From the NCBI RefSeq assembly GCF_001704295.1, contig NZ_CP012334.1, positions 186,001 through 250,000 of the forward strand: 64,000 bases of DNA, in the 5' to 3' direction. The translations under genes were made by a program, and so were the position numbers. A model generated the notes under the pieces. The model had not been told where the DNA came from, searched no databases, and saw only the letters and a list, made by a program, of their open reading frames with translations. The stretch's first letter is position 1, and every line of letters starts with the position of its first letter. Origin of the DNA: Bordetella sp. H567. Its GTDB lineage: Bacteria > Pseudomonadota > Gammaproteobacteria > Burkholderiales > Burkholderiaceae_B. Of the stretch, positions 1 through 64,000 are shown one piece after another.

Positions 1-2341
1 AGTCGCCCTGCATGAAGGCGCGCGGGTCGATGGGGGCCAACGCCAGGCGGACGACGTGGCCGTCCGCCAGCACATGTTCGCGCTGCCAGATCCCGGTGTT
101 GACGACCGCGAGCACCGCCACCAGGCCAGCCACGATGACCGCCGCCCATAGCGGCCGCCGCGGCGTCGCGGGCACGGCGAGCGATGCCGGCGCGACCCCT
201 TCCAGCCAGCGCGGCAGGCGCCAGGCGACGACGCGCATGAGCAGCAGCAGAACGCCCGCCCCAACCAGCCATACCGACTTTTGCAGCAAAGGCACGTTCA
301 ATTGGTAGTAATACAGAACCAGGTAGATCAGCAGCACCACCTGTCCCCAGCGCAGCAGGCGCGGCCGGCCGAGCCCGAAGCCCAGCAGGATCCACGACAG
401 GGCGAAGGCGATGCCGGGGGCGGGCAGCCAGCACACCGCCAGCAGCAGCAGGCCCAGCGGCACCCCCAGGCGGACGCTGCGCGGCAGCACGGCGCGGCGG
501 CGGCGGACCAGCACCCACGCCACGGCGACGGGCAGCAGGGCGGCCAGGATCAGATACGCCACGGCGGGCGGGTGCAGCGCCCACAGGGCGGGCAGCTCCC
601 ACACCGGCACGCCGGTAGCCTGCAGGGCGGCCAACTGGGAGGCCAGCGCGAAGGCCCAGGCCAGGGGCTGCAGCGCGTCGCGGCGCGCCGCGGACATGCG
701 TTCGCGCACCAGGAAGGCGGCCGCGGCAAGCCAGGCCGCGCCCACGCAGGCCGGCAGCCAGACCGCCAGGCCGCGTACCATGTCGGCATCCATCCAGGTC
801 AGGACGTGTTCGTAGAGGTGCTGGGTGCCGGCGGAAAAGGACGTCAATATGAAAAGGGACAGGGCGATCATGACGCCGCTGAGGAAACGCAGGATGGCGT
901 CCGGGGCCAGGACATAGACCGCCGCCGCCAACACCAGGATGAGCAGCGCCGAGCCGGCGGGCGAATTGGAGACGGACAATCCGGCCGTCACCAGGATCTG
1001 TCCCGAAAAAGCCAGCGCCGTGGCGCACTGGCGCCAGAACAGCTGCTGGGCGCCACGCGCCACGGCCACCCCGGCCGCGCACAGGACCAGACCCAGCACC
1101 AGGGCGGCCGACGTGGTCTGGACGATGCCGGAAACCACCAGGAACAACAGCAGCAGCAGGGTGGCGATCCACGCGCTCAGCCCCAGCAGGCCTTGGACGT
1201 ACCATGGCGTGGCGGCTCGCCGTACAGCCTGGGGCCCCAGCTGCGCAACGGCCGGCGCGACGGTGTCGGGCTCGACCGCCCCGCCGGCCGATGCCGCCGC
1301 TTCGGGGGCGGCCGGCATGGCGGGGGCCCGCGCCGCATCCAGTTCGTGCGCCGCCCGCCCGTCGCCGGCCTGGGCGCCGTCCGGCTGGCCGGCCGCCGCG
1401 ACCCCTGCCGGCGTGGCGACGGCTTGGCCGGCGGCCAGCCGGCGCAGCCAGCGCGCCGCCACGACGGCCTCACCCATCAGCAGCGCGGCCAGGGGCAGCG
1501 CAACCCACACGCCGGGGTCGATCCGCAGCAACCATTCGCCCACCACGCGCAGGGACACGCAGATCACGCCCGCCGCGAGGAGCGCGAGCACGACCAGGTC
1601 CAGGCGGACGCGCGTATAGAAGTAGCCCAGCACCAGCGTAACGCCCACCCAGGCCAGGCCGGTATAGGTTCCCAGCCCGTCGACCACGGATTCGCCGAAC
1701 ATAAGCGCGAGCGCCAGGACGCCCACGGCCAGCAGCGCCAGCACCCGCGGGCCCACGCCCGTGCGCGCATGCCCGCGCCAGGCGCAGAATTCCCAGATGG
1801 CCAGCATGATCAGGTTGGCGGCGCTCACGATCAGGCTGGGAAAGCCCGGCCCGTCGAAAACCACCCACCAGGACAGCACGCGTTCGCCCAGCAGGAGCGC
1901 CAGCGCCATATTGGCCAGTACGATCCAGAACAGCCAGACGCCCTGGCTGCGGGCGGCCCATGCCCAGGGCAGCATCAGGCCGGCCCACAAGGCGAACAGT
2001 TCCCAGGTATCGGCGCCCGTCTGGTAGGTCTGGCCCACCAGCGCCAACAGGGCGCCCAGCAGTACCCCAGCCAGTCCGACCACGCAGGCGCGGCCGTGCG
2101 CGGCAATGGCGGTGCGCGCCGGGCGCGCGTACAGGAAAGCGGCAAGCAAGGCGCTTGCTGCCAGCAAGCCCTGCGCACCCGCCAGGCGCTGCGTTTTGCT
2201 CATCGCGCCCCAGTTGGCCGCGACCCAGCAAACCGCCGCGCTGGCCAGCAGCAAAAGCCCCAGCGCCAGCGTGGCGCGCGCCAGAAACGCGCGCCAAGCG
2301 TGCAATTCCGATCCTGCCGGCGTGTGGGTATCGACTTGCAT
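1..2341 (-). CDS. DUF2157-DUF4401-GDYXXLXY membrane protein (3' end cut by window)
   Basis: One frame stays open on the minus strand from the ATG at 2341 to the window edge (at least 780 codons), so the C-terminus is missing. The N-terminus (MQVDTHTPAG, then a hydrophobic stretch ending CWVAANWG) and a TYQTGADTWELF segment match DUF2157 proteins. The middle, after an Ala/Pro-rich linker, resembles DUF4401 (LGLSAWIATLLLLLF). The last visible residues, DPRAFMQGD, are the start of the GDYXXLXY motif, with its Tyr falling at the very edge. About twenty hydrophobic segments predict an inner-membrane protein. It is divergent from topB, 61 bp away. The function of the family is unknown. The three-domain fusion is read directly from frame continuity; the domain names come from recall of family features. 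Confidence 0.8.
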   Translation of the reverse strand, partial: MQVDTHTPAGSELHAWRAFLARATLALGLLLLASAAVCWVAANWGAMSKTQRLAGAQGLLAASALLAAFLYARPARTAIAAHGRACVVGLAGVLLGALLALVGQTYQTGADTWELFALWAGLMLPWAWAARSQGVWLFWIVLANMALALLLGERVLSWWVVFDGPGFPSLIVSAANLIMLAIWEFCAWRGHARTGVGPRVLALLAVGVLALALMFGESVVDGLGTYTGLAWVGVTLVLGYFYTRVRLDLVVLALLAAGVICVSLRVVGEWLLRIDPGVWVALPLAALLMGEAVVAARWLRRLAAGQAVATPAGVAAAGQPDGAQAGDGRAAHELDAARAPAMPAAPEAAASAGGAVEPDTVAPAVAQLGPQAVRRAATPWYVQGLLGLSAWIATLLLLLFLVVSGIVQTTSAALVLGLVLCAAGVAVARGAQQLFWRQCATALAFSGQILVTAGLSVSNSPAGSALLILVLAAAVYVLAPDAILRFLSGVMIALSLFILTSFSAGTQHLYEHVLTWMDADMVRGLAVWLPACVGAAWLAAAAFLVRERMSAARRDALQPLAWAFALASQLAALQATGVPVWELPALWALHPPAVAYLILAALLPVAVAWVLVRRRRAVLPRSVRLGVPLGLLLLAVCWLPAPGIAFALSWILLGFGLGRPRLLRWGQVVLLIYLVLYYYQLNVPLLQKSVWLVGAGVLLLLMRVVAWRLPRWLEGVAPASLAVPATPRRPLWAAVIVAGLVAVLAVVNTGIWQREHVLADGHVVRLALAPIDPRAFMQGD

Positions 2342-2402
2342 GTGGCGATTCTCCCCTCTTATCATCCGCGCTATTGCGGCGGGCCGCCGCCATTGGAAAC
2401 AC

Positions 2403-5114
2403 ATGAGCAAAACGCTGATTATTGCCGAGAAGCCCTCGGTCGCCCTGGATATATCACGCGCCCTGGGAGGCTTCGCGCGTGAGGGGGAATACTTTGAAAG
2501 CGAACGTTACGTCCTGAGTTCCAGCGTCGGCCATCTGCTGAGCCTGGTGGCGCCGAACGATCCCGTGAAGGGCAAGTGGAGCTTCGCCCACCTGCCGGTG
2601 ATTCCCCCGAAGTTCGAATTGGATCCGACCGACAAGCGGTCCAGCGAGCGCCTGAAACTGCTGGTCCGCCTGGCCAAGCGCAAGGACGTCGACAGCATCA
2701 TCAACGCCTGTGACGCCGGGCGCGAAGGCGAGCTGATCTTTCGTTACATCATTCAATACGCGGGGGTGAACAAGCCGATCCGCCGCTTGTGGCTGCAATC
2801 CATGACGCAGGCCGCCATCCGCGAGGCCTTCGCCAACCTGCGCGACGACACCGTCATGAAACCGCTGGAAGCCGCCGCGCGCTCGCGCGCCGAAGCCGAC
2901 TGGCTGGTGGGCATCAACGGCACGCGCGCCATGACCGCCTTCAACAGCAAGGACGGCGGTTTTTTCAAGACCCCGGTAGGCCGGGTGCAGACGCCGACCC
3001 TGGCCATCGTGAACGAACGCGAGAACCGCATCCGGGCCTTCGTGTCGCGCGACTACTGGGAGGTGCGCGCCACCTTCGTCGCCGCCGCCGGCCTCTACGA
3101 AGGCCGCTGGATCGACCCGGACTTCAAACGGGACGAGCGCGATCCTGAAAAACGCGAATCGCGTCTGTGGTCGCAGGCCGCGGCGCAGAGCGTGGTCGCG
3201 GCCTGCCGCGAGCAGCCCGGCACCGTCACGGAAGAATCCAAGCCCTCGACGCAACTGTCGCCCGCGCTGTACGACCTGACGTCGCTGCAGCGCGAGGCCA
3301 ACGGCCGTTTCGGCTTTTCGGCCAAGACGACGCTGGCGCTGGCGCAAACCCTTTATGAACGGCACAAGGCGCTGACCTACCCGCGTACCGATTCGCGCTA
3401 CCTGCCCGAGGACTACATCAACACCGTGCGCGACACCATGCGCACGCTGGCCGACGCGCAGGGTGGGCCAGCCGCCGCCACGGCGCGCCATGCGGCCCAC
3501 ATCGTGGCGCAGAGCTGGGTCAAGCCCAACCGCCGCATCTTCGACAACAAGAAGGTGTCCGATCACTTCGCGATCATTCCCACCCTGCAAGTGCCGCGCG
3601 ACCTCAGCGAAGCGGAAGCCAAGCTTTACGACCTGGTGCTCAAGCGCTTCCTGGCGGTGTTCTTCCCGGCGGCGGAATATCGCGTGACGACCCGCATGAC
3701 CGATGTGCAGGGCCATCGTTTCCGCACCGACGGCAAGGTCCTGGTGGCGCCGGGATGGCTGGCCGTCTACGGCAAGGAAGCGCAAGGCGAGGACGCCAAC
3801 CTGGTGCCGGTCGCCGATGGCGAAAAGGTGCGCACGGAAGAGGTCGAAGCCGTGGGCATGGCCACCAAGCCGCCTCCCCGCTACAACGAAGCCACGCTGC
3901 TGTCCGCCATGGAAGGCGCGGGCAAGCTGGTGGAAGACGAGGAATTGCGCGAAGCCATGTCCGAGCGCGGCCTGGGCACGCCGGCCACGCGGGCGGCCAT
4001 TATCGAAGGCCTGCTGAACGAAGGCTACCTGCGCCGTGACGGGCGCGACCTGGTGCCCACCGCCAAGGCACGCCAGCTGATGACGCTGCTGTCCGGCCTG
4101 GATGTGACCGAACTGACCTCGCCGGAATTGACGGGCGAGTGGGAACACAAGCTCAAGCAGATCGAACAGGGTGGCCTGCAGCGCGACGCCTTCATGCGCG
4201 AAATCGCGCAGATGACGCAGATCATCGTCAAGCGCGCGAAGGAATACGAGCGCGACACCGTGCCGGGCGACTACGCCACGCTGCAGACGCCGTGTCCCAA
4301 GTGCGGCGGCGTGGTCAAGGAAAACTATCGCCGCTACGCGTGCACCAACTGCGACTTCTCCATCGGCAAGCACCCGGGCGGCCGCACCTTCGAGCTGCCG
4401 GAAGTCGAGGAACTCCTGGCCAAGCGCGAGATCGGCCCGCTGCAGGGATTCATCAGCAAAATGGGGCGGCCCTTCGCGGCCATCCTGCGCATCACCGACG
4501 AGTACAAGCTGGAATTCGATTTCGGCCAGAGCAACGACGAGGACAGCGAACCGGTCGATTTCTCCGGCCAGACGCCGGTCGGCCCGTGCCCGAAATGCCA
4601 GTCGCGCGTTTTCGAGCACGGCATGAGCTATGTCTGCGAGAAGTCGGTCGGTCCTGAAAAGACCTGCACCTTCCGTTCCGGCAAGGTCATCCTGCAGCAG
4701 GAAATCTCACGCGCGCAGATGGAAAAACTGTTGACCGAAGGCCGCACGGACTTGCTCGACGGCTTCGTCTCCAGCCGCACGAACCGCAAGTTCAAGGCGT
4801 ATCTGGTGCGCCAGCCCGACGGCAAGATCGGCTTCGAATTCGAACCGCGCGCCGAAAAGCCGGGCGGCAAGACGGCCGGCAGGGGGGCTCCGGCGAAGAC
4901 CGGGGCCAAGACCGCCGCCAGAGGCGCGACGAAGACCGCCGCGAGCGGGGCCGAGGCATCCGGCGACGACTCTGCAGGGACCGCCGCCAAAACGGCGCGC
5001 GCGCCGGCCGCGAAGAAGGCGGTGAAGAAGGCCGCGCCCCGGAAGACCGCGGCCAAGAAGGCGCCGGCCAAGAAAACCGCGGTAAAGAAAGCCGCGGCCA
5101 AAACAGCGGCCTGA
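2403..5114 (+). CDS. topB: DNA topoisomerase III (type IA)
   Basis: Encodes 903 aa. Type IA topoisomerases relax and decatenate DNA through a 5'-phosphotyrosine link. The TOPRIM start is MSKTLIIAEKPSVA, the acidic metal-binding motif is DAGREGE, and the active-site Tyr326 lies in TYPRTDS, close to Tyr328 of E. coli TopB. Two CxxC-type zinc-ribbon repeats follow (CPKCGG...CTNC, then CPKCQ...C). The last ~90 residues are an Ala/Lys tail with KKA and AAK repeats like histone H1, a probable DNA-binding extension longer than in the E. coli enzyme. The frame is open further upstream, but ATG 2403 gives the canonical N-terminus. Confidence 0.97.
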   Translation: MSKTLIIAEKPSVALDISRALGGFAREGEYFESERYVLSSSVGHLLSLVAPNDPVKGKWSFAHLPVIPPKFELDPTDKRSSERLKLLVRLAKRKDVDSIINACDAGREGELIFRYIIQYAGVNKPIRRLWLQSMTQAAIREAFANLRDDTVMKPLEAAARSRAEADWLVGINGTRAMTAFNSKDGGFFKTPVGRVQTPTLAIVNERENRIRAFVSRDYWEVRATFVAAAGLYEGRWIDPDFKRDERDPEKRESRLWSQAAAQSVVAACREQPGTVTEESKPSTQLSPALYDLTSLQREANGRFGFSAKTTLALAQTLYERHKALTYPRTDSRYLPEDYINTVRDTMRTLADAQGGPAAATARHAAHIVAQSWVKPNRRIFDNKKVSDHFAIIPTLQVPRDLSEAEAKLYDLVLKRFLAVFFPAAEYRVTTRMTDVQGHRFRTDGKVLVAPGWLAVYGKEAQGEDANLVPVADGEKVRTEEVEAVGMATKPPPRYNEATLLSAMEGAGKLVEDEELREAMSERGLGTPATRAAIIEGLLNEGYLRRDGRDLVPTAKARQLMTLLSGLDVTELTSPELTGEWEHKLKQIEQGGLQRDAFMREIAQMTQIIVKRAKEYERDTVPGDYATLQTPCPKCGGVVKENYRRYACTNCDFSIGKHPGGRTFELPEVEELLAKREIGPLQGFISKMGRPFAAILRITDEYKLEFDFGQSNDEDSEPVDFSGQTPVGPCPKCQSRVFEHGMSYVCEKSVGPEKTCTFRSGKVILQQEISRAQMEKLLTEGRTDLLDGFVSSRTNRKFKAYLVRQPDGKIGFEFEPRAEKPGGKTAGRGAPAKTGAKTAARGATKTAASGAEASGDDSAGTAAKTARAPAAKKAVKKAAPRKTAAKKAPAKKTAVKKAAAKTAA

Positions 5115-5150
5115 GCGGATCGCAGCCCATAACGAGAGGAGACCTCCACC

Positions 5151-6584
5151 ATGCAGCAGCATTTCATCGACAACCGCCCCGTGCCGTCATCGACCGGTGA
5201 GTTCATCCCTGTCATCGACCCGTCCACGGGCCAGGAATTCGACGCCATTCCGCGCGGCAATGCCGCGGATATCGACCGCGCCGTGACCGCGGCGCGCAAG
5301 GCCTACGAAGGTCCGTGGGGCGCCTTGACGGCGGCCGAACGCGGCCGCCTGCTGCTCAAGCTATCGCTGCTGGTCATGGACCACTTCGATGAACTGGCCG
5401 CCATCGAATCGCGCGATTGCGGCAAGCCGACGAAGCAGGCGCGCGCCGACGTCACCGCCATCGCACGCTACTTCGAGTTCTACGGCGGCGCGGCGGACAA
5501 ACTGCACGGCGAAACCCTGCCCTACCAGAATGGCTATACGGTACTGACCCTGCGCGAACCGCACGGCGTGACCGGGCACATCGTGCCTTGGAACTACCCG
5601 CTGCAGATCTTCGGCCGCAGTGTCGGCGGCGCCCTGGCAGCCGGCAATGCCTGCGTCGTCAAGCCGGCGGAAGACGCGTGCCTCTCGGTGTTGCGCATCG
5701 CCGAGCTGGCCGCCGAAGCGGGCTTCCCGCCCGGCGCCATCAACGTGGTCACCGGCTATGGCCATGAAGCCGGCGATGCGCTGGCGCGCCATCCCGGCAT
5801 CGACCATATTTCCTTTACCGGCTCGCCGGCCATCGGCATCCTGGTCACGCAGACCGCGGCGGCCAACCATACGCCGGTCACGACCGAGCTGGGCGGCAAG
5901 TCGCCGCAGATCGTTTTCGCCGACGCGGATTTCGACGCCATGCTGCCCGTGGTGATCAACGCCATCGTGCAGAACGCCGGGCAGACCTGCTCCGCGGGCA
6001 GCCGCCTGCTGGTGCAGCGCAGTGCCTACGAAGAAGTCCTGGAGAAAGTCGGCGCCGCCTTCGCCGCCCTGCGCACCGGCCCGGCCGGGCAGGACCTGGA
6101 CTGCGGGCCGCTGATCCGCAAGACCCAGCAGGCGCGCGTGGCCGATTTCCTGGCCCAGGCGCGCGGCGACGGCATCGCCACGGTGGCCCAGGGCAAGCTG
6201 AGCGACGGCGCGCCGGCCGGGGGCTATTACCAGGTGCCCACGCTCTTGCGCGACGTGCCGCTGGCCCACCGGCTGGCGCGCGACGAAGTCTTCGGGCCGG
6301 TGCTGGCGGCCATTCCCTTCGACGACGAAGCCGACGCCGTACGCATCGCCAATTCCACCGATTACGGGCTGGTGGCCAGCGTGTGGACCCGCGACGGCGG
6401 ACGCCAGCTGCGCATGGCGCGCAAAGTGCGCGCCGGCCAGGTGTTCATCAACAACTACGGCGCGGGCGGCGGCATCGAGCTGCCCTTCGGCGGCGTCAAG
6501 GCCAGCGGCCATGGCCGCGAAAAGGGCTTCGAAGCGCTGTATGGCTTTACCGTGCTGAAGACCATCTCGATCAAGCACGACTGA
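5151..6584 (+). CDS. NAD(P)-dependent aldehyde dehydrogenase
   Basis: A 477-aa ALDH-superfamily enzyme that oxidises an aldehyde to its acid. The general base is Glu246 in TELGGKSP and the nucleophile is Cys280 in NAGQTCSAG; the 34-residue spacing is normal for the family. The cofactor-site motifs PWNYPLQ and FTGSPAIG and the C-terminal PFGGVKASGHGREKG are present. A clear ribosome-binding site (GAGAGGAGAC) precedes the ATG. It starts 36 bp after topB, but topB gives no hint of substrate. Sequence alone does not separate betaine-aldehyde, gamma-aminobutyraldehyde and other ALDHs. Confidence 0.92.
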   Translation: MQQHFIDNRPVPSSTGEFIPVIDPSTGQEFDAIPRGNAADIDRAVTAARKAYEGPWGALTAAERGRLLLKLSLLVMDHFDELAAIESRDCGKPTKQARADVTAIARYFEFYGGAADKLHGETLPYQNGYTVLTLREPHGVTGHIVPWNYPLQIFGRSVGGALAAGNACVVKPAEDACLSVLRIAELAAEAGFPPGAINVVTGYGHEAGDALARHPGIDHISFTGSPAIGILVTQTAAANHTPVTTELGGKSPQIVFADADFDAMLPVVINAIVQNAGQTCSAGSRLLVQRSAYEEVLEKVGAAFAALRTGPAGQDLDCGPLIRKTQQARVADFLAQARGDGIATVAQGKLSDGAPAGGYYQVPTLLRDVPLAHRLARDEVFGPVLAAIPFDDEADAVRIANSTDYGLVASVWTRDGGRQLRMARKVRAGQVFINNYGAGGGIELPFGGVKASGHGREKGFEALYGFTVLKTISIKHD

Positions 6585-6585
6585 A

Positions 6586-6620
6586 CGGGCCGGCCTTCAT
6601 GCGCGGCGAAGGCCGGCCCG
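6586..6620. terminator. Hairpin between convergent genes
   Basis: A perfect 13-bp stem (CGGGCCGGCCTTC pairing with GAAGGCCGGCCCG) with a 9-nt loop, right after the aldehyde dehydrogenase stop and before the end of the convergent acetolactate synthase gene. It lacks a clear T-run, so it may be a bidirectional or Rho-assisted terminator. Confidence 0.6.
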
Positions 6621-6673
6621 CCATTCGCATAGGTTGATGCAGGACGGCAACCGCCTGCAGCGTCGCCTGGCGA

Positions 6674-8497
6674 TCAGGCCTCGTCTTCATACCAGACGCC
6701 GCCGGCCAGCATCATGCGATGATGCCCCTGTCCGGCCGGCATCATGGGATAGCAGTTTTCCTGTTCCGCCACGCAGACGTCCAGGAAATACGGCCCGCGG
6801 CTGTCCAGGCATTGCGCCAGCGCCGCGTCCAGGCCGGCGGGGTCGGAGACCCGCGCGGCATTCCAGCCGAAGGCCTTGGCCACGGCCACGAAATCCGGCA
6901 GCGAGGCGTTATAGCTGTGGCTGTAGCGCCCGCCATGGATCAGCTCCTGCCACTGCCGCACCATGCCCATATAGCCGTTGTTGCACAACACCACCTTCAC
7001 GGGCGCATCGTGCTGGATCGCCGTTGACAGTTCCTGGATATTCATCAGTACCGATGCATCGCCGCTGACGCACACCACCGTGCGCGCCGGGTGGGCGATC
7101 TGCGCGCCGATCGCCGCCGGCAGGCCATAGCCCATCGTGCCGGCGCCGCCCGACGTCAACCAACGGTTCGGTCGATCGAACTTCAGGTACTGCGCCGCCC
7201 ACATCTGATGCTGGCCGACGTCCGTCGACACGATGGCGTCGCGGCCCGCCAGCGCCGCGTCCAGGCGGCGCATCAGGTGCTGGGGCAGGATGGCATCGTC
7301 GCGCGGCGCCACGCGCAGGCAATCCTTGGCGCGCCAGCGTTCGATGCGGTGCCACCATGTCCGCAGCTGCGGGGCCGGCGGCGCGCGCTCCGCCAGCGCC
7401 TGGCGCAGGGCATCGACCAGCGGCAGGCAATCGCCCACCATCGCCACGTCCACGCGCACGACCTTGTTGATGGACGCCGGGTCGATATCGATATGGATCT
7501 TGCGCGCGTGCGGGCAGAAATCCGCCAGCCGGCCGGTGATGCGGTCATCGAAGCGCGCGCCCACGCAGACGATCAGGTCCGCATGATGCATGGCCAGGTT
7601 GGCTTCCACCGTGCCGTGCATGCCGAGCATGCCCAGGAAGCACGGATCGGAAGCGGGAAAGGCGCCCAGGCCCATCAAGGTCAAGGTGCAGGGCGCGCCC
7701 ACATGGCGCACCAGATCGCTGAAGGCCGCGCATGCCTGGGGGCCGGCATTGATCAAGCCGCCGCCACCGTAGAACACCGGCCGCCTGGCCTGCGCGATCA
7801 GGTCGGCGGCACGGCGCGCCGCGCTGTGCGGCACCTTGAACGCGGTCTTGACGGCCTGGCGCCGCGCGCGCAGCGCCGCCACCCCGCGGCGCTCGTCGGC
7901 CGGCAGGGTGTCGTCCGGATCGGCCGGCAGGGCCTGCTGCACATCCTTGGGGAAATCCACCAGCACCGGGCCGGGGCGCCCTTGCCGCGTCAGGGCGAGC
8001 GCCCGCGAGACGGTATCCGCGACGGCCTCGACCCGCATGATCTGCGTATTCCACTTGGTGACCGGACGCGAGATGCCGATGGCGTCGCACTCCTGGAAGG
8101 CGTCGGTGCCGATCGCCGCCGTCGCCACCTGGCCGCTGATGCACAGCACCGGTATCGAGTCGCACATAGCGTCCAGCAGGCCGGAGGTCGTATTGGCCAT
8201 CCCGGGACCGGAGGTGACCACCACCACGCCCGTGCGCCCCGTCGTCCGCGCATAGCCTTCGGCGGCATGCACGGCCGCCTGCTCGTGTCGCACCAGCACG
8301 TGGCGCAATCGAGGCTCCGCGTACAGGGCGTCGTAGAGCGGCAGCACCGCGCCGCCCGGATAGCCGAAGATGGTATCGACGCCGTGCGCGATCAGCGTCT
8401 CGAGCAGGATGCGTGCTCCGTTCGCGTGGGGGGGCGCGCCGCCGGCGTCGGCGCCATTCAATGCCTGGGAGGGAAGACGATCGTTCATGGCTGTCAT
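6674..8497 (-). CDS. ilvB: Acetolactate synthase large (catalytic) subunit-like protein
   Basis: A 607-aa thiamine-diphosphate enzyme that would condense pyruvate to acetolactate, the first common step of branched-chain amino-acid synthesis. The N-terminal domain has [14 protein letters not shown] and the catalytic Glu in [16 protein letters not shown]. The central FAD-binding-like domain and the C-terminal [12 protein letters not shown]...[12 protein letters not shown] (ThDP/Mg site) are intact. No ilvN small subunit or ilvC follows, so this is a stand-alone copy, perhaps a catabolic or secondary isozyme. It diverges from an Lrp-type regulator, its likely controller. A second in-frame ATG lies at 8488. 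Confidence 0.88.
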
Positions 8498-8591
8498 CTT
8501 AGGGTGGAATGACCGGAATATTTATCCTGTTTTTCTCCGATTCCCGGGCAGATTAGGTAAATTAGTCCGAGAAAACCCGGAATTGAAGAAA
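8498..8591. promoter_or_regulatory. Divergent promoter region, acetolactate synthase / Lrp-type regulator
   Basis: A 94-bp AT-rich interval between two divergent start codons. It contains ATTTATCCTG and GATTAGGTAAATTAGTC, degenerate inverted AT-rich sequence of the kind Lrp/AsnC proteins bind. The site is inferred from context, not from a defined consensus. Confidence 0.4.
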
Positions 8592-9065
8592 ATGCATCTG
8601 GACAAATTCGACCTCGCGATCCTGCGCGTGCTGCAGGACAACGCGCGGGCCAGCCTGAACGAGATCGGCGCCGCCGTGGGACTGTCGTCCACGCCTTGCT
8701 GGAACCGCATCAAGCGCATGGAAACCGCGGGCGTCATCCGTGGCTATACGGTCAACATCGATCCCGCCGCCCTGGGTTTCATGGACACCGTCATCGTCCA
8801 CGTGACCCTGGAAAGCCACAGCGAGGAAACGCTGTACGAATTCGGCCGGGCGCTGGCCCAGATCCCCGAAGTGCTGGAAGCCTTCCTGGTTTCCGGCGAC
8901 TACGACTACTACATCCGCATCGCGGTGCGCGATACGCGGGACTACGAGCGGCTGCTGCGCGAACAGCTCTATCGCATCCCCGGCATCCGGCACAGCAAAT
9001 CCAGCTTCGTGCTGCGCCGGCTGAAGGAATCCATGCTGCCGCTGGCGGCCCCTGCGCCGATATAA
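8592..9065 (+). CDS. Lrp/AsnC-family transcriptional regulator
   Basis: 157 aa. An N-terminal helix-turn-helix (LDKFDLAILRVLQDNARAS...VGLSSTPCWNRIKRME) is followed by an RAM/AsnC effector-binding domain (VIVHVTLESHSEE...VLEAFLVSGDYDYYIRI). ATG 8592 was chosen because it gives the family's usual MHLDKFD start and follows an AT-rich leader; the frame stays open further upstream without similarity. Divergent from the acetolactate synthase gene, so it probably controls that gene in response to an amino acid. It is related to the Lrp group but may be a local rather than global regulator. Confidence 0.92.
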   Translation: MHLDKFDLAILRVLQDNARASLNEIGAAVGLSSTPCWNRIKRMETAGVIRGYTVNIDPAALGFMDTVIVHVTLESHSEETLYEFGRALAQIPEVLEAFLVSGDYDYYIRIAVRDTRDYERLLREQLYRIPGIRHSKSSFVLRRLKESMLPLAAPAPI

Positions 9066-9072
9066 TCGCTAG

Positions 9073-9103
9073 GGCCTGTCAACGGTAGAAGCGTTGACAG
9101 GCC
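9073..9103 (+). terminator. Perfect 12-bp hairpin after the Lrp-type gene
   Basis: GGCCTGTCAACG and CGTTGACAGGCC form a perfect stem around a 7-nt loop, 8 bp after the stop codon. No strong T-run follows. A closely similar sequence recurs after acyP near 15.99 kb. Confidence 0.55.
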
Positions 9104-9176
9104 GTAGTCACTTCGCCCGATCGCGCGCGATCGGCTACTTACGTTGCCGCGACATGCGCGCGGCTCCTGGCTGGAC

Positions 9177-9668
9177 ATGACCGAAGCAACCTCCAAACCC
9201 TGGCACGTCGTGCGGCGTTCCAAGCTGCACGGCAACGGCGTTTTCGCCGCCCGCAAAATCCCGGCCGGCACGCGCATCATCGAATACGCCGGCGCACGAA
9301 TCAGCGCCAAGGAAGCGGACCGGCGCCATCCCACCAACCCGGACGATCCCTTCCATACGTTTTTCTTCTCGCTCTCGTCCGGCAAGGTCATCGACGGCGG
9401 CGACAACGGCAACGACGCCCGCTGGATCAACCACAGCTGCGCGCCCAACTGCGAATCGCAGGAAGGCAGTTCCGGCAAGCGCGTGTACATCCATGCGGTG
9501 CGCGACATCAAGCGCGGCGAGGAACTGTTCTACGACTATGGCCTGGTGCTGGACGGCAAGATCACCAAGGCGATGAAAGAAGGCTACAAGTGCCTGTGCG
9601 GCGCGCCCGAGTGCCGCGGCACCATGCTGGCCTTGCCCGAAAAGAAAAAGAAGAAAAAGAAGGGCTAG
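9177..9668 (+). CDS. SET-domain protein (putative lysine methyltransferase)
   Basis: 163 aa, almost entirely a SET domain: [21 protein letters not shown], the SAM-binding knot NHSCAPNCE, the catalytic EELFYDYG, and a post-SET-like Cys cluster ([10 protein letters not shown]). It ends in a run of eight lysines broken only by the final Gly. The known chemistry is AdoMet-dependent protein lysine methylation; the target here is unknown. ATG 9177 gives MTEATSKPW; a TTG at 9144 in the same frame would add 11 residues. Free-standing SET genes occur in several Gram-negative genera, so this alone does not show recent transfer. Confidence 0.85.
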
Positions 9669-9867
9669 GCGGCCGCAGCCCCGGGCCCCGTGCGTGGGAA
9701 CGGCCGCCGCACGGGTTTGCCCCGGCCCGTTCGGCGGCGCCCCTTCCGCCGGCCATCCCGCCGTACTACGGGCTTTGTCCCTGCCGCGGACGCGGCCTTG
9801 GCGGCCGCCCCGGTCACGGCTGGCATACAATGCGTTCCATGCTGCCTAGCGGCGGCATGCAGTACGT
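9669..9867. other. Intergenic spacer with ribB promoter
   Basis: About 200 bp between the SET gene and the riboswitch, very GC-rich, with no convincing coding frame. The ribB promoter should lie in its last part (GGCATACAATGCG near 9825 resembles an extended -10), but no clear -35 can be named. Confidence 0.35.
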
Positions 9868-10022
9868 CTTCAGGGCGGGGTGCAATTCCCCACCGGCGGT
9901 AGGCCACGCAACGTGGCAAGCCCGCGAGCGCCCGCGGTCCGGCAACGGTCGGCGGGGTCAGCAGATCTGGTCAGATGCCAGAGCCGACGGTCATAGTCCG
10001 GATGAGAGAAGATGTGCCGGCA
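9868..10022 (+). promoter_or_regulatory. FMN riboswitch (RFN element)
   Basis: The conserved RFN segments are all present in order: CTTCAGGGCGGGGTG, AATTCCCCACCGGCGGT, a variable hairpin arm, GTCAGCAGATCTGGT, CCAGAGCCGACGG and the closing GTCATAGTCCGGATGAGAGAA. It lies about 100 nt upstream of ribB, so FMN should switch off ribB expression at the level of transcription or translation. Recognition rests on these universally conserved segments. Confidence 0.96.
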
Positions 10023-10123
10023 CACTTCCGTACCCCGCGCGCCTGTCGGCGCGCATGCGGTCTTGCGTTTGGCTGTCCGAGCCCTGGAACGTTTTTCGCC
10101 CAACTTTTCGCGAGAGCGTTTCA

Positions 10124-10843
10124 ATGTCCGAACCTACTTCCACCCCCGCCATCGCGCCGGATCCCCGCACGCCGTCGATCTTCGCGCAACCCTTTCCCAT
10201 GCGCCTGGCGCGCGCCCTGCATCACATGCGCCTGGGCCGCCCCGTCATCCTGCTGGATGACGACGACCGCGAAAACGAGGCCGACCTGATCGTCGCCGCC
10301 GACAAAATCACCGTTCCCGTCATGGCGCAGTTGATCCGCGACTGCAGCGGCATCGTCTGCCTGTGCCTGAACGACGAAACCCTGGAGACACTGGCCCTGC
10401 CGCCCATGACCGCGCGCAACGAAAGCCGCCATGGCACGGCGTTCACGGTCTCGATCGAGGCCCGCGAAGCCGTGAGCACCGGGGTCTCAGCCAAGGATCG
10501 CGTCACCACCATCCGCGCCGCCATCGCGCCGCACGCGCGCGCGGGCGACGTCGTGAGCCCCGGCCACGTCTTTCCGCTGCGCGCTCAAGCGGGCGGCGTC
10601 CTGGCGCGGCGCGGGCACACGGAAGGCTCCGTCGACCTGGCCATCCTGGCCGGCCTGCGCCCGGCGGCGGTCCTGTGCGAACTGATGAACGACGACGGCA
10701 CGATGGCGCGCGGCGAGGCCATCGATCGCTACGCGGCCAAGCACGGCCTGGTCGCGCTCACCATCGCGGAGCTGGCCGACCATCGCCGCGCCCTGACGGC
10801 GCAACCGGGTGCCACGATGGAGCGCGAGCCGCAGGCCGCTTGA
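10124..10843 (+). CDS. ribB: 3,4-dihydroxy-2-butanone-4-phosphate synthase
   Basis: 239 aa. Converts ribulose 5-phosphate into the four-carbon precursor of riboflavin. The acidic metal/substrate loop [16 protein letters not shown], the CSGIVCLCL strand, [22 protein letters not shown] and [14 protein letters not shown] are all present. There is no GTP cyclohydrolase II domain, so this is monofunctional RibB rather than RibBA. ATG 10124 gives MSEPTS and sits behind the FMN riboswitch leader; the frame is open upstream through the riboswitch itself, which cannot be coding. It converges on the next gene with 8 bp between. Confidence 0.95.
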
Positions 10844-10851
10844 ACCGCGCC

Positions 10852-11391
10852 TTACGTCCGCGACCCCAGGTCGCGGACGATGCGCGCCAGGCAGGCTTGC
10901 ACATCCCCGGCCACGATGGTCGCGCTGCAGGCCAGCATCAGGTTCAGGTTCATTCCGAAGTCTTCGACCGTATAGCCTTCGGCATCGAGATGCATGCCGC
11001 CATCGGCCGACGTAGCGACCGCCACCTGCTCCACGATGGACGCCGCGACGGACGTATAGGCCCATACCGGTTTACCCAGCGCCACCGCATAGCCGACCTC
11101 GAAGGCCGTGCCGGAATCGGGCTCCGCGCCGCGAAAGGGATTCAGGTTGGCGATGACGCCATCCGCCTGCCGGATCAGCGCCACATTGGCGCGATAGATC
11201 CACGCCGCCAATTCGGGCCCGTCCAGGCCGGCGGGCCCCGCCTTGTCCAAGGGATACAGGCCCTGCAGCCCATACCGGGCACACAGGCGCTTCAGGTGCT
11301 CGCCATGCGCGACCGCATCCGGCCGGAACACGTCGTAGCCCGCCAGATAAAGCGTAAACGGCTTGGGTGCGGGCGAGGATGCAGGGTTCAC
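10852..11391 (-). CDS. Nucleoside 2-deoxyribosyltransferase-family protein
   Basis: 179 aa. YLAGYDVFRP at the N-terminus, ALIRQADGVIANLNPFRGAEPDSGTAFEVGYAVALGKPVWAY in the middle (Asp/Glu pair of the active site) and a C-terminal GMNLNLML match the nucleoside 2-deoxyribosyltransferase fold, which exchanges or hydrolyses the base of deoxynucleosides. Whether it acts as transferase or N-hydrolase cannot be told. It is the last gene of a minus-strand run. Confidence 0.8.
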   Translation of the reverse strand: MNPASSPAPKPFTLYLAGYDVFRPDAVAHGEHLKRLCARYGLQGLYPLDKAGPAGLDGPELAAWIYRANVALIRQADGVIANLNPFRGAEPDSGTAFEVGYAVALGKPVWAYTSVAASIVEQVAVATSADGGMHLDAEGYTVEDFGMNLNLMLACSATIVAGDVQACLARIVRDLGSRT

Positions 11392-11415
11392 TTCAACGCG
11401 GATGAAGGAAGGCGC

Positions 11416-11865
11416 CTAGAACATCGTGTTGCGGTTCGCCGGGTTTTCCGGAATATCCTGGCTGACATCCCAGTGTTCCACGATCTTGCCGTCCCGCAGC
11501 CGGAAGATATCCACGACGGCCTGCCCCGTATCCTCCGGCGACTCCTTCCACAGGTAGTGCACCACCACGAGATCGTCTTCGGCGATCATGCGCTTGATCT
11601 GCGCACTGGCCATGGGATGCTGTTCCAGGTAAGGCTGGTAGAAATCGGCCATGGTCGTCCCGCCATCGCCCAGATACGGATCGTGCTGGACCAGGTTCTT
11701 GTCGACGTACGTCTGCATGGCCTTGTCCACGTTCTTGTCCTGGAACAGCATGCGGAAGAATGCCGTCACCACCGCCTTGTTGTCGGCCGGCGCCGATTGC
11801 GCGGTGCCGCACAGGCATGCGGCCGCACAGAATAGAACGGTGGCGGCGAGGGGTTTGAGCTTCAT
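11416..11865 (-). CDS. Exported SnoaL/NTF2-like protein
   Basis: 149 aa with a Sec signal peptide (MKLKPLAATVLFCAAACLCGTAQSA). The mature part (NKAVVTAFFRMLFQDKNVDKAMQTYV...DLVVVHYLWKES...VDIFRLRDGKIVEHWDVSQDIP) is a SnoaL-like cone fold, usually a small-molecule-binding or aldol-type enzyme. ATG 11865 was chosen for the signal peptide; the frame is open far upstream but only as antisense of other genes. The function is not known. Confidence 0.75.
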   Translation of the reverse strand: MKLKPLAATVLFCAAACLCGTAQSAPADNKAVVTAFFRMLFQDKNVDKAMQTYVDKNLVQHDPYLGDGGTTMADFYQPYLEQHPMASAQIKRMIAEDDLVVVHYLWKESPEDTGQAVVDIFRLRDGKIVEHWDVSQDIPENPANRNTMF

Positions 11866-11939
11866 GCGGATTCCGGACCCATCAATGGAAAGCAGGACGG
11901 CCGCCAGCGGGCGGGCGACGTGCCAGTGTAAACAAAACT

Positions 11940-12872
11940 TCAGCTCGCCTTCTCGCTCTGGCGGTTCTGGTAAACCTGTAGATGCGAATAGGCGACACGT
12001 AAATAGGGGGTGGCGATGCCGGTGGCGGCGCCCCGCGTGATCATATCGCCGACGATGTGGTCCGCCTCCACGCGCAGGCCCTGCCGCAGATCGCGGAACA
12101 TCGATGCGGTAACCGGCGACTCCGTATCGGCGAACAGCTTGCGCGCCGCCGCGTCGGCCTGCGGCCGTACCCGGTAGCCCGAGGCCGCGGATACCGCCTG
12201 GGCTTCCTCCAGCAGTCCCAGCATGACGGCCTGGCCGTCCGCCGTCGATGCGATCTCGCCCACGGTGCCGCGCAACAGGCAGGTTCCCGCTGCCAGCGTG
12301 CACAGGAAAACGTATTTTTCCCAGCAGTCCTGGTGGATGGTATCGCTCAGGCGGCAAGAGAAATCGACCTGGGCCAGCGCCCGCTCCAGCGCCACGCAGC
12401 GCTCGCTGCGCGGTTCCCCGGCGCGCTCGCCAAACACGAAGCCCGCGTACGAACCCATGTGGACGATTTCGCCTTCCGGCCCCAGCGTCGCGTTGATCTG
12501 GCACAGGCCGCCCAGCACCCGATGTGCCCCGAAGCTGTAGTCCAGCACGTCGTAATGCGCCATGCCGTTCATGATGGGCAGCACCACGGATCCCGGCCCC
12601 ACAGCCGGGGTGATGGCCGTCACGGCGCTGGCCAGGTCGTAGGCCTTGCAGCTGAGGACAATGACGTCGTAGTGCCCGCCCAGGTCGTTGGCAGTCACGA
12701 TCCGGGGCCGCACGGTGGCGTCGCCGCGCGGGCTGCGCAGGCGCAATCCCTGTTCGCGCAGGGCCGCCGCGCGCGGTCCGCGCACCAGGAAGGTGACGTC
12801 GACGCCGGCCTGTGCCGCGCGTCCGCCGAAATAACCACCCGTGCCGCCGGCACCAAGGAACAACATGCGCAT
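11940..12872 (-). CDS. 2-dehydropantoate 2-reductase-family oxidoreductase (PanE/ApbA-like)
   Basis: 310 aa. The N-terminal Rossmann motif is GAGGTGGYFGG, followed by KAYDLASAV (the conserved Lys of the family) and PIMNGMAHYDVLD. The C-terminal ApbA domain has a KYVFLCTLAAGTCLLRG segment. The family reduces ketopantoate to pantoate with NADPH, but Alcaligenaceae often carry several paralogues, so a different 2-keto acid is possible. ATG 12872 has a GGAGAAAAAG ribosome-binding site right before it. Confidence 0.85.
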   Translation of the reverse strand: MRMLFLGAGGTGGYFGGRAAQAGVDVTFLVRGPRAAALREQGLRLRSPRGDATVRPRIVTANDLGGHYDVIVLSCKAYDLASAVTAITPAVGPGSVVLPIMNGMAHYDVLDYSFGAHRVLGGLCQINATLGPEGEIVHMGSYAGFVFGERAGEPRSERCVALERALAQVDFSCRLSDTIHQDCWEKYVFLCTLAAGTCLLRGTVGEIASTADGQAVMLGLLEEAQAVSAASGYRVRPQADAAARKLFADTESPVTASMFRDLRQGLRVEADHIVGDMITRGAATGIATPYLRVAYSHLQVYQNRQSEKAS

Positions 12873-13124
12873 CTTTTTCTCCGTCCAGGGGCGCGCGGCG
12901 CGGGCCCGACACCGCCAGGGCCGCATTATGCCGAAGATGGCCACCGCGCAGCGGCGGCGTGGCCGCGCCCCCGCGCTTACGATGCATCGGCGTGCTTGAC
13001 GTACCGCTGAACGCCCGTGCGGGCCAGGCTTGCCGTGACCTTCCCGGCGCGGGGGCCGGCGTGTTGGCCGTCCTGAAGACGGCGCGCGGCATGGCGGCCC
13101 GCCGGCCAAGCGCGGGGCCGCCCG

Positions 13125-13454
13125 TCAGTCGAAAATCTCGTGCCAGAAGGACTTCTTGCGATAGCCTCGGCCATGGCCACCTTCGTAGCGCCGATCGTGG
13201 CCCTCGTAGCGTCGGTCGTGGCCCTCGTAGCGTCGATCGTGGCCCTCGTCGCGATAGGGTCGGCCGGGGCCTTGTGGCTGCGGCGCCGGCGGCGCGGCCT
13301 GGGGGGTGGCGGACTCCTGGACGCTGCGCTCGATCAGCTTGTCGAGCTCGCCACGGTCCAGCCAGACGCCACGGCATTGGGGGCAATAGTCGATCTCGAT
13401 GTTCTGGCGTGAGGACATCACCAGATCGGGTTCTCGGCAAGTGGGACATTTCAT
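13125..13454 (-). CDS. Zinc-ribbon (TFIIB-type) small protein
   Basis: 109 aa. Starts MKCPTCREPD and has a second pair in DYCPQCRGVWLDRGELDKLI: the two CxxC knuckles and WLDRGEL of the zf-TFIIB small-protein family. A Pro/Gln linker leads to three copies of a seven-residue HDRRYEG-type repeat and a basic, aromatic end (RKKSFWHEIFD). Its role is unknown; proteins of this type are thought to bind zinc and perhaps nucleic acid or a partner. The ATG at 13454 has a GGAGAC box upstream. Confidence 0.85.
   Translation of the reverse strand: MKCPTCREPDLVMSSRQNIEIDYCPQCRGVWLDRGELDKLIERSVQESATPQAAPPAPQPQGPGRPYRDEGHDRRYEGHDRRYEGHDRRYEGGHGRGYRKKSFWHEIFD
13181..13258 (-). repeat. 21-bp tandem repeat inside the zinc-ribbon gene
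   Basis: Three full units and a partial one of a 21-bp repeat (plus-strand core CCTCGTAGCGTCGGTCGTGG) encode the seven-residue repeat of the preceding protein. The units differ at one to three bases. Because 21 is divisible by three, copy number can change without a frameshift. Confidence 0.85.
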
Positions 13455-13545
13455 GGCGGTCTCCTGACGTTTTGCTGAACGAAAGTAGACCGGTGTCCGG
13501 CGCGATGGTTCCCGCAACGATGGTGGCGGCCTCAGGAAGCTGGCA

Positions 13546-14454
13546 TCAGCGCGCCCGATGCCAGACCTTGCTCACGGCGCGGATCGCCGCCCAGGCAACC
13601 CATCGGCCGCTGGTCAGGCGCGCGCGCGGCAACCGCCGCATCACTTCGATGGCGATCCCGCCGCGCCGGTGCCATTCACGCTTGCGCACCTGGCTGTCCG
13701 TGCGGCGGCCTTCCAGCCAATCGAACTTGCGCAGGCCCGGCTTGTACACCGGGGGCACGTTGAAGATGAGGATATACGCCAGGCGCGGGCTGTCGGAGGT
13801 ATTCGGTCCGGTGTAGTGCAGCGTGCGCATGTCGTGCACGGTGCACCCGCCGGCCGGCAGCGGCACCGGTACCGCGCTCGCCCGAGGGAATTCGTCGCAG
13901 CATTCCAGGGGATGCAGGCTCTTGTCGTTGCCCGGCGAACGGTGCTTGAGCACGTCATAGCGGTTCGAACCGGGAATGAACTGCATGCAGCCGTTGATTT
14001 CGCCCACGGGCTGCAGCGGCAGCCACACGCTCAGCTCGCGGTACTCGAAATCCGGGGAACGAAAGGCCTCGTCCTGGTGCCATGGCGTTTCGGGACCGAC
14101 GCGCGCGGGCTTGAGCAGCGCGTGCTCGCCGTACAGCGCGGCGTCCGGTCCCAGCAGCTGGCGTGCGATGGCCAGGGCGCGCCGGTGAAATGCGGTCTTC
14201 AGCAGCTCGGGTGCGTAATGCGATGGATCGTGCAGGCTGGGAAAGGTCTGCGGCTTGTTGGGATCGTCGCGGCTGGCGAAGTCGTACTGCGCGCCCTCCT
14301 CGTATCCCACTTTGTTCTCGAACATCCGCATCAGGATCTGGCGTATCCGCGCCACCTCGTCTGGTGGACATATCTCCTCCAGGGAGATGTATCCCCGTGC
14401 TTTGTATTGGGCCGTCGTTTCTTCCGGAAGAAGGTAGTCCTGTTTCACAATCAC
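13546..14454 (-). CDS. Phytanoyl-CoA dioxygenase-family Fe(II)/2-oxoglutarate enzyme
   Basis: 302 aa. The iron-binding HxD is in TPWHQDEAF and the distal His in GGCTVHDMRTLHYTGPN, with the 2-oxoglutarate-binding region after it (SPRLAYILIFNVPP). The family hydroxylates small molecules or lipids. The C-terminal ~60 residues are basic and extend past the catalytic core. Downstream on the same strand lies the zinc-ribbon gene; upstream lies a hydrolase-fold gene 184 bp away. The substrate is unknown. Confidence 0.85.
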   Translation of the reverse strand: MIVKQDYLLPEETTAQYKARGYISLEEICPPDEVARIRQILMRMFENKVGYEEGAQYDFASRDDPNKPQTFPSLHDPSHYAPELLKTAFHRRALAIARQLLGPDAALYGEHALLKPARVGPETPWHQDEAFRSPDFEYRELSVWLPLQPVGEINGCMQFIPGSNRYDVLKHRSPGNDKSLHPLECCDEFPRASAVPVPLPAGGCTVHDMRTLHYTGPNTSDSPRLAYILIFNVPPVYKPGLRKFDWLEGRRTDSQVRKREWHRRGGIAIEVMRRLPRARLTSGRWVAWAAIRAVSKVWHRAR

Positions 14455-14638
14455 GCTCCACGCTGGTCAGACACCCCCGCCAGCCTTGCGGTTAGCGGCT
14501 ATGTATGGATAAGGTATCTTTTGCAAGGCGGAGCAACTATCGCTCGTGATTCCTAGGACGTACGCCCCTCGGTGCTCATGCATAGTGGGGAGAAGCGCGG
14601 CGCCGCCGCGCCGCACTGTGCCGCTTTCGGGCGAGACG

Positions 14639-15508
14639 CTATAGCGGAGTGGGACGCGCGCCGCCGCCCGGATGGGTGACCAGGAAGCTGAACAGGCGGG
14701 CGCGCACCGCCTCGAGTTCGGCGGCGGCTTCCGGCGCCGCAGCGCCGTGCGGCCCCGTCCAGGCGAGCGCGCGATCGCGGGACTCCCGGATGACGGGCAC
14801 ACCCGCCGCGCGCAGGCGGCTGGCATAGGCGCGGCCCTCGTCGCGCAAGGGGTCGTCCGGGCCGCTCAGCAAGAGCAGGGGCGGCAAGCCGGCCAGCCGT
14901 GTTCCCGCCAAGGGCGTCGCATAGGGGTGGCTGGCATCGCAGGGACAGGACAGGTAGCCGCGCCAGCCGCCGGCCCATTCCGTGCCCGCCGGGGTTCCTT
15001 GCGCGCAGCGCACGGAGGCCGTGCCCATGCTGGCATCCAGCATGGGCGAGAACAGGATCTGGCCGTCCACCGGCGGGCCCAGCCGGTCGCGCGCCATGAG
15101 CGCCACCGCCGCCGCGATGCAGCCGCCGGCTTCCTCGCCCGCGACGAACAGGGCCGCGCCCTTGCCGCCCAGCCGTTGGCGATGCTGATGCACCCATCCC
15201 AGCGTGGCGTAGGCGGCCTCCACCGCCGATGGAAAGGGATGGTGAGGCGCAAGCGGATAATCCACCGACAGCACCACCGCGCCGGCATCCGCCAGCAGTT
15301 GGGGCACCAGGGACGGACTATCGACGGAGCCCGACACGAAGGCCCCGCCGTGGAAATGCACCACGAGCGGAGTGGCCCCGGCCTGCGCGCGCCGTCCGTA
15401 GAAACGCACGCGGTGCGGCGGAACAGCCCCGGTGGACGAGGCGGAGGAGGGGGAGGCGCCGCCGTGGCGGGTCGTGCGCCGCGCGGCGATATCGGGATGA
15501 CAGGACAT
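14639..15508 (-). CDS. Alpha/beta-hydrolase-fold protein lacking the catalytic Ser
   Basis: 289 aa from ATG 15508; the frame runs on to another ATG at 15694. It has the oxyanion-hole HGGAF of the hormone-sensitive-lipase group, SVDYPLAPHHPFP, and the Asp-loop LLLSGPDDPLRDEG. The nucleophile elbow, normally GDSAGG, reads GEEAGG, and the segment that should hold the catalytic His reads RDRALAWTG. Seen directly: the Ser is replaced by Glu. Inferred: not a normal esterase. It may be a pseudoenzyme or a decaying gene, although the frame is intact and codon use is normal. Confidence 0.75.
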   Translation of the reverse strand: MSCHPDIAARRTTRHGGASPSSASSTGAVPPHRVRFYGRRAQAGATPLVVHFHGGAFVSGSVDSPSLVPQLLADAGAVVLSVDYPLAPHHPFPSAVEAAYATLGWVHQHRQRLGGKGAALFVAGEEAGGCIAAAVALMARDRLGPPVDGQILFSPMLDASMGTASVRCAQGTPAGTEWAGGWRGYLSCPCDASHPYATPLAGTRLAGLPPLLLLSGPDDPLRDEGRAYASRLRAAGVPVIRESRDRALAWTGPHGAAAPEAAAELEAVRARLFSFLVTHPGGGARPTPL

Positions 15509-15699
15509 GACGATCAGCCGGTGCCCCCGGGAAGTCCGGCGGGGCGTATCAAGGATGGTGCAAGCATAAGAAATGCCCGCGTGCGGATAAACCGCCCCGC
15601 CATGACTTAATAAGTTACCCGCGACGACTAATGCACGCGCATGGACGCCCGCGTGGTATGGAAAAATAGCGCGTTTCACGTCGACTCGCGTCATGCATC

Positions 15700-15984
15700 A
15701 TGCCTGATCCCCACATCGAGACCGTCTTCGTCCAGATCCGCGGCAAAGTCCAGGGCGTAGGCTTTCGCATGGCGACCGTACGCCGCGCGCACATGATCGG
15801 CGCCACCGGCTGGGTGCAGAACCTGGGCGACGGCTCGGTCGAAGCCATGGTGCAGGGCACGCCGGACCAGGTCGACCAGATGCTGGAATGGCTGGGCCGC
15901 GGCCCGCCGGGCGCCGTGGTCAGGGACGTGACGTCGCGCCGCGAATACACCGAGAAGCGCTACCGCCATTTCCAGCAGCTATAG
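15700..15984 (+). CDS. acyP: Acylphosphatase
   Basis: 94 aa, the usual size. The signature strand GKVQGVGFRMATVRRA holds the catalytic Arg, and GWVQNLGDGSVEAMVQG the catalytic Asn. It hydrolyses acyl phosphates such as 1,3-bisphosphoglycerate or acetyl phosphate. It is divergent from the hydrolase-fold gene and converges on the LysR gene. Confidence 0.95.
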   Translation: MPDPHIETVFVQIRGKVQGVGFRMATVRRAHMIGATGWVQNLGDGSVEAMVQGTPDQVDQMLEWLGRGPPGAVVRDVTSRREYTEKRYRHFQQL

Positions 15985-16011
15985 GCCAGGGCCTGTTAAC
16001 GCTAGAAGGCG

Positions 16012-16932
16012 CTAGGGCACGGCGGCGCCGCGTTCGCGCACGATGCGGCGCAGGGCAGACACGAACAGCTGCGCGGAGCGCGACAGCGGCGTATTGTTGG
16101 GCAGCAGCATCTGCGCCTTCACTTCGGTGCTGGGCCGATAGCGCAGCGTCACCACGCCGTGGTCGCGCGGCGCCCACAGGTGAAAGGGGTCGATAATGGC
16201 CGCGCCGGCGCCGGAGCGCGCCAGCGAACACGCCACCGATGTCAAGGTAACTTCCATGGCGATGCGGCGCACCACCCCTGCGCGCCGGAAACTGTCTTCG
16301 ATCAGCGCGCCCAGCGGCTGGGTCTTGCCGAAGGAGATCAGCGGATAGGGGGCCAGGTCCGCCGGCGTCACGGACTGACGTTCGGCAAGGGGACTGTCGG
16401 GATGCACTACGCAGACCAGCTCCGCGGCGCAGACGTCGCTGATGCGCCCCTTCACCATGCGGCCGTCGCGATGATGCAGTGGAGACAGCCCCAACCCGAA
16501 ATCCACGCGTTCCTGCACGACGTTTTCGAACACACCCAGGTTGTCCACGGTGAATACCGATATCTGGATATGCGGCCAGGATTTCTGGAATTCCGCGATG
16601 GTAGGCGACAGCAGATTGTCCGCCAGCGTGGGCACCGATGCGACTTGCACGGTGCCCACCGTCATCTCGCGCATATCGTCCATCAGCCGGTTGACGCGCT
16701 CGATGCTGTCGAAAATGCGGTTCAGCTCGGCCAGGATGACCTGCGTTTCGCGCGTGGCCTGCAGCCGGCCGTGCTTGCGCACGAAGAAGGGGAAGCCCGC
16801 CTGCGTGGCGCAGTCGCGCAGCATGAGGCTGATGGCCGGCTGCGAAATGCCGAGGGCGGCTGCGGCCTCGGTCACGGACCCGTGCACGCTGACGGCACGG
16901 ATGACCTCCAACTGGCGGACGGTAAGCGACAT
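16012..16932 (-). CDS. LysR-family transcriptional regulator
   Basis: 306 aa. The N-terminal winged helix-turn-helix (MSLTVRQLEVIRAVSVHGSVTEAAAALGISQPAIS) is followed by a periplasmic-binding-protein-like effector domain. ATG 16932 has an excellent GGAGGAGACAGG site; an upstream in-frame ATG at 16983 does not. It is divergent from the enolase-superfamily/ABC operon and should regulate that operon in response to its substrate. Confidence 0.93.
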   Translation of the reverse strand: MSLTVRQLEVIRAVSVHGSVTEAAAALGISQPAISLMLRDCATQAGFPFFVRKHGRLQATRETQVILAELNRIFDSIERVNRLMDDMREMTVGTVQVASVPTLADNLLSPTIAEFQKSWPHIQISVFTVDNLGVFENVVQERVDFGLGLSPLHHRDGRMVKGRISDVCAAELVCVVHPDSPLAERQSVTPADLAPYPLISFGKTQPLGALIEDSFRRAGVVRRIAMEVTLTSVACSLARSGAGAAIIDPFHLWAPRDHGVVTLRYRPSTEVKAQMLLPNNTPLSRSAQLFVSALRRIVRERGAAVP

Positions 16933-16946
16933 CCTGTCTCCTCCGG

Positions 16947-16963
16947 CATAAGGCGGGCTTATG
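16947..16963. promoter_or_regulatory. Putative LysR operator
   Basis: CATAAG-GCGGG-CTTATG is a perfect 17-bp palindrome that contains the T-N11-A pattern of LysR-type sites. It lies 15 bp upstream of the regulator's own start, in the divergent intergenic region, where autoregulation and operon control are expected. Confidence 0.55.
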
Positions 16964-17159
16964 TGGAAATTAGTTCGCCCCAATTGATTTTATCTACCCC
17001 GCTCCCTATTCTGGTCCGCAAAACCAGGCGCCGGTGAAAAAACTGTCCGGCCGCGGTCCCGGCAAACGTCCCAGCAAGGGCGCATGGCCAGGGACGGCCG
17101 GGCCACCGAATGGCGCGCCAAGAGGAGACAAGCATGGCGAACCCCATGAGGTGCGGCGC

Positions 17160-18281
17160 ATGAAGATCGTGTCCGTCGCCTCCGAAGTCGTGTCGCTGCC
17201 CTTCGACATGGGCGGGCCGTACCAGCGCTTTGCCGGCGCCTTGTGGGACCGGCTGGACATCCTGCTGGTGCGCGTGGAAACCGAAGACGGCCTGGTCGGA
17301 TGGGGAGAGGCCTTCGGCCACGCCGCCATCCCCTCCACGCGCGCCGCGCTGGATACCATCGTGGCGCCGCTGGTCATCGGCCGGGACGCCGGCGACATCG
17401 CGGGACTGACGCGTTCGGTCCTGCATGCCACCCATCTGCTGGGCCGCAACGGCGCCTACGTCTTCGCCTGGTCGGGCATCGAAATCGCCTTGTGGGATTT
17501 GCTGGGCAAGCGCAGCGGCCTGCCCGTGCACCGCCTGCTGAGCGCGGCCCCCTGCGCGGACCTGCCCGCCTATGCCAGCCTGTTGAACTACAGCGACGAC
17601 GCGCTGGTGGCGCGCAATACCGCGGCGGCGGTGGAGCGGGGCTACCGCCACGTCAAGCTGCACGAGGTCACGCGCAGCGCCGTGCGCGCCGCGCAGGCCG
17701 CGGGCGGCAGCGACACCGCGATCATGCTGGACACCAATTGCGCCTGGGACGTCCCCACCGCGCTGGCCATGGCCGACAGCCTGCGCGGCGACAACATGTA
17801 CTGGCTGGAAGAACCGGTATGGCCGCCGGAGGACACGCATGGCCTGGCCCGCGTGCGGCAACGCGGCATTCCGATCGCGGCCGGCGAAAACGTCGCCGGG
17901 CCGCAGGGCTTCCTGCGGCTGCTGGAAGCGGACGCCCTGGACATCGCCCAGCCCAGCGTCATCAAGATCGGCGGTATCGGCGAATGCATGCGCGTGGCCA
18001 CGCTGTGCCAGATGCATGGCGTGCAGACCGTGCCGCATTCGCCGTACTTCGGCCCGGGCTTCATCGCCACGCTGCATATCGCCGCCGCGCTGCCCAACAA
18101 GCCGCTGATCGAAGTCCTGTGGCTGGACATGGAAGCCAATCCCTTCGATCCCTGGGTGCGCCCGCGCGACGGCCGCGTTGCCGTACCGCAGGGGCCGGGC
18201 CTGGGCTGCGACCCGGATCCCGAGGTGCTGGCGCGCTACCGCGTCGGCGAACGCCACATCATCCGGGAGAAGCACGCATGA
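17160..18281 (+). CDS. Mandelate racemase/muconate lactonising enzyme-family dehydratase (enolase superfamily)
   Basis: 373 aa. The N-terminal capping domain (MKIVSVASEVVSLPF) is followed by a barrel with a Lys in HVKLHEV, metal ligands in DTNCAW, EEPVWPPE and GENVAG, and a general-base His in VPHSPYFGPG. The family abstracts a proton alpha to a carboxylate and usually dehydrates or epimerises a sugar acid. ATG 17160 gives the canonical start. It is preceded by a 9-codon frame (ATG 17134) with its own GAGGAGA box whose TGA overlaps this ATG. It is the first gene of the operon. Confidence 0.85.
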   Translation: MKIVSVASEVVSLPFDMGGPYQRFAGALWDRLDILLVRVETEDGLVGWGEAFGHAAIPSTRAALDTIVAPLVIGRDAGDIAGLTRSVLHATHLLGRNGAYVFAWSGIEIALWDLLGKRSGLPVHRLLSAAPCADLPAYASLLNYSDDALVARNTAAAVERGYRHVKLHEVTRSAVRAAQAAGGSDTAIMLDTNCAWDVPTALAMADSLRGDNMYWLEEPVWPPEDTHGLARVRQRGIPIAAGENVAGPQGFLRLLEADALDIAQPSVIKIGGIGECMRVATLCQMHGVQTVPHSPYFGPGFIATLHIAAALPNKPLIEVLWLDMEANPFDPWVRPRDGRVAVPQGPGLGCDPDPEVLARYRVGERHIIREKHA

Positions 18282-19369
18282 AAATAGAACGCCTGGAAAC
18301 CCGCGCGCTGTCGCTGCCGCTGGAGCGCCCCATCGAAAGCGCGCTGGGCTCGATACGCGGCTGCGGCGTGGTGCTCGTGTACGCCTATACCGACAGCGGC
18401 ATCGTGGGCGAGAACATCGTCTTCACGCTGAACGACCGGCGCACCGGCGTGCTGCGCCACATGGTGGACGAACTGGCCGACCTCGTGGTCGGGCGCGACG
18501 CCGGGCATATCGCAGGCTTCTGGGCGCGCGCCTGGAAGGACATCAATTTCTTCGGCCACAAGGGCGTGCCCGTGATGGGCATATCCGCCATCGACGGCGC
18601 GCTATGGGACATCGCCGGCAAGGCCTCGAACATGCCGCTGTACCGCCTGCTGGGCGGCGCGCGCGACCGCATGCCCGCGTATCACAGCGGCGGCCTGTGG
18701 CTGGACCGCGATATCGACGCGCTGGCGCGCGAAGCGCAGGACATGGTGGCCCAGGGCTTCAAGGCCGTGAAGCTGCGGCTGGGCATGCCGGACCCGCGCC
18801 AGGACGCCGAGCGCGTGCGTGCGGTGCGCCAGGCCATCGGCCCCGGCATCCGCCTGATGGCCGACGCCAACCAGGGCCTGAACGAGGCGCAGGCGATCCG
18901 CCTGGGACGCATGCTGGAGGAATACGACCTGACCTGGTTCGAGGAACCGCTGCCCGCCTGGGACCTGGAAGGCGTGGCGCGCGTGGCGGCGGCGCTGGAC
19001 ACGCCCATCGCCAGCGGCGAAACCGAATACACGCGCTATGGCTTTCGCGGCATGCTGACGCTGCGCAGCGCCGACATCCTGATGCCGGACCTGCAGCGCG
19101 TGGGTGGCGTCAGCGAATTCATGCGCGTCGGACACATGGCGGAAAGCCACGACGTACCGGTCTCCAGCCACCTGTTTCCCGAAACCAGCATCCAGGTGCT
19201 GGGCGCGCTGGCCAATGCCATCTACCTGGAATACATGCCCTGGTTCTCTTCGCTGTACCGCGAACGGCTGGAATTCGTCGACGGCGAGGCGGTGGTGCCC
19301 GAACGGCCGGGCTGGGGCTTCACGCTGGACCCGGCGCGCATCGCCGAACTGGAAAACGCGCGGCGCTGA
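18278..19369 (+). CDS. Second enolase-superfamily (mandelate racemase-like) enzyme
   Basis: 363 aa; its ATG overlaps the previous stop (ATGA). Motifs: KAVKLRLG (catalytic Lys), MADANQGL, WFEEPLPAWD and SGETEY (three metal ligands) and VSSHLFPE (His). It differs from its neighbour in the KxR rather than KxH barrel motif, so the two probably act on different compounds or perform successive steps. The context of an importer and a lactonase suggests an aldonic or aldaric acid, or a related lactone-forming acid. Confidence 0.88.
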   Translation: MKIERLETRALSLPLERPIESALGSIRGCGVVLVYAYTDSGIVGENIVFTLNDRRTGVLRHMVDELADLVVGRDAGHIAGFWARAWKDINFFGHKGVPVMGISAIDGALWDIAGKASNMPLYRLLGGARDRMPAYHSGGLWLDRDIDALAREAQDMVAQGFKAVKLRLGMPDPRQDAERVRAVRQAIGPGIRLMADANQGLNEAQAIRLGRMLEEYDLTWFEEPLPAWDLEGVARVAAALDTPIASGETEYTRYGFRGMLTLRSADILMPDLQRVGGVSEFMRVGHMAESHDVPVSSHLFPETSIQVLGALANAIYLEYMPWFSSLYRERLEFVDGEAVVPERPGWGFTLDPARIAELENARR

Positions 19370-19420
19370 CACGGCGCCTCGCACCCACGCATTTTCTCCT
19401 GGCCTCTTCAAGGAAAGACC

Positions 19421-20611
19421 ATGCCTCTATCGCGTCGCAATTTCGTCCTGGGAACCACCGGGATACTGGGTGCGTCGGCCATCGGCGCGCCGCGCTTCGC
19501 CAGGGCGGCCAGCGAGCCGCTGCGCATCGGCTGGCTCGCCGCGCTGACCGGCCCCAGTTCGGCGCCGGGGGTGGGCTTTGACCGTGGCGTCAAATTCGCC
19601 GCGGATACCCTGAACGCCGCGGGCGGCGTCAAGGGCCGCAAGATCGAGATCGTCACTCGCGATACGCAAGGCGATCCGACCAAGGCGGTGAACGCCACGC
19701 AGGAGATGATCAACTCCATCAAGGTGGACGCCATCTGGGGCCCGACCAATTCCGGCGAGTCCCTGGCGGTGACGCCCATCATGGCGCGCGCACGCATGCC
19801 GAACATCCATCCCTGCGTGATCGACAGCCTGATCGACCCGAAGAAGTTTCCCAACGCCTTTCGCATCGCGCCCTCCAACGAGCAATGGGACGACGCGACG
19901 CGCAACTACTGCCTGAAAGTGCTGAAGGCGAACAAGATCGCGGTGATCGGCGACACCACCGGCTACGGTGTCAGCGCGCTGAAGGCCAGCGTGGCCAACT
20001 TCAAGCGCGACGGCGCCGAGGTGGTCTACAGCAACAACATCGACGCCACGCAGCCCGATATGACGCCGGACATGACGCGGGCGCGCAATGCCGGCGCCGA
20101 AGTCATCGTCATCTGGAGCGTGTCCACCGGCATGGAAGCGCGACTGTTCAATGCGCGCGGCGAAATGGGCTGGGACGTGATCTTCGCCGGCCACCCTTCC
20201 ATGGCATCCGGCGAAATCCGCGGCCTGCTGGCCAAGCCGCAGAACTGGGACAAGGTCTACGCCGTGGGCTATCGCAGCTGCAGCTACGACGCGGGCGGCA
20301 AGCTGCCCGCGCGCTCGCAGGAATTCGTCGACAAGGTGCAGGGCAAGGTGAACCTGGACGACACGCTGTTCTGGTGGGTCACCGCCGGCTACGACGCCGT
20401 GCAGATGGTGGCGAAGGCAGTCCAGGAAAGCGGCGCGTCGTCCAAGGACATCATCGCCTACTGGAACAGCCTGAATCCCTATCCCGGCTACTTCGGCAAC
20501 TACGCCTACTCGCCCGAGCAGCACAACGGCTATCCGACGCCCGATGTCGTCATGTCGGCCGCCAATTCCGCCAAGCACGGCACCTTCGCGCTGGCACCCG
20601 GCTACGCCTGA
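19421..20611 (+). CDS. ABC transporter substrate-binding protein (Leu/Ile/Val type)
   Basis: 396 aa. Begins with a twin-arginine-like signal (SRRNFVLGTTGILGASAIGAPRFARA) and has the type-I periplasmic-binding fold seen in LivJ/amide-binding proteins (IGWLAALTGPSS...AADTLNAAGGVKGRKIEIVTRDTQGDP). The context of the operon indicates that the ligand is the organic acid processed by the two enolase-superfamily enzymes, not necessarily an amino acid. Confidence 0.92.
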   Translation: MPLSRRNFVLGTTGILGASAIGAPRFARAASEPLRIGWLAALTGPSSAPGVGFDRGVKFAADTLNAAGGVKGRKIEIVTRDTQGDPTKAVNATQEMINSIKVDAIWGPTNSGESLAVTPIMARARMPNIHPCVIDSLIDPKKFPNAFRIAPSNEQWDDATRNYCLKVLKANKIAVIGDTTGYGVSALKASVANFKRDGAEVVYSNNIDATQPDMTPDMTRARNAGAEVIVIWSVSTGMEARLFNARGEMGWDVIFAGHPSMASGEIRGLLAKPQNWDKVYAVGYRSCSYDAGGKLPARSQEFVDKVQGKVNLDDTLFWWVTAGYDAVQMVAKAVQESGASSKDIIAYWNSLNPYPGYFGNYAYSPEQHNGYPTPDVVMSAANSAKHGTFALAPGYA

Positions 20612-20628
20612 GCGCGGGAGGACGCACG

Positions 20629-21486
20629 ATGCTCGGCTCCATCATCGCATCCGGCTTGGCGATGGGCGCGGTCTACGCGCTCATCGGCATCACCTACAAC
20701 ACCATGTTCGCCACCTCGCGCGTCATGAGCTTCACCGCGGGACAGCTGGGCATGCTGGGCGGCGTGCTGGGCTCGCTGTTCATCGTGAAGCTGGGCCTGC
20801 CCCCTTGGCTGGGCTTCATCGCCACGCTGGCCGGATGCGCCGTGATGGGCGTGGTGACCGAACTGGTGGCGGTGCGGCCCGTGCTCAAGAGCCTGGACCA
20901 GCATCTGTACGTGCTCTCCACGCTGGCCCTGGCCCTGATGGTGCAGCAGGTCACGGCGATCGGCTGGGGCACGGAGCCGCAGCCCTTCCCGCGCCTGTTC
21001 GGCCTGGGTTCGGGCGTGACGGACGAGAAATTCTGGCTGCCCGTCATCGCCTGCGCGCTGGTCGTGCTGGGCCTGGAATACCTGTACCGGCGCACGCTGG
21101 TAGGCATGGCCTTCCTGGCGGTGGCCGAGGACAACTTCGCGGCGCGCGCGCTAGGGCTGCCGGAACGCCGCCTGCGCGTGTGGAGCTATGTGCTGGCGGC
21201 GATCATCGGCGGCATCGCGGGTTTCGCCAGCGGGCAACTGATGCTGGCCTTCTTCGCCAACGGCACGCTGCTGAACTTCTACGGCTTCGTGCCGGTGGCA
21301 CTGGGCGGCCTGGGCAATAACCGCGGTGCGCTGGTGGGCGGGCTGGCGCTGGGCCTGTTCCAGCAGGCGGCGAACTTCACGGTGGGCGGCGTGTTCGCGT
21401 CGATCGCGGTCTTCGTGCTGTTCATCGTCGTGCTGCTGGCGGTGCCGCAGGGCCTGTTCGGCAGCTCGACTGCGCGGAGGGTGTGA
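20629..21486 (+). CDS. LivH-type ABC permease
   Basis: 285 aa, about eight hydrophobic helices (MLGSIIASGLAMGAVYALIGITYN at the start) and the permease EAA-like loop around VAEDNFAARALGLPERRLR. ATG 20629 has a GCGGGAGGAC ribosome-binding site. It forms one half of the import channel. The stop codon overlaps the start of the next gene (TGATG). Confidence 0.93.
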   Translation: MLGSIIASGLAMGAVYALIGITYNTMFATSRVMSFTAGQLGMLGGVLGSLFIVKLGLPPWLGFIATLAGCAVMGVVTELVAVRPVLKSLDQHLYVLSTLALALMVQQVTAIGWGTEPQPFPRLFGLGSGVTDEKFWLPVIACALVVLGLEYLYRRTLVGMAFLAVAEDNFAARALGLPERRLRVWSYVLAAIIGGIAGFASGQLMLAFFANGTLLNFYGFVPVALGGLGNNRGALVGGLALGLFQQAANFTVGGVFASIAVFVLFIVVLLAVPQGLFGSSTARRV

Positions 21487-23375
21487 TGGCGGCGGACAGC
21501 GAACTGCATGGACAGGGGCACGGCGGCGTCGGGGCGGCAGCCGCGCGCGGCGAGGGCGACAGGCGGCCGGAAAACCGCGGGCCGCGCGTCGCGGTGCCGC
21601 GCGCCGACGGCCGATCGGGCGGCACACCGGCCTGGCGCGCCGTCTGGCCTTTCCTGGCGATCTTCGTACTGGCCGCCCTGCTGCCCGCCAGCGGCAACAC
21701 CTACTGGACAGTGATCGCCACGCGCGCGGCCATCTACTGGATCCTGGTATCGGGCCTGAACCTGGTGGTCGGTTTCGCCGGGCAGCTGGCGATCGGCTAT
21801 GTCGCGCTGCTGACCCTCGGCGCCTACATCACCAGCGTGCTGGCGGCCGGCAATGTGCTGCCGGCCCTGCCGCCTTTCGCGGCGCTGGCCTGCGCGGGCG
21901 TGGGGGGCGGCATCTTCGGCCTGATCGTGGGCTTGCCCGCGCTGCGCCTGCGCACCTTCTATTTCGCCATGGCCACGCTGGGCTTCGCCACCATCGTCAC
22001 GCAGATCGCGCTGGCCTGGCAGGACGTGACCGGCGGCGGCATCGGCCTGGCCGGCCCGGCACTGCCCGCGCCCTTCGATACCGAAATGGGGCTGTACTAC
22101 CTGTGCCTGGCCATCGCGGGCGTCTGCACGGTGCTGACGTCGAACGTCGCGCGCAGCCGCTACGGCCGCGGCCTGATCGCGGTGCGCGACGCGGAAGTCG
22201 CGGCCGAGGCCAGCGGGATTTCCAAGGTCAGGCTGCTGTCGCTGATCTTCGTGCTGGCCGGCGTACTGGCGGCGGTGGCCGGCGGCCTGTTCGCATCGCT
22301 GCAAACCTACATCACGCCGGACGCCTTCACCTTCGACCTGTCGGTGCTGTTCTTCATTTCCATCCTGATCGGCGGGCGCGGCTCCATCCTGGGTCCGCTG
22401 CTCGGCACGCTGATCCTGACCGTGCTGCCGGAGATCGCCGCGCCGCTGGCCGCGTGGTCCAACTTCCTGTACGCGCTGATGCTGCTGGTCATCGTGCTGG
22501 CCGCCCCGGGCGGCATCGCGGCGCTGCTGGATTTCCGCAACCGCCGTCCGCTGCCGGCCGATCGGGCCATCGTGCCCAACCCCACGCTGCTGGGTCAGCT
22601 GGCGACGCCGGTGCCGGCACGCGGCGGTATCGCGCTGCGGGACATCGTGCTCAGCTTCGGCGGCGTGCGTGCCATCGACGGCCTGACGCTCACCATCGCG
22701 CCCGGCCGCATACATGGACTGATCGGCCCGAACGGAAGCGGCAAGACCACCACGCTGAACGTCATCTCCGGCTACTGCACGCCGGAGGCCGGCACGCTCA
22801 CACTGGACGGCGCGCCGCTGGCCCTGGGCCGGCCGCTGCTGCGCGCGCCGCACGGCATCGCGCGCACCTACCAGACGCCGCGCATCATCGGCGAGGCGTC
22901 CGTCCTGCAAAACGTGATGATCGGCGGCACGCTGCAAGGCCGCGCATCCTTCATCGAGACGCTGCTGCACCTGCCGCGCCAAGGCCGCGACGAAGCGGCG
23001 CTGCACGAGGCGGCGCGCACCGCGCTGCGTATCGTCGGCCTCGGCACCGTGGCCGACGTGCGCGCCGACCGCCTGCAGCACAGCGAGCTGCGCTTCCTGG
23101 AGATCGCCCGCGCGCTGATGCTGCGGCCGGCCTTCCTGCTGCTGGACGAACCGGCGGCCGGGCTGGCCGCGGAAGAAATCCGCCGGCTGGGCGAGCTGAT
23201 CCGCCATATCAGCCGGCAAGGCACGGGCGTATTGCTGGTGGAGCACCACGCCGACCTGATCTTCGATATCTGCGACCACGTCACCGTGCTGAACCTGGGC
23301 CGCATCCTGGCCGACGGCACGCCGGCGCAGGTGCGCGAACACAAGGAGGTGGTCAGTGCATACCTCGGAGGATAA
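21486..23375 (+). CDS. LivM-LivG fusion: ABC permease joined to ATPase
   Basis: 629 aa in one frame. Residues ~55-345 are a LivM permease with about nine hydrophobic segments; residues ~385-629 are a LivG-type ATPase with Walker A GPNGSGKTTT and Walker B FLLLDEPAAGL. The usual LSGGQ-type signature reads LQHSELRFLEIARAL, a strong departure. LivF in this operon keeps a canonical signature, so the transporter may run on one consensus and one degenerate ATP site. ATG 21486 overlaps the previous stop; an in-frame GTG lies just before. A ~40-residue charged N-terminal extension precedes the first helix. Confidence 0.9.
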   Translation: MAADSELHGQGHGGVGAAAARGEGDRRPENRGPRVAVPRADGRSGGTPAWRAVWPFLAIFVLAALLPASGNTYWTVIATRAAIYWILVSGLNLVVGFAGQLAIGYVALLTLGAYITSVLAAGNVLPALPPFAALACAGVGGGIFGLIVGLPALRLRTFYFAMATLGFATIVTQIALAWQDVTGGGIGLAGPALPAPFDTEMGLYYLCLAIAGVCTVLTSNVARSRYGRGLIAVRDAEVAAEASGISKVRLLSLIFVLAGVLAAVAGGLFASLQTYITPDAFTFDLSVLFFISILIGGRGSILGPLLGTLILTVLPEIAAPLAAWSNFLYALMLLVIVLAAPGGIAALLDFRNRRPLPADRAIVPNPTLLGQLATPVPARGGIALRDIVLSFGGVRAIDGLTLTIAPGRIHGLIGPNGSGKTTTLNVISGYCTPEAGTLTLDGAPLALGRPLLRAPHGIARTYQTPRIIGEASVLQNVMIGGTLQGRASFIETLLHLPRQGRDEAALHEAARTALRIVGLGTVADVRADRLQHSELRFLEIARALMLRPAFLLLDEPAAGLAAEEIRRLGELIRHISRQGTGVLLVEHHADLIFDICDHVTVLNLGRILADGTPAQVREHKEVVSAYLGG

Positions 23376-24198
23376 CGGCCAGGCCCTGCGCGCCACCGGC
23401 CCGCTTGCCCCTCCCCGCGGCACGCCGGCGCCGCACGGCGGCGCGGATCGCGCCGCCATGGATGACGCCGCTCCCTTGCTTGCGGTGCGCGGCCTGGACG
23501 CGGGCTACGGCAAGATCGGCATCCTGCACGGCATCGACCTGGAGGTGGCCGCCGGCGAGATCGTCGCCATCCTGGGACCGAACGGCGCGGGCAAGAGCAC
23601 CCTGATGCGCGCCATATCGGGCCTGCTGCCGCTGAACGCCGGCAGCGTGACCTTCGGCGGCGTCGACCTGAGTCGCGCCACGCCGCGCGATGCCGCGCGT
23701 GCCGGGCTGGTCCATGTCATCGAGGGGCATCGTGTCTTCACGCAGCAAAGCGTCATCGACAACCTGATGCTGGCGGGCTACGATGCGCCGCGAGCGGAAC
23801 GCAAGGCGCGCGTGGAGGAAGCCCTGGCTTTCTTTCCGGAGATCGCGGCCAAGCGCCAGGATCGCGCCGGCGCGCTGAGCGGCGGCCAGCAGCAGATGCT
23901 GGTGGTCGCGCAAGGCCTGGTGAAGCGGCCCCGCTTGCTTATCCTTGACGAACCGTCCGCCGGCTTGTCGCCCGTGCTGGTCGACCGTGTCCTGACGGTG
24001 GCCGCACAACTGCGCGAGCGAGGCACGGCCATCGTGCTCGTGGAACAGCTGGTGGAAAAGGCCCTGGCCCTGGCCGATCGCGTCTATGCCCTGGCGCAAG
24101 GCCGCATCGCCATGCAGGCCGGCACCCGCGAACCCGGCCTGGCCGCGCGCCTGGAGCGGGCCTATTTTGGAGACCATGGCCGTGTGGCAGCCCAGTGA
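23356..24198 (+). CDS. LivF-type ABC transporter ATPase
   Basis: 280 aa. Walker A GPNGAGKSTLMRAISG, signature ALSGGQQQMLVVAQGL, Walker B LLILDEPSAGL, and the His-loop replaced by VEQLVEKAL as usual in LivF. The start is GTG 23356, chosen for the near-perfect AAGGAGGT site 6 nt upstream; it overlaps the end of the fusion gene. The first ~38 residues are a poorly conserved extension. Confidence 0.92.
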   Translation: MHTSEDNGQALRATGPLAPPRGTPAPHGGADRAAMDDAAPLLAVRGLDAGYGKIGILHGIDLEVAAGEIVAILGPNGAGKSTLMRAISGLLPLNAGSVTFGGVDLSRATPRDAARAGLVHVIEGHRVFTQQSVIDNLMLAGYDAPRAERKARVEEALAFFPEIAAKRQDRAGALSGGQQQMLVVAQGLVKRPRLLILDEPSAGLSPVLVDRVLTVAAQLRERGTAIVLVEQLVEKALALADRVYALAQGRIAMQAGTREPGLAARLERAYFGDHGRVAAQ

Positions 24199-25129
24199 AC
24201 GCTATCCCGATCCGCGCATCGAAGTCATCGATCCGCGTTTTTCCCGTTACGTGCTTTTCGCGGCCGCCGTCGAGAAACTCGGCGATGGCATGCGGTGGGC
24301 GGAAGGGCCGGTGTGGTTCGGCGACGGCCGCTATCTGCTGGTCAGCGATATCCCGAACAACCGCATCATGCGCTGGGATGAAGCCACCGGCGCGTTCAGC
24401 ACCTTCCGCCAGCCGTCGCGCAACGCCAACGGCAATACGCGAGACCTGCAAGGCCGCCTGGTCAGTTGCGAACACGAAGGCCGTCGCGTCACGCGGACGG
24501 AGCATGACGGCAGCATTACGGTGCTGGCCGACAGCTACCAGGGAAAGCGGCTGAACTCGCCCAACGACGTGGTGGTGAAATCGGACGGCTCGGTGTGGTT
24601 CACGGACCCGCCTTTCGGCATCGCGGGTTGGTACGAGGGGCTGCCAGGCAAGCAGGAACTGCCTGCCCAGGTGTATCGCTGGGATCCGGACAGCGGGGAG
24701 CTCGCCGTGGTCATCGAGGGCGCGCATGGCCCCAACGGGCTGTGCTTCTCTCCGGATGAAAGCATCCTGTACCTCGTGCAGTCGCGCGCCACGCCGCATC
24801 GCCTGATCACGGCGCATGACGTCAGCGCGGACGGGCGTACGGTGGATAGCGCCGGCCGTGTCGTCATCGACTGCGGACCGGGGACGTCCGACGGCATACG
24901 GTGCGACGTGGACGGCAATCTGTGGTGCGGCTGGGGCATGGGATCGGAGGAGCTGGACGGCGTCGCGGTGTTCGCGCCCGATGGCCAGCGGATCGGGCAT
25001 ATCCATCTGCCGGAACGGTGCGCGAATCTTTGCTTCGGTGGGGTGAATCGGAACCGGCTGTTCATGGCGGCGGGGAAGTCGCTGTATGCGCTTTATGTCA
25101 ATACGCAGGGGGCTACGGTGAGGCGCTGA
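24176..25129 (+). CDS. SMP-30/gluconolactonase-family lactonase
   Basis: 317 aa six-bladed propeller. Metal ligands are visible as WAEGPVWF (Glu), LNSPNDVVVKSDGSVWFTDPP (Asn) and GPGTSDGIRCDVDGNLWC (Asp). It hydrolyses a lactone to the open acid. It starts inside the end of livF (23-bp overlap) with GGAGACC before the ATG, and closes the operon. Together with the two dehydratase-like enzymes it suggests a lactone intermediate. Confidence 0.9.
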   Translation: MAVWQPSERYPDPRIEVIDPRFSRYVLFAAAVEKLGDGMRWAEGPVWFGDGRYLLVSDIPNNRIMRWDEATGAFSTFRQPSRNANGNTRDLQGRLVSCEHEGRRVTRTEHDGSITVLADSYQGKRLNSPNDVVVKSDGSVWFTDPPFGIAGWYEGLPGKQELPAQVYRWDPDSGELAVVIEGAHGPNGLCFSPDESILYLVQSRATPHRLITAHDVSADGRTVDSAGRVVIDCGPGTSDGIRCDVDGNLWCGWGMGSEELDGVAVFAPDGQRIGHIHLPERCANLCFGGVNRNRLFMAAGKSLYALYVNTQGATVRR

Positions 25130-25265
25130 GGCGTCGGCTTTCCTTTCGGTCGGCGCGTTGGGGCCTTTCGAAATTGGCATGGATAATTGCGGGTTTGGCT
25201 TCTTTGTCTGTGTGGGTGCGTTGAAGTTTTTTGGGGGTGCTGGGGGGGTGTAGTGCTCTTGGGCC

Positions 25266-25466
25266 GTCCGTCGGGGACGATGCCTGCCGAGCTCGGCCCG
25301 GAGGAGCCGGTCCGCCGCCTTCGCGGCGGACTTCCGCGTTGTCATCCTCGTCCGGCGGCCGAACGTCGTTTGCGTTCTTGCGGCTTTTTTGCCCGGCCGT
25401 CCTCCCTTCGGATTCCCTCGCGCGGCTCCTACGGTCCGAGCTCGGCAGGCATCGCCCCCGACGGAC
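25266..25466 (-). repeat. Inverted-arm element, copy A
   Basis: 43-bp arms at 25266-25308 and 25424-25466 are complementary at 40 of 43 positions and enclose 115 bp. The inside holds a second perfect hairpin (GTCCGCCGC-CTTC-GCGGCGGAC, 25310-25331) and a GCGGCTTTTTTG run. The interior is nearly identical to copy B on the other side of the IS, while five arm positions differ in both arms of each copy with pairing kept. Confidence 0.85.
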
Positions 25467-25559
25467 TCCACTGTGCATTAATCACTGGCGGCTGGCACGG
25501 TTGGTGTTCTTGCACTTCGTGGCAGACGTGGCCGGCTGATGGAAGATGGTTCGGTGCCC

Positions 25560-25596
25560 GGTGACGCGCGGCCGCCCAGCGCGGCCACGCATCACC
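25560..25596 (-). repeat. Hairpin module, copy 3 (minus strand)
   Basis: Read on the minus strand: arm GGTGATGCGTGGCCGC, loop GCTGG, arm GCGGCCGCGCGTCACC, with 14 Watson-Crick pairs and two G-U pairs. The loop and inner stem match the modules at 28543 and 28708, but the outer arm sequence is different. Confidence 0.8.
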
Positions 25597-26347
25597 TACG
25601 CGGTGGTGTTGTGCGGCGGGTGCTGTGTGCGGCGTCCGATTACGTTGACGATGCGCGCGCGGCTTTAGCGAGAACGGAACCGCCGCTTGTGCATGCAGGG
25701 AATCGACTCATCATCCGCCGCCCATGCTGGCGCGCAACCGCGGCATGGGGACTGTCAGGATTTTTGTGTTTGAGGCATTTGAACGTCGTCGTGTTTCTGA
25801 CTCTCCAGGTTCATGCTACTTCAGTGATATGGGTCGGTGAAGCGTTCTGCATAGATGATGGCAAACTGGTTCATGGCCAACCTCCAGTCGTGCGTGGCGC
25901 AGCCCCAGGTGCCCGTGATATTGCGCAGGACTAACCACAATAACTTGGTTGCGGCGTCGTCACTGGGGAAGTGTCCACGGGTCTTTACCGATCGGCGCAA
26001 TTGCGCATTCAAGCTCTCGATGGCATTGGTGGTGTAGATGATCTTTCGGATCGCCGGGGGAAACGTAAAGAACGGGATCACGCGGTCCCAGGCGCGATGC
26101 CAGGTCTGGGCGATGGTCGGATATCTTTGGCCCCAACTGCCTTGCTCGAACACTGCCAGCGCCGCTTGCGCAGCCTCCACGGTCGGTGCGGTGTAGATCG
26201 GCCTGAGAGCCGCAGCCACTATCCGGCGCTCCTTCCAGCTCGCATATTCGACGCTACTGCGCATCAGATGCACGATGCACGTTTGCAGTGTGGTGCTTGG
26301 AAATACCGCGTTCAGCGCCTGCTCCATTCCCTTTAAGCCGTCGGTGA

Positions 26348-27729
26348 GGGAGTGTCATAAATTTTGTGTTTGAGGCCTAACATAGCTGCTCCAGAGGAGC
26401 ACATTATGGCTACCAAGCAAAAGGCACCTCCGAGGGAATTGCCATCGATTCCTGCGAATCTGATGGATGAGTTCGTCAAAGGTCCGATGACGCCGGAGTC
26501 GGTGCAGGACCTTTCGATGGCGTTCAAGAAGGCCCTGATCGAACGGGCGCTGGGCGCGGAAATGGGCCAGCACCTGGGCTATGGCGCCGGCACGGACCCG
26601 CCCGAAGGCAGCACTAACCATCGCAACGGCACCAGTGGCAAGACGGTGATAACCGACGATGGGCCGCTACGCGTGGACATTCCCCGGGACCGGCAAGGCA
26701 GTTTTGCGCCGATCCTGATTCCCAAGCACAAGCGTCGATTTACGGGATTTGATGACAAGATCATCGCCATGTACGCCCGGGGGATGACGGTGCGCGAGAT
26801 CCAAGGTTTTCTGCTTGAGCAGTACGGCACGGAAGTCTCGCCCGAGTTCATCAGTTCGGTGACCGACGCGGTTATGGAAGAGGTGATCGCCTGGCAGAAC
26901 CGCCCTTTGGAGACCATGTATCCGGTGGTGTTCTTCGACGCGTTGCGGGTGAAGATCCGCGAAGATGGCGTGGTACGCAACAAGGCGGTGTACCTGGCGC
27001 TGGCGATCCTGCCGGACGGCACTCGTGACATCCTGGGCCTGTGGATCGAGCAGACCGAGGGATCGAAGTTCTGGATGAAGGTGTTCAACGAACTCAAGAC
27101 TCGGGGCACGCTGGATATCCTGATCGCGGTCACCGACGGCTTAAAGGGAATGGAGCAGGCGCTGAACGCGGTATTTCCAAGCACCACACTGCAAACGTGC
27201 ATCGTGCATCTGATGCGCAGTAGCGTCGAATATGCGAGCTGGAAGGAGCGCCGGATAGTGGCTGCGGCTCTCAGGCCGATCTACACCGCACCGACCGTGG
27301 AGGCTGCGCAAGCGGCGCTGGCAGTGTTCGAGCAAGGCAGTTGGGGCCAAAGATATCCGACCATCGCCCAGACCTGGCATCGCGCCTGGGACCGCGTGAT
27401 CCCGTTCTTTACGTTTCCCCCGGCGATCCGAAAGATCATCTACACCACCAATGCCATCGAGAGCTTGAATGCGCAATTGCGCCGATCGGTAAAGACCCGT
27501 GGACACTTCCCCAGTGACGACGCCGCAACCAAGTTATTGTGGTTAGTCCTGCGCAATATCACGGGCACCTGGGGCTGCGCCACGCACGACTGGAGGTTGG
27601 CCATGAACCAGTTTGCCATCATCTATGCAGAACGCTTCACCGACCCATATCACTGAAGTAGCATGAACCTGGAGAGTCAGAAACACGACGACGTTCAAAT
27701 GCCTCAAACACAAAAATCCTGACAGTCCC
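26348..27729 (+). mobile_element. IS256-family element (inner, intact copy)
   Basis: 1382 bp, from GGGAGTGTCATA to GACAGTCCC, with ~27-bp imperfect terminal inverted repeats (shared TTTTGTGTTTGAGG). It lies in the transposase gene of the outer copy, in the opposite direction, flanked by the 8-bp duplication GTCGGTGA (26340-26347 and 27730-27737). The sequence appears identical to the outer copy wherever I compared them, so the event is recent. Confidence 0.96.
26406..27656 (+). CDS. IS256-family (Mutator-type) transposase
   Basis: 416 aa. DDE-type transposase of the Mutator superfamily: VVFFDALRVKIRE contains the first Asp, IAVTDGLKGMEQALNAVFP the second with the conserved DG-K-G region, followed by CIVHLMRSS, and IYTTNAIESLNAQLRR holds the catalytic Glu. 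ATG 26406 is preceded by AGAGGAGCAC; an in-frame codon upstream lies too near the IS end. The gene is intact and probably active, given the fresh nested insertion. Confidence 0.96.
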   Translation: MATKQKAPPRELPSIPANLMDEFVKGPMTPESVQDLSMAFKKALIERALGAEMGQHLGYGAGTDPPEGSTNHRNGTSGKTVITDDGPLRVDIPRDRQGSFAPILIPKHKRRFTGFDDKIIAMYARGMTVREIQGFLLEQYGTEVSPEFISSVTDAVMEEVIAWQNRPLETMYPVVFFDALRVKIREDGVVRNKAVYLALAILPDGTRDILGLWIEQTEGSKFWMKVFNELKTRGTLDILIAVTDGLKGMEQALNAVFPSTTLQTCIVHLMRSSVEYASWKERRIVAAALRPIYTAPTVEAAQAALAVFEQGSWGQRYPTIAQTWHRAWDRVIPFFTFPPAIRKIIYTTNAIESLNAQLRRSVKTRGHFPSDDAATKLLWLVLRNITGTWGCATHDWRLAMNQFAIIYAERFTDPYH

Positions 27730-28542
27730 GTCGGTGACCGCGATCAGGATATCCAGCGTGCCCCGAGTCTTGAGTTCGTTGAACACCTTCATCCAGAACT
27801 TCGATCCCTCGGTCTGCTCGATCCACAGGCCCAGGATGTCACGAGTGCCGTCCGGCAGGATCGCCAGCGCCAGGTACACCGCCTTGTTGCGTACCACGCC
27901 ATCTTCGCGGATCTTCACCCGCAACGCGTCGAAGAACACCACCGGATACATGGTCTCCAAAGGGCGGTTCTGCCAGGCGATCACCTCTTCCATAACCGCG
28001 TCGGTCACCGAACTGATGAACTCGGGCGAGACTTCCGTGCCGTACTGCTCAAGCAGAAAACCTTGGATCTCGCGCACCGTCATCCCCCGGGCGTACATGG
28101 CGATGATCTTGTCATCAAATCCCGTAAATCGACGCTTGTGCTTGGGAATCAGGATCGGCGCAAAACTGCCTTGCCGGTCCCGGGGAATGTCCACGCGTAG
28201 CGGCCCATCGTCGGTTATCACCGTCTTGCCACTGGTGCCGTTGCGATGGTTAGTGCTGCCTTCGGGCGGGTCCGTGCCGGCGCCATAGCCCAGGTGCTGG
28301 CCCATTTCCGCGCCCAGCGCCCGTTCGATCAGGGCCTTCTTGAACGCCATCGAAAGGTCCTGCACCGACTCCGGCGTCATCGGACCTTTGACGAACTCAT
28401 CCATCAGATTCGCAGGAATCGATGGCAATTCCCTCGGAGGTGCCTTTTGCTTGGTAGCCATAATGTGCTCCTCTGGAGCAGCTATGTTAGGCCTCAAACA
28501 CAAAATTTATGACACTCCCGCGGCATGACGCAACGGCGTAGG

Positions 28543-28575
28543 CGATTCGAGGCCGCGCTGGGCGGTCTCGAATCG
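28543..28575 (+). repeat. Hairpin module, copy 1
   Basis: Arm CGATTCGAGGCCGC, loop GCTGG, arm GCGGTCTCGAATCG: 13 Watson-Crick pairs and one G-U. The outer IS inserted only ~23 bp upstream, inside the conserved leader of this module (GGCATGACGCAACGGCGTAGG). Confidence 0.8.
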
Positions 28576-28707
28576 ACGGGCATGGCGAAATCTTTCTTCG
28601 GCTGAAGACCGAACGCTAGCGATGAGCCACTTTCCGCAGGCGTCGGCTTCCACTTATCAGCCCCGATCCACGCACGCCAACAACCACGGCATAACGCAAT
28701 GGCGTAG

Positions 28708-28744
28708 GTCGGTTCAGGGCCGCGCTGGGCGGCCCTGAACCGAC
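28708..28744 (+). repeat. Hairpin module, copy 2
   Basis: A perfect 16-bp stem, GTCGGTTCAGGGCCGC and GCGGCCCTGAACCGAC, around the same GCTGG loop, preceded by GGCATAACGCAATGGCGTAG, which aligns with the leader of copy 1 (about 165 bp upstream). Confidence 0.85.
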
Positions 28745-28836
28745 GGGCACCACAAGATCTTCGATCGGCAGGTCACATCACCGACGAAGCGCAAGAAACC
28801 CACCCGTCCCAGCGACCGTGATTAAGGCACAACGGA

Positions 28837-29037
28837 GTCCGTCGGGGGTGAGGCCTGTCGGGCCCGGCCCGTAGGAGCCGCGCGAGGGAATCCGAAGGAA
28901 GGACGGCCGGGCAAAAAAGCCGCAAGAACCCAAACGACGTTCGGCCGCCGTACGAGGATGACGACGCGGAAGTCCGCCGCGAAGGCGGCGGACCGGCTCC
29001 TCCGGGCCGGCCCCGACAGGCCTCACCCCCGACGGAC
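28837..29037 (+). repeat. Inverted-arm element, copy B
   Basis: 43-bp arms at 28837-28879 and 28995-29037, complementary at 41 of 43 positions, enclosing 115 bp. The interior is nearly the same as copy A in the opposite orientation, including the GTCCGCCGC hairpin and the A-run (GGGCAAAAAAGCCGC). Homology with copy A continues past both arms (for example TGATTAAGGCACA against TGATTAATGCACA). Confidence 0.85.
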
Positions 29038-29129
29038 GGCCCGAGAGCACTAACTACCCCCGAGAACACCACACCCCGCAAGCAAAACCCCACGCACCAC
29101 CCATCGAGGGTATACCCACGTACCACCCC

Positions 29130-29145
29130 GTACCAAAAACGGTAA
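29130..29145 (+). promoter_or_regulatory. Putative operator 1 of the 29-45 kb regulon
   Basis: GTACCAAAAACGGTAA, 67 bp upstream of the receptor gene at 29213, fits the shared consensus GTACCAAAAAYNGTAY at all but the last position. A further GTACC half-site lies just upstream. Confidence 0.55.
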
Positions 29146-29212
29146 AAATCCCAACACTAGAACTAGCCCCCAACCTGAAGTCCCCATCGGCCCTTTCCGA
29201 TCAGGAACCCTC

Positions 29213-30283
29213 ATGTCCATCCTGCCTCATCGCCACGCCACCGTTGGTCGATCCCCGCTGCAGTCCGGCATCGCGGCCGCACGCCGCGTGGCTGCCCGTG
29301 TCGACCTTGCGATGAGACTTTGCGTATTGGCCCTGGCCGCCGCTACCGCCAGCATCATCCCGGCAGGACCCGCCCGCGCCGCCTTCCCCGACCGCCCGAT
29401 CACCATCGTCGTACCGTATCCCGTCGGCGGTGCCACCGACACGCTGGCGCGCAGCATCGGCCAGCGCATATCCGAAGCCATGAAACAGTCCGTGGTCGTC
29501 GAGAACCGTACCGGAGGCAGCGGCCTGATCGGCATGTCGGTCGTCTCGCACGCCGCGCCCGATGGCTACACCGTCCTGTTCGGCTGCACTACCGACTCGG
29601 CCATCTTCAAAGCCGCCTCCAGGACGCCGCCCTCCGTCAACCTGCGCGACGACTTCGCCGCCGTCGCGGGCGTGGCGCTGGCACCGCACATCCTCGTCGT
29701 GCCGTCCAAGTCCGCCCCGCAGAACGTCCCGCAGCTTATCGACCTGCTCAAGCGCGAGCCCGGCAAGCACAATTTTGCCTCCATCGGTATCGGCACGCTC
29801 TCCCACCTGGAGGGTGAACTCCTGATGCTCACCACGGGCGTGCAGATCACCCACGTCCCCTATCGCGGCGGTTCGCAGGCCTTGATGGACTTGATCGCCG
29901 GCAATTCCAGCTTGATGTTCCTGAGTGCGCCCGCCGCCGTGCCTCACATGAAGAGCGGCGCGGTGCGGGTGCTTGCCGTGGCCGGCGACCACCGCCTGCC
30001 CATGCTGCCGGACGTCCCCACCATCACCGAAGCCGGTGTCAAGAACTTCAGCGCCGAGAACCTCTTCGGATTCTATGCGCCCAAGGGCACGCCTCCGGAC
30101 ATCGTCGACAGCCTGTCCAATGCCATCCAAGCCGCCTTGCAGCGCCCGGATTTGAAGTCCTTGCTGGAATCGCAGGGTCTGGAAGTGCAGTACACCACGC
30201 CTGCCGTATTCACCGAGCGCACCGTGAAGAATTTCGCGAACTTCGATGCCATCGTCAAAAAGGCAAACATCACGCTCGATTGA
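29213..30283 (+). CDS. Bug-family periplasmic receptor (tripartite tricarboxylate transporter type)
   Basis: 356 aa. After a signal region ending AGPARA, the mature start AFPDRPITIVVPYPVGGATDTLARSIGQ and the VVENRTGGSGLIGMSVVSHAAPDGYT loop are diagnostic of Bug proteins, which bind carboxylates and related solutes in the periplasm. ATG 29213 has AGGAACC upstream; an in-frame ATG at 29312 would give a shorter, typical signal peptide. No TctAB membrane genes are near, as is common for Bug genes. It may supply or sense the substrate of the neighbouring molybdenum hydroxylases. Confidence 0.92.
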   Translation: MSILPHRHATVGRSPLQSGIAAARRVAARVDLAMRLCVLALAAATASIIPAGPARAAFPDRPITIVVPYPVGGATDTLARSIGQRISEAMKQSVVVENRTGGSGLIGMSVVSHAAPDGYTVLFGCTTDSAIFKAASRTPPSVNLRDDFAAVAGVALAPHILVVPSKSAPQNVPQLIDLLKREPGKHNFASIGIGTLSHLEGELLMLTTGVQITHVPYRGGSQALMDLIAGNSSLMFLSAPAAVPHMKSGAVRVLAVAGDHRLPMLPDVPTITEAGVKNFSAENLFGFYAPKGTPPDIVDSLSNAIQAALQRPDLKSLLESQGLEVQYTTPAVFTERTVKNFANFDAIVKKANITLD

Positions 30284-30310
30284 AAAAATGCCGGGCATCG
30301 TGCCCGGCAT
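30282..30310 (-). terminator. Rho-independent terminator of the deacetylase gene
   Basis: On the minus strand, ATGCCGGGCA-CGA-TGCCCGGCAT followed by TTTTTTCA: a perfect 10-bp stem with a T-run, 30 bp after the stop at 30340. It may also stop transcription of the converging receptor gene. Confidence 0.85.
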
Positions 30311-30339
30311 CCTGCGCGGTGCCACGCCCGCATTGGCCG

Positions 30340-31230
30340 CTACATCGTCCCTTCCGGCAGCTTCGCGCAATGGTCGTAGATCGCGCCGGGCCGAGTGAAC
30401 CACACCTCGTTGCGGCGCGGATGTTCCGCGATGTACTTCAGCGCGCGCCGCATCGCGCGCAGGCGGTACGGCTGGCCCGTCACCATGGTATGCAGCGCGA
30501 TACCGAAAACCAGCGGCTGCTTGGCGCTCTGGTCCAGCATTTCCTCGAACTGGTCGATGATCATCTGGCTGAACTGGTCGGGCGTGTGATGCCGCACCAG
30601 CATCTGCGGAGAGTCGTTCAATTCCAGGGGATAGGGTACCGACATGATGCGGCCGGCTCGCGTCTTCATCCAGATCGGCTGGTCGTCCGCCGGCCAGTCC
30701 ATCAGGAACTTGTAGCCGGCTTCCTGCAGCAGGTCCGGCGTATGGCGGCTATGCGACATCCACGGCGCCATCCAGCCGCGCACCTCCTGGCCTGTATGCT
30801 CCAGGATGGCGTCGCGCACTTCGGCCAGGAAGCGGGCCTCGTCCGGTTCCCACATCGTGCCGTGGCGCTCGGCGTTGGTGCGGCCGTGGCCGATGAACTC
30901 GTCGCCGCGGGCCTTGATCGGCGCGATCAGTTCCGGGCAGTACTTGAAGATCTCGGTATTGCACAGGTGGGAGGCGGGCAGGCCCAGTTCGTCCAGCATG
31001 TCCAGGATGCGCCAGACACCGATGCGGTTGCCGTAGTCGGTCCACGCGAAGGCGCGCTGATCCGGCGCCGGCAGCGGCACGGTCAGGTTGTGGCTCAGGC
31101 CCGTGCCGAAAGCGAAGATCTCGATATTCAAGCCGATGTGCATCGCGATGCGCTTGCCTTCGGGCCAGCTGTAGTCTTTGCGCGCGCCGATGGCGCGATA
31201 GGGATAGCGGTCGTGGGTGGGCAGCAGCAT
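30340..31230 (-). CDS. Polysaccharide deacetylase-fold amidohydrolase (PuuE/allantoinase-like)
   Basis: 296 aa NodB-fold protein. Visible features: YGNRIGVWRILDMLDELGLPASHLCN, the zinc-type GDEFIGHGRTNAERHG, and RGWMAPWMSHSRHTPDLLQEAGYKFLMDW. The metal-binding DD pair of classical chitin deacetylases is absent, as in the PuuE group that hydrolyses allantoin or related cyclic amides. It diverges from the molybdenum hydroxylase operon and shares its promoter region, so ring opening of an N-heterocycle is a reasonable guess. The ATG has GGAGAGAACC upstream. Confidence 0.82.
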   Translation of the reverse strand: MLLPTHDRYPYRAIGARKDYSWPEGKRIAMHIGLNIEIFAFGTGLSHNLTVPLPAPDQRAFAWTDYGNRIGVWRILDMLDELGLPASHLCNTEIFKYCPELIAPIKARGDEFIGHGRTNAERHGTMWEPDEARFLAEVRDAILEHTGQEVRGWMAPWMSHSRHTPDLLQEAGYKFLMDWPADDQPIWMKTRAGRIMSVPYPLELNDSPQMLVRHHTPDQFSQMIIDQFEEMLDQSAKQPLVFGIALHTMVTGQPYRLRAMRRALKYIAEHPRRNEVWFTRPGAIYDHCAKLPEGTM

Positions 31231-31351
31231 GGCGGTTCTCTCCGGGTCTACTCGAGCGGCCGAAGCCTGGGTTGGGACGGGGCGCCCGCGGGGCGGGGCG
31301 CCGCGTCATGGAACGCATGGCGGGACGGGCGGCGGTACGTCCGTTGTGACC

Positions 31352-31367
31352 GTACCAAAAATAGTTA
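31352..31367 (+). promoter_or_regulatory. Putative operator 2 of the 29-45 kb regulon
   Basis: GTACCAAAAATAGTTA in the 200-bp divergent interval between the deacetylase and the first molybdenum hydroxylase operon, followed by AT-rich promoter-like sequence (TATAATTCCATAAATATAAC). Confidence 0.5.
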
Positions 31368-31430
31368 TAATTCCATAAATATAACACCGCGCTTTCGGCT
31401 GTCCGGCCTGCGGCCAGGGGGTATCCGGCG

Positions 31431-32303
31431 ATGAAACCGAGCAGATTCGTGCACTACGAACCCACCTCCGTGGACCAGGCGGTGATGATTCTTGCCGACG
31501 TCTGCGAGCAGGACGGACGCGTGCTCGCCGGCGGCCAGACCCTGGTTCCCGCGATGGCGCTGCGCCTGGCACGGCCCGCCTATCTGGTCGACATCAACCG
31601 TATCGACGAACTGCGCCGGCTCGAGCTGCGCGACGGCAGGCTGCACATCGGCGCCTGCGTGCGCCACGCCGATTTCCACGCGCCCGCCGCGCCGGGCCCG
31701 CTGGGCACGCTCTTGTCCACGGTCGTGCGCCATATCGCGCACCTGCCCATCCGTACGCGCGGCACTTTCTGCGGCAGCATCGCCAACGCCGATCCGGCCT
31801 CCGAATGGTGCCTGGTCGCGGCCACGCTGGACGCGGTCTTCGAAGCGCGCAGCCTGCGCGGCACGCGGCATATCGACGCGCGCGGGTTCTTCCACGGCTA
31901 TATGGCCACCGACCTGGCCGCCGACGAATTGCTGGTCAGCGCCAGCCTGCCGGTGCTGCCCGCGGGCACGCGCCACGGCTTTCACGAATACAGCCGGCGC
32001 GCCGGCGATTTCGCGCAGGCCATGGCGCTGGCCACGTACGAGCTGCGTGACGGCGTGATGCGCGATGTCCGGATCGGCGTGGGCGGCGTGGAAGACCGCC
32101 CGCGCCGCATGCCCGCGGCGCAGGCCTGCCTGGAGGGCGAGACGCCCGGGGCGCACGCCTACGCGCGCGCGGCCGAGGCCGCGGCGATGGAAGCCGAACC
32201 GACCGATAGCGGCGAGGACGAACGGGCCTACCGGCGCGACCTGGTGCGCGCCGTCGTGGAGCGCGCGCTGGCCCAGGCCCATGACGACGTGCCGGCACGG
32301 TAG
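31431..32303 (+). CDS. Molybdenum hydroxylase FAD-binding subunit (CoxM/XdhB-like), system 1
   Basis: 290 aa. FAD-binding motifs AGGQTLVPAMALRLARP and TRGTFCGSIANADPASEW. Medium subunit of a xanthine dehydrogenase-family enzyme that passes electrons from the molybdenum site through the [2Fe-2S] centres to FAD. First gene of a three-gene set (medium, small, large). Confidence 0.93.
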   Translation: MKPSRFVHYEPTSVDQAVMILADVCEQDGRVLAGGQTLVPAMALRLARPAYLVDINRIDELRRLELRDGRLHIGACVRHADFHAPAAPGPLGTLLSTVVRHIAHLPIRTRGTFCGSIANADPASEWCLVAATLDAVFEARSLRGTRHIDARGFFHGYMATDLAADELLVSASLPVLPAGTRHGFHEYSRRAGDFAQAMALATYELRDGVMRDVRIGVGGVEDRPRRMPAAQACLEGETPGAHAYARAAEAAAMEAEPTDSGEDERAYRRDLVRAVVERALAQAHDDVPAR

Positions 32304-32319
32304 CGAGCAGGAGATATCG

Positions 32320-32895
32320 ATGAACGAGCGTGACGACACAGCGGGCGCGGACCACGACATCGTGCTGAGGATCAACGGCGTGCAATACCCGCTCCGGGTG
32401 GAGGCACGCAAGACGCTGGTCGACGCCATCCGCGACGACTGCGGCCAGACCGGCACGCACATCGGTTGCGAACACGGCGTCTGCGGCGCCTGCACCGTGC
32501 TGATGGACGGCGAACCGGTGCGGTCCTGCCTGATGTTCGCGGTACAGGCCGAAGGCAGCTGCATCCGCACCGTGGAAGGACTGGCCAACGGCCCGCACTT
32601 TCATCCGATGCAGCAAGCCTTCATGGACCACCATGCCTTGCAGTGCGGCTTCTGTACACCGGGCTTCCTGATGCTGGCGACCGGCGCGCTGGAGCGCAAC
32701 CCGGACATCAGCGATGAGGAACTCCTGGACGTTCTGTCGTCGAATCTGTGCCGTTGTACCGGATACCAGAACATCCTGGCCGCGGTGCGCGCCGCGCGCT
32801 CCGCCATGGCCGCCGGCACCCTCGCGCGGCCGCCTGAAGGCGGCGCTCCCTCCCATGGGGAGGATGTCGCGCAGCGACAGGAGGGTACACAATGA
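32320..32895 (+). CDS. Molybdenum hydroxylase [2Fe-2S] subunit, system 1
   Basis: 191 aa. Plant-ferredoxin cluster CEHGVCGACTVLMDG...C and the second all-helical cluster CGFCTPGF...CRCTGYQNI. It carries a longer C-terminal tail than usual (~25 residues, Ala/Gly/Pro-rich). Its stop overlaps the next start (ATGA). Confidence 0.95.
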   Translation: MNERDDTAGADHDIVLRINGVQYPLRVEARKTLVDAIRDDCGQTGTHIGCEHGVCGACTVLMDGEPVRSCLMFAVQAEGSCIRTVEGLANGPHFHPMQQAFMDHHALQCGFCTPGFLMLATGALERNPDISDEELLDVLSSNLCRCTGYQNILAAVRAARSAMAAGTLARPPEGGAPSHGEDVAQRQEGTQ

Positions 32896-35321
32896 ATGCT
32901 CACGTAGTCGACGAACCGCGCGTGGACGCGCCCGTGACGGACGAACGCATCGTCGGACGCTCGGTATCGCGCCTGGAAGATCCTCCGCTGGTACGCGGCG
33001 AAGCCTGCTTCGCCGGCGACGTCAATTTTCCGCGGCAACTGCATATGCGCGTGGTGCGGGCGCAGACGGCCCATGGACGCATCGTCGCCATCGATACCGC
33101 GCGGGCGCTGGCCCTGCGCGGCGTGGTCGCGGCCTGGACGGGTGCGGACGTGGCCGATATCCCGCCCATCCCGTTCCGCGCCACCAAGGTTACCGGCCTG
33201 GAACCCTACTGCCAGCCCATCCTGGCGCGGGAGCGCGTGCGCTACGTCGGCGAACCCGTTGCGGTGGTGTTCGCGGACACCCCCTATATCGCGGAGGACG
33301 CCGCGGATCTCGTCGACGTCCAGATCGATCCCTTGCCGCCCATCCTGTCCGCCACCGACGCGCCCGGCGAGTTCCTGCCCGGCCTGAACACGGAACCGAC
33401 GGTGATCCGCAAGGGCTACGGCGACGTGGCGGCCGCCTTCGCGGCGGCGCACGCCGTGATCGCGCTGGAGCTTTCCATAGGCCGGCATTCCGGCGTGCCG
33501 CTGGAATGCCGCGGCGCGGTGGCCCGCTACGACGCCGCGCGCGATGTCCTGGAAATGTACGGGGCGGCGAAGAAGTCGCACTGGAACCGCGACGAGATGG
33601 CGAAAATGCTGGGCCGCAGTCCCAGCAGCTTTCACCTGTACGAAGGCCACGTGGGGGGTGGTTTCGGCGTGCGCGGCGAAATCTATCCCGAGGACGTGCT
33701 GGTGTGCCTGGCCGCGCTGCGCCTGCGCCGGCCCGTCAAGTGGATCGAGGACCGCCGCGAGAATCTCATGGCGACCAACCATTCGCGCGAACAGCAACAC
33801 CGGATAGAAGCCGCTGTCGACGCGCAAGGCCACATCCTGGGCATACGAAATACCTTCTTTCACGCGCAGGGCGCCTACACGCGCACGCACGGCGCGCGCG
33901 TGGCCGATATGTCGGCGGGCCTGTTGCTGGGGCCCTATCGCGTGCCGGCCTACGAAGTGGCGGGCCACTATCGTCTGGTGAACAAGACGCCGGCGGCGAC
34001 CTACCGCTCGCCAGGACGCTATGAAACCACCTTCGTGCGCGAGCGCCTGATGGACGCCATCGCGCAGCGGATCGGCATCGACGCCATCGAGGCGCGACGC
34101 CGCAATCTGGTCAAGGCGCACGAGATGCCCTACGCCCGTCCGCTCGATGCCCTGGGTACCGACGTGGTGCTGGATTCGGGCGACTACGACGGGCTCATCG
34201 ACAAGACGCTGGCGCGGCTGGACTGGCCGCGCCTGCAGGCGGACCTGGCGCGCCGCCGCGCGGCCGGGGAATGCGTGGGCCTGGGCCTGGCGATGTTCGT
34301 CGAGAAATCCGGCCTGGGGCCATCGGACATGGTTCGCTTGACCGTCGACGCCAGCGGCGCGATCGAACTCGTCACGGGGGCCGGCTCCGTCGGACAGGGC
34401 ATGGAAACAGCGCTGGCGCAGATCTGCGCGCAGGAGCTGGGAGTGGATTACCGCCGCGTGCGCGTCATCCACGGACGCACAGACCTTATCGAATTCGGCA
34501 ACGGCGCGCATGCGTCGCGGGTCACCGTGATGTCGGGATCGGCGACGCAAATTGCCGCGCGCAAGGTGCGCGCGAAGGCGCTGGATGTGGCCGCGAAGCT
34601 GCTGGACGCCACGCCCGCCGACCTGACGATAGGCGGCGGCCGCATTCGGCGCACCGCCGAGCCGGACGGCCGCACTGTCGGGCTGGAGGAAGTGGCCCGC
34701 TACCTGCATCCCGGCTCGCGCACCAGCGACGGGCATGAACCCGGCTTGTCCGCCGAGGGATGGTTCTACAGCGACCACATGAACTACCCCTATGGCGTGC
34801 ACGCGGCGCAGGTGTGCATCGACGCCGACACCGGGCAGGTGCGCATCGAAAAATACCTGGTGGCCTACGACGTGGGCCGCGCGGTCAATCCCATGCTGAT
34901 CGAAGGCCAGATCGTCGGCGGCCTGGCCCAGGGCATCGGGGGCGCGCTGTTCGAGGAATTCACCTATGACGCCGAAGGCCAGCCCTTGTCGACGACCTTC
35001 GCCGACTACGTCATGGTCACCGCGCATGAGATGCCGCCGGTGGACGTGCTGATCACGGAAGACGCGCCCAGCCCCCTGAACCCCATGGGCCTGAAGGGCG
35101 CCGGGGAGGGCGGCACGAATGCCGCCGGCGCGGCGATCGCCGCGGCCGTGGACGATGCGCTGGGCGCGCCCGGCTTCGTGACGCGGCTGCCGATCAAGCC
35201 GCTGGACGTGCGGCGCCACATCGCCGCGCGGGAGGCACGGGAACGCCCGGCGGCGAAGATCCCCCGCCCTGAGCTCCGCGCACGGACGGAGTGGTGTACT
35301 GTTTTTGGTACGAGTATTTAA
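32892..35321 (+). CDS. Molybdenum hydroxylase large (molybdopterin-binding) subunit, system 1
   Basis: 809 aa. GRSVSRLEDPPLVRGEACFAGDV at the N-terminus, GHVGGGFGVRGEIYPEDVL (cofactor-binding glycine loop), GSVGQGMETALAQICAQEL, and the C-terminal GAGEGGTNAAGAAIA with the catalytic Glu. It hydroxylates an aromatic heterocycle or aldehyde using water. The substrate is not given by sequence; the CoA ligase and deacetylase nearby favour a heteroaromatic acid. The last ~20 residues run into a promoter with an operator-like site. Confidence 0.94.
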   Translation: MNAHVVDEPRVDAPVTDERIVGRSVSRLEDPPLVRGEACFAGDVNFPRQLHMRVVRAQTAHGRIVAIDTARALALRGVVAAWTGADVADIPPIPFRATKVTGLEPYCQPILARERVRYVGEPVAVVFADTPYIAEDAADLVDVQIDPLPPILSATDAPGEFLPGLNTEPTVIRKGYGDVAAAFAAAHAVIALELSIGRHSGVPLECRGAVARYDAARDVLEMYGAAKKSHWNRDEMAKMLGRSPSSFHLYEGHVGGGFGVRGEIYPEDVLVCLAALRLRRPVKWIEDRRENLMATNHSREQQHRIEAAVDAQGHILGIRNTFFHAQGAYTRTHGARVADMSAGLLLGPYRVPAYEVAGHYRLVNKTPAATYRSPGRYETTFVRERLMDAIAQRIGIDAIEARRRNLVKAHEMPYARPLDALGTDVVLDSGDYDGLIDKTLARLDWPRLQADLARRRAAGECVGLGLAMFVEKSGLGPSDMVRLTVDASGAIELVTGAGSVGQGMETALAQICAQELGVDYRRVRVIHGRTDLIEFGNGAHASRVTVMSGSATQIAARKVRAKALDVAAKLLDATPADLTIGGGRIRRTAEPDGRTVGLEEVARYLHPGSRTSDGHEPGLSAEGWFYSDHMNYPYGVHAAQVCIDADTGQVRIEKYLVAYDVGRAVNPMLIEGQIVGGLAQGIGGALFEEFTYDAEGQPLSTTFADYVMVTAHEMPPVDVLITEDAPSPLNPMGLKGAGEGGTNAAGAAIAAAVDDALGAPGFVTRLPIKPLDVRRHIAAREARERPAAKIPRPELRARTEWCTVFGTSI
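35296..35311 (-). promoter_or_regulatory. Putative operator 3 of the 29-45 kb regulon
   Basis: On the minus strand GTACCAAAAACAGTAC, a full match to the shared consensus, at the very end of the large-subunit gene and 160 bp upstream of the CoxG-like gene. Confidence 0.5.
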
Positions 35322-35470
35322 TTTGGCATAGAGCTGCTACACTGCCACATGCTCCCGGATCTTGCGCCGGCGCGCGCCGCGCGGCATGCGCCCATCGCCG
35401 CGCGCCGGGACCTGGATAGAAGACATTTACGCCAGCGCCACCGCCTGGCGCACCGGGGAGGACCACCGTC

Positions 35471-36127
35471 ATGCAATTCACCAACGACTTCGAAGTATCG
35501 CTGCCGCCGGACCAGGCATGGCCCGTCCTGATGGACATCGAACGCATCGTGCCTTGCATGCCCGGCGCCGAACTGGTGGAAATCGTCGACGAGAAAACCT
35601 TCAAGGGCAAGGTCGCCGTCAAGCTGGGGCCCGTCGCCCTGTCCTTCCTGTGCAACGCGGCCTTCGAGGAAATCGACAACGCCGCGCATACCGCGCGCAT
35701 CAAGGCCAGCGGGGCGGACGCCAAGGGGCGCGGCAACGCCAACACCACGATCCGGTTCGGCCTGCAGCCCAGCGCGAAAGGGTCCAAGGTCATCATCGAT
35801 ACCGACCTGACGCTGTCCGGCGCGGTGGCGCAGTACGGCCGCGGCGTCGGCATGATCCAGACCGTCGCCAACCAGATCATCTCGCAGTTCTCCAGGAACC
35901 TGGAAGCGCAGATTTCCCAAGGCCGGCAGGCCGAAGTGCCCGCGGCGCCGGGCGTGTCGCAAGGCACTGCGGGCGCCGCGGCCGCCGGCATGGACGGGGC
36001 GCCCGCCGCGCCGCGCCAGGCAGCGCGGCCGCCGGTCCAGCCGGCCAAGCCCATCAGCGGCTTTTCGCTGATCCTGTCCTCGCTGTGGGCCATGATCCGC
36101 GGCTGGTTCGGCGGTTCGTCGCGCTGA
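35471..36127 (+). CDS. CoxG-like SRPBCC-domain protein
   Basis: 218 aa. The first ~145 residues match CoxG (MQFTNDFEVSLPPDQAWPVLMDIERIVPCMPGAEL...FKGKVAVKLGPV), a START/SRPBCC-fold protein thought to tether or mature molybdenum hydroxylases at the membrane. An Ala/Pro linker leads to a C-terminal hydrophobic segment (FSLILSSLWAMIRGWFGG) that could anchor it. It follows the system 1 genes and has its own promoter region. Confidence 0.9.
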   Translation: MQFTNDFEVSLPPDQAWPVLMDIERIVPCMPGAELVEIVDEKTFKGKVAVKLGPVALSFLCNAAFEEIDNAAHTARIKASGADAKGRGNANTTIRFGLQPSAKGSKVIIDTDLTLSGAVAQYGRGVGMIQTVANQIISQFSRNLEAQISQGRQAEVPAAPGVSQGTAGAAAAGMDGAPAAPRQAARPPVQPAKPISGFSLILSSLWAMIRGWFGGSSR

Positions 36128-36283
36128 CGGCGGCGGCCAGGCGCCGGCGCGGCCGCCGCGCCCCGGGGCCTGCCCGCCACCGCGCCCTGCACGCGTGACC
36201 GCCCGCTTCGCACGCCCTCGCAGTACAAAAAAAGACACTTTTCCCGATTTTTACCAAGCACATGTCCAGGCCAAGACGGCCGC

Positions 36284-38002
36284 ATGGGCCGCACGGAGCG
36301 ATCCTTGACCAAGCCTTCCATCAACACCGTACTGACCCTGCTGAGCGCCGAGCGGATGGCGGCGTTCTATGAGGCGGGCTTCTGGCGGGACGAAACCATA
36401 TACATGGCGGCGCGGCGCCACGCGCAGGCCGCGCCGCGGGCGTATGCGGTGCGCGACCGGGGACTGCGCCTGACCTATGCCGAACTGATCGCCGCGGCGG
36501 ACCGGCTGGCCGCGACGCTGCAGGCGGCCGGCGTACGGGCCGGGCAACGCGTCGGTGTCTGGATGTCCAGCCGCGTGGAGACCGCGATCGCGCTGCTGGC
36601 CTGCTCGCGCAACGCCTATGCGTGCTGCCCCTCGCTGCATCGCGACCACACCGCGCCGGATGTGCTGGCGCTGATGGAAAGCGCGGGCGCGGCCGCCTTC
36701 ATCGGCGAAACGGATTACGGCGCCGACGCCGAGCGCAACGATATCTTCGCCATGCTGGCGCGCGTGCCCACGCTGCGCCATCTGATCGCCTTGCCGCCCG
36801 TGGCCCGGCGCCCGTCCGGCACGCCGCTGTTCGATGCACCGGCGCCCGCCGCCGGCGATACCTGGTCCACCGAGCCGAACCGGCTGGTCTATCTGGCCTT
36901 CACCTCCGGCACGACGGGCGCGCCCAAGGGCGTGATGCACAGCGACAACACGCTGCTGGCGAACGCGCGCGAGATCGCCAAGGACTGGTCTTTCGGCCCG
37001 TCCTCCGTTATCTACACCATGAGCCCGCTCAGCCACAACCTGGGCCTGGGCGCGCTGGTCAGCGCCCTGGCCACCGGCGGCGAACTTGTCGTGCACGACC
37101 TGCCGCGCGGCGCCAGCGTGCTGGACCGGCTGCTGGATACCGGCGCGACCTTCCTCTTCGGCGTGCCCACGCATGCGGTCGACCTGCTGGCGGAACTGAA
37201 GGCGCGCGGCCTGTCGCGCGTCGGCGCGCTGCAGGGTTTCCGCATCTCCGGCGCGGCCGCGCCGCGCGACGTGGTGGCGGAGCTGCTGTGCTACGGCGTC
37301 ATGCCGCAAAGCGGCTACGGCATGACCGAAGCGTGCTCGCATCACTACACGCTGCCTGGCGACGACCCACGCCGCATCATCGAGACATCGGGCCGCGCCT
37401 GCGCCAGCTACGAGGTCAAGATCTGGTCCACGGACGATCCCGACACGGAAGTGCCGGTGGGCGAAACCGGCCAGATCGGCGGACGCGGCGCCAGCCTGAT
37501 GCTGGGCTACTTCGACAACCAGAAGGCCACGGAAAGCGCCTTCAATTCGCACGGCTGGTTCATGACGGGCGACGTCGGCCGCCTGGACGCCGACGGCTAC
37601 CTGGTGATCACCGGCCGCAAGAAAGACCTGATCATCCGCGGCGGGCACAACATCTATCCGGCGCGCATCGAAAACCTGGCAATGCAGCACGCGGCCGTGG
37701 CGCGCGCCGCCGTGCTGCCGGTGCCCGACGCGCGCCTGGGGGAAAAAGTCTGCCTGGCGGTCATGCTCAAGCCCGGCGCCAGCCTGGCCGCCGAAGACAT
37801 GCTGGCACACCTGGACGCTTCCGGCCTGTCGCGCTACGACATGCCGGAGTACTACCTCGAGTTGCCGGAAATCCCGCTGACCGCCAGCGGCAAGATCTTC
37901 AAGCGCGACCTGGTCGAGGACGTCAGGACCGGCCGCCTCGCGCCGCTGGCCGTGCGCTGGCAACCCACGGCCACCGCCGCGACGGCGAAGCAAACGCCAT
38001 GA
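36284..38002 (+). CDS. AMP-forming acyl-CoA synthetase (ligase)
   Basis: 572 aa, ANL superfamily. The P-loop is YLAFTSGTTGAPKGVMHS, then GYGMTEACSHHYT, GWFMTGDVGRLDADGYLVITGRKKDLIIRGGHNIYPARIE, and the catalytic C-terminal Lys in LTASGKIFKRDL. It activates a carboxylic acid to its CoA thioester, probably an aromatic or alicyclic acid. An in-frame TTG at 36305 with GGAG at good spacing may be the real start. It overlaps the next gene by ATGA. Confidence 0.92.
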   Translation: MGRTERSLTKPSINTVLTLLSAERMAAFYEAGFWRDETIYMAARRHAQAAPRAYAVRDRGLRLTYAELIAAADRLAATLQAAGVRAGQRVGVWMSSRVETAIALLACSRNAYACCPSLHRDHTAPDVLALMESAGAAAFIGETDYGADAERNDIFAMLARVPTLRHLIALPPVARRPSGTPLFDAPAPAAGDTWSTEPNRLVYLAFTSGTTGAPKGVMHSDNTLLANAREIAKDWSFGPSSVIYTMSPLSHNLGLGALVSALATGGELVVHDLPRGASVLDRLLDTGATFLFGVPTHAVDLLAELKARGLSRVGALQGFRISGAAAPRDVVAELLCYGVMPQSGYGMTEACSHHYTLPGDDPRRIIETSGRACASYEVKIWSTDDPDTEVPVGETGQIGGRGASLMLGYFDNQKATESAFNSHGWFMTGDVGRLDADGYLVITGRKKDLIIRGGHNIYPARIENLAMQHAAVARAAVLPVPDARLGEKVCLAVMLKPGASLAAEDMLAHLDASGLSRYDMPEYYLELPEIPLTASGKIFKRDLVEDVRTGRLAPLAVRWQPTATAATAKQTP

Positions 38003-38487
38003 GCAGCGCGCCACAGGAGGGCACACCCGTGATCGCCGCGACGCATGCCGCCGGCGATGCCGATGCAATGCTGCGGCGCTTGCGGCATGAGCTGGCGCAT
38101 CCGCCCTTCCATGCCCTGCTCAACCCCGTCGCGGTCTCCGCCGACGCCGTCACCGGCATCGTGGTCATCCGGCTGCCCTACAGCCCCGCGCTGCGCCGCG
38201 CGGCGGATTCGGAGAACATCCATGGCGGCGTCATCGCGGCGCTCATCGACATGGCGGCGCACGCGGCCGTGGCCGTGCAAACCGGGCGCATGGCCCCCAC
38301 GGTGGACCTGCGCATCGATTACCTGAAGCCCGCCCCGGGCGCCGATCTCTATGCCACCGCGAAGGTGCTGCGGCTGGGGCGCGCCATCGCGCGCGCGGAC
38401 GTCGAAGTCGCGCACGCGGCGGGCGCGGCGCCTTGCGCCGTGGGCCGTGGCACCTTCAGTACCCTGGACCTGGGCCGTGCCCCGTAG
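37999..38487 (+). CDS. PaaI-like hotdog-fold thioesterase
   Basis: 162 aa. The hotdog core NIHGGVIAALIDMAAHAAVAVQTG with the conserved Gly-Gly/Asp pattern, then TVDLRIDYLKPAPGADLYATAKVLRLGR. It probably releases CoA from dead-end aryl- or acyl-CoA made by the neighbouring ligase. Translation is coupled to the ligase gene (4-bp overlap). Confidence 0.9.
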   Translation: MSSAPQEGTPVIAATHAAGDADAMLRRLRHELAHPPFHALLNPVAVSADAVTGIVVIRLPYSPALRRAADSENIHGGVIAALIDMAAHAAVAVQTGRMAPTVDLRIDYLKPAPGADLYATAKVLRLGRAIARADVEVAHAAGAAPCAVGRGTFSTLDLGRAP

Positions 38488-38520
38488 CGCGCCCACGCAC
38501 GCATTCATAGGACCCGCACC

Positions 38521-39522
38521 ATGCAGGCAGCTATTCTGAGGGAGTTCGGCGCGATCGAACAATTGCGCATGGAAACCGTGGCCGATCCGGTGGCCGGCCC
38601 GGGCCAGGTCGTCGTCGATATCCAGGCCATCGCGGCCAACTTCGTCGATACCCTGATCGTCGCCGGAAAATACCAGTTCCTGCCGGAACGGCCGTTTTCA
38701 CCGGGCAAGCTTCCCACCGGCATCGTCAGCGCCATCGGGGCCGGCGTCACGGACGTGAAGCCGGGCGACCGCGTGCTGACACTGGCCGAACACGGCGGCT
38801 ATGCCGAGAAAATCGCGGTCCCGGCCGCCAGCTGCTTTCGCTTGCCCGACACGCTGTCCTTCATCGATGCCGCGGCCATGTCGCTGGGTTTCGACACCGC
38901 CTGGTTCGCGCTGTGCGAACGCGGCCGGGCCAAGGCGGGCGATACGGTGCTGGTGCTGGGCGCCACCGGCGCGGTAGGCCTGGCGGCCGTGCAGTTGGCC
39001 AAGGCCTATGGCCTGCGCGTCCTGGCCGCGGTCGGCAGTGCGGCCAAGGCGGACCCGGTGCGGCGCGCCGGGGCCGACGCCATCGTCGACCTGTCCACGC
39101 CCGACCTGCGCGAGAGCCTGCGCGCGCAAGTCCACGCCGCGACCAGCGGCGCCGGCGCGGACATCGTGCTGGACCCATTGGGCGGCGACATCTTCGACGC
39201 GGCGATACGTGCGGTGGCCTGGCGCGGCCGCTATGTGGTGATCGGCTTCGCGGCTGGCCGCATTCCGACGCTGAAGGTCAACTACGTCATGCTGAAAAAC
39301 ATGGAAGTCAGCGGCGTGCAGGTCAGCGACTACCGGAAGAAAGCGCCCGACGAAATGCGCCATTGCATCCAGGAGATCTTCCGGCTTTACCAGGCCGGCC
39401 AGCTTGCCGCGCCGCCCGCGACGGTGATGCCGCTGGACCAGGTGCGCGAGGCGCTGCATCAACTGGAGGCACGCACGGCGCGGGGCCGGCTGGTACTGGT
39501 GCCCGCCACCGCCGCGGATTGA
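38521..39522 (+). CDS. Quinone oxidoreductase-type zinc-independent MDR dehydrogenase
   Basis: 333 aa MDR superfamily. The N-terminal catalytic fold lacks the zinc ligands (the usual GHE region reads GKLPTGIVSAIG). The NADPH-binding site is VLVLGATGAVGLAAVQLAKAYG. It reduces a quinone or enoyl-CoA-type double bond. It lies 33 bp after the thioesterase and ends the operon. Confidence 0.92.
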   Translation: MQAAILREFGAIEQLRMETVADPVAGPGQVVVDIQAIAANFVDTLIVAGKYQFLPERPFSPGKLPTGIVSAIGAGVTDVKPGDRVLTLAEHGGYAEKIAVPAASCFRLPDTLSFIDAAAMSLGFDTAWFALCERGRAKAGDTVLVLGATGAVGLAAVQLAKAYGLRVLAAVGSAAKADPVRRAGADAIVDLSTPDLRESLRAQVHAATSGAGADIVLDPLGGDIFDAAIRAVAWRGRYVVIGFAAGRIPTLKVNYVMLKNMEVSGVQVSDYRKKAPDEMRHCIQEIFRLYQAGQLAAPPATVMPLDQVREALHQLEARTARGRLVLVPATAAD

Positions 39523-39606
39523 GGCAGCCCATGGAATAGGCTCGGCCGCCGCACAGGCCGGGCCTTAACTGCCCCGACCACGCGCCGGCCAGCGACTCAT
39601 TCGGCG

Positions 39607-42054
39607 TTACCGGGCTTCCAGGGCCTGCAGCACATCCACCGGCGAAATCGGCACACGGGTGATATGCACGCCCGTACCTTCCAGCGCGTGATCGACCGCC
39701 GACGCCACGGCGGCGGTGATCGGCAGCACGCCGGCTTCGCCCACGCCCTTGACGCCCAGCGCATTCAGCGGCGTGGGCGATTCAAGATGGGTCAGCGCAA
39801 TCCGCGGCATCTCGGTGGCGGTGACGAGCAGGTATTCCGCCAGATTCGTGGTCACCGGCTGCGCATTCTCGTCATAGCCCATGTGCTCGAACAGCGCATT
39901 GCCCACGCCATGCGCGATGCCGCCCAACAATTGTCCTTCGACGATCTTGGGATGGATGACCCGTCCGCAATCATGCGCGAAGACGATCTGGCGCAAGGTG
40001 ACCGCACCCGTCTCGATATCGACTTCGACTTCCGCCACCGCGGTGGCGTTGCCGTAGGCCATGTCGTTGATGACGACGTGCTCCGTGGCTTCCAGGCCCG
40101 GCGTCGCGCCCGGCATCATGAATCCCGGCAGGCCCGCGGCCGCCCGGGCCAACTCGCCCAGGCTGGCCCGGGCGTCGGAACCTCGCGCGACCACGTGCCG
40201 TCCTTCGATATCCAGTGTCTCCACGGGTAGCCGCATCACGGCGGCGCCGACCTCCAGTACCTGGCGGCGCACCGCTTGCGCGGCCTTGTGCGCGGAGCTG
40301 CCGGCCATCACCGCCTGCCGGCTGTTGAAGCCGCCGAAGCCCTGCACGGAAGACTGGCTGTCGCCGGTCGTCACATGCACGTTGTCCATGTCGCCGCCCA
40401 GCTGTTCCGCCACCACCTGCGTCAGCATCGTGCGCGTGCTCTGCCCCATGGCGGCGGCGGCGGAATGCACCTGCACGATGCCTTGCGTCGTAATGCGCAC
40501 GCGGATCTGTTCATAGGGGCCCCGGCCGGTCCCCTCGACCGAGTTCGCCAGGCCGATGCCCAGGCGCTTGCCTTGCCCGCGCGCGATCGCCTGCCGCGCC
40601 GGAAAGCCGTCCCAACCCGCTTGTTCCAAAGCCATCGCCTGGCAGCGCGGGAAATCTCCGCTATCCAGCACCACCTGCATGCCGCCGCGCGTTTTCATCG
40701 GGGTGGCGTAGGGCATGGCATCGGCCGGCACCAGGTTGCGGCGGCGGACCTCCGCGCGGTCCAGGTTCAGCTCGCGCGCGACGCGATCCAGCAGGCGCTC
40801 CATGGCGAACACACCTTGCGGCTGTCCCGCGCCGCGTACCGGCGTAACGGGCACCCGGTTGGTGGCCACGCATTTGATGTCCAGGCGGTACGCGGGCACC
40901 CGATACGCCAGCGTCATCGCCGCGCCCGCGCCGTAAGGCACATTCGTGCCGCGCACGTTGTAGGCGCCGTGATCGTGCAGCAAGGTGCCGCGCACGCCCA
41001 GGATGCGCGCGTCGCCGTCGACCGCGATCTCCACATCCCAGATCTGGTCGCGTTCCTGCGTGGTCGATATGAAATGCTCGCGCCGGTCCTCGATCCACTT
41101 CACGGGGCGGTGCAGCATCAGCGCCGCCACCGCCACAACGGCTTCTTCCGGATAGAAGACCAGCTTGGGGCCGAAGCCGCCGCCCACGTCCGGCGTGATC
41201 ACGCGGACTTGGTCGGGCCCGCGTCCCAGCAGGTCGCAGAGGATCTGCCGGGCCGGCAGCGGCGTCTGCGTGGAACTCCATACCGTCAGGAGGTCGTCCA
41301 GCGGGTCGTAGCGGGCCACCACGCCGCGGCATTCGATGGAATGGCTGCCGCCGCGATGCTGCACCAGCGATTCGCCGTACACGTGCGGCGCCGATGCGAA
41401 CACGGCGTCGACATCGCCGTAGGCCAGGTCGAACTCGGCCACCAGGTTGTGCGGCGCGCTGCGGTGAACCGTCGGCGCGCCTTCCCGCAGCGCCGTGCGG
41501 CAATCGGCCACGGCGGGCAGCGGATCGTAATCCACCTCCACCAGCGCCGCCGCGTCCTCGGCCAGGTAGCGGTCTTGCGCGATCACCACGGCGATCGCTT
41601 CGCCCACATAGGCGGCTTCGGTCGACGCCAATACCGGACGATGCAGGTTCAGGCGAAAGCTGGGGCTGGGCAGTGCCGTCACCAGTTCCGCGCTGGTCAG
41701 GTACGGCATCAGGTCCGTCAGCGTCAGCACCGCATGCACGCCGGGGGCGGCCGCGGCCGCGGTGGTGTTGATGGCGCGTATCGCCGCATGCGCGTTGTCG
41801 CTGCGCACGAAGGCCGCGTGCAGCATCCCCGGCGCGTCGATGTCGTCGACGAAGCGCGCAGTGCCCGTCAGCAGCGCGTGGTCTTCCACGCGCGGCACAT
41901 TGACGCCGATGGTCCTGCCGCCTTGCGGCTTGCCGTGTTCCCGTTCGCGCTGTTCGCCGGGCGTCTGGCCCGGCGCCTGGGCCGGTTTCTCCGCCGGGCG
42001 TTCGGCGGGCCGGACCTCCGGAAGATCCACGGCGGGGCTGTCCAGCGGGCTCAT
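39607..42054 (-). CDS. Molybdenum hydroxylase large subunit, system 2
   Basis: 815 aa. GVNVPRVEDHALLTGTARFVDDID, the cofactor loop TPDVGGGFGPKLVFYPEE, AAAMGQSTRTMLTQVVAEQL, and the C-terminal catalytic GVKGVGEAGVLPITAAVA. The N-terminal ~50 residues are a Pro/Glu/Ala-rich extension before the conserved domain. ATG 42054 overlaps the stop of the [2Fe-2S] subunit gene (ATGA). Gene order here is FAD, FeS, Mo, as in system 1, but the set lies on the opposite strand. Confidence 0.94.
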   Translation of the reverse strand: MSPLDSPAVDLPEVRPAERPAEKPAQAPGQTPGEQREREHGKPQGGRTIGVNVPRVEDHALLTGTARFVDDIDAPGMLHAAFVRSDNAHAAIRAINTTAAAAAPGVHAVLTLTDLMPYLTSAELVTALPSPSFRLNLHRPVLASTEAAYVGEAIAVVIAQDRYLAEDAAALVEVDYDPLPAVADCRTALREGAPTVHRSAPHNLVAEFDLAYGDVDAVFASAPHVYGESLVQHRGGSHSIECRGVVARYDPLDDLLTVWSSTQTPLPARQILCDLLGRGPDQVRVITPDVGGGFGPKLVFYPEEAVVAVAALMLHRPVKWIEDRREHFISTTQERDQIWDVEIAVDGDARILGVRGTLLHDHGAYNVRGTNVPYGAGAAMTLAYRVPAYRLDIKCVATNRVPVTPVRGAGQPQGVFAMERLLDRVARELNLDRAEVRRRNLVPADAMPYATPMKTRGGMQVVLDSGDFPRCQAMALEQAGWDGFPARQAIARGQGKRLGIGLANSVEGTGRGPYEQIRVRITTQGIVQVHSAAAAMGQSTRTMLTQVVAEQLGGDMDNVHVTTGDSQSSVQGFGGFNSRQAVMAGSSAHKAAQAVRRQVLEVGAAVMRLPVETLDIEGRHVVARGSDARASLGELARAAAGLPGFMMPGATPGLEATEHVVINDMAYGNATAVAEVEVDIETGAVTLRQIVFAHDCGRVIHPKIVEGQLLGGIAHGVGNALFEHMGYDENAQPVTTNLAEYLLVTATEMPRIALTHLESPTPLNALGVKGVGEAGVLPITAAVASAVDHALEGTGVHITRVPISPVDVLQALEAR

Positions 42055-42557
42055 GGCCGCGCTCCGTTGCCGCGCAGCTGTTCCGCGGCGGCCAAGGTAG
42101 CCTTGACGATGCCGTCGTAGCCGGTGCAGCGGCACAGGTTGCCCGAGATCGCCACGCGGATCTCCGCCTCGGTCGGATGCGGATTGCTGTTCAGCAATTC
42201 GGCCAGCGTGGTCAGCATGCCCGGCGTACAGAAGCCGCATTGCAGGCCGTGTTCGTCCTTGAAGGCCTGCTGGATCGGATGCAGCCGGCCCTCACAAGCC
42301 AGGCCCTCGATGGTGGTGATGTCGTGGCCGTCCGCCTGCACCGCCAGGGTCAGGCAGGAGCGGACCGACAGGCCGTCCATCAATACGGTGCACGCGCCGC
42401 ACACGCCGTGCTCGCAGCCGACGTGCGTGCCGGTCAGCCGCAATTCATGGCGCAGGAAGTCGGCCAGCGTCAGGCGGACGCGTACGTCGGACGCGTACTC
42501 CTTGCCGTTGACGCGGACGGCGATCTGGCGGGTCTGTTCGTTGACGGCAGTAGTCAT
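42051..42557 (-). CDS. Molybdenum hydroxylase [2Fe-2S] subunit, system 2
   Basis: 168 aa with both clusters: CEHGVCGACTVLMDG...C and CGFCTPGM...CRCTGYDGI. Start at ATG 42557 (MTTAVNEQTRQIAVRVNGKEY); the frame is open further upstream without similarity. Middle gene of the set. Confidence 0.95.
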   Translation of the reverse strand: MTTAVNEQTRQIAVRVNGKEYASDVRVRLTLADFLRHELRLTGTHVGCEHGVCGACTVLMDGLSVRSCLTLAVQADGHDITTIEGLACEGRLHPIQQAFKDEHGLQCGFCTPGMLTTLAELLNSNPHPTEAEIRVAISGNLCRCTGYDGIVKATLAAAEQLRGNGARP

Positions 42558-42624
42558 GGCGATACCTTGGTACGTCGATGGAGTGCGGCGCGCCCGTGTC
42601 GAGCCGCCGTCCCCAGTCCGGTGT

Positions 42625-43515
42625 TCATGCAGGGATTCCGGCTTCGGCGATGGGCGCGCCGGCCCGCGCACAGGCGGTGGCCAAGGCGCGGCGCGCCATC
42701 ACCACCGCCAGGCTCTGGCGGTAGCTGCCCGGCACCAGCGCGTCGTCCAGCGCCTCCACGCCACGGCATTGCTCCGAGGCCTGGCGCACGAGTTCGGCCG
42801 ACGGCGTATTGCCGGCCAGCACGGTTTCCACGTCCGCCATGCGCAGCGGCACGGCGCCCACGCCGCCCAGCACCAGCGCGCTGCGCGCGATGCGCCGGCG
42901 GTCGTCCAACGCGATCAGCGCCGCGGCCGACACGATGGCGAAATCGCCATGGCGGCGCGAGAATTCGAAGAACGCAGCGCCGTGCCCGCGCGGCCACAGC
43001 GGGAAGCGCGCGCCGACGACCAGCTCATCGGCCTGCACCGACGGCATCATGAAGCCGAGCGGGAAGGCATCGAAGGGAATGTCGCGGCGGCCGTTCGGGC
43101 CCGCCACTTCGACCACCGCGTCGCAGGCGGCGGCCACGGCGACCAGTTCGGCCGCGGGATCCAGGTGGCAAAGCGAACCGCCCAGCGTGCCGCGGTTGCG
43201 CGTCTGGCGATGGCCCACGTGCAGCAGCGCTTCGCTCATCAGCGGGATGCGCGCCCCGATCAGCGCCGAGAACTCCAGGTCGCGCTGGCGCGTCATGGCG
43301 CCGATGCGGATCTCGTCGGGGGATTCATGTATGCCCGCCAGTTCCGCCACCTTGTTCAGGTCCACCAGGTGGTCCGGCTGCACGAAGCGCATGTTGATCA
43401 TCGCCATCAGCGATTGGCCGCCCGCCAGCGGCCGCGCGTTCTCCAGGCGTCCGAGCAGACCGACGGCGTCGTCGATGGTCCGCGGATCGTGATAGTTGAA
43501 AACCGAGGGCTTCAT
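42625..43515 (-). CDS. Molybdenum hydroxylase FAD-binding subunit, system 2
   Basis: 296 aa. MKPSVFNYHDPRTIDDAVGLL start, FAD motifs AGGQSLMAMINMRFVQP and NRGTLGGSLCHLDPAAEL. Start ATG 43515, about 75 bp downstream of the operator-like site at 43590. Its stop lies 68 bp before the start of the FeS gene. Confidence 0.94.
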   Translation of the reverse strand: MKPSVFNYHDPRTIDDAVGLLGRLENARPLAGGQSLMAMINMRFVQPDHLVDLNKVAELAGIHESPDEIRIGAMTRQRDLEFSALIGARIPLMSEALLHVGHRQTRNRGTLGGSLCHLDPAAELVAVAAACDAVVEVAGPNGRRDIPFDAFPLGFMMPSVQADELVVGARFPLWPRGHGAAFFEFSRRHGDFAIVSAAALIALDDRRRIARSALVLGGVGAVPLRMADVETVLAGNTPSAELVRQASEQCRGVEALDDALVPGSYRQSLAVVMARRALATACARAGAPIAEAGIPA

Positions 43516-43589
43516 ACCGCCAGAACGTGGAGGGCGCTGGCGCCGAGCCACGATGGCGCGGCGCCGCAATGTATTTTTATTGGAATGCT

Positions 43590-43605
43590 ATACAAATTTT
43601 GGTAC
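43590..43605 (-). promoter_or_regulatory. Putative operator 4 of the 29-45 kb regulon
   Basis: On the minus strand GTACCAAAATTTGTAT, in the 163-bp gap upstream of the system 2 operon. It is followed by an AT-rich stretch (AATAAAAATACATTG) that may hold the -10 region. Confidence 0.55.
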
Positions 43606-43678
43606 GTCGGCAATGCAAGCGCGGCGGCGCCGCATTACCGCGGGGACCCACGCCCAGGCGCGCGCCGCCGCCGCGATA

Positions 43679-44680
43679 TCAGTCGACCTTGATATTGGCG
43701 TCCTTCACCACGGTCGCCCACATCCGGCTTTCCGAGTGCACGAAGTCCTGGCTCTGCGCCGAGCTCATGGGCGGCGCCGCGGTTTCGCCGATTTTCTTCA
43801 GCGCTTCCTGGGCCTCCTCGCTTTGCCAGACCTTGGCGACCGCCGCGTTCAATTTCTGCACGACATCGGGCGGTGTCTGGGACGGCACGAACAGGCCGGT
43901 CCAGAAGAGCACCTTGAATCCCGGCACGGTTTCGGCCACCGTCGGCAGCTGGGGCCAGTCGGGGCTGCGCTTGTCGCCGGTGGTGGCCAGCGCGCGGATC
44001 TTGCCCGTGGTGACGAAGGGCGATGCCGCGGCGATGGTGGAGAAGGAAAACTGCACCTGACCGGAAATAAGGTCGGTCATCGCGGGACCGGAGCCCTTGT
44101 ACGGCACGTGGATGAAGTTGCCCTGGGTCTTCAGCTTGAACAATTCGCCGGCCATGTGCGGCGTGGTGCCGATGCCGGCCGACGCGAAGCTCAGCCCCTG
44201 GCCGCCCGTCTTGGCCATGCCCTGCAGCTCGGCCACGCTCTTGGCCGGCAGGCCGTTGGTGACGGAGAGCATCAGCGGCGAAAGGGTCAGCATGGACACC
44301 GCCGTGAAGTCGCGCAGGGGGTCGTAGGGCAGGTTGGCCATCAGGCTGGGATTGATGATCAGGGCGGGGTCCACCACCATCATCGTGTAGCCGTCCGCCG
44401 CCGCGCGCTTGACATAGCCGGCACCGACCGTGGCGCCCGCGCCGGGGCGGTTTTCCACGACCACCGACTGATTCAGCTCCTTGGCCAGGCCCCGGCTGAG
44501 TATCCGCCCCACGGAGTCCACCCCGCCACCTGGAGCGTAGGGCACGACCAGGGTGATCTGGTGATCCGGATACGCGGCAGATGCGGCGCTGGCGGCGAGC
44601 ACCATGGCGCCGGCGCACAAGGCGAAGGCAATGGCTGGGAAGGCACGCCGGCCGGTGCGGGCATGGTGTCGCTGCGTCAT
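43679..44680 (-). CDS. Bug-family periplasmic receptor 2
   Basis: 333 aa. A signal peptide (RRAFPAIAFALCAGAMVLAASAASA) is followed by AYPDHQITLVVPYAPGGGVDSVGRILSRGL and VVENRPGAGATVGAGYVKRAAADGYT, the Bug hallmarks. ATG 44680 gives the best signal peptide; the frame continues upstream to 44749. It lies upstream of, and on the same strand as, the system 2 hydroxylase genes, with a separate operator-like pair in front. Confidence 0.93.
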   Translation of the reverse strand: MTQRHHARTGRRAFPAIAFALCAGAMVLAASAASAAYPDHQITLVVPYAPGGGVDSVGRILSRGLAKELNQSVVVENRPGAGATVGAGYVKRAAADGYTMMVVDPALIINPSLMANLPYDPLRDFTAVSMLTLSPLMLSVTNGLPAKSVAELQGMAKTGGQGLSFASAGIGTTPHMAGELFKLKTQGNFIHVPYKGSGPAMTDLISGQVQFSFSTIAAASPFVTTGKIRALATTGDKRSPDWPQLPTVAETVPGFKVLFWTGLFVPSQTPPDVVQKLNAAVAKVWQSEEAQEALKKIGETAAPPMSSAQSQDFVHSESRMWATVVKDANIKVD

Positions 44681-44724
44681 CGTGTAAACCCCTTGGTCCC
44701 CGGATTCCCGGTTATCGGCGCAAG

Positions 44725-44758
44725 ATACCATTTTTGGTCTGTGTACCATATTTGGTAC
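44725..44758 (-). promoter_or_regulatory. Putative tandem operator 5 of the 29-45 kb regulon
   Basis: Two consensus-like sites back to back on the minus strand: GTACCAAATATGGTAC (44743-44758, symmetric GTACCA-N4-TGGTAC) and AGACCAAAAATGGTAT (44725-44740). They lie 45-78 bp upstream of the Bug receptor 2 start. Confidence 0.6.
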
Positions 44759-44860
44759 TTACCCTAGAACGGGTGCGGTTTTTGCTCGACACCGGGGCGC
44801 GCGGACCGCGGCCGGTAGGCCGGAGAACGGTCGCCGCGCCAACCTTTCCCAGCCCGCGCC

Positions 44861-45544
44861 ATGACGACACGCCCGGTAAAGAAGACCGCGTCCGCCGAGC
44901 CGACGCAGCCCAAGGATGCCCTCGTCCAGCCGGGGCAGCAGCCCCGTACGCTGGAGGAATGCCGCCGCTGCGCCCTATGGCACGACGCGACGCAGCCCGT
45001 ACCCGGGCGCGGCCCGCGCCGGGCGTCCATCCTGATGGTGGGCGAGCAGCCAGGCGATCAGGAAGACCGGGCGGGCGAGCCCTTCGTCGGCCCAGCCGGC
45101 GGCCTGCTGGACCGCGCCCTGGCCGATGCCCAGGTGCGCCGCGACGACGTCTTCGTGACCAATGCGGTCAAGCACTTCAAGTGGTATCCCCGCGGCAAGC
45201 GCCGCATGCACAAGACCCCGGCGCAGCGCGAAGTCATGGCCTGCCATTACTGGCTGGAAAAGGAACTGGCGTCGGTGCGGCCACGGGTCGCGGTGGCGCT
45301 GGGCGCGACGGCCTTCCGCGCGCTGATGCAGCGCGCCGATGTGCGCCTGACCGCCATGCTGGGCCAGGCCGTCCGGGTCGGCGATCTTATCGTGGTGCCG
45401 ACCTACCATCCGTCCGCCGTGCTGCGGGCGCCGGACGAGCGCGGGCGGGCGATAGCCTATGCCGCCCTGGTGGACGCATTGCGGCGGGCGGGCCGCATCG
45501 CCAGCGGCGAGGAGGATGCGCCGCCCGCGGCGCCCGGCAACTGA
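44861..45544 (+). CDS. udgX: UdgX-type uracil-DNA glycosylase/binding protein
   Basis: 227 aa, uracil-DNA glycosylase superfamily. The catalytic-site motif is GEQPGDQEDRAGEPFVGPAG, followed by the UdgX-specific loop KHFKWYPRGKRRMHKTP. In the mycobacterial protein the His of the KRRIH loop forms a covalent bond to the abasic sugar after uracil removal; here the loop is KRRMH with that His kept. HPSAVLRAP is the second conserved motif. Unlike family 4/5 enzymes there is no 4Fe-4S Cys set beyond CRRCALW at the N-terminus, so some cluster ligands may be present. Role: base-excision repair or tight uracil-DNA binding. Confidence 0.9.
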   Translation: MTTRPVKKTASAEPTQPKDALVQPGQQPRTLEECRRCALWHDATQPVPGRGPRRASILMVGEQPGDQEDRAGEPFVGPAGGLLDRALADAQVRRDDVFVTNAVKHFKWYPRGKRRMHKTPAQREVMACHYWLEKELASVRPRVAVALGATAFRALMQRADVRLTAMLGQAVRVGDLIVVPTYHPSAVLRAPDERGRAIAYAALVDALRRAGRIASGEEDAPPAAPGN

Positions 45545-45574
45545 TACCGGCCGACAGGCGCGTGCACCCGCCAT

Positions 45575-45655
45575 CGAAAAAGACATCGGCCCCGTGAGGG
45601 CGGGGCCGATGGGTACTGCACGAGAGGAGCACCGGAAGACGCCCCGCCTCTCTTC
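45575..45655 (-). ncRNA. Structured 3' element with terminator, copy 0
   Basis: Minus strand, ~80 nt after the stop of the small exported protein gene at 45733. GAGAGGCGGGG, a variable loop, CCTCTCG, GCAGTAC, then a strong terminator hairpin (ATCGGCCCC pairing with GGGGCCGAT) and GTCTTTTT. The same order and the same conserved words occur after the four tandem paralogues 6-8 kb away. It could be a 3'-derived small RNA or only a strong terminator. Confidence 0.5.
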
Positions 45656-45732
45656 GGGGCTGCTGCCTGCCTTATGGGCGGGCGGCCGGTCTGGTCGGCC
45701 GGCGTGTCCGCCGGCGCCTCGCCGTTCCGGGC

Positions 45733-46062
45733 TTAAACGCCTTGGAACGGCTGGTTGTCGATGTCGCCGAACGCGACGTCGCCGTGTGCGCTACCCGTGG
45801 AAGCCGCCGCAGGCACGGAGGGCGCCGCGGTCTGCGCGGTGAACGGCGCGTTGTCCACGTCGTCGTTGCCGGTCAGGCCGGCCGCGCGCGCTTGCTGCAG
45901 TTGGGCCACGACCTGGTCGCGGCTGGTGGCCTGGCTGTCTACCTGGCCGTACACGCCTTGGAAAGGCGTGTTGTCGACGTCGCCGCGCGGGGTGCCCGCT
46001 TGGGCGCCGGCCACCAGGGCCAAGGACAGGGCGACGGATGAAACGATGGTTTGGATCTTCAT
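45733..46062 (-). CDS. Small exported protein with three DNxPF motifs (family member 0)
   Basis: 109 aa. Sec signal MKIQTIVSSVALSLALVAGAQA. The mature part has three evenly spaced motifs, DVDNTPFQGVYGQ, DVDNAPFTAQ and DIDNQPFQGV, with TSRDQVVAQLQQARAAGLTG between the first two, which recalls DUF4148-type exported proteins. It is the divergent paralogue of the four tandem genes at 51.2-53.8 kb. Start ATG 46062, chosen for the signal peptide. The function is unknown. Confidence 0.8.
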   Translation of the reverse strand: MKIQTIVSSVALSLALVAGAQAGTPRGDVDNTPFQGVYGQVDSQATSRDQVVAQLQQARAAGLTGNDDVDNAPFTAQTAAPSVPAAASTGSAHGDVAFGDIDNQPFQGV

Positions 46063-46150
46063 GGCACTTCTCCAGTAGTCGATTGAGGAAACAGGGGGCA
46101 GTTGCGCTGCGCTTGTTTCCGACGCATGGATATTGTGCGCGTCAGAATGG

Positions 46151-46200
46151 TAGGGATAAACCCTTGGTCCGCGAATACACTTTTCCAAATAGCGGACCAA
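46151..46200 (-). promoter_or_regulatory. Promoter-proximal motifs of family member 0
   Basis: Minus-strand GGGTTTATCCCTA (46151-46163), identical to the word upstream of tandem copy 1, next to a 9-bp perfect inverted repeat TTGGTCCGC ... GCGGACCAA (46164-46172 and 46192-46200, 19-nt spacer). Local AT content is high. The likely promoter and operator of the small-protein gene; the regulator is unknown. Confidence 0.5.
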
Positions 46201-46267
46201 TAGAAAAAGGTTGCGATGTAAAAAAGTATAAATCGATAGTGTCGACCTATGTAGCCGAGGCAGCGAT

Positions 46268-47746
46268 TTATCGATTGAACGCTACCTTTTCGCGTCCCGG
46301 CTCCGTGGCCGCCGCCAAGGCGCGCGCCGTGTCCACCGGCCTGGCGGCCGTGGCCGCCGGGTAGCGCAGCGTGAAGCGGATATGGCCGTCCGGGGACGAT
46401 TCCACCCGCGCGCTCCCACCGTGCAGCGCCATGATGGCCCGCACGATGGCCAGTCCCAGGCCGCTGGCGTCGGACCCGGCGCTGCGCGACACGTCGGCGC
46501 GATAAAACCGGTCGAACAGCTTTCCCAGCCGTTCGCGCGGGATGGGCGCGCCGTGGTTGTCCACGTGCACCAGGACGGCATCGGCGGTGGTTTCGGCCGA
46601 TAGCGTGACCGTGCTGTCCGCGTCGGCATAACGCACGGCATTGGCCACCAGGTTGCCCAGGGCCCGGCGGAACAGGATGGCGTCCGCATGGACGTGGCCC
46701 GCCGCCTCGCAGCGCAGCTGGATGCCGCGTTCCTCCGCCAAGCCCTCGAAATAGTCCGCCACGCGGGCCAGCTCCGTCGCCAGGTCCAGCTGCGCGTGGT
46801 CCAGCGCCGATTGGGCATTGTCGGCGCGGGCCAGGAACAGGATGTTTTCCACCAGGCGCGACATGCGTTCCAATTCTTCCAGGCCGGACGCGAGCACGCT
46901 TTCATAGTCCTCCGGCGTGCGGCGCTGATACAGGGCCACCTGGCAATTCCCTATCAGCGCGCCGATGGGCGTGCGGATTTCGTGCGCAAGGTCGGCGGAG
47001 AACTGCGTCAGGCGCTGATAGCCGTCGGCCAGGCGGTCCAGCATGGCATTGAACGAGGCGGCGACCTCGCGCAATTCTTGTGGTGTATCGGCCAGGTTCA
47101 GGCGCTGGTCCAGGTTGGCCGGGGTGATGCGGGCGGCCTGCGCCGCCATGGCGCGCAGCGGCCGCAGGCCGCGCCGCAGGGCCAGGTAGCCCAGCATCGC
47201 GATGGACAGGAAGGCCGCCGCCGTCGCCAGGGCGATCCGCCGGCGGTAATCGCGCAGCATGCGCGTTTCGTTCACCAGCAGATGCGCGGCCTGCACTTCC
47301 ACGGCCCTCCCGTCCACGGTACGCGTCATCGCGGCCACCACGCGCATGGCGCCGCCCTGGGCGGTCAGGGCGGGATGCACGTCGCCCGTCGCGAGCGGTT
47401 GGTCCTGCGCCACCGGCACGATGGCCGGCAGTGTCTGCCCGCCCGGGTTGATGTCCATTACCGGTCCCGTGCGGGGCATGCGGAAGATCAGGATGTCCTG
47501 TTCATTGCCCAGCATGTTTTCGAACAGGGCGGGCCGCGCGCGGATTTCATCCAGCGTGAGCGTATCGCGCAGCAGCATGCGAAAGCGTTCGACCCGGCCG
47601 ACCAGCCCGACGTCGCCACGGAAAATCATGCTCGCTTCCATGGACTTGTACAGGTAGACGCCCGCCATGCTGACGACCAGCGCCGCCAGCAACGCGAACA
47701 TCAAGGCGGTGCGCAGGGTCAGGGAGCGTCGGCGTTGTCCGCGCAT
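46268..47746 (-). CDS. Two-component sensor histidine kinase (CusS/HprS type)
   Basis: 492 aa. TM1 ~residues 12-33, a ~135-residue periplasmic sensor domain, TM2 ~170-190, HAMP, phosphoacceptor His255 in [15 protein letters not shown]-box [11 protein letters not shown]-boxes [11 protein letters not shown]. It overlaps its response regulator gene by 28 bp. Related to heavy-metal (CusS, CopS, IrlS) and oxidative-stress (HprS/YedV) sensors. The nearby periplasmic molybdoenzyme/cytochrome b pair favours an HprRS-like role. Confidence 0.92.
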
Positions 47747-48414
47747 TCGCGCACCTCGCAGACGTAGCCGATGCCGCGTACGGTATGAATCAGCTTGGAT
47801 TCGAAAGGACGGTCCACCTTGGCGCGCAGCCGCTTGATCGCGACGTCGACCACATTGGTATCGCTGTCGAAGTTCATGTCCCAGACTTCCGACGCGATGA
47901 TGGCCCGCGAGAGGACTTCGCCTTCGCGGCGCACCAGCAGATGCAGCAGCGTGAACTCCTTGGTGGTCAGCGCGATGGCGGTATTCATGCGGGTGACGCG
48001 GCGCCGCAGCACGTCGATGTGCAGGTCCGCCAGGCTGAGGTGGTCCGCCTCGCGCACCACGCCGCGCCGCAGCAGCGTGCGCACGCGCAGCACCAGCTCG
48101 GTAAAGGAAAACGGTTTGACCAGGTAGTCGTCCGCGCCCAGTTCCAGGCCGCGTATGCGATCCTGCAGGTGGTCGCGCGCGGTCAGGAACAGCACGGGCA
48201 CGTCCTTGTGCCTGCGCAGCGTTTCCATGATCTGCCAGCCGTTGATGCCTGGCAACATGACGTCCAGCACGATCAGGTCATAGCGCTGTTCCAGCGCCAG
48301 GTGCAGGCCATCCGCGCCGTGGCGCGCCAGATCCACCGCGTAGCCCGATTCGCTCAGCCCTTTCTTCAGGTACTCGCCGGTTTTGAGGTCGTCTTCGACC
48401 ACCAGTATGCGCAC
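47719..48414 (-). CDS. OmpR-family response regulator (CusR/HprR type)
   Basis: 231 aa. Receiver domain with phospho-acceptor Asp51 ([14 protein letters not shown]), the switch Lys in [10 protein letters not shown], and a C-terminal winged helix with [21 protein letters not shown]...[12 protein letters not shown]. It is translated first and overlaps the kinase gene. A CusR-like box lies 53 bp upstream of its start, in the gap shared with the divergent operon. Confidence 0.94.
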
Positions 48415-48466
48415 ACCGCACCTCTATTGCCTGCCGACGATTCTATCGGTTTGCATCCACCGCTTC

Positions 48467-48482
48467 ATGACATTATTGTCAT
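48467..48482. promoter_or_regulatory. CusR/HprR-like operator
   Basis: ATGACA-TTAT-TGTCAT, a palindrome with 6-bp arms, resembles the TGACA/TGTCA boxes bound by CusR/CopR-type regulators. It lies between the response-regulator gene and the divergent operon that starts at 48594, so it could control both. Confidence 0.65.
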
Positions 48483-48593
48483 CCACGCGTCATCTTGCCG
48501 TCCCCCTGCGGGCGGCAGGATAGATTTGTCGTCCCTGCGGGGACTTTCCCGCCGGCCGCTCCCGCGGCCCGGCATTGCCTGACGGAGAAGCGT

Positions 48594-49241
48594 ATGAACA
48601 AGCGTTATCGGATCGGCGCCTTGTGCGCCGGCGTACTGCTGGCGGGGGGCATGACGGGCGGTATGGCCGTAGCCCAGGCCCAGCAAGCCCAGCAGGCGCC
48701 GGCGAACCGCCTGGCGGTGCGTGGCAAGATCGAGCAGATTACGGACACCACGCTGCTGGTCAAGGCACGCAACGGCAAGGACGTCAGCATGGCGATTCCG
48801 CCCAATGTCGCGGTGCGCGCCGTGTCGCTGGCGAAGCTCGGCGATATCAAGCCCGATAGCTTCATCGGCACGGCCGCAACGCCGCAGCCGGACGGCACGC
48901 TGAAGGCCCTGGAAGTCCATGTCTTCGCGGCCTCGCTGCGCGGCTCGGGCGAGGGCAACCGGCCGTGGGAAGGCGCGGACGGCAAGACCGGTCAGATGAC
49001 CAACGGTACGGTAGGCAGCCTGGTCGGCACCAATGGCACCACCATGAAGGTCAAGTACAAGGACGGAGAAAAAACCGTGGTCGTGCCGCCCGACGTGCCC
49101 ATCGTCTACATGGAACCCGGCGACCGCGCCTTGCTCAAGACCGGTGCGCCGGTGCTCGTGTTCCCGACCAAGAACGCCGACGGCAGCCTGACGGCCAGCA
49201 CGATCGTCGCGGGCAAGGACGGCACGATACCGCCGATGTAA
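48594..49241 (+). CDS. Exported DUF5666-like protein
   Basis: 215 aa with a signal peptide (MNKRYRIGALCAGVLLAGGMTGGMAVAQA). The body has two repeats of a small beta-barrel type, LAVRGKIEQITDTTLLVKARNGKDVSMAIPPNVAVRAV and NGTVGSLVGTNGTTMKVKYKDGEKTVVVPPDVPIVYM, seen in DUF5666 proteins. First gene of the molybdoenzyme operon. ATG has GACGGAGAAGCGT before it. Function unknown, possibly a periplasmic partner. Confidence 0.75.
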   Translation: MNKRYRIGALCAGVLLAGGMTGGMAVAQAQQAQQAPANRLAVRGKIEQITDTTLLVKARNGKDVSMAIPPNVAVRAVSLAKLGDIKPDSFIGTAATPQPDGTLKALEVHVFAASLRGSGEGNRPWEGADGKTGQMTNGTVGSLVGTNGTTMKVKYKDGEKTVVVPPDVPIVYMEPGDRALLKTGAPVLVFPTKNADGSLTASTIVAGKDGTIPPM

Positions 49242-49258
49242 GGCCGGGGAGATCACTT

Positions 49259-49939
49259 TTGTCCGTACGTCCACTTGGCAACGCGGAGTCGCCTGGACCG
49301 GGTGCGCGCCCGCGTGCCCATGGGCCGCGATTCCGCCGCCCAAGCGCCCACCCGCTTTATGTGCGCATCACGCACTGGCTGAACGTCTATGCCATGGCCT
49401 GCATGTTCATGAGCGGGTGGGGCATCTACAACGCCTCGCCGATCTTCGGCTTCAGCTTCCCGCAATGGGCCACGCTGGGCGGCTGGCTGGGCGCCGCGAC
49501 CATCTGGCATTTCGCGGTGATGTGGCTGCTGGTCGGAAACGGATTGGTGTACCTCGTCGCCGGCATCGCGTCCGGCCATTTGCGCCGCGACCTGATGGAC
49601 GTGACACCCAGGGCCGTCGCGCACGATGCAGTGGCGGCGCTGAAGCTGCGCCTGCCGCATACGCCGGGCCGCTACAACGCCGTGCAGAAAGTGTTGTACC
49701 TGGCCGTCCTGGTGCTGGGCGTGCTGATCGTGCTGTCCGGCCTGGCCATCTGGAAGCCCGTGCAGCTGAGCGAGCTGACGGATCTGTTCGGCGGCTTCGC
49801 GGCCGCGCGCATCGTCCATTTCTGCGCCATGGCCGGCATCGGCCTGTTCGTGGCGGTGCACCTGTTGTTGGTGATCCTCGTGCCCCGCACCCTGCCGCCG
49901 ATGATCACCGGCCGCGCCCACGGAGCCCCCGATGCCTGA
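49259..49939 (+). CDS. Membrane cytochrome b561-type subunit
   Basis: 226 aa, four hydrophobic helices with His residues placed as haem ligands: RITHWLNVYAM, ATIWHFAVMW, RIVHFCAMAG and FVAVHLLLVIL. It should pass electrons between the quinone pool and the periplasmic molybdoenzyme encoded next. The start is a TTG at 49259 with GGGGAGA six bases upstream; no ATG lies before the first helix. The start is inferred. Confidence 0.85.
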   Translation: MSVRPLGNAESPGPGARPRAHGPRFRRPSAHPLYVRITHWLNVYAMACMFMSGWGIYNASPIFGFSFPQWATLGGWLGAATIWHFAVMWLLVGNGLVYLVAGIASGHLRRDLMDVTPRAVAHDAVAALKLRLPHTPGRYNAVQKVLYLAVLVLGVLIVLSGLAIWKPVQLSELTDLFGGFAAARIVHFCAMAGIGLFVAVHLLLVILVPRTLPPMITGRAHGAPDA

Positions 49940-50693
49940 ACGCAAACGTCCGCGCCTGATCCTGGAGCCTGCCCAGCGCAGCCAGCTGCATCGCGCGCAG
50001 CGCCGCCTGCTGCTGCGCGGCGGCCTGTCGCTGGGCGCGCTGGCCATGATGAGCGGATGCAATATGCAGGACGGCGATACCTTCGACAAGGTGTTGTGGG
50101 CCATGTCGCGCTGGAACGACCGTGTGCAGGCCTGGCTGTTCAACCAGAACAAGCTCGCCCCCACCTACGCGGCCAGCCAGGTCACCGATCCGTTCCCCTT
50201 CAATGCCTACTATCCGGAATACAGCGTGCCGGATGTCGACGTGTCCGCCTGGCGCCTGGAGGTCTCGGGCATGGTGGCCGACAAGCACGCGTGGACCTTG
50301 CAGGAATTGCGGCAACTGCCGCAGGCCAGCCAGATCACGCGACTGATCTGCATCGAAGGCTGGAGCGCCATCGGCCAGTGGAGCGGCATTCCGCTGAAGG
50401 CCTTCCTGCAACACATCGGCGCCGATCTCACCGCGCGCTATGTCGGCTTCAAGTGCGCCGACCGCTATTACGGCAGCATCGACATGCCGACGGCCCTGCA
50501 TCCGCAAACCATCCTGGCGCTGGACTTCGGCGGCTCCGAACTGCCGGCCGATTACGGCCAGCCGCTGCGCCTGCGCGTACCCACCAAGCTGGGCTTCAAG
50601 AACCCCAAGCACATCGTAGCGATGTTCGTCACGAACACCTATCCCGGCGGGTATTGGGAAGACCAGGGTTATAACTGGTTCAGCGGGATCTAG
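49932..50693 (+). CDS. Molybdopterin-dependent oxidoreductase of the sulfite-oxidase/MsrP fold
   Basis: 253 aa. SUOX-fold domain with the Cys ligand to molybdenum in TRLICIEGWSAIGQWSG, KCADRYYGSIDM and PADYGQPLRLRVPTKLGFKNPKHI. The N-terminus RRLLLRGGLSLGALAMMSGCN combines a basic start, a hydrophobic stretch and a Cys that could be a lipobox. It overlaps the cytochrome gene. It resembles the MsrPQ (YedYZ) arrangement, though the membrane partner is a b561 type rather than MsrQ. The substrate could be a sulfoxide or sulfite. Confidence 0.87.
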   Translation: MPERKRPRLILEPAQRSQLHRAQRRLLLRGGLSLGALAMMSGCNMQDGDTFDKVLWAMSRWNDRVQAWLFNQNKLAPTYAASQVTDPFPFNAYYPEYSVPDVDVSAWRLEVSGMVADKHAWTLQELRQLPQASQITRLICIEGWSAIGQWSGIPLKAFLQHIGADLTARYVGFKCADRYYGSIDMPTALHPQTILALDFGGSELPADYGQPLRLRVPTKLGFKNPKHIVAMFVTNTYPGGYWEDQGYNWFSGI

Positions 50694-51000
50694 TTCCAGG
50701 CACCAGCCCCCGCGGGCCGTAGCGGGGCCTGTGGGCTGACAGCTGCGCCCCCTGCATCGATGGCACGGCGCTTCAGACTCCGCGTTCGACGTCCCGAGCC
50801 CGATTGTCCAGAGCGGGGTGGCGCGCGGGGCCGGCGAGGCCTGCAGCAGCCGTGACCATCCGCGCTTCGTCGCGGGCGCGCTGCAGCCCGGCACCGCTCC
50901 CTATACCAAGAAATCAACCGGTCTTGCCGACCTTCAATAGTCGCGCCTTATGAACGCAATAGTCGGATTCTTGGAATAGTTCTGGATTAGTTCTGAAAAT
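50694..51000. other. Intergenic region before the tandem array
   Basis: No gene seen. It begins with an imperfect hairpin (CAGCCCCCGC ... GCGGGG ... GGGCTG, ~50704-50738), the likely terminator of the molybdoenzyme operon. The last 60 bp are AT-rich (TTGGAATAGTTCTGGATTAGTTCTG) and lead into tandem unit 1. Confidence 0.45.
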
Positions 51001-51023
51001 GGAAAGATGATTTTCGAATATCC

Positions 51024-51036
51024 GGGTTTATCCCTA
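51024..51036 (+). promoter_or_regulatory. Conserved promoter-proximal motif, unit 1
   Basis: GGGTTTATCCCTA, 120 bp before the start codon. The same word precedes the 45.7 kb paralogue, and close variants lie at 51757-51766 (GGTTTATCCC), 52474-52483 (GGTTTATCGC) and 53356-53365 (GGTTTATCCC) in units 2-4. Confidence 0.5.
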
Positions 51037-51155
51037 GGTCTTGGCGGCGCAGAATGCGTTTCATCGGGAACAGCAACGGACATCGCGAACTTCCCAACGT
51101 TAACGAAATCGCGATGCACGGCCCGAACCACTCAACCAGGACTAGGAGTACTGCC

Positions 51156-51461
51156 ATGAAAGCCAAGACCATCGTTTCCGCTCTGATTCTTTCTTTCGCC
51201 GCCATCGGCGCCGCGCAAGCCGCCAATAGCGAACCGAACAACGTGCCCTTCCAAGGCGTCTACGGCCAAGCGGCCAACAGCGTGAGCCGCACCCAAGTGC
51301 TGGCCGAGCTGCAGCAAGCGCGCACCGCCGGCCTGACGGGCAACGCCGATATCGACAACGCGCCCTTTACCGCCCAGGTGGACAGCGGCGTGAGCCGCGC
51401 GCAGATCGCGCTGGGCTCGGATTTCGGTGACTCGAACAACCAGCCGTTCCAAGGTGCCTAA
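51156..51461 (+). CDS. Small exported DNxPF-motif protein, tandem copy 1
   Basis: 101 aa. Signal MKAKTIVSALILSFAAIGAAQA, then three motifs EPNNVPFQGVYGQ, DIDNAPFTAQ and DSNNQPFQGA. Between them lies VSRTQVLAELQQARTAGLTGNA, which resembles the conserved segment of DUF4148 proteins. ATG 51156 has AGGACTAGGAG upstream; the frame is open before it but the upstream part is not a signal sequence. No cysteine in the mature part. Function unknown. Confidence 0.85.
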   Translation: MKAKTIVSALILSFAAIGAAQAANSEPNNVPFQGVYGQAANSVSRTQVLAELQQARTAGLTGNADIDNAPFTAQVDSGVSRAQIALGSDFGDSNNQPFQGA

Positions 51462-51550
51462 GCACCCACGGCGATTCCAGCCACGGGTGGCGTGATCGGC
51501 GATCGAGTTATCGGGCGCAAAGATCGGGTCCGGCCGCATCGCGGGCCACG

Positions 51551-51677
51551 CCACCAGGAAGTCCGGCCGTTCATGCCTGTAAGGGTGAACGGTTTCCCCG
51601 GCGAGAGGCGGGGATGCTGTAAGTGGCAGTCCTCTCGGTGCAGTACGTCGGCCCTCCTTGCGAGGGCCGATTTCTTT
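51551..51677 (+). ncRNA. Structured 3' element, unit 1
   Basis: CCACCAGGAAGTCC, hairpin CCGTTCA...TGAACGG, a second stem CGAGAGG...CCTCTCG enclosing CGGGGATGCTGTAAGTGGCA, GCAGTAC, then the terminator TCGGCCCTC-CTTGC-GAGGGCCGA with TTTCTTT. It is more conserved between units than the spacer before it. Confidence 0.55.
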
Positions 51678-51885
51678 ACGGCCGCCGAAACGGGTTTTCT
51701 CCTGGAATAGGCAGTGGATTGACTAAAAAAACGGAAAGATGATTTTCGGCTACGCCGGTTTATCCCCCCGTCTCGGCGGCGCAGAATGTGTTCCATCGGG
51801 AACAGCAACGGACATCGCGAAACTTCCCAACCAACCAATCGCGATGTACGGCCCGAATCACTCAACCAGGACTAGGAGTACTGCC

Positions 51886-52191
51886 ATGAAAGCCAAGACC
51901 ATTGTTTCCGCTCTGATTCTTTCCTTTGCCGCCATCGGCGCCGCGCAAGCCGCCAACAGCGAACCGAACAACGTGCCCTTCCAAGGCGTCTACGGTCAAG
52001 CCAGCAACAGCGTGAGCCGCACCCAAGTGCTGGGCGAGCTGCAACAAGCGCGCACCGCCGGCCTGACGGGCAACGCCGATATCGACAACACGCCCTTTAC
52101 CGCCCAAGCCGATAGCGGCGTGAACCATGCTCAGATCGCCCGGGGCTCGGATTTCGGCGATTCGAACAACCAGCCGTTCCAAGGTGCCTAA
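51886..52191 (+). CDS. Small exported DNxPF-motif protein, tandem copy 2
   Basis: 101 aa, same layout as copy 1. Differences are few: SNSVSRTQVLGEL in place of ANSVSRTQVLAEL, DIDNTPF for DIDNAPF, and NHAQIARGSDFGDS near the end. Shares the AGGACTAGGAGTACTGCC leader just before the ATG. It is closest to copy 3. Confidence 0.85.
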   Translation: MKAKTIVSALILSFAAIGAAQAANSEPNNVPFQGVYGQASNSVSRTQVLGELQQARTAGLTGNADIDNTPFTAQADSGVNHAQIARGSDFGDSNNQPFQGA

Positions 52192-52280
52192 GCACCTGCG
52201 GCGATTACAACCACGGGTGGCGTTATCAAGCGATCGGGTGATCGAGAAAGGTATCGGGTCCGACAGTATCGCGATCCCGC

Positions 52281-52407
52281 CACCAGGAAGTCCTGCCGTT
52301 CATGCCTGTACGGATGAACGGTTTCCCCGGCGAGAGGCGGGGATGCTGTAAGTGGCAGTCCTCTCGGCGCAGTACATCGGCCCTCCTTGCGGGGGCCGAT
52401 TTTTTTG
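52281..52407 (+). ncRNA. Structured 3' element, unit 2
   Basis: Same order as in unit 1: CCGTTCAT...ATGAACGG hairpin (8 bp), GAGAGG...CCTCTC stem, GCAGTAC, terminator ATCGGCCC...GGGGCCGAT followed by seven T. Confidence 0.55.
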
Positions 52408-52604
52408 CCACCGTCGATTTGGGATAGGCAGTCGATTGACCAAAAAAACGGAAAGATGATTTGCGGCTACGGCGGTTTATCGCCCGGTCTCGGCGGCGCA
52501 GAATGCGTTTCATCGGGAACAGCAACGGACATCGCGAACTTCCCAACGTTAACGAAATCGCGATGCACGGCCCGAATCACTCAACCAGGACTAGGAGTAC
52601 TGCC

Positions 52605-52910
52605 ATGAAAGCCAAGACCATCGTTTCCGCGCTGATTCTTTCCTTTGCCGCCATCGGCGCCGCGCAAGCCGCCAACAGCGAACCGAACAACGTGCCCTTC
52701 CAAGGCGTCTACGGTCAAGCCAGCAACAGCGTGAGCCGCACCCAAGTGCTGGGCGAGCTGCAACAAGCGCGCACCGCCGGCCTGACGGGCAACGCCGATA
52801 TCGACAACACGCCCTTTACCGCCCAAGCCGACAGCGGCGTGCGCCACGCGCAGATCGCCCGCGGCTCGGATTTCGGCGATTCGAACAACCAGCCGTTCCA
52901 AGGTGCGTAA
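52605..52910 (+). CDS. Small exported DNxPF-motif protein, tandem copy 3
   Basis: 101 aa, almost the same as copy 2 (RHAQIARGSDFGDS instead of NHAQIARGSDFGDS). Signal peptide and three NxPF motifs intact. Copies 2 and 3 look like the most recent duplication within the array. Confidence 0.85.
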   Translation: MKAKTIVSALILSFAAIGAAQAANSEPNNVPFQGVYGQASNSVSRTQVLGELQQARTAGLTGNADIDNTPFTAQADSGVRHAQIARGSDFGDSNNQPFQGA

Positions 52911-53007
52911 GCACCGACGGCGATTCCAGCCACGGGTGGCGCGATCAAGCGATCGACTGATCGGATGATCGGCAAAGAGATTGAGTTCGACCGCATCGCG
53001 GACCACG

Positions 53008-53134
53008 CCACCAGGAAGTCCTGCCGTTCATGCCTGTACGGATGAACGGTTTCCCCGGCGAGAGGCGGGGATGCTGTAAGTGGCAGTCCTCTCGGCGCAG
53101 TACCTCGGCCCTCCTTGCGGGGGCCGGTTTTTTT
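53008..53134 (+). ncRNA. Structured 3' element, unit 3
   Basis: Same hairpin, GAGAGG/CCTCTC stem, GCAGTAC and terminator (CTCGGCCC...GGGGCCGG, then seven T). The terminator's outer base pairs differ from unit 2 while the stem remains paired. Confidence 0.55.
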
Positions 53135-53483
53135 GCGCGAACGGAAAAAGCGGTTTTTTCTCCCTGATGCCGATGAGCCTTTCAGCGCCACTACCCCGTG
53201 TTGACCTTCAAGTTAGAAGTCCGGGTCTTCCGAACACTCACGCAAGAAGCCACGGGCTTACGAACGCATCCTGCGACTTGCAAACCCATGACCGGTATCC
53301 CGGAGTAGGTGGGGGGATTGACTAAAAAAACGGAAAGATGATTTGCGGCTACACCGGTTTATCCCCCGGTCTCGGCGGCGCAGAATGTGTTTCATCGGGA
53401 ACAGCAACGGACATCGCGAACTTCCCAACCGACCAATCGCGATGCACGGCCCGAACCACTCAACCAGGACTAGGAGTACTGCC

Positions 53484-53789
53484 ATGAAAGCCAAGACCAT
53501 CGTTTCCGCTCTGATTCTTTCCTTTGCCGCCATCGGCGCCGCGCAAGCCGCCAATAGCGAACCGAACAACGTGCCCTTCCAAGGCGTCTACGGCCAAGCG
53601 GCCGACAGCGTGAGCCGCACCCAAGTGCTGGCCGAGCTGCAGCAAGCGCGCACCGCCGGCCTGACGGGCAACGCCGATATCGACAATGCGCCCTTTACCG
53701 CCCAGGCGGACAGCGGCGTGAGCCGCGCGCAGATCGCGCTGGGCTCGGATTTCGGTGACTCGAACAACCAGCCGTTCCAAGGTGCATAA
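53484..53789 (+). CDS. Small exported DNxPF-motif protein, tandem copy 4
   Basis: 101 aa, closest to copy 1 (SRAQIALGSDFGDS and DIDNAPF shared; ADSVSRTQ instead of ANSVSRTQ). The order 1, 2, 3, 4 with 1 similar to 4 and 2 similar to 3 suggests block duplication or gene conversion. Confidence 0.85.
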   Translation: MKAKTIVSALILSFAAIGAAQAANSEPNNVPFQGVYGQAADSVSRTQVLAELQQARTAGLTGNADIDNAPFTAQADSGVSRAQIALGSDFGDSNNQPFQGA

Positions 53790-53877
53790 GCACCCACGGC
53801 GATTCCAGCCACGGGTGGCGTGATCGCGCGATCGGATGATCGGCAAAGATACCGGATCCGACCGCATCGCGATCCCG

Positions 53878-54005
53878 CCACCAGGAAGTCCGGCCGTTCA
53901 TGCCTGTACAGATGAACGGTTTCCCCGGCGAGAGGCGGGGATGCTGTAAGTGGCAGTCCTCTCGGTGCAGTACGTCGGCCCTCCTTGCGAGGGCCGATTT
54001 CTTTT
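53878..54005 (+). ncRNA. Structured 3' element, unit 4
   Basis: CCGTTCAT...ATGAACGG, CGAGAGG...CCTCTCG, GCAGTAC, and terminator TCGGCCCTC...GAGGGCCGA with TTTCTTTT, nearly identical to unit 1. Confidence 0.55.
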
Positions 54006-54034
54006 GCACGAACGGAAAGCGGTTTCTTGCTCCC

Positions 54035-54315
54035 CTGATGCCGATGAGTGGAGAGCGGGAGGGTTCATCGCCTGTGCAGCGGATATTGCACCTGGCTTCT
54101 TGCCAGCCTTGGAAAAAAGTACGGCTGTGAAGCAATACAAGCGCTTCTTCATCGTCGTAATGGGCGCTCAAGGCAGATCGCGTAGCGAAAAACTGCGTGG
54201 GTTTACCGCGTTCACCTCGTTCGCGTGGCATCCATCGTACGCACGCGTTAATCAGTGCAGGCTGCCCACCGCTAGCGGGCCTTGCGTCAGGCATCAGCGG
54301 TCGTCCCCACGCAAT
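54035..54315. other. Intergenic region after the tandem array
   Basis: About 280 bp before the end of the convergent diguanylate cyclase gene. I see no gene, repeat or strong hairpin here. Open frames are short and of poor composition. Confidence 0.4.
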
Positions 54316-55497
54316 CTACTCGTTGACCACTCCCATCGGACTCTCCGTTGGCACCGCCGACACCACCCGATTCCTTCCCATCGCCTTGGCCGAGTAGAGC
54401 GCGGCATCGGCGCGCGCCATCAGGTTCGCCAGCGTGTCGTCCGGACGGTACTCGTCCACGCCAGCACTGAAGGTGAACGATATTTCGCCGCAGTGAGCGG
54501 CCAGCGCGGATTCGTCGACGCGCATACGCAGCCGGTCGACCAGCGCTTTCGCTTCTTCCCGGCGGGTGTCGGGAAACAGGATGCCGAATTCCTCTCCGCC
54601 CAGGCGGCCGAAGAGGTCGCCCGTGCGTACGTTGTGCGCAACGATGGATGAAAAATAGGCGAGCGCCAGGTCGCCCGCCGCATGCCCATGCGCGTCGTTG
54701 ATGGCCTTGAAGTGATCGATGTCCAAAATGGCGACCGAAAACGCGGATTGGCTGCGCCGCGCGCGCTCCAGCCGAGATTCCGCCTGCGCCATGAATTCGC
54801 GCCGCGTCAGCGCGCCGGTCAATTCATCGATGGTCGCCAGGCGCTCCATCTGCTCGGCCATGCGGTCGTAGGCCAGCATGACGGCGCCGATGGCCAGGCA
54901 TGGCAGGGTGACGATGCCCGTCGCGATAAAGCCGATATTCAGCGGGCTGGGGTCCATGAACTGCGTGTGGCTCTCCAGCCCGACAACGACGGCCAGCGCG
55001 CGCGCCAGATGCACCAGGCCGCCCAATGCGGCGATGGCCGAGACGAAGAAATAGCTGTACGCCGGACGGTGGCGCGGGCGATGAACGTAGGCCGTCCAGC
55101 TTACCGCCATGCGCACGTATCCCAGGAAAGTCGAGGTGAGCACGATGCGCGCATCCAGGCTGGGCGCGATGTAGGTGAAGTACAGCACGCCCGCCACCGC
55201 GATCGCGTAGGCCGTGATCTCGTCCAGCCGCATCGCGCGCAGTCCGAAAAAAAGCCGGTATCCGTGCAGTACCAGGAATCCGGCCGTGATAAACAGCACA
55301 CCGGCGACAGCGATCGTCAGTGGGGGCGGGGAATTGCTGTTCAAGGCCAGCGCCAACATCGCCGCGATGATCAACGCGTGCGCGGCGATCCAACGTAGCA
55401 GGCCGGGGATCCTGGAATGCAGCAGCGAGCCCAGCACCGCGGCGCTGACCGCGCCGGACATGATGCCGATGACATACAGGGTGACTGGGCTGAACAT
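54316..55497 (-). CDS. Membrane-bound diguanylate cyclase (GGDEF)
   Basis: 393 aa. Residues ~1-210 contain six or seven hydrophobic helices (MFSPVTLYVIGIMSGAVSAAVLG...). The C-terminal GGDEF domain has LATIDELTGALTRREF, AILDIDHFKAINDAHGHAAGD and the active site GRLGGEEFGILF. The domain makes cyclic di-GMP from two GTP. No RxxD inhibitory site is obvious five residues before GGEEF. ATG 55497 gives the first helix; the frame is open upstream with no similarity. Confidence 0.92.
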   Translation of the reverse strand: MFSPVTLYVIGIMSGAVSAAVLGSLLHSRIPGLLRWIAAHALIIAAMLALALNSNSPPPLTIAVAGVLFITAGFLVLHGYRLFFGLRAMRLDEITAYAIAVAGVLYFTYIAPSLDARIVLTSTFLGYVRMAVSWTAYVHRPRHRPAYSYFFVSAIAALGGLVHLARALAVVVGLESHTQFMDPSPLNIGFIATGIVTLPCLAIGAVMLAYDRMAEQMERLATIDELTGALTRREFMAQAESRLERARRSQSAFSVAILDIDHFKAINDAHGHAAGDLALAYFSSIVAHNVRTGDLFGRLGGEEFGILFPDTRREEAKALVDRLRMRVDESALAAHCGEISFTFSAGVDEYRPDDTLANLMARADAALYSAKAMGRNRVVSAVPTESPMGVVNE

Positions 55498-55957
55498 GAA
55501 CGCTGGGTCGGATTGAACGTATGGGCGGGATGGGCGGTCGGACGGAAGGCAATATCGGTGGATGCGTGGGCGGCGGCCAGGGGCGGGAGCGGCGGCGGGG
55601 GCGTACTTCCCCCCTATTCCCCAGCCCGTGCCGGTCGCCATGGCCATTATTACTCGTAAACAGATGTAAATAATTGCGGGGGCGCAAATTTTTAATGACG
55701 TCTCCGCGCCGGAGCCCGGGCGGCCCAGCGGGCGCGAATGCCGGCTGGCTTCATTGGTAGCGCAATCCTGTACCGGTGCCCGCACCTCCTTGGTCGGGAC
55801 CCTATCCCGCATTACGGCGGGAAACATGTGAAACGCCCCGCGGGCGAGTCCGGCGCCCTATCGACGTTACGCTGGCCGCATCGTCTTGCGCCGGCCCGTG
55901 CGTCGATCCAATGCAGGGCTCCGCGGGCGAACCTATTCATGGAAGGGCGAAACACCG
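55498..55957. other. Divergent intergenic region
   Basis: 460 bp between the diguanylate cyclase and the DUF2242 gene. It contains an AT-rich stretch with a near-palindrome (AATTGCGGGGGCGCAAATT, ~55672-55690) between TACTCGTAAACAGATGTAAA and TTTTTAATGACG, a likely promoter/operator for one or both genes. No gene is seen. Confidence 0.45.
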
Positions 55958-56968
55958 ATGGCACAGACGCAGTTTCCCTATCCCGGCATGCACCCCATGG
56001 CGCCGGCACCCGGCACGTCTTCAGGGACCGGCGGGGCGTCGCGGCGCATGGAGCGAGGCATCCCGGCGCCGTACCTCCTTGCCGTCGCGGCGGGCTGCAT
56101 GGCGTTGGCCGGATGTTCCAGCCCACCCAAGCAGGCCTATCCCGAAACGTTCAAGGACACGAATACCTATTCGCGGTCCTATCAGGCGAGCGACGCGGCG
56201 ACCTGCGAAGCCGCGCGGCGCGCGCTCTTGAGCCAGGGCTACACGATAGGGAAGGCGCAGACCGACGGCGTGGAGGGCCAGAAGAACTTCCAGGTGCAGG
56301 ACGATGACAAGCAGCACCAGGTGATTTCCTTCCACGTGGTGTGCACCTCCGACCACCAGGCATCGCCGAATACCACCGTGTTCGTGAACGCGGTGCAGGA
56401 CCGGTACATCATCAAGAAGACCAGCAGTTCGGCGGGCGTGGGCCTGAGCGTGCTGGGCTCGGTATCCATGCCGTTCAGCTCCAACGACGATTCGCTCGCC
56501 AAAGTCAGCAGCGAGACGATTTCGGCGTCGTCGTTCTATGACGGGTTCTTCGACTTGCTGCAACGGTATCTACCGCAAAAGGAATCGAAGGACGGCGCCG
56601 CGCAAAACAGTAAGGATGGGGCAGGCGGTAAGGATGGGGCAGCGCAAAAGACCCCGGCGGCCGCGAAAACTCCCGCGGCGCAGCCGTCTTCCGCGACGCC
56701 TGCTTCCGCCGCGTCTGCCCCGGCGGCCGCGAATCCCGCTCCCGCCGCGCCTGCGGCGCCGCCGGCAAGTTCGCCGCCGCCTGAGCCGGCGCCCGCAAGT
56801 TCCACGTCGCCGCCGCCGGCAACTTCCACGTCGTCCCCGCCTGAGCCGGCGCCGGCAACTTCCACCCCGTCCGCGCCTGGCCCAGGACCGGCAAGTTCGA
56901 CTTCCGCCCCTGAACCCGGGCACGCCACGCCAAGCGATTCCGGCACGGGCACGACCACCGTCCCATAG
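55958..56968 (+). CDS. DUF2242-family lipoprotein with Pro/Ala-rich tail
   Basis: 336 aa from ATG 55958. An internal ATG at 56048 (MERGIPAPYLLAVAAGCMALAGCSS) gives a textbook lipoprotein signal with the LAGC lipobox and may be the true start; 55958 has the better ribosome-binding site (GAAGGGCGAAA). The core (YPETFKDTNTYSRSYQASDAATCEAARRALLSQGYTIGKAQ...SFYDGFFDLLQRYL) matches DUF2242. The last ~120 residues are low-complexity Ala/Pro/Ser/Thr repeats. Outer-membrane or periplasmic; function unknown. Confidence 0.82.
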   Translation: MAQTQFPYPGMHPMAPAPGTSSGTGGASRRMERGIPAPYLLAVAAGCMALAGCSSPPKQAYPETFKDTNTYSRSYQASDAATCEAARRALLSQGYTIGKAQTDGVEGQKNFQVQDDDKQHQVISFHVVCTSDHQASPNTTVFVNAVQDRYIIKKTSSSAGVGLSVLGSVSMPFSSNDDSLAKVSSETISASSFYDGFFDLLQRYLPQKESKDGAAQNSKDGAGGKDGAAQKTPAAAKTPAAQPSSATPASAASAPAAANPAPAAPAAPPASSPPPEPAPASSTSPPPATSTSSPPEPAPATSTPSAPGPGPASSTSAPEPGHATPSDSGTGTTTVP

Positions 56969-57073
56969 CCGTTTTGTATGCGCCTGATCATGCAGGCGTA
57001 CGCCTTGCCGCGCCCGCCACGGGCCGGGCAGTTTGCCTACGCGCTTTCAGGGGCCCGACGCGCCGGCTTGCAG

Positions 57074-58462
57074 CTAAGCGGCCGTTTCGGACCGGTTGGG
57101 GACGCCGTCGCGTATGCGCGCCACAATGGCGGTGGCGATGCGTTTGGCCGCGGATTCCAGCCGCTTCGCCTGTGCGCCCTTGCCGGGAAGAAAACGTCCG
57201 TCGCCCTGCAGGACGGCGATTCCGCTATCCGCGGCGATCGCCTGGGCCGTACGCCGGTGGCTGTCGTCCATCGACGCGGTTTCGTTGACCACCATGGTGC
57301 CGGGCAGCAGCGAGGCCACCTCGCTGATCATCGAAACCGAGTCGCCTGCGACGTGGATGCGTCCCGTGTGGCCGGGTGCCTGCTGGTAAGCATGCAGCAG
57401 GGGGCGATACGCGCTGGTTTCGCCATATTGGAAGTCGTAGACGTCCACCTGCGCATTGGGATAGCCGCGCAAGGTTTCCTCGAAGGCCCGGGTGACATCG
57501 TCGCGGGTGCCGGTCCGGTGCGGGTTGGGTGTCGCCTCCGTACCGTCCGGCGCGAACTTGCCGGTGCGCGGGCTGCTGACGATGACGAAGCGGCAGCGAT
57601 CGCGACCGGCCAGTTCCAGTTCGGCGATGTGGCGCGCCTGTTTGCGGGCATCGTCGGCTGACAGGCGGCGGACGGTTTGCGTGTGGGTGGCCTCGTCCGA
57701 GTCGACGACATCGCCACCCAGCAGTATCGTCACGGTGTCGCCGTCGATCCCGGGCAGGGGCTTGCCGCCCTTTTTCTGGTAGTCGCGCGCGGCCTGCGCA
57801 ATCGACGCCTCGGTCACGTCGTGCGCGACACCGGGTACCAGGACCAGCGTGGTACGGGATGCCAAGGCGGCGCGTTCTTGGTCCGTCACCGCCGATGCGG
57901 GCAATGCCGTGATCGCCGGCAGGTGGCGTGCAGTCTTGAGGTCAGCGGTGAGCTTATGCCCGGCAAATGCGGTGATGACCACGCTGTCGGTGGGCACGTT
58001 GCCCAGGACGGGTACCAACCCATGGTCGGAGCCGGCCAGGATGAATATGTGCCGCTCGCCGGTACCTTCATCCACGCGCTCCAACCATCTTTCCAGCGTG
58101 ACCATGAGCGCATGCTCCATGCCCGCACTGTCGCGGCCGGCGATCGTGATGGTGTCGCAGGAAATTTCGCCGGGCTGGTAGAGGCCTTCCCGATAGAGCG
58201 CGCGTACCGTTTCCGCGGCGACGGCTTGCGCCTGCGTGCGGTCGCCGGCGTGGCCCTGCGGCACGGCGGCGATAAGCTTGGCGCGTATTGCCACGGAGGC
58301 ATTCGGGGTGTGTGGGGCGGGCACGCATGCCTGCGCCGCGCGGCCCGGCGTGGCACCGTCGCGGCCGCCATTCAAACGGTGTGTGGTTGACGCGCCGGCA
58401 CGCGTGGTCGGTACGCCGGTATCGGTAGGGGGGGCCGTTCCTGGCGAGGCGGATATATGCAT
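57074..58462 (-). CDS. ELM1-like (DUF1022-type) protein with disordered N-terminus
   Basis: 462 aa from ATG 58462. Residues 1-~55 are Thr/Ala/Gly/Pro-rich and look disordered (MHISASPGTAPPTDTGVPTT). The rest recalls the mitochondrial-fission-ELM1/putative glycosyltransferase group: PQGHAGDRTQAQAVAAE near the start, RFVIVSSPRTGK, VDVYDFQYGETSAYRPLLHAYQ and HVAGDSVSMISEVASLLPGTMVVNE. Family assignment is by recall of the SVSMISE motif and is only moderate. It stands alone with a ~365-bp upstream region. The N-terminus would suit a type III secreted effector, but nothing in the window supports that. Confidence 0.55.
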   Translation of the reverse strand: MHISASPGTAPPTDTGVPTTRAGASTTHRLNGGRDGATPGRAAQACVPAPHTPNASVAIRAKLIAAVPQGHAGDRTQAQAVAAETVRALYREGLYQPGEISCDTITIAGRDSAGMEHALMVTLERWLERVDEGTGERHIFILAGSDHGLVPVLGNVPTDSVVITAFAGHKLTADLKTARHLPAITALPASAVTDQERAALASRTTLVLVPGVAHDVTEASIAQAARDYQKKGGKPLPGIDGDTVTILLGGDVVDSDEATHTQTVRRLSADDARKQARHIAELELAGRDRCRFVIVSSPRTGKFAPDGTEATPNPHRTGTRDDVTRAFEETLRGYPNAQVDVYDFQYGETSAYRPLLHAYQQAPGHTGRIHVAGDSVSMISEVASLLPGTMVVNETASMDDSHRRTAQAIAADSGIAVLQGDGRFLPGKGAQAKRLESAAKRIATAIVARIRDGVPNRSETAA

Positions 58463-58827
58463 GCGAGCGTCCTGTCGTGCAAGCCGGTGCAGCGCGCGCG
58501 GGCTTGGCGGATGGGCGCAGACGATAAGGCCGGCACGCCGCGGCCGAAGCAGGCGCAGGCAGGGATTCAGACGCATCCTGCGGTGGGACGACCGCGCCGC
58601 CTGCGCCATGCGCCGCGAGGGCCATCCGCGCCAAGCAGGCCGCGCGCTTGGCGGCCGCGCAGATCCTGTGCGACGTGCCGCGCGCGCGGCACGTTCCGGG
58701 CAGCGGTGTTCCCCGCTTACATCTTGCCCAGTACAAATCCGTGGCGGTGTTTTAACGTAGACCTGGCAGTCCCATTGTGTGAACCCGTTCCCTATCCACT
58801 CCGGCGGATACCTAGAAAGGAGGCTCC
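58463..58827. other. Divergent intergenic region upstream of the ELM1-like gene
   Basis: 365 bp without a credible gene. On the minus strand a word AACACCGC occurs twice ~41 bp apart (AACACCGCCACGG and GGAACACCGCTG), possibly an activator site. On the plus strand AGAAAGGAGG at ~58815 is the ribosome-binding site of the next gene. Confidence 0.4.
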
Positions 58828-59229
58828 ATGGTCACCACCGTCACGCCGTTTCTGATGTTCCAGGGCGATGCCAACGCCGCGATGGCGTTCTACACGGCGC
58901 TGTTCCCGCATAGCGAGGTCGTGCACGTGCAGCGCTACAAGGCCGGCGAGGCCGGCCCCGAGGGCTCCATCATGCGCGCCACGATGCGCATCGTGGGCCA
59001 GACGCTGATGTGCATCGACAGCCCCGTCAAGCATGAATTCACCTTCACGCCCGCGTTCTCGCTGTTCGTGGAGTGCGAGGCGGAAGACGAGTTCGAGCGG
59101 CTGGTGACGGCGCTGTCCGAGGACGGCATGATGCTGATGGAGCCGGATAACTATGGGTTCAGCCGCCGCTTCGCCTGGATGAACGACCGCTTTGGCGTGT
59201 CCTGGCAACTGAACCTGCCGGAGTCCTAG
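58828..59229 (+). CDS. VOC-superfamily (PhnB/glyoxalase-like) protein
   Basis: 133 aa. PFLMFQGDANAAMAFYTALFPHSEV and GFSRRFAWMNDRFGVSWQLNLP are typical of the PhnB-like / 3-demethylubiquinone-methyltransferase-like VOC group. Very strong ribosome-binding site (AAAGGAGG). The function within the family varies and is not predictable. It converges on the transporter gene with 2 bp between. Confidence 0.88.
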   Translation: MVTTVTPFLMFQGDANAAMAFYTALFPHSEVVHVQRYKAGEAGPEGSIMRATMRIVGQTLMCIDSPVKHEFTFTPAFSLFVECEAEDEFERLVTALSEDGMMLMEPDNYGFSRRFAWMNDRFGVSWQLNLPES

Positions 59230-59231
59230 CC

Positions 59232-60608
59232 TTATTCGCCTGCAGCCTGCGCGTCCAGCCTGCGCACCTCCCGCACCGAGGCCCGGGTACCCGGGATTTC
59301 GGAGCCGCGCAGGGAATGGCCCGCGGTTTCGACCACGTGGCGCAGTGCCCACGCCCCCACCACGCAGGCGGCCATCATGTAGTACGCGGGCACCATGTTG
59401 CTGCCGGTCCGGGCGATCAGCCAGTCGTTGACCGCCGGCGCCGTGCCGCCGAACAGCGAGGTCGATACGTTGTACGCGATGGCGAAGCCGGCGAAGCGCA
59501 CGTGCGTGGGGAACATGGCCGGGAACGTCGCCGATATGGTCGCCAGCTGCGGCGCATACAGCAGGCCCAGTATCGCGTAGCCGGCGATGGCGCCCGCCAG
59601 GCCGGTGGCCATCAAGTGGAACATCGGGATCGCCAGCACGAACAAGCCGATGAGCGATGCCCACCATACGGGTTTGCGTCCGACCTTGTCGGAAAGCCGG
59701 CCGATGAAGGGCAGGAACACCATCATGAACAGCATGCCGATGATGGGGACGATCAGCGCTTCTTGCGTGCTCAAGCCGAGCTGGTTGGCGAAATACGTGG
59801 GCGAGAAACTCAGCAGCGTGTAGTTGACGACGTTAAGCGCCACCACCAGCCCGGCCAGCGCCAGCACCTGGCCCTTGTAGCCGGTGCATACGTCCTTGAC
59901 GCTGCCTTTCTGCTCCGGCTCGGCCCGTTCGTTCAGCACGTCTTCCGCTTCGCGAAAGACCGGCGTTTCCTTCAGGCGCGAGCGCAGGTACATGCCTACC
60001 ATCCCCATGGGCAGCGCCAGGAAGAATGGAACGCGCCAGCCCCATGCGTGCATGGCCGCATCGTCCAGCGCCATGGAAAAGCCCAGCATCAGCAAGGCGC
60101 CCAGCGAGAAGCCGCCCAGGGTGCCCAGCTCCAGGAAGCTGCCGCAGTAGCCGCGCTGCTTGTCCGGTGCGTATTCCGCCATGAAGGTGGCCGCCCCGCC
60201 ATATTCCCCGCCGGTGGAAAAGCCCTGCACCATGCGCAGCAGGATCAGCAGCGCGGGCGCCCACCAGCCTATGGCTTCATGCGTCGGAATCAGGCCGATG
60301 CAGACGGTGGCGCCGGCCATCAGCAGGATGGTCAGGGCAAGTATGGTCTTGCGGCCCAGGCGATCGCCCAGCGGGCCCCAGAACAATCCGCCGAACGGAC
60401 GCACCAGGAAGGAGATCGCGAAGGTGGCCAGCGCGAACAGCGTGGCCTGCTTCATATCGCCGGGGAAAAAGGCCGCGGAAATGTATGACACGCCGTAGGC
60501 GTAGATGCCGTAATCGAACCATTCCGTGGCGTTGCCGATCGCCGACGCGGCGATGGCGCGGTTCAAAACGTGTTTGGGGGGATGATGAGTGGCTGTGGAT
60601 ATCGCCAT
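59232..60608 (-). CDS. MFS transporter, metabolite:H+ symporter (ProP-like) group
   Basis: 458 aa, twelve hydrophobic segments. N-terminal NATEWFDYGIYAYGVSYISAAFFPG, the loop FWGPLGDRLGRKTILA and RMVQGFSTGGEYGGAATFMAEYAP are hallmarks of the MHS family (ProP, KgtP, ShiA). It moves a carboxylate or zwitterion with protons. It has a single gene promoter region upstream (60609-60955). Confidence 0.92.
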   Translation of the reverse strand: MAISTATHHPPKHVLNRAIAASAIGNATEWFDYGIYAYGVSYISAAFFPGDMKQATLFALATFAISFLVRPFGGLFWGPLGDRLGRKTILALTILLMAGATVCIGLIPTHEAIGWWAPALLILLRMVQGFSTGGEYGGAATFMAEYAPDKQRGYCGSFLELGTLGGFSLGALLMLGFSMALDDAAMHAWGWRVPFFLALPMGMVGMYLRSRLKETPVFREAEDVLNERAEPEQKGSVKDVCTGYKGQVLALAGLVVALNVVNYTLLSFSPTYFANQLGLSTQEALIVPIIGMLFMMVFLPFIGRLSDKVGRKPVWWASLIGLFVLAIPMFHLMATGLAGAIAGYAILGLLYAPQLATISATFPAMFPTHVRFAGFAIAYNVSTSLFGGTAPAVNDWLIARTGSNMVPAYYMMAACVVGAWALRHVVETAGHSLRGSEIPGTRASVREVRRLDAQAAGE

Positions 60609-60955
60609 CGATTCTCCTGTCGTTATCGTGGAATTGCCGCAGGATGGCCGTGTCAGGCCGTACGATGGATGAGCCCGGAAACCGGGCCGCCCTGCTCGCG
60701 CCTAGCAGGGTATCGAGGTGCTACCGCGCTCACAAGCGCGCGCGCCCGCAGATGAAAAAGTATGTTTCGCAGCGAACGGCGCAATGCAAGGGCCGTCCCC
60801 CAGGGCTGCATGGCCGCTTGGGGGTGCATCGCATTACAAGAACTTTTACGCTTGCGGGGCCGGTTTCGTGTCGTACCCGCCCATGCGGGGGCCCACCGTG
60901 CGGACCCGACGGCCCCCGTCAACGTTTATGCGCATTGCGCGAAGGAAGGAAACCC
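60609..60955. other. Divergent intergenic region, transporter / DUF427 gene
   Basis: 347 bp without a gene. The right end has GC-rich inverted repeats (GGGGGCC ... GGCCCCC, ~60890-60920) and the ribosome-binding site GAAGGAAGGA for the DUF427 gene. No recognised operator. Confidence 0.4.
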
Positions 60956-61327
60956 ATGAAGCCCGTCAAGATACCCGGACCGGATCATCCGATCAGCATC
61001 GAGCACAACCCCCGGCGCGTCGTCGTGTCGCTGGGCGGCCGCGTGATCGCCGATACGCGCCAGGCGCTGACCCTGCGCGAAGCCCACTATCCGCCCGTGC
61101 AGTACATCCCGCGCAAGGACGTCGACATGGCGCTGCTGCAGCGGACCGATCACGCGACGTATTGCCCGTACAAGGGCGATTGCGCCTACTACAGCATTCC
61201 GGCGGGCGGCGCGCGCGCGGCCAACGCGGTGTGGACCTACGAGAACCCGCATCCCGACGTGGCGCGGATCGCGGGCCATCTGGCCTTTTATCCCGACCGC
61301 GTCGACGCCATCGAGGAGCAGCCCTGA
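60956..61327 (+). CDS. DUF427-domain protein
   Basis: 123 aa, a single DUF427 domain: ISIEHNPRRVVVSLGGRVIADTRQALTLREAHYPPVQYIPRKDVDMALL, TYCPYKGDCAYYSI, AVWTYENPHPDVARIAGHLAFYPDRVD. Members form small beta-barrels; the function is unknown. ATG 60956 is supported by GGAAGGAAACCC. Convergent with the lyase gene. Confidence 0.92.
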   Translation: MKPVKIPGPDHPISIEHNPRRVVVSLGGRVIADTRQALTLREAHYPPVQYIPRKDVDMALLQRTDHATYCPYKGDCAYYSIPAGGARAANAVWTYENPHPDVARIAGHLAFYPDRVDAIEEQP

Positions 61328-61339
61328 CCCGCCGCGGCC

Positions 61340-62203
61340 TTACTCGTACCGCTTGCCCTGGGCCAGCAGCTCCGGCGTGCCGATCAGCGCGTTGAGTTCG
61401 TCGAAGTCCAGCATGGAATCGCGCCAGGGCGCGGTCGTGCCGTGTTCGCGCAGGCTGCCGTAGTAGCGTTGCAGCAGGTGCGATACGGCGCGCGCCGTGC
61501 CGCCGGGGAAAATCACGATCGAAAAGCCGCGCGCGGCCAGCTCGGCGGCGCTTTTCACGGGCGTCATGCCGCCTTCGACCATGTTGGCCAACAGCGGCAC
61601 GCGCTTGCCGAAGCGCTTGCAGGCCGCGTCCATTTGTTCGTCGGTGCGCAGCGCTTCGACGAAGATCGCGTCCACGCCGCATTCCAGGTATTGTTCGGCG
61701 CGATCCAGGGCCGCGTCCAGGCCTTCAACGGCGACGGCGTCGGTGCGTGCCAGGATCAGGGTATCGGTGCTGTGCCGCGCGTCCAGCGCGGCGCGCAGCT
61801 TGCCGCACATCTCCGCCGCGGGGACCACGCTTTTGCCGTTCAGGTGGCCGCAGCGCTTCGGAAAACCCTGGTCTTCCAGCTGGATCATCGCCGCGCCCGC
61901 GCGTTCGAAGCCGCGTACCGTACGTTGGACGTTCAGCGCGTTGCCGAAGCCGGTGTCGCCGTCGACGATGACGGGGCAGCTGACGCGCTCGGTGATGCGG
62001 GCCAGGGTCTGTTCGACCTCGGTATAGGTCGTCAGGCCTACGTCGGACCGCCCCAGCCGCGTGTAGGCGATCGAAGCGCCCGACAGGTACAGCGCGTCGA
62101 AGCCGGCCTGCTCGGCGATCAGGGCCGACAGCGCGTCGTAGATACCGGGGGCCAGGACGGCCTGGCCGGCGGCGAGTTTCTGTTTCAGGGTATTCGGCAT
62201 CAT
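61340..62203 (-). CDS. Isocitrate lyase/PEP mutase-superfamily lyase (2,3-dimethylmalate lyase-like)
   Basis: 287 aa barrel enzyme. APGIYDALSALIAEQAGFDALYLSGASIAYTRLG, the metal-binding PVIVDGDTGFGNALNV, QLEDQGFPKRCGHLNGK (catalytic loop Cys) and ILARTDA. It cleaves a 2-hydroxy dicarboxylate to pyruvate or a related acid. Last gene of an operon with aconitase-like large and small subunits; it starts inside the small-subunit stop (ATGATG). The same three-gene set makes dimethylmaleate hydratase plus 2,3-dimethylmalate lyase in anaerobic nicotinate breakdown. Methylisocitrate lyase is the main alternative. Confidence 0.85.
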   Translation of the reverse strand: MMPNTLKQKLAAGQAVLAPGIYDALSALIAEQAGFDALYLSGASIAYTRLGRSDVGLTTYTEVEQTLARITERVSCPVIVDGDTGFGNALNVQRTVRGFERAGAAMIQLEDQGFPKRCGHLNGKSVVPAAEMCGKLRAALDARHSTDTLILARTDAVAVEGLDAALDRAEQYLECGVDAIFVEALRTDEQMDAACKRFGKRVPLLANMVEGGMTPVKSAAELAARGFSIVIFPGGTARAVSHLLQRYYGSLREHGTTAPWRDSMLDFDELNALIGTPELLAQGKRYE

Positions 62204-62712
62204 GCCCTCATGGGGTTGGGTTTGAGGCTGCCATCGGCCAGCCTGCGCTTCAGCAAGTTGAGCAGGCCGCCGGCGCGCACCATGTCATGCAGGAAATCCG
62301 GGATGGGGTCGCAGGCCAGTGCGGTGCCGTCGGCGCGCACGATGCGACTGGCCTCCAGGTCGATGGCGATGGATTCGCCTTCCTGGATGGCTTCGGCATC
62401 GGGGCAGGTCAACAGCAGCAGCCCGACGTTGAACGCGTTGCGGAAGTACAGGCCGCTGAAGCTGGGCGCGATGACGGCGCGCAGCCCCAGCGCCACCAGG
62501 GCGGAGGCAGCCTGTTCGCGCGAGGAGCCGATACCGAAGTTGGGGCCCGCCACGATGGCGTCCCGCGGCTTGACGCCCGCGGCGAATTCCGGACGCACGC
62601 GCTCCAGGCAGTGGCGGGCGATTTCGTCGATGCCGAACTTCATGTAGGCGCCCGGCGCGAGCTGGTCGGTGTCGATGTCGGCGCCCAGGCGCCATACGCG
62701 GTGGGTATTCAT
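62200..62712 (-). CDS. Aconitase-family small (LeuD-like) subunit
   Basis: 170 aa. VWRLGADIDTDQLAPGAYMKFG, GPNFGIGSSREQAASALVALGLRAVIAPSFSGLYFRNAFNVGLLLL: the swivel domain of hydro-lyases with the conserved GSSREQA substrate loop. It overlaps both neighbours by 4 bp, so all three subunits are translationally coupled. Confidence 0.93.
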   Translation of the reverse strand: MNTHRVWRLGADIDTDQLAPGAYMKFGIDEIARHCLERVRPEFAAGVKPRDAIVAGPNFGIGSSREQAASALVALGLRAVIAPSFSGLYFRNAFNVGLLLLTCPDAEAIQEGESIAIDLEASRIVRADGTALACDPIPDFLHDMVRAGGLLNLLKRRLADGSLKPNPMRA

Positions 62713-63974
62713 TGCAACATCTCCCGGGGATCGACGAGGCGTCCGGCCACGGCGGCCGCGGCCACGGTATAGGGCGAGGCCAGGTAGACCTGGGCCGTGC
62801 GCGCGCCCATGCGGCCCTGGAAGTTGCGCGCGGTGCTGGCGATGACGTTGGCGCCTTCGGGGATGGAGCCGCCATAGCCGGAACAGGCGCCGCAGGAATT
62901 CGGCAGCACCGTGGCGCCGGCCTCGACCAGCGTCGTCATGACGCCTTCGCTTTCCGCCTGGCGCTGGTCGCGCGCGCTGGCCGGCGCGACCATCAGCGAG
63001 ACGCCGGGCGCGATGCGGCGGTGCTTGAGCACGCTGGCGGCGGCGCGCAGGTCCTCCAGCTTGGCGCCGGTACAGGCGCCGATGTAGGCGACCTGCATGG
63101 GCGTTGCCTCGTATTCGGTGATGGGCCGCGAGTTGGCCGGGCTGTGCGGGGCGGCGACGTGCGGCGCCAGCGTGGCTGCATCGAAGCGGTAGCGTTCGGC
63201 CTCCGCGCCGGGATCGGATTGCCAATGCTCGATGTCCACGTGCTGCGCCACGCCCGCCTGCTTCAGGTAGGCGAGGGTTTTCTCGTCCGGCGCGACCAGC
63301 CCCACCTGCGAGCCGATTTCGGCCGACATGTTCGACAGCGTCATGCGTTCCTGCATGGACAGCGCGCGCACGGCCTCGCCGCAGAACTCGACGGCCTGGT
63401 AGCGGCCGCCGTTCATGCCGAAGCGGCCGATCATGTGCAGCATCATGTCCTTGGCGGTGACGCCGGGCGACAGCACGCCGTCCCACTGCATCATCAGCGT
63501 GCGGGGCACCTGGATCCAGATTTCGCCGCTGGCCACCACGCCCAGCATTTCCGTGCTGCCGACGCCGAACATATAGGCGCCGAAAGCCCCGCCGGTGGGC
63601 GAATGCGAATCGCCGCCCACGCAGAGCATGCCGGGGCGGATATGGCCGTGTTCGGGCACGACCACATGGCAGATGCCGACCGAGTCGTACACGTGGGGCA
63701 AGGCCTGTTCCGCGGCCCAGTCGCGCGCGATGCGCACGATCTTGCGCGATTCGTCGTCGGCCTCGGGCACGTAGTGATCCATGACCAGCACCACCTTGTC
63801 GCGGTCCCAGATGCCGGTGCCCAGGGCTTCCAGCATGGGCTTGAGGCGGCGCGGGCCGCTGGAATCGTGGAACATCGCCAGGTCGACGCGGCAGGTGACG
63901 ATATCGCCGGGCGCGACGGTGTCGCGCCCGCTGGCGGCGGCCAGGAGTTTTTGGGCCAGGGTCTGGGCAGGCAT
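62709..63974 (-). CDS. Aconitase-family large (LeuC-like) subunit
   Basis: 421 aa. VMDHYVPEADDES, GMLCVGGDSHSPTGGAFGAYMFGVGSTEM, and the [4Fe-4S] ligands in YIGACTGAKLEDL and NSCGACSGYGG. It dehydrates or hydrates a hydroxy-dicarboxylate. It could be isopropylmalate isomerase, but the missing leuB neighbour and the lyase next to it favour a catabolic hydratase such as dimethylmaleate hydratase. First gene visible of the operon; only ~26 bp remain before the window edge. Confidence 0.92.
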   Translation of the reverse strand: MPAQTLAQKLLAAASGRDTVAPGDIVTCRVDLAMFHDSSGPRRLKPMLEALGTGIWDRDKVVLVMDHYVPEADDESRKIVRIARDWAAEQALPHVYDSVGICHVVVPEHGHIRPGMLCVGGDSHSPTGGAFGAYMFGVGSTEMLGVVASGEIWIQVPRTLMMQWDGVLSPGVTAKDMMLHMIGRFGMNGGRYQAVEFCGEAVRALSMQERMTLSNMSAEIGSQVGLVAPDEKTLAYLKQAGVAQHVDIEHWQSDPGAEAERYRFDAATLAPHVAAPHSPANSRPITEYEATPMQVAYIGACTGAKLEDLRAAASVLKHRRIAPGVSLMVAPASARDQRQAESEGVMTTLVEAGATVLPNSCGACSGYGGSIPEGANVIASTARNFQGRMGARTAQVYLASPYTVAAAAVAGRLVDPREMLQ

Positions 63975-64000
63975 GGGGGCCTCTTCGGGTTCAGGGCGAT

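What the first reader, a model, noticed from the sequence alone, without database searches (positions are those of the whole stretch)
45575..54005. A shared structured 3' element follows five paralogous small-protein genes at two loci
After the stop codon of each of the five DNxPF-motif genes there is the same series: GAGAGGCGGGG, a loop of changing length, CCTCTCG, GCAGTAC, then a terminator hairpin with a T-run. At the 45.7 kb locus the protein has diverged (109 aa) and the loop sequence is entirely different, yet these words and the pairing persist. The four tandem copies add a further CCGTTCA/TGAACGG hairpin. Conservation beyond what a terminator needs suggests a 3'-derived small RNA or regulatory 3' UTR. 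The terminator stems also differ between units with pairing kept.
Basis: partly seen in the sequence, partly recalled or inferred. Interest (0 to 1): 0.72.

Follow-up and report, generated by a model that had tools for sequence, protein, structure and literature searches.

The report
Pseudoknot RNA element behind DUF4148 genes
A group of Bordetella- and Achromobacter-like bacteria ends many copies of one small-protein gene family with the same knotted RNA shape, and in one genome the RNA stands without its gene, so it is probably an undescribed regulatory RNA made from the tails of messenger RNAs.

Summary
The five window copies are 5 of 18 in this genome and of 41 in six genomes of one genus. 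39 of the 41 follow a complete DUF4148 gene, one follows a gene cut by a contig end, one stands alone. GAGAGG/CCTCTC is half of the fold: the adjacent CGGGG pairs with an upstream CCCCG, giving an H-type pseudoknot between a covarying hairpin and a terminator. Both pseudoknot helices show compensatory changes in a structure-free alignment of 36 distinct copies. In 16 tandem-type units the pseudoknot region varies about elevenfold less than third codon positions. No Rfam family reaches threshold and I found no convincing copy outside the genus. In one genome the element follows a DUF4148-type promoter with the ORF missing. Best reading: a new, genus-specific 3'-UTR small RNA or regulatory 3' UTR. 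There are no expression data. Pairing with the genes' own start regions is suggestive in part of the copies and absent in others.

The parts
45733..46062 (-). DUF4148 gene, 109 aa, host of the minus-strand copy
   Evidence: Pfam PF13663, 30.8 bits, cut-off 27
45612..45696 (-). Element, minus-strand copy (hairpin A, pseudoknot, tail)
   Evidence: Covariance model R1, 60.6 bits, E 6e-12
45655..45659 (-). S1 5' strand CCCCG of the minus-strand copy
   Evidence: Sequence; pairing counted
45647..45652 (-). S2 5' strand GAGAGG
45642..45646 (-). S1 3' strand CGGGG
45622..45627 (-). S2 3' strand CCTCTC
45576..45611 (-). Terminator hairpin and T-run
   Evidence: 11-bp hairpin followed by TCTTTTTC
51024..51055 (+). 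Conserved promoter-like block GGGTTTATCCC..CAGAAT upstream of unit 1
   Evidence: Shared by most host genes and the orphan copy
51144..51155 (+). Ribosome-binding region AGGAGTACTGCC; GTACTGC is complementary to the tail GCAGTAC
51156..51461 (+). DUF4148 gene, tandem unit 1
   Evidence: PF13663
51556..51647 (+). Element, tandem unit 1
   Evidence: R1 101.5 bits
51567..51592 (+). Hairpin A of unit 1 (CCGTTCAT/GTGAACGG)
   Evidence: 7 of 8 pairs have both-sided changes across copies
51596..51600 (+). S1 5' strand CCCCG
51603..51608 (+). S2 5' strand GAGAGG
51609..51613 (+). S1 3' strand CGGGG
51614..51630 (+). Loop 3
   Evidence: Length 12-17 nt across copies
51631..51636 (+). S2 3' strand CCTCTC
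51640..51646 (+). Tail word GCAGTAC
51647..51678 (+). Terminator of unit 1
   Evidence: 10-bp hairpin with T-rich tail
51886..52191 (+). DUF4148 gene, tandem unit 2
   Evidence: PF13663
52285..52376 (+). Element, tandem unit 2
   Evidence: R1 102.5 bits; terminator behind it
52605..52910 (+). DUF4148 gene, tandem unit 3
   Evidence: PF13663
53013..53104 (+). Element, tandem unit 3
   Evidence: R1 102.5 bits; terminator behind it
53484..53789 (+). DUF4148 gene, tandem unit 4
   Evidence: PF13663
53883..53974 (+). Element, tandem unit 4
   Evidence: R1 102.9 bits; terminator behind it

Best explanation
A genus-specific RNA module in the 3' UTR of DUF4148 messenger RNAs: a 5' word (mostly AAGTCC), a covarying hairpin, an H-type pseudoknot (S1 CCCCG/CGGGG, S2 GAGAGG/CCTCTC), a short tail and usually an intrinsic terminator, about 125 nt in all. 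Shown: the recurrence behind this gene family, the two pseudoknot helices by compensatory change, and stronger conservation than its surroundings in the own genome. Inferred: it acts as a small RNA, released from the mRNA 3' end by processing, or in one genome transcribed directly from a DUF4148-type promoter; the pseudoknot is the stable body, loop 3 and the tail are free to pair with targets. The likeliest targets, weakly supported, are start regions of the DUF4148 family itself (feedback on the paralogues).
For: 41 copies in 6 of 6 genus genomes; 39 of 41 have a PF13663 match just upstream (positions held; one of these matches, G000:42583, is under the family's cut-off). On the MAFFT alignment made without structure S1 pairs in 178 of 180 cells and S2 in 216 of 216; 14 cells are changed on both sides, shuffled mean 1.7, 0 of 500 as high, slid controls 0-1. 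S1 was not in the search model. S2 pair 2 is A-U in 30, G-C in 4 and C-G in 2 rows; on the host-gene tree G-C arises once (support 100/99) and C-G once (95/87). Diversity in 16 own tandem-type units: pseudoknot region 0.012, element 0.034, third codon positions 0.131, spacer 0.132. The stop-to-element distance runs from -1 to 156 nt. Orphan L041: promoter part 77% identical to that of L057 (142 columns), then element plus terminator hairpin 95% identical (123 columns), no DUF4148 ORF between.
Against: No RNA data. Only one orphan; its hairpin has too few T for my terminator test, and an intact structure may only mean recent gene loss. The number of pairs with a both-sided change (3) is reached by 26 of 500 shuffles. 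S1 inner-pair A-U rows do not form one clade (2 changes). Outside the own genome conservation is less clear: in 16 MKTIAT-type units the whole element (0.27) varies more than third codon positions (0.23), the pseudoknot region less (0.17). Loop 3 pairing to the own start region is not significant in 11 of 24 rows. With a 9.6 kcal/mol penalty and no coaxial stacking the pseudoknot is lower than the nested fold in only 17 of 36 copies. The tail word also occurs as repeats in other transcripts.
Confidence: 0.5

Rival explanations
1. Cis-acting 3' UTR: the pseudoknot only protects the DUF4148 mRNA from 3'-to-5' exonucleases or sets its life time; no separate RNA acts.
For: 40 of 41 copies sit behind a DUF4148 gene or its end; the element directly precedes a terminator in 34 of 40 distinct copies; a compact knot near the 3' end fits such a role (general knowledge).
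Against: The orphan copy has no ORF to protect; a terminator hairpin alone usually gives such protection (general knowledge), which does not explain the conserved sequence of the pseudoknot region.
Confidence: 0.3
2. Start-region feedback: the element, on the same mRNA or as a released RNA, pairs with the ribosome-binding sites of DUF4148 genes and limits their translation, S2 opening to free an anti-Shine-Dalgarno strand.
For: Own genome and G005: tail GCAGTAC is complementary to GTACTGC at the ribosome-binding site (p 0.007-0.020 against shuffled start regions in L009 x3, L011, L040; 0.033-0.076 with the element side shuffled). Other four genomes: loop 3 GCAGTTC against GAACTGC (p 0.003-0.12 in ten rows). 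GGAGTACTGC occurs 20 times in the own genome, 18 of them at DUF4148 start codons.
Against: No significant loop 3 match in L033, L040, L011, L052, L060, L061, L048, L057, L034:1056, L043 and the window minus copy, and no tail match in most rows of the other four genomes. The test was chosen after seeing the sequences and rows are related.
Confidence: 0.2
3. A passive passenger or REP-like repeat copied along with the gene family, without function of its own.
For: 16 near-identical units in arrays show recent amplification; one genus only.
Against: Compensatory changes in both helices and less change than in neighbouring spacer and third codon positions in the own genome; no copy seen away from DUF4148-type promoters or genes.
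Confidence: 0.08

Closest known systems
3'-UTR-derived small RNAs of proteobacteria (class recalled from general knowledge)
   Same: Between stop codon and the gene's own terminator; unpaired candidate seed words.
   Different: Body is an H-type pseudoknot; up to 18 genomic copies behind one gene family; no expression, processing or Hfq evidence. My paper searches showed no such family, in a library that lacks most subscription journals.
Betaproteobacteria toxic small RNA, Rfam RF02278
   Same: Small betaproteobacterial RNA with a CUCC-type stretch before a terminator.
   Different: 16.3 bits against a gathering score of 50 on the minus-strand copy, not among the three matches up to E 10 on unit 1; its model is two plain hairpins.
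H-type pseudoknots of compact riboswitches or frameshift signals (recalled)
   Same: Short loop 1, no loop 2, loop 3 across a 5-bp S1.
   Different: Lies behind the stop codon; the minus-strand copy and the last tandem copy face convergent ORFs, so no downstream gene to control; no Rfam riboswitch reaches threshold.

Membership tests
H-type pseudoknot | Two interleaved helices, each kept through changes on both sides | tested here: met
   S1 178 of 180 and S2 216 of 216 cells paired on a structure-free alignment; both-sided changes in 2 S1 pairs and 1 S2 pair; 0 of 500 shuffles reach the 14 changed cells
H-type pseudoknot | S2 5' strand inside the S1 loop with possible loop lengths | tested here: met
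   Loop 1 of 2 nt (1 where the seventh S2 pair forms), loop 2 of 0, loop 3 of 12-17 nt
H-type pseudoknot | More stable than the nested alternatives | tested here: inconclusive
   Lower in 17 of 36 with a fixed penalty and no coaxial stacking
3'-UTR-derived small RNA | In a 3' UTR, sharing the gene's terminator | tested here: met
   39 of 41 behind complete DUF4148 genes; terminator right behind 34 of 40 distinct copies
3'-UTR-derived small RNA | A separate short RNA exists | not testable with these tools
   No RNA-seq; one gene-less copy behind a promoter block
3'-UTR-derived small RNA | Base pairing with target mRNAs | tested here: inconclusive
   Own start-region pairing in part of 24 rows only; other targets not tested
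3'-UTR-derived small RNA | Hfq or ProQ binding | not testable with these tools
   Needs co-immunoprecipitation
Betaproteobacteria toxic small RNA RF02278 | Gathering score reached | tested here: not met
   16.3 against 50 bits
Any Rfam 15 family | Gathering score reached over the element | tested here: not met
   Window: only an FMN riboswitch elsewhere; 11 related loci: no match

The most novel reading that the evidence does not exclude
In this genus the DUF4148 genes are in effect carriers of a multicopy pseudoknot small RNA: the RNA is the conserved product and the protein a dispensable, fast-changing cargo; its S2 helix is a switch that hides an anti-Shine-Dalgarno strand and seed with which the RNA silences the whole paralogous family.
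Probability: 0.13. Interest if true: 0.82.

Novelty: new variant of a known kind. Interest (0 to 1): 0.62.

Why it matters
It adds a structured RNA family not in Rfam, with compensatory changes in both helices of a pseudoknot in a bacterial 3' UTR. It gives a handle on DUF4148, a family without known function whose operon was among the most induced under arsenite and antimonite in an Achromobacter strain (PMC11719878, one passage seen). The gene-less copy makes the question 'is the RNA or the protein the product?' directly testable.

Tried and rejected
Plain GAGAGG/CCTCTC stem with unpaired CGGGG: rejected, since CGGGG pairs with CCCCG (178 of 180 S1 cells). Riboswitch for a downstream gene: rejected for the window, where the minus-strand copy and the last tandem copy face convergent ORFs. 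Copies elsewhere: a pattern scan of genome contigs gave 11 stretches, 9 from Achromobacter sp. HZ34 (3), Bordetella sp. LUAb4 (5) and A. aloeverae (1), plus one Streptomyces and one Syntrophomonadaceae stretch that I take as chance and did not inspect (the pattern fixes S1 letters, and records near the own genome may be left out); viral contigs 0; plasmids 0 with 561 bases of unit 1. The exact pattern's one hit in another family (L017) has no DUF4148 gene and no CCCCG. Weak model hits outside the genus (L143-L146) and two inside it (L148, L149) read like coding sequence or lack the CCTCTC partner. Pseudoknots of the same geometry behind DUF4148 genes of other genera: 2 of 18 rows, the same gene twice, with 1.0 expected from shuffles (of 19 loci one was dropped for lack of an ORF, some genes are in twice, L076 is of the same genus). 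A looser descriptor behind 20 hand-chosen genus DUF4148 genes without a model hit: 4 of 20, unlike the element (not all such genes were taken). Protein search of genome contigs: no relative. Rfam below threshold: only weak matches, the best ybhL leader at 23 bits against 50. Tail word as a seed: weakened by GNAGTAC repeats in unrelated transcripts and by the word's frequency. I did not search the spacers for promoters.
Full report
Check of the observation. In the whole 5.53-Mb genome the exact core pattern occurs 18 times, against 0 for the pattern read backwards. The five host proteins are DUF4148, PF13663, above its cut-off. The window holds one Rfam match at gathering score, an FMN riboswitch at 9862-10017, not the element.

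Collecting copies. Covariance model R1, built from 15 copies with hairpin A and S2 but not S1, found 41 copies in 6 of 6 genomes of the genus (18, 3, 4, 7, 7 and 2), and matches in 6 of 268 family genomes, the same six, under stricter filters. Model R2 found the same 41 among 40 close genomes plus five weak hits (E 0.11-0.44); those I looked at read like coding sequence. In 399 genomes of the order it matched the own genome, one of the same genus and one other at E 0.006, where the printed stretch lacks a CCTCTC partner. By equal contig lengths three of the genomes are Achromobacter aloeverae AVA-1, Achromobacter sp. HZ34 and Bordetella sp. LUAb4. The window's own species was not established.

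Structure. On a MAFFT alignment made without structure (36 distinct copies, A4) S1 pairs in 178 of 180 cells and S2 in 216 of 216; 14 cells are changed on both sides (shuffled mean 1.7, 0 of 500 as high; slid controls 0-1), while the number of pairs with such a change, 3, is reached in 26 of 500 shuffles. The two unpaired S1 cells are A/A at the outer pair of L054 and L055. Hairpin A is paired in 71% of cells there and in 91% on the model-fitted alignment, with 7 of 8 pairs changed on both sides. On a tree of 34 host genes (the two rows without a whole gene left out) S2 pair 2 goes from A-U to G-C in one supported clade and to C-G in another; the S1 inner pair G-C/A-U needs two changes. Helix order and loop lengths are those of an H-type pseudoknot. 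Simple energy sums put it level with the nested fold (lower in 17 of 36, mean difference -0.4 kcal/mol) without a coaxial-stacking term.

Constraint. In 16 MKAKT-type units of the own genome pairwise diversity is 0.012 in the pseudoknot region, 0.034 in the element, 0.092 in the terminator, 0.085 in promoter and leader, 0.131 at third codon positions and 0.132 in the stop-to-element spacer. In 16 MKTIAT-type units of the other four genomes the contrast is weaker: 0.17 in the pseudoknot region, 0.27 over the whole element, 0.23 at third positions, 0.31 in the spacer with 65% gaps (12 of 16 spacers long enough).

Position and the orphan. 39 of 41 copies follow a complete DUF4148 gene, one follows the end of a gene at a contig border, one has no gene; the stop-to-element distance runs from -1 to 156 nt. 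Its two halves align to L057 at 77% over 142 columns and 95% over 123, with about 510 bases, the ORF included, missing between. This is the main evidence that the RNA can be a unit of its own; it does not prove selection after gene loss, and its T-run is poor.

Function. A hairpin with at least 4 T behind it follows 34 of 40 distinct copies directly. Of the other six, four (L034:147, L036, L054, L055) run into GNAGTAC-like repeats and two (L041, L034:1056) have a hairpin with too few T. Pairing with the own start region was tested on 24 rows. In the own genome and G005 the tail GCAGTAC matches GTACTGC next to the Shine-Dalgarno sequence (p 0.007-0.020 against shuffled start regions in five rows; 0.033-0.076 with the element side shuffled), and loop 3 of the tandem type is borderline (0.063-0.070). 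In ten rows of the other four genomes loop 3 GCAGTTC matches GAACTGC (0.003-0.12; 0.003-0.17 with the element side shuffled). In 11 rows loop 3 does not match significantly: L033, L040, L011, L052, L060, L061, L048, L057, L034:1056, L043 and the window minus copy. GGAGTACTGC occurs 20 times in the own genome: 18 at DUF4148 start codons, one of them a gene without the element, and two not at gene starts. Feedback on the family is possible, not shown. Convergent ORFs behind two window copies speak against control of a downstream gene.

Literature. DUF4148 with sRNA: 0 papers. DUF4148 alone: 9, none about RNA by title or abstract start. Pseudoknot with Bordetella and Achromobacter: 3, none on this subject by title. 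Pseudoknot, sRNA and '3 UTR-derived': 0, though the spelling may miss papers. H-type pseudoknot, sRNA and Hfq: 0. Bordetella and Achromobacter sRNA papers were seen as listings only. Passages of PMC4603805 name RF02278 in Burkholderia cenocepacia. One passage each of PMC11719878 and PMC13037405 was seen. Most subscription journals are not held.

Verdict. A real pseudoknot RNA element that I found described nowhere in these searches, known so far from one genus. Pseudoknot fold about 0.93 likely, action as a released small RNA about 0.5, start-region feedback about 0.2.

Noticed in passing
L139, L135, L129, L128, L078; tails of L036, L054, L055, L034:147: GNAGTAC-like repeats (10 AGTAC copies in 320 nt in L139, seven of them 15 nt apart) in 3' UTRs of DUF4148 genes of this genus and of one gene in another genus (L078).
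   Followed up: partly
L162, L170, L154: Similar repeats directly before a tRNA-Arg gene and a tRNA-Gly gene, and upstream of a gene that looks like ribosomal protein L35 (name recalled). Genome-wide, triple AGTAC is not above the backward control, so only the places are notable.
   Followed up: partly
window 46268-50693: Between the two DUF4148 loci lie a sensor kinase and response regulator pair and a molybdopterin oxidoreductase gene, possibly a metal or oxidative stress set (recalled resemblance).
   Followed up: no
L009 and L010 (own genome 5.6-46 kb) and window 51.0-54.0 kb: 16 near-identical DUF4148 units with promoter and element in arrays of 4, 5 and 6 and one single copy, all in the first 240 kb of the contig: apparently recent amplification.
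   Followed up: partly
upstream of the DUF4148 genes, e.g. window 51000-51060: A strongly conserved promoter-like block (GGAAAGRTGATTT..GGGTTTATCCC..GCGCAGAAT) shared by most host genes and the orphan; its regulator is unknown.
   Followed up: no
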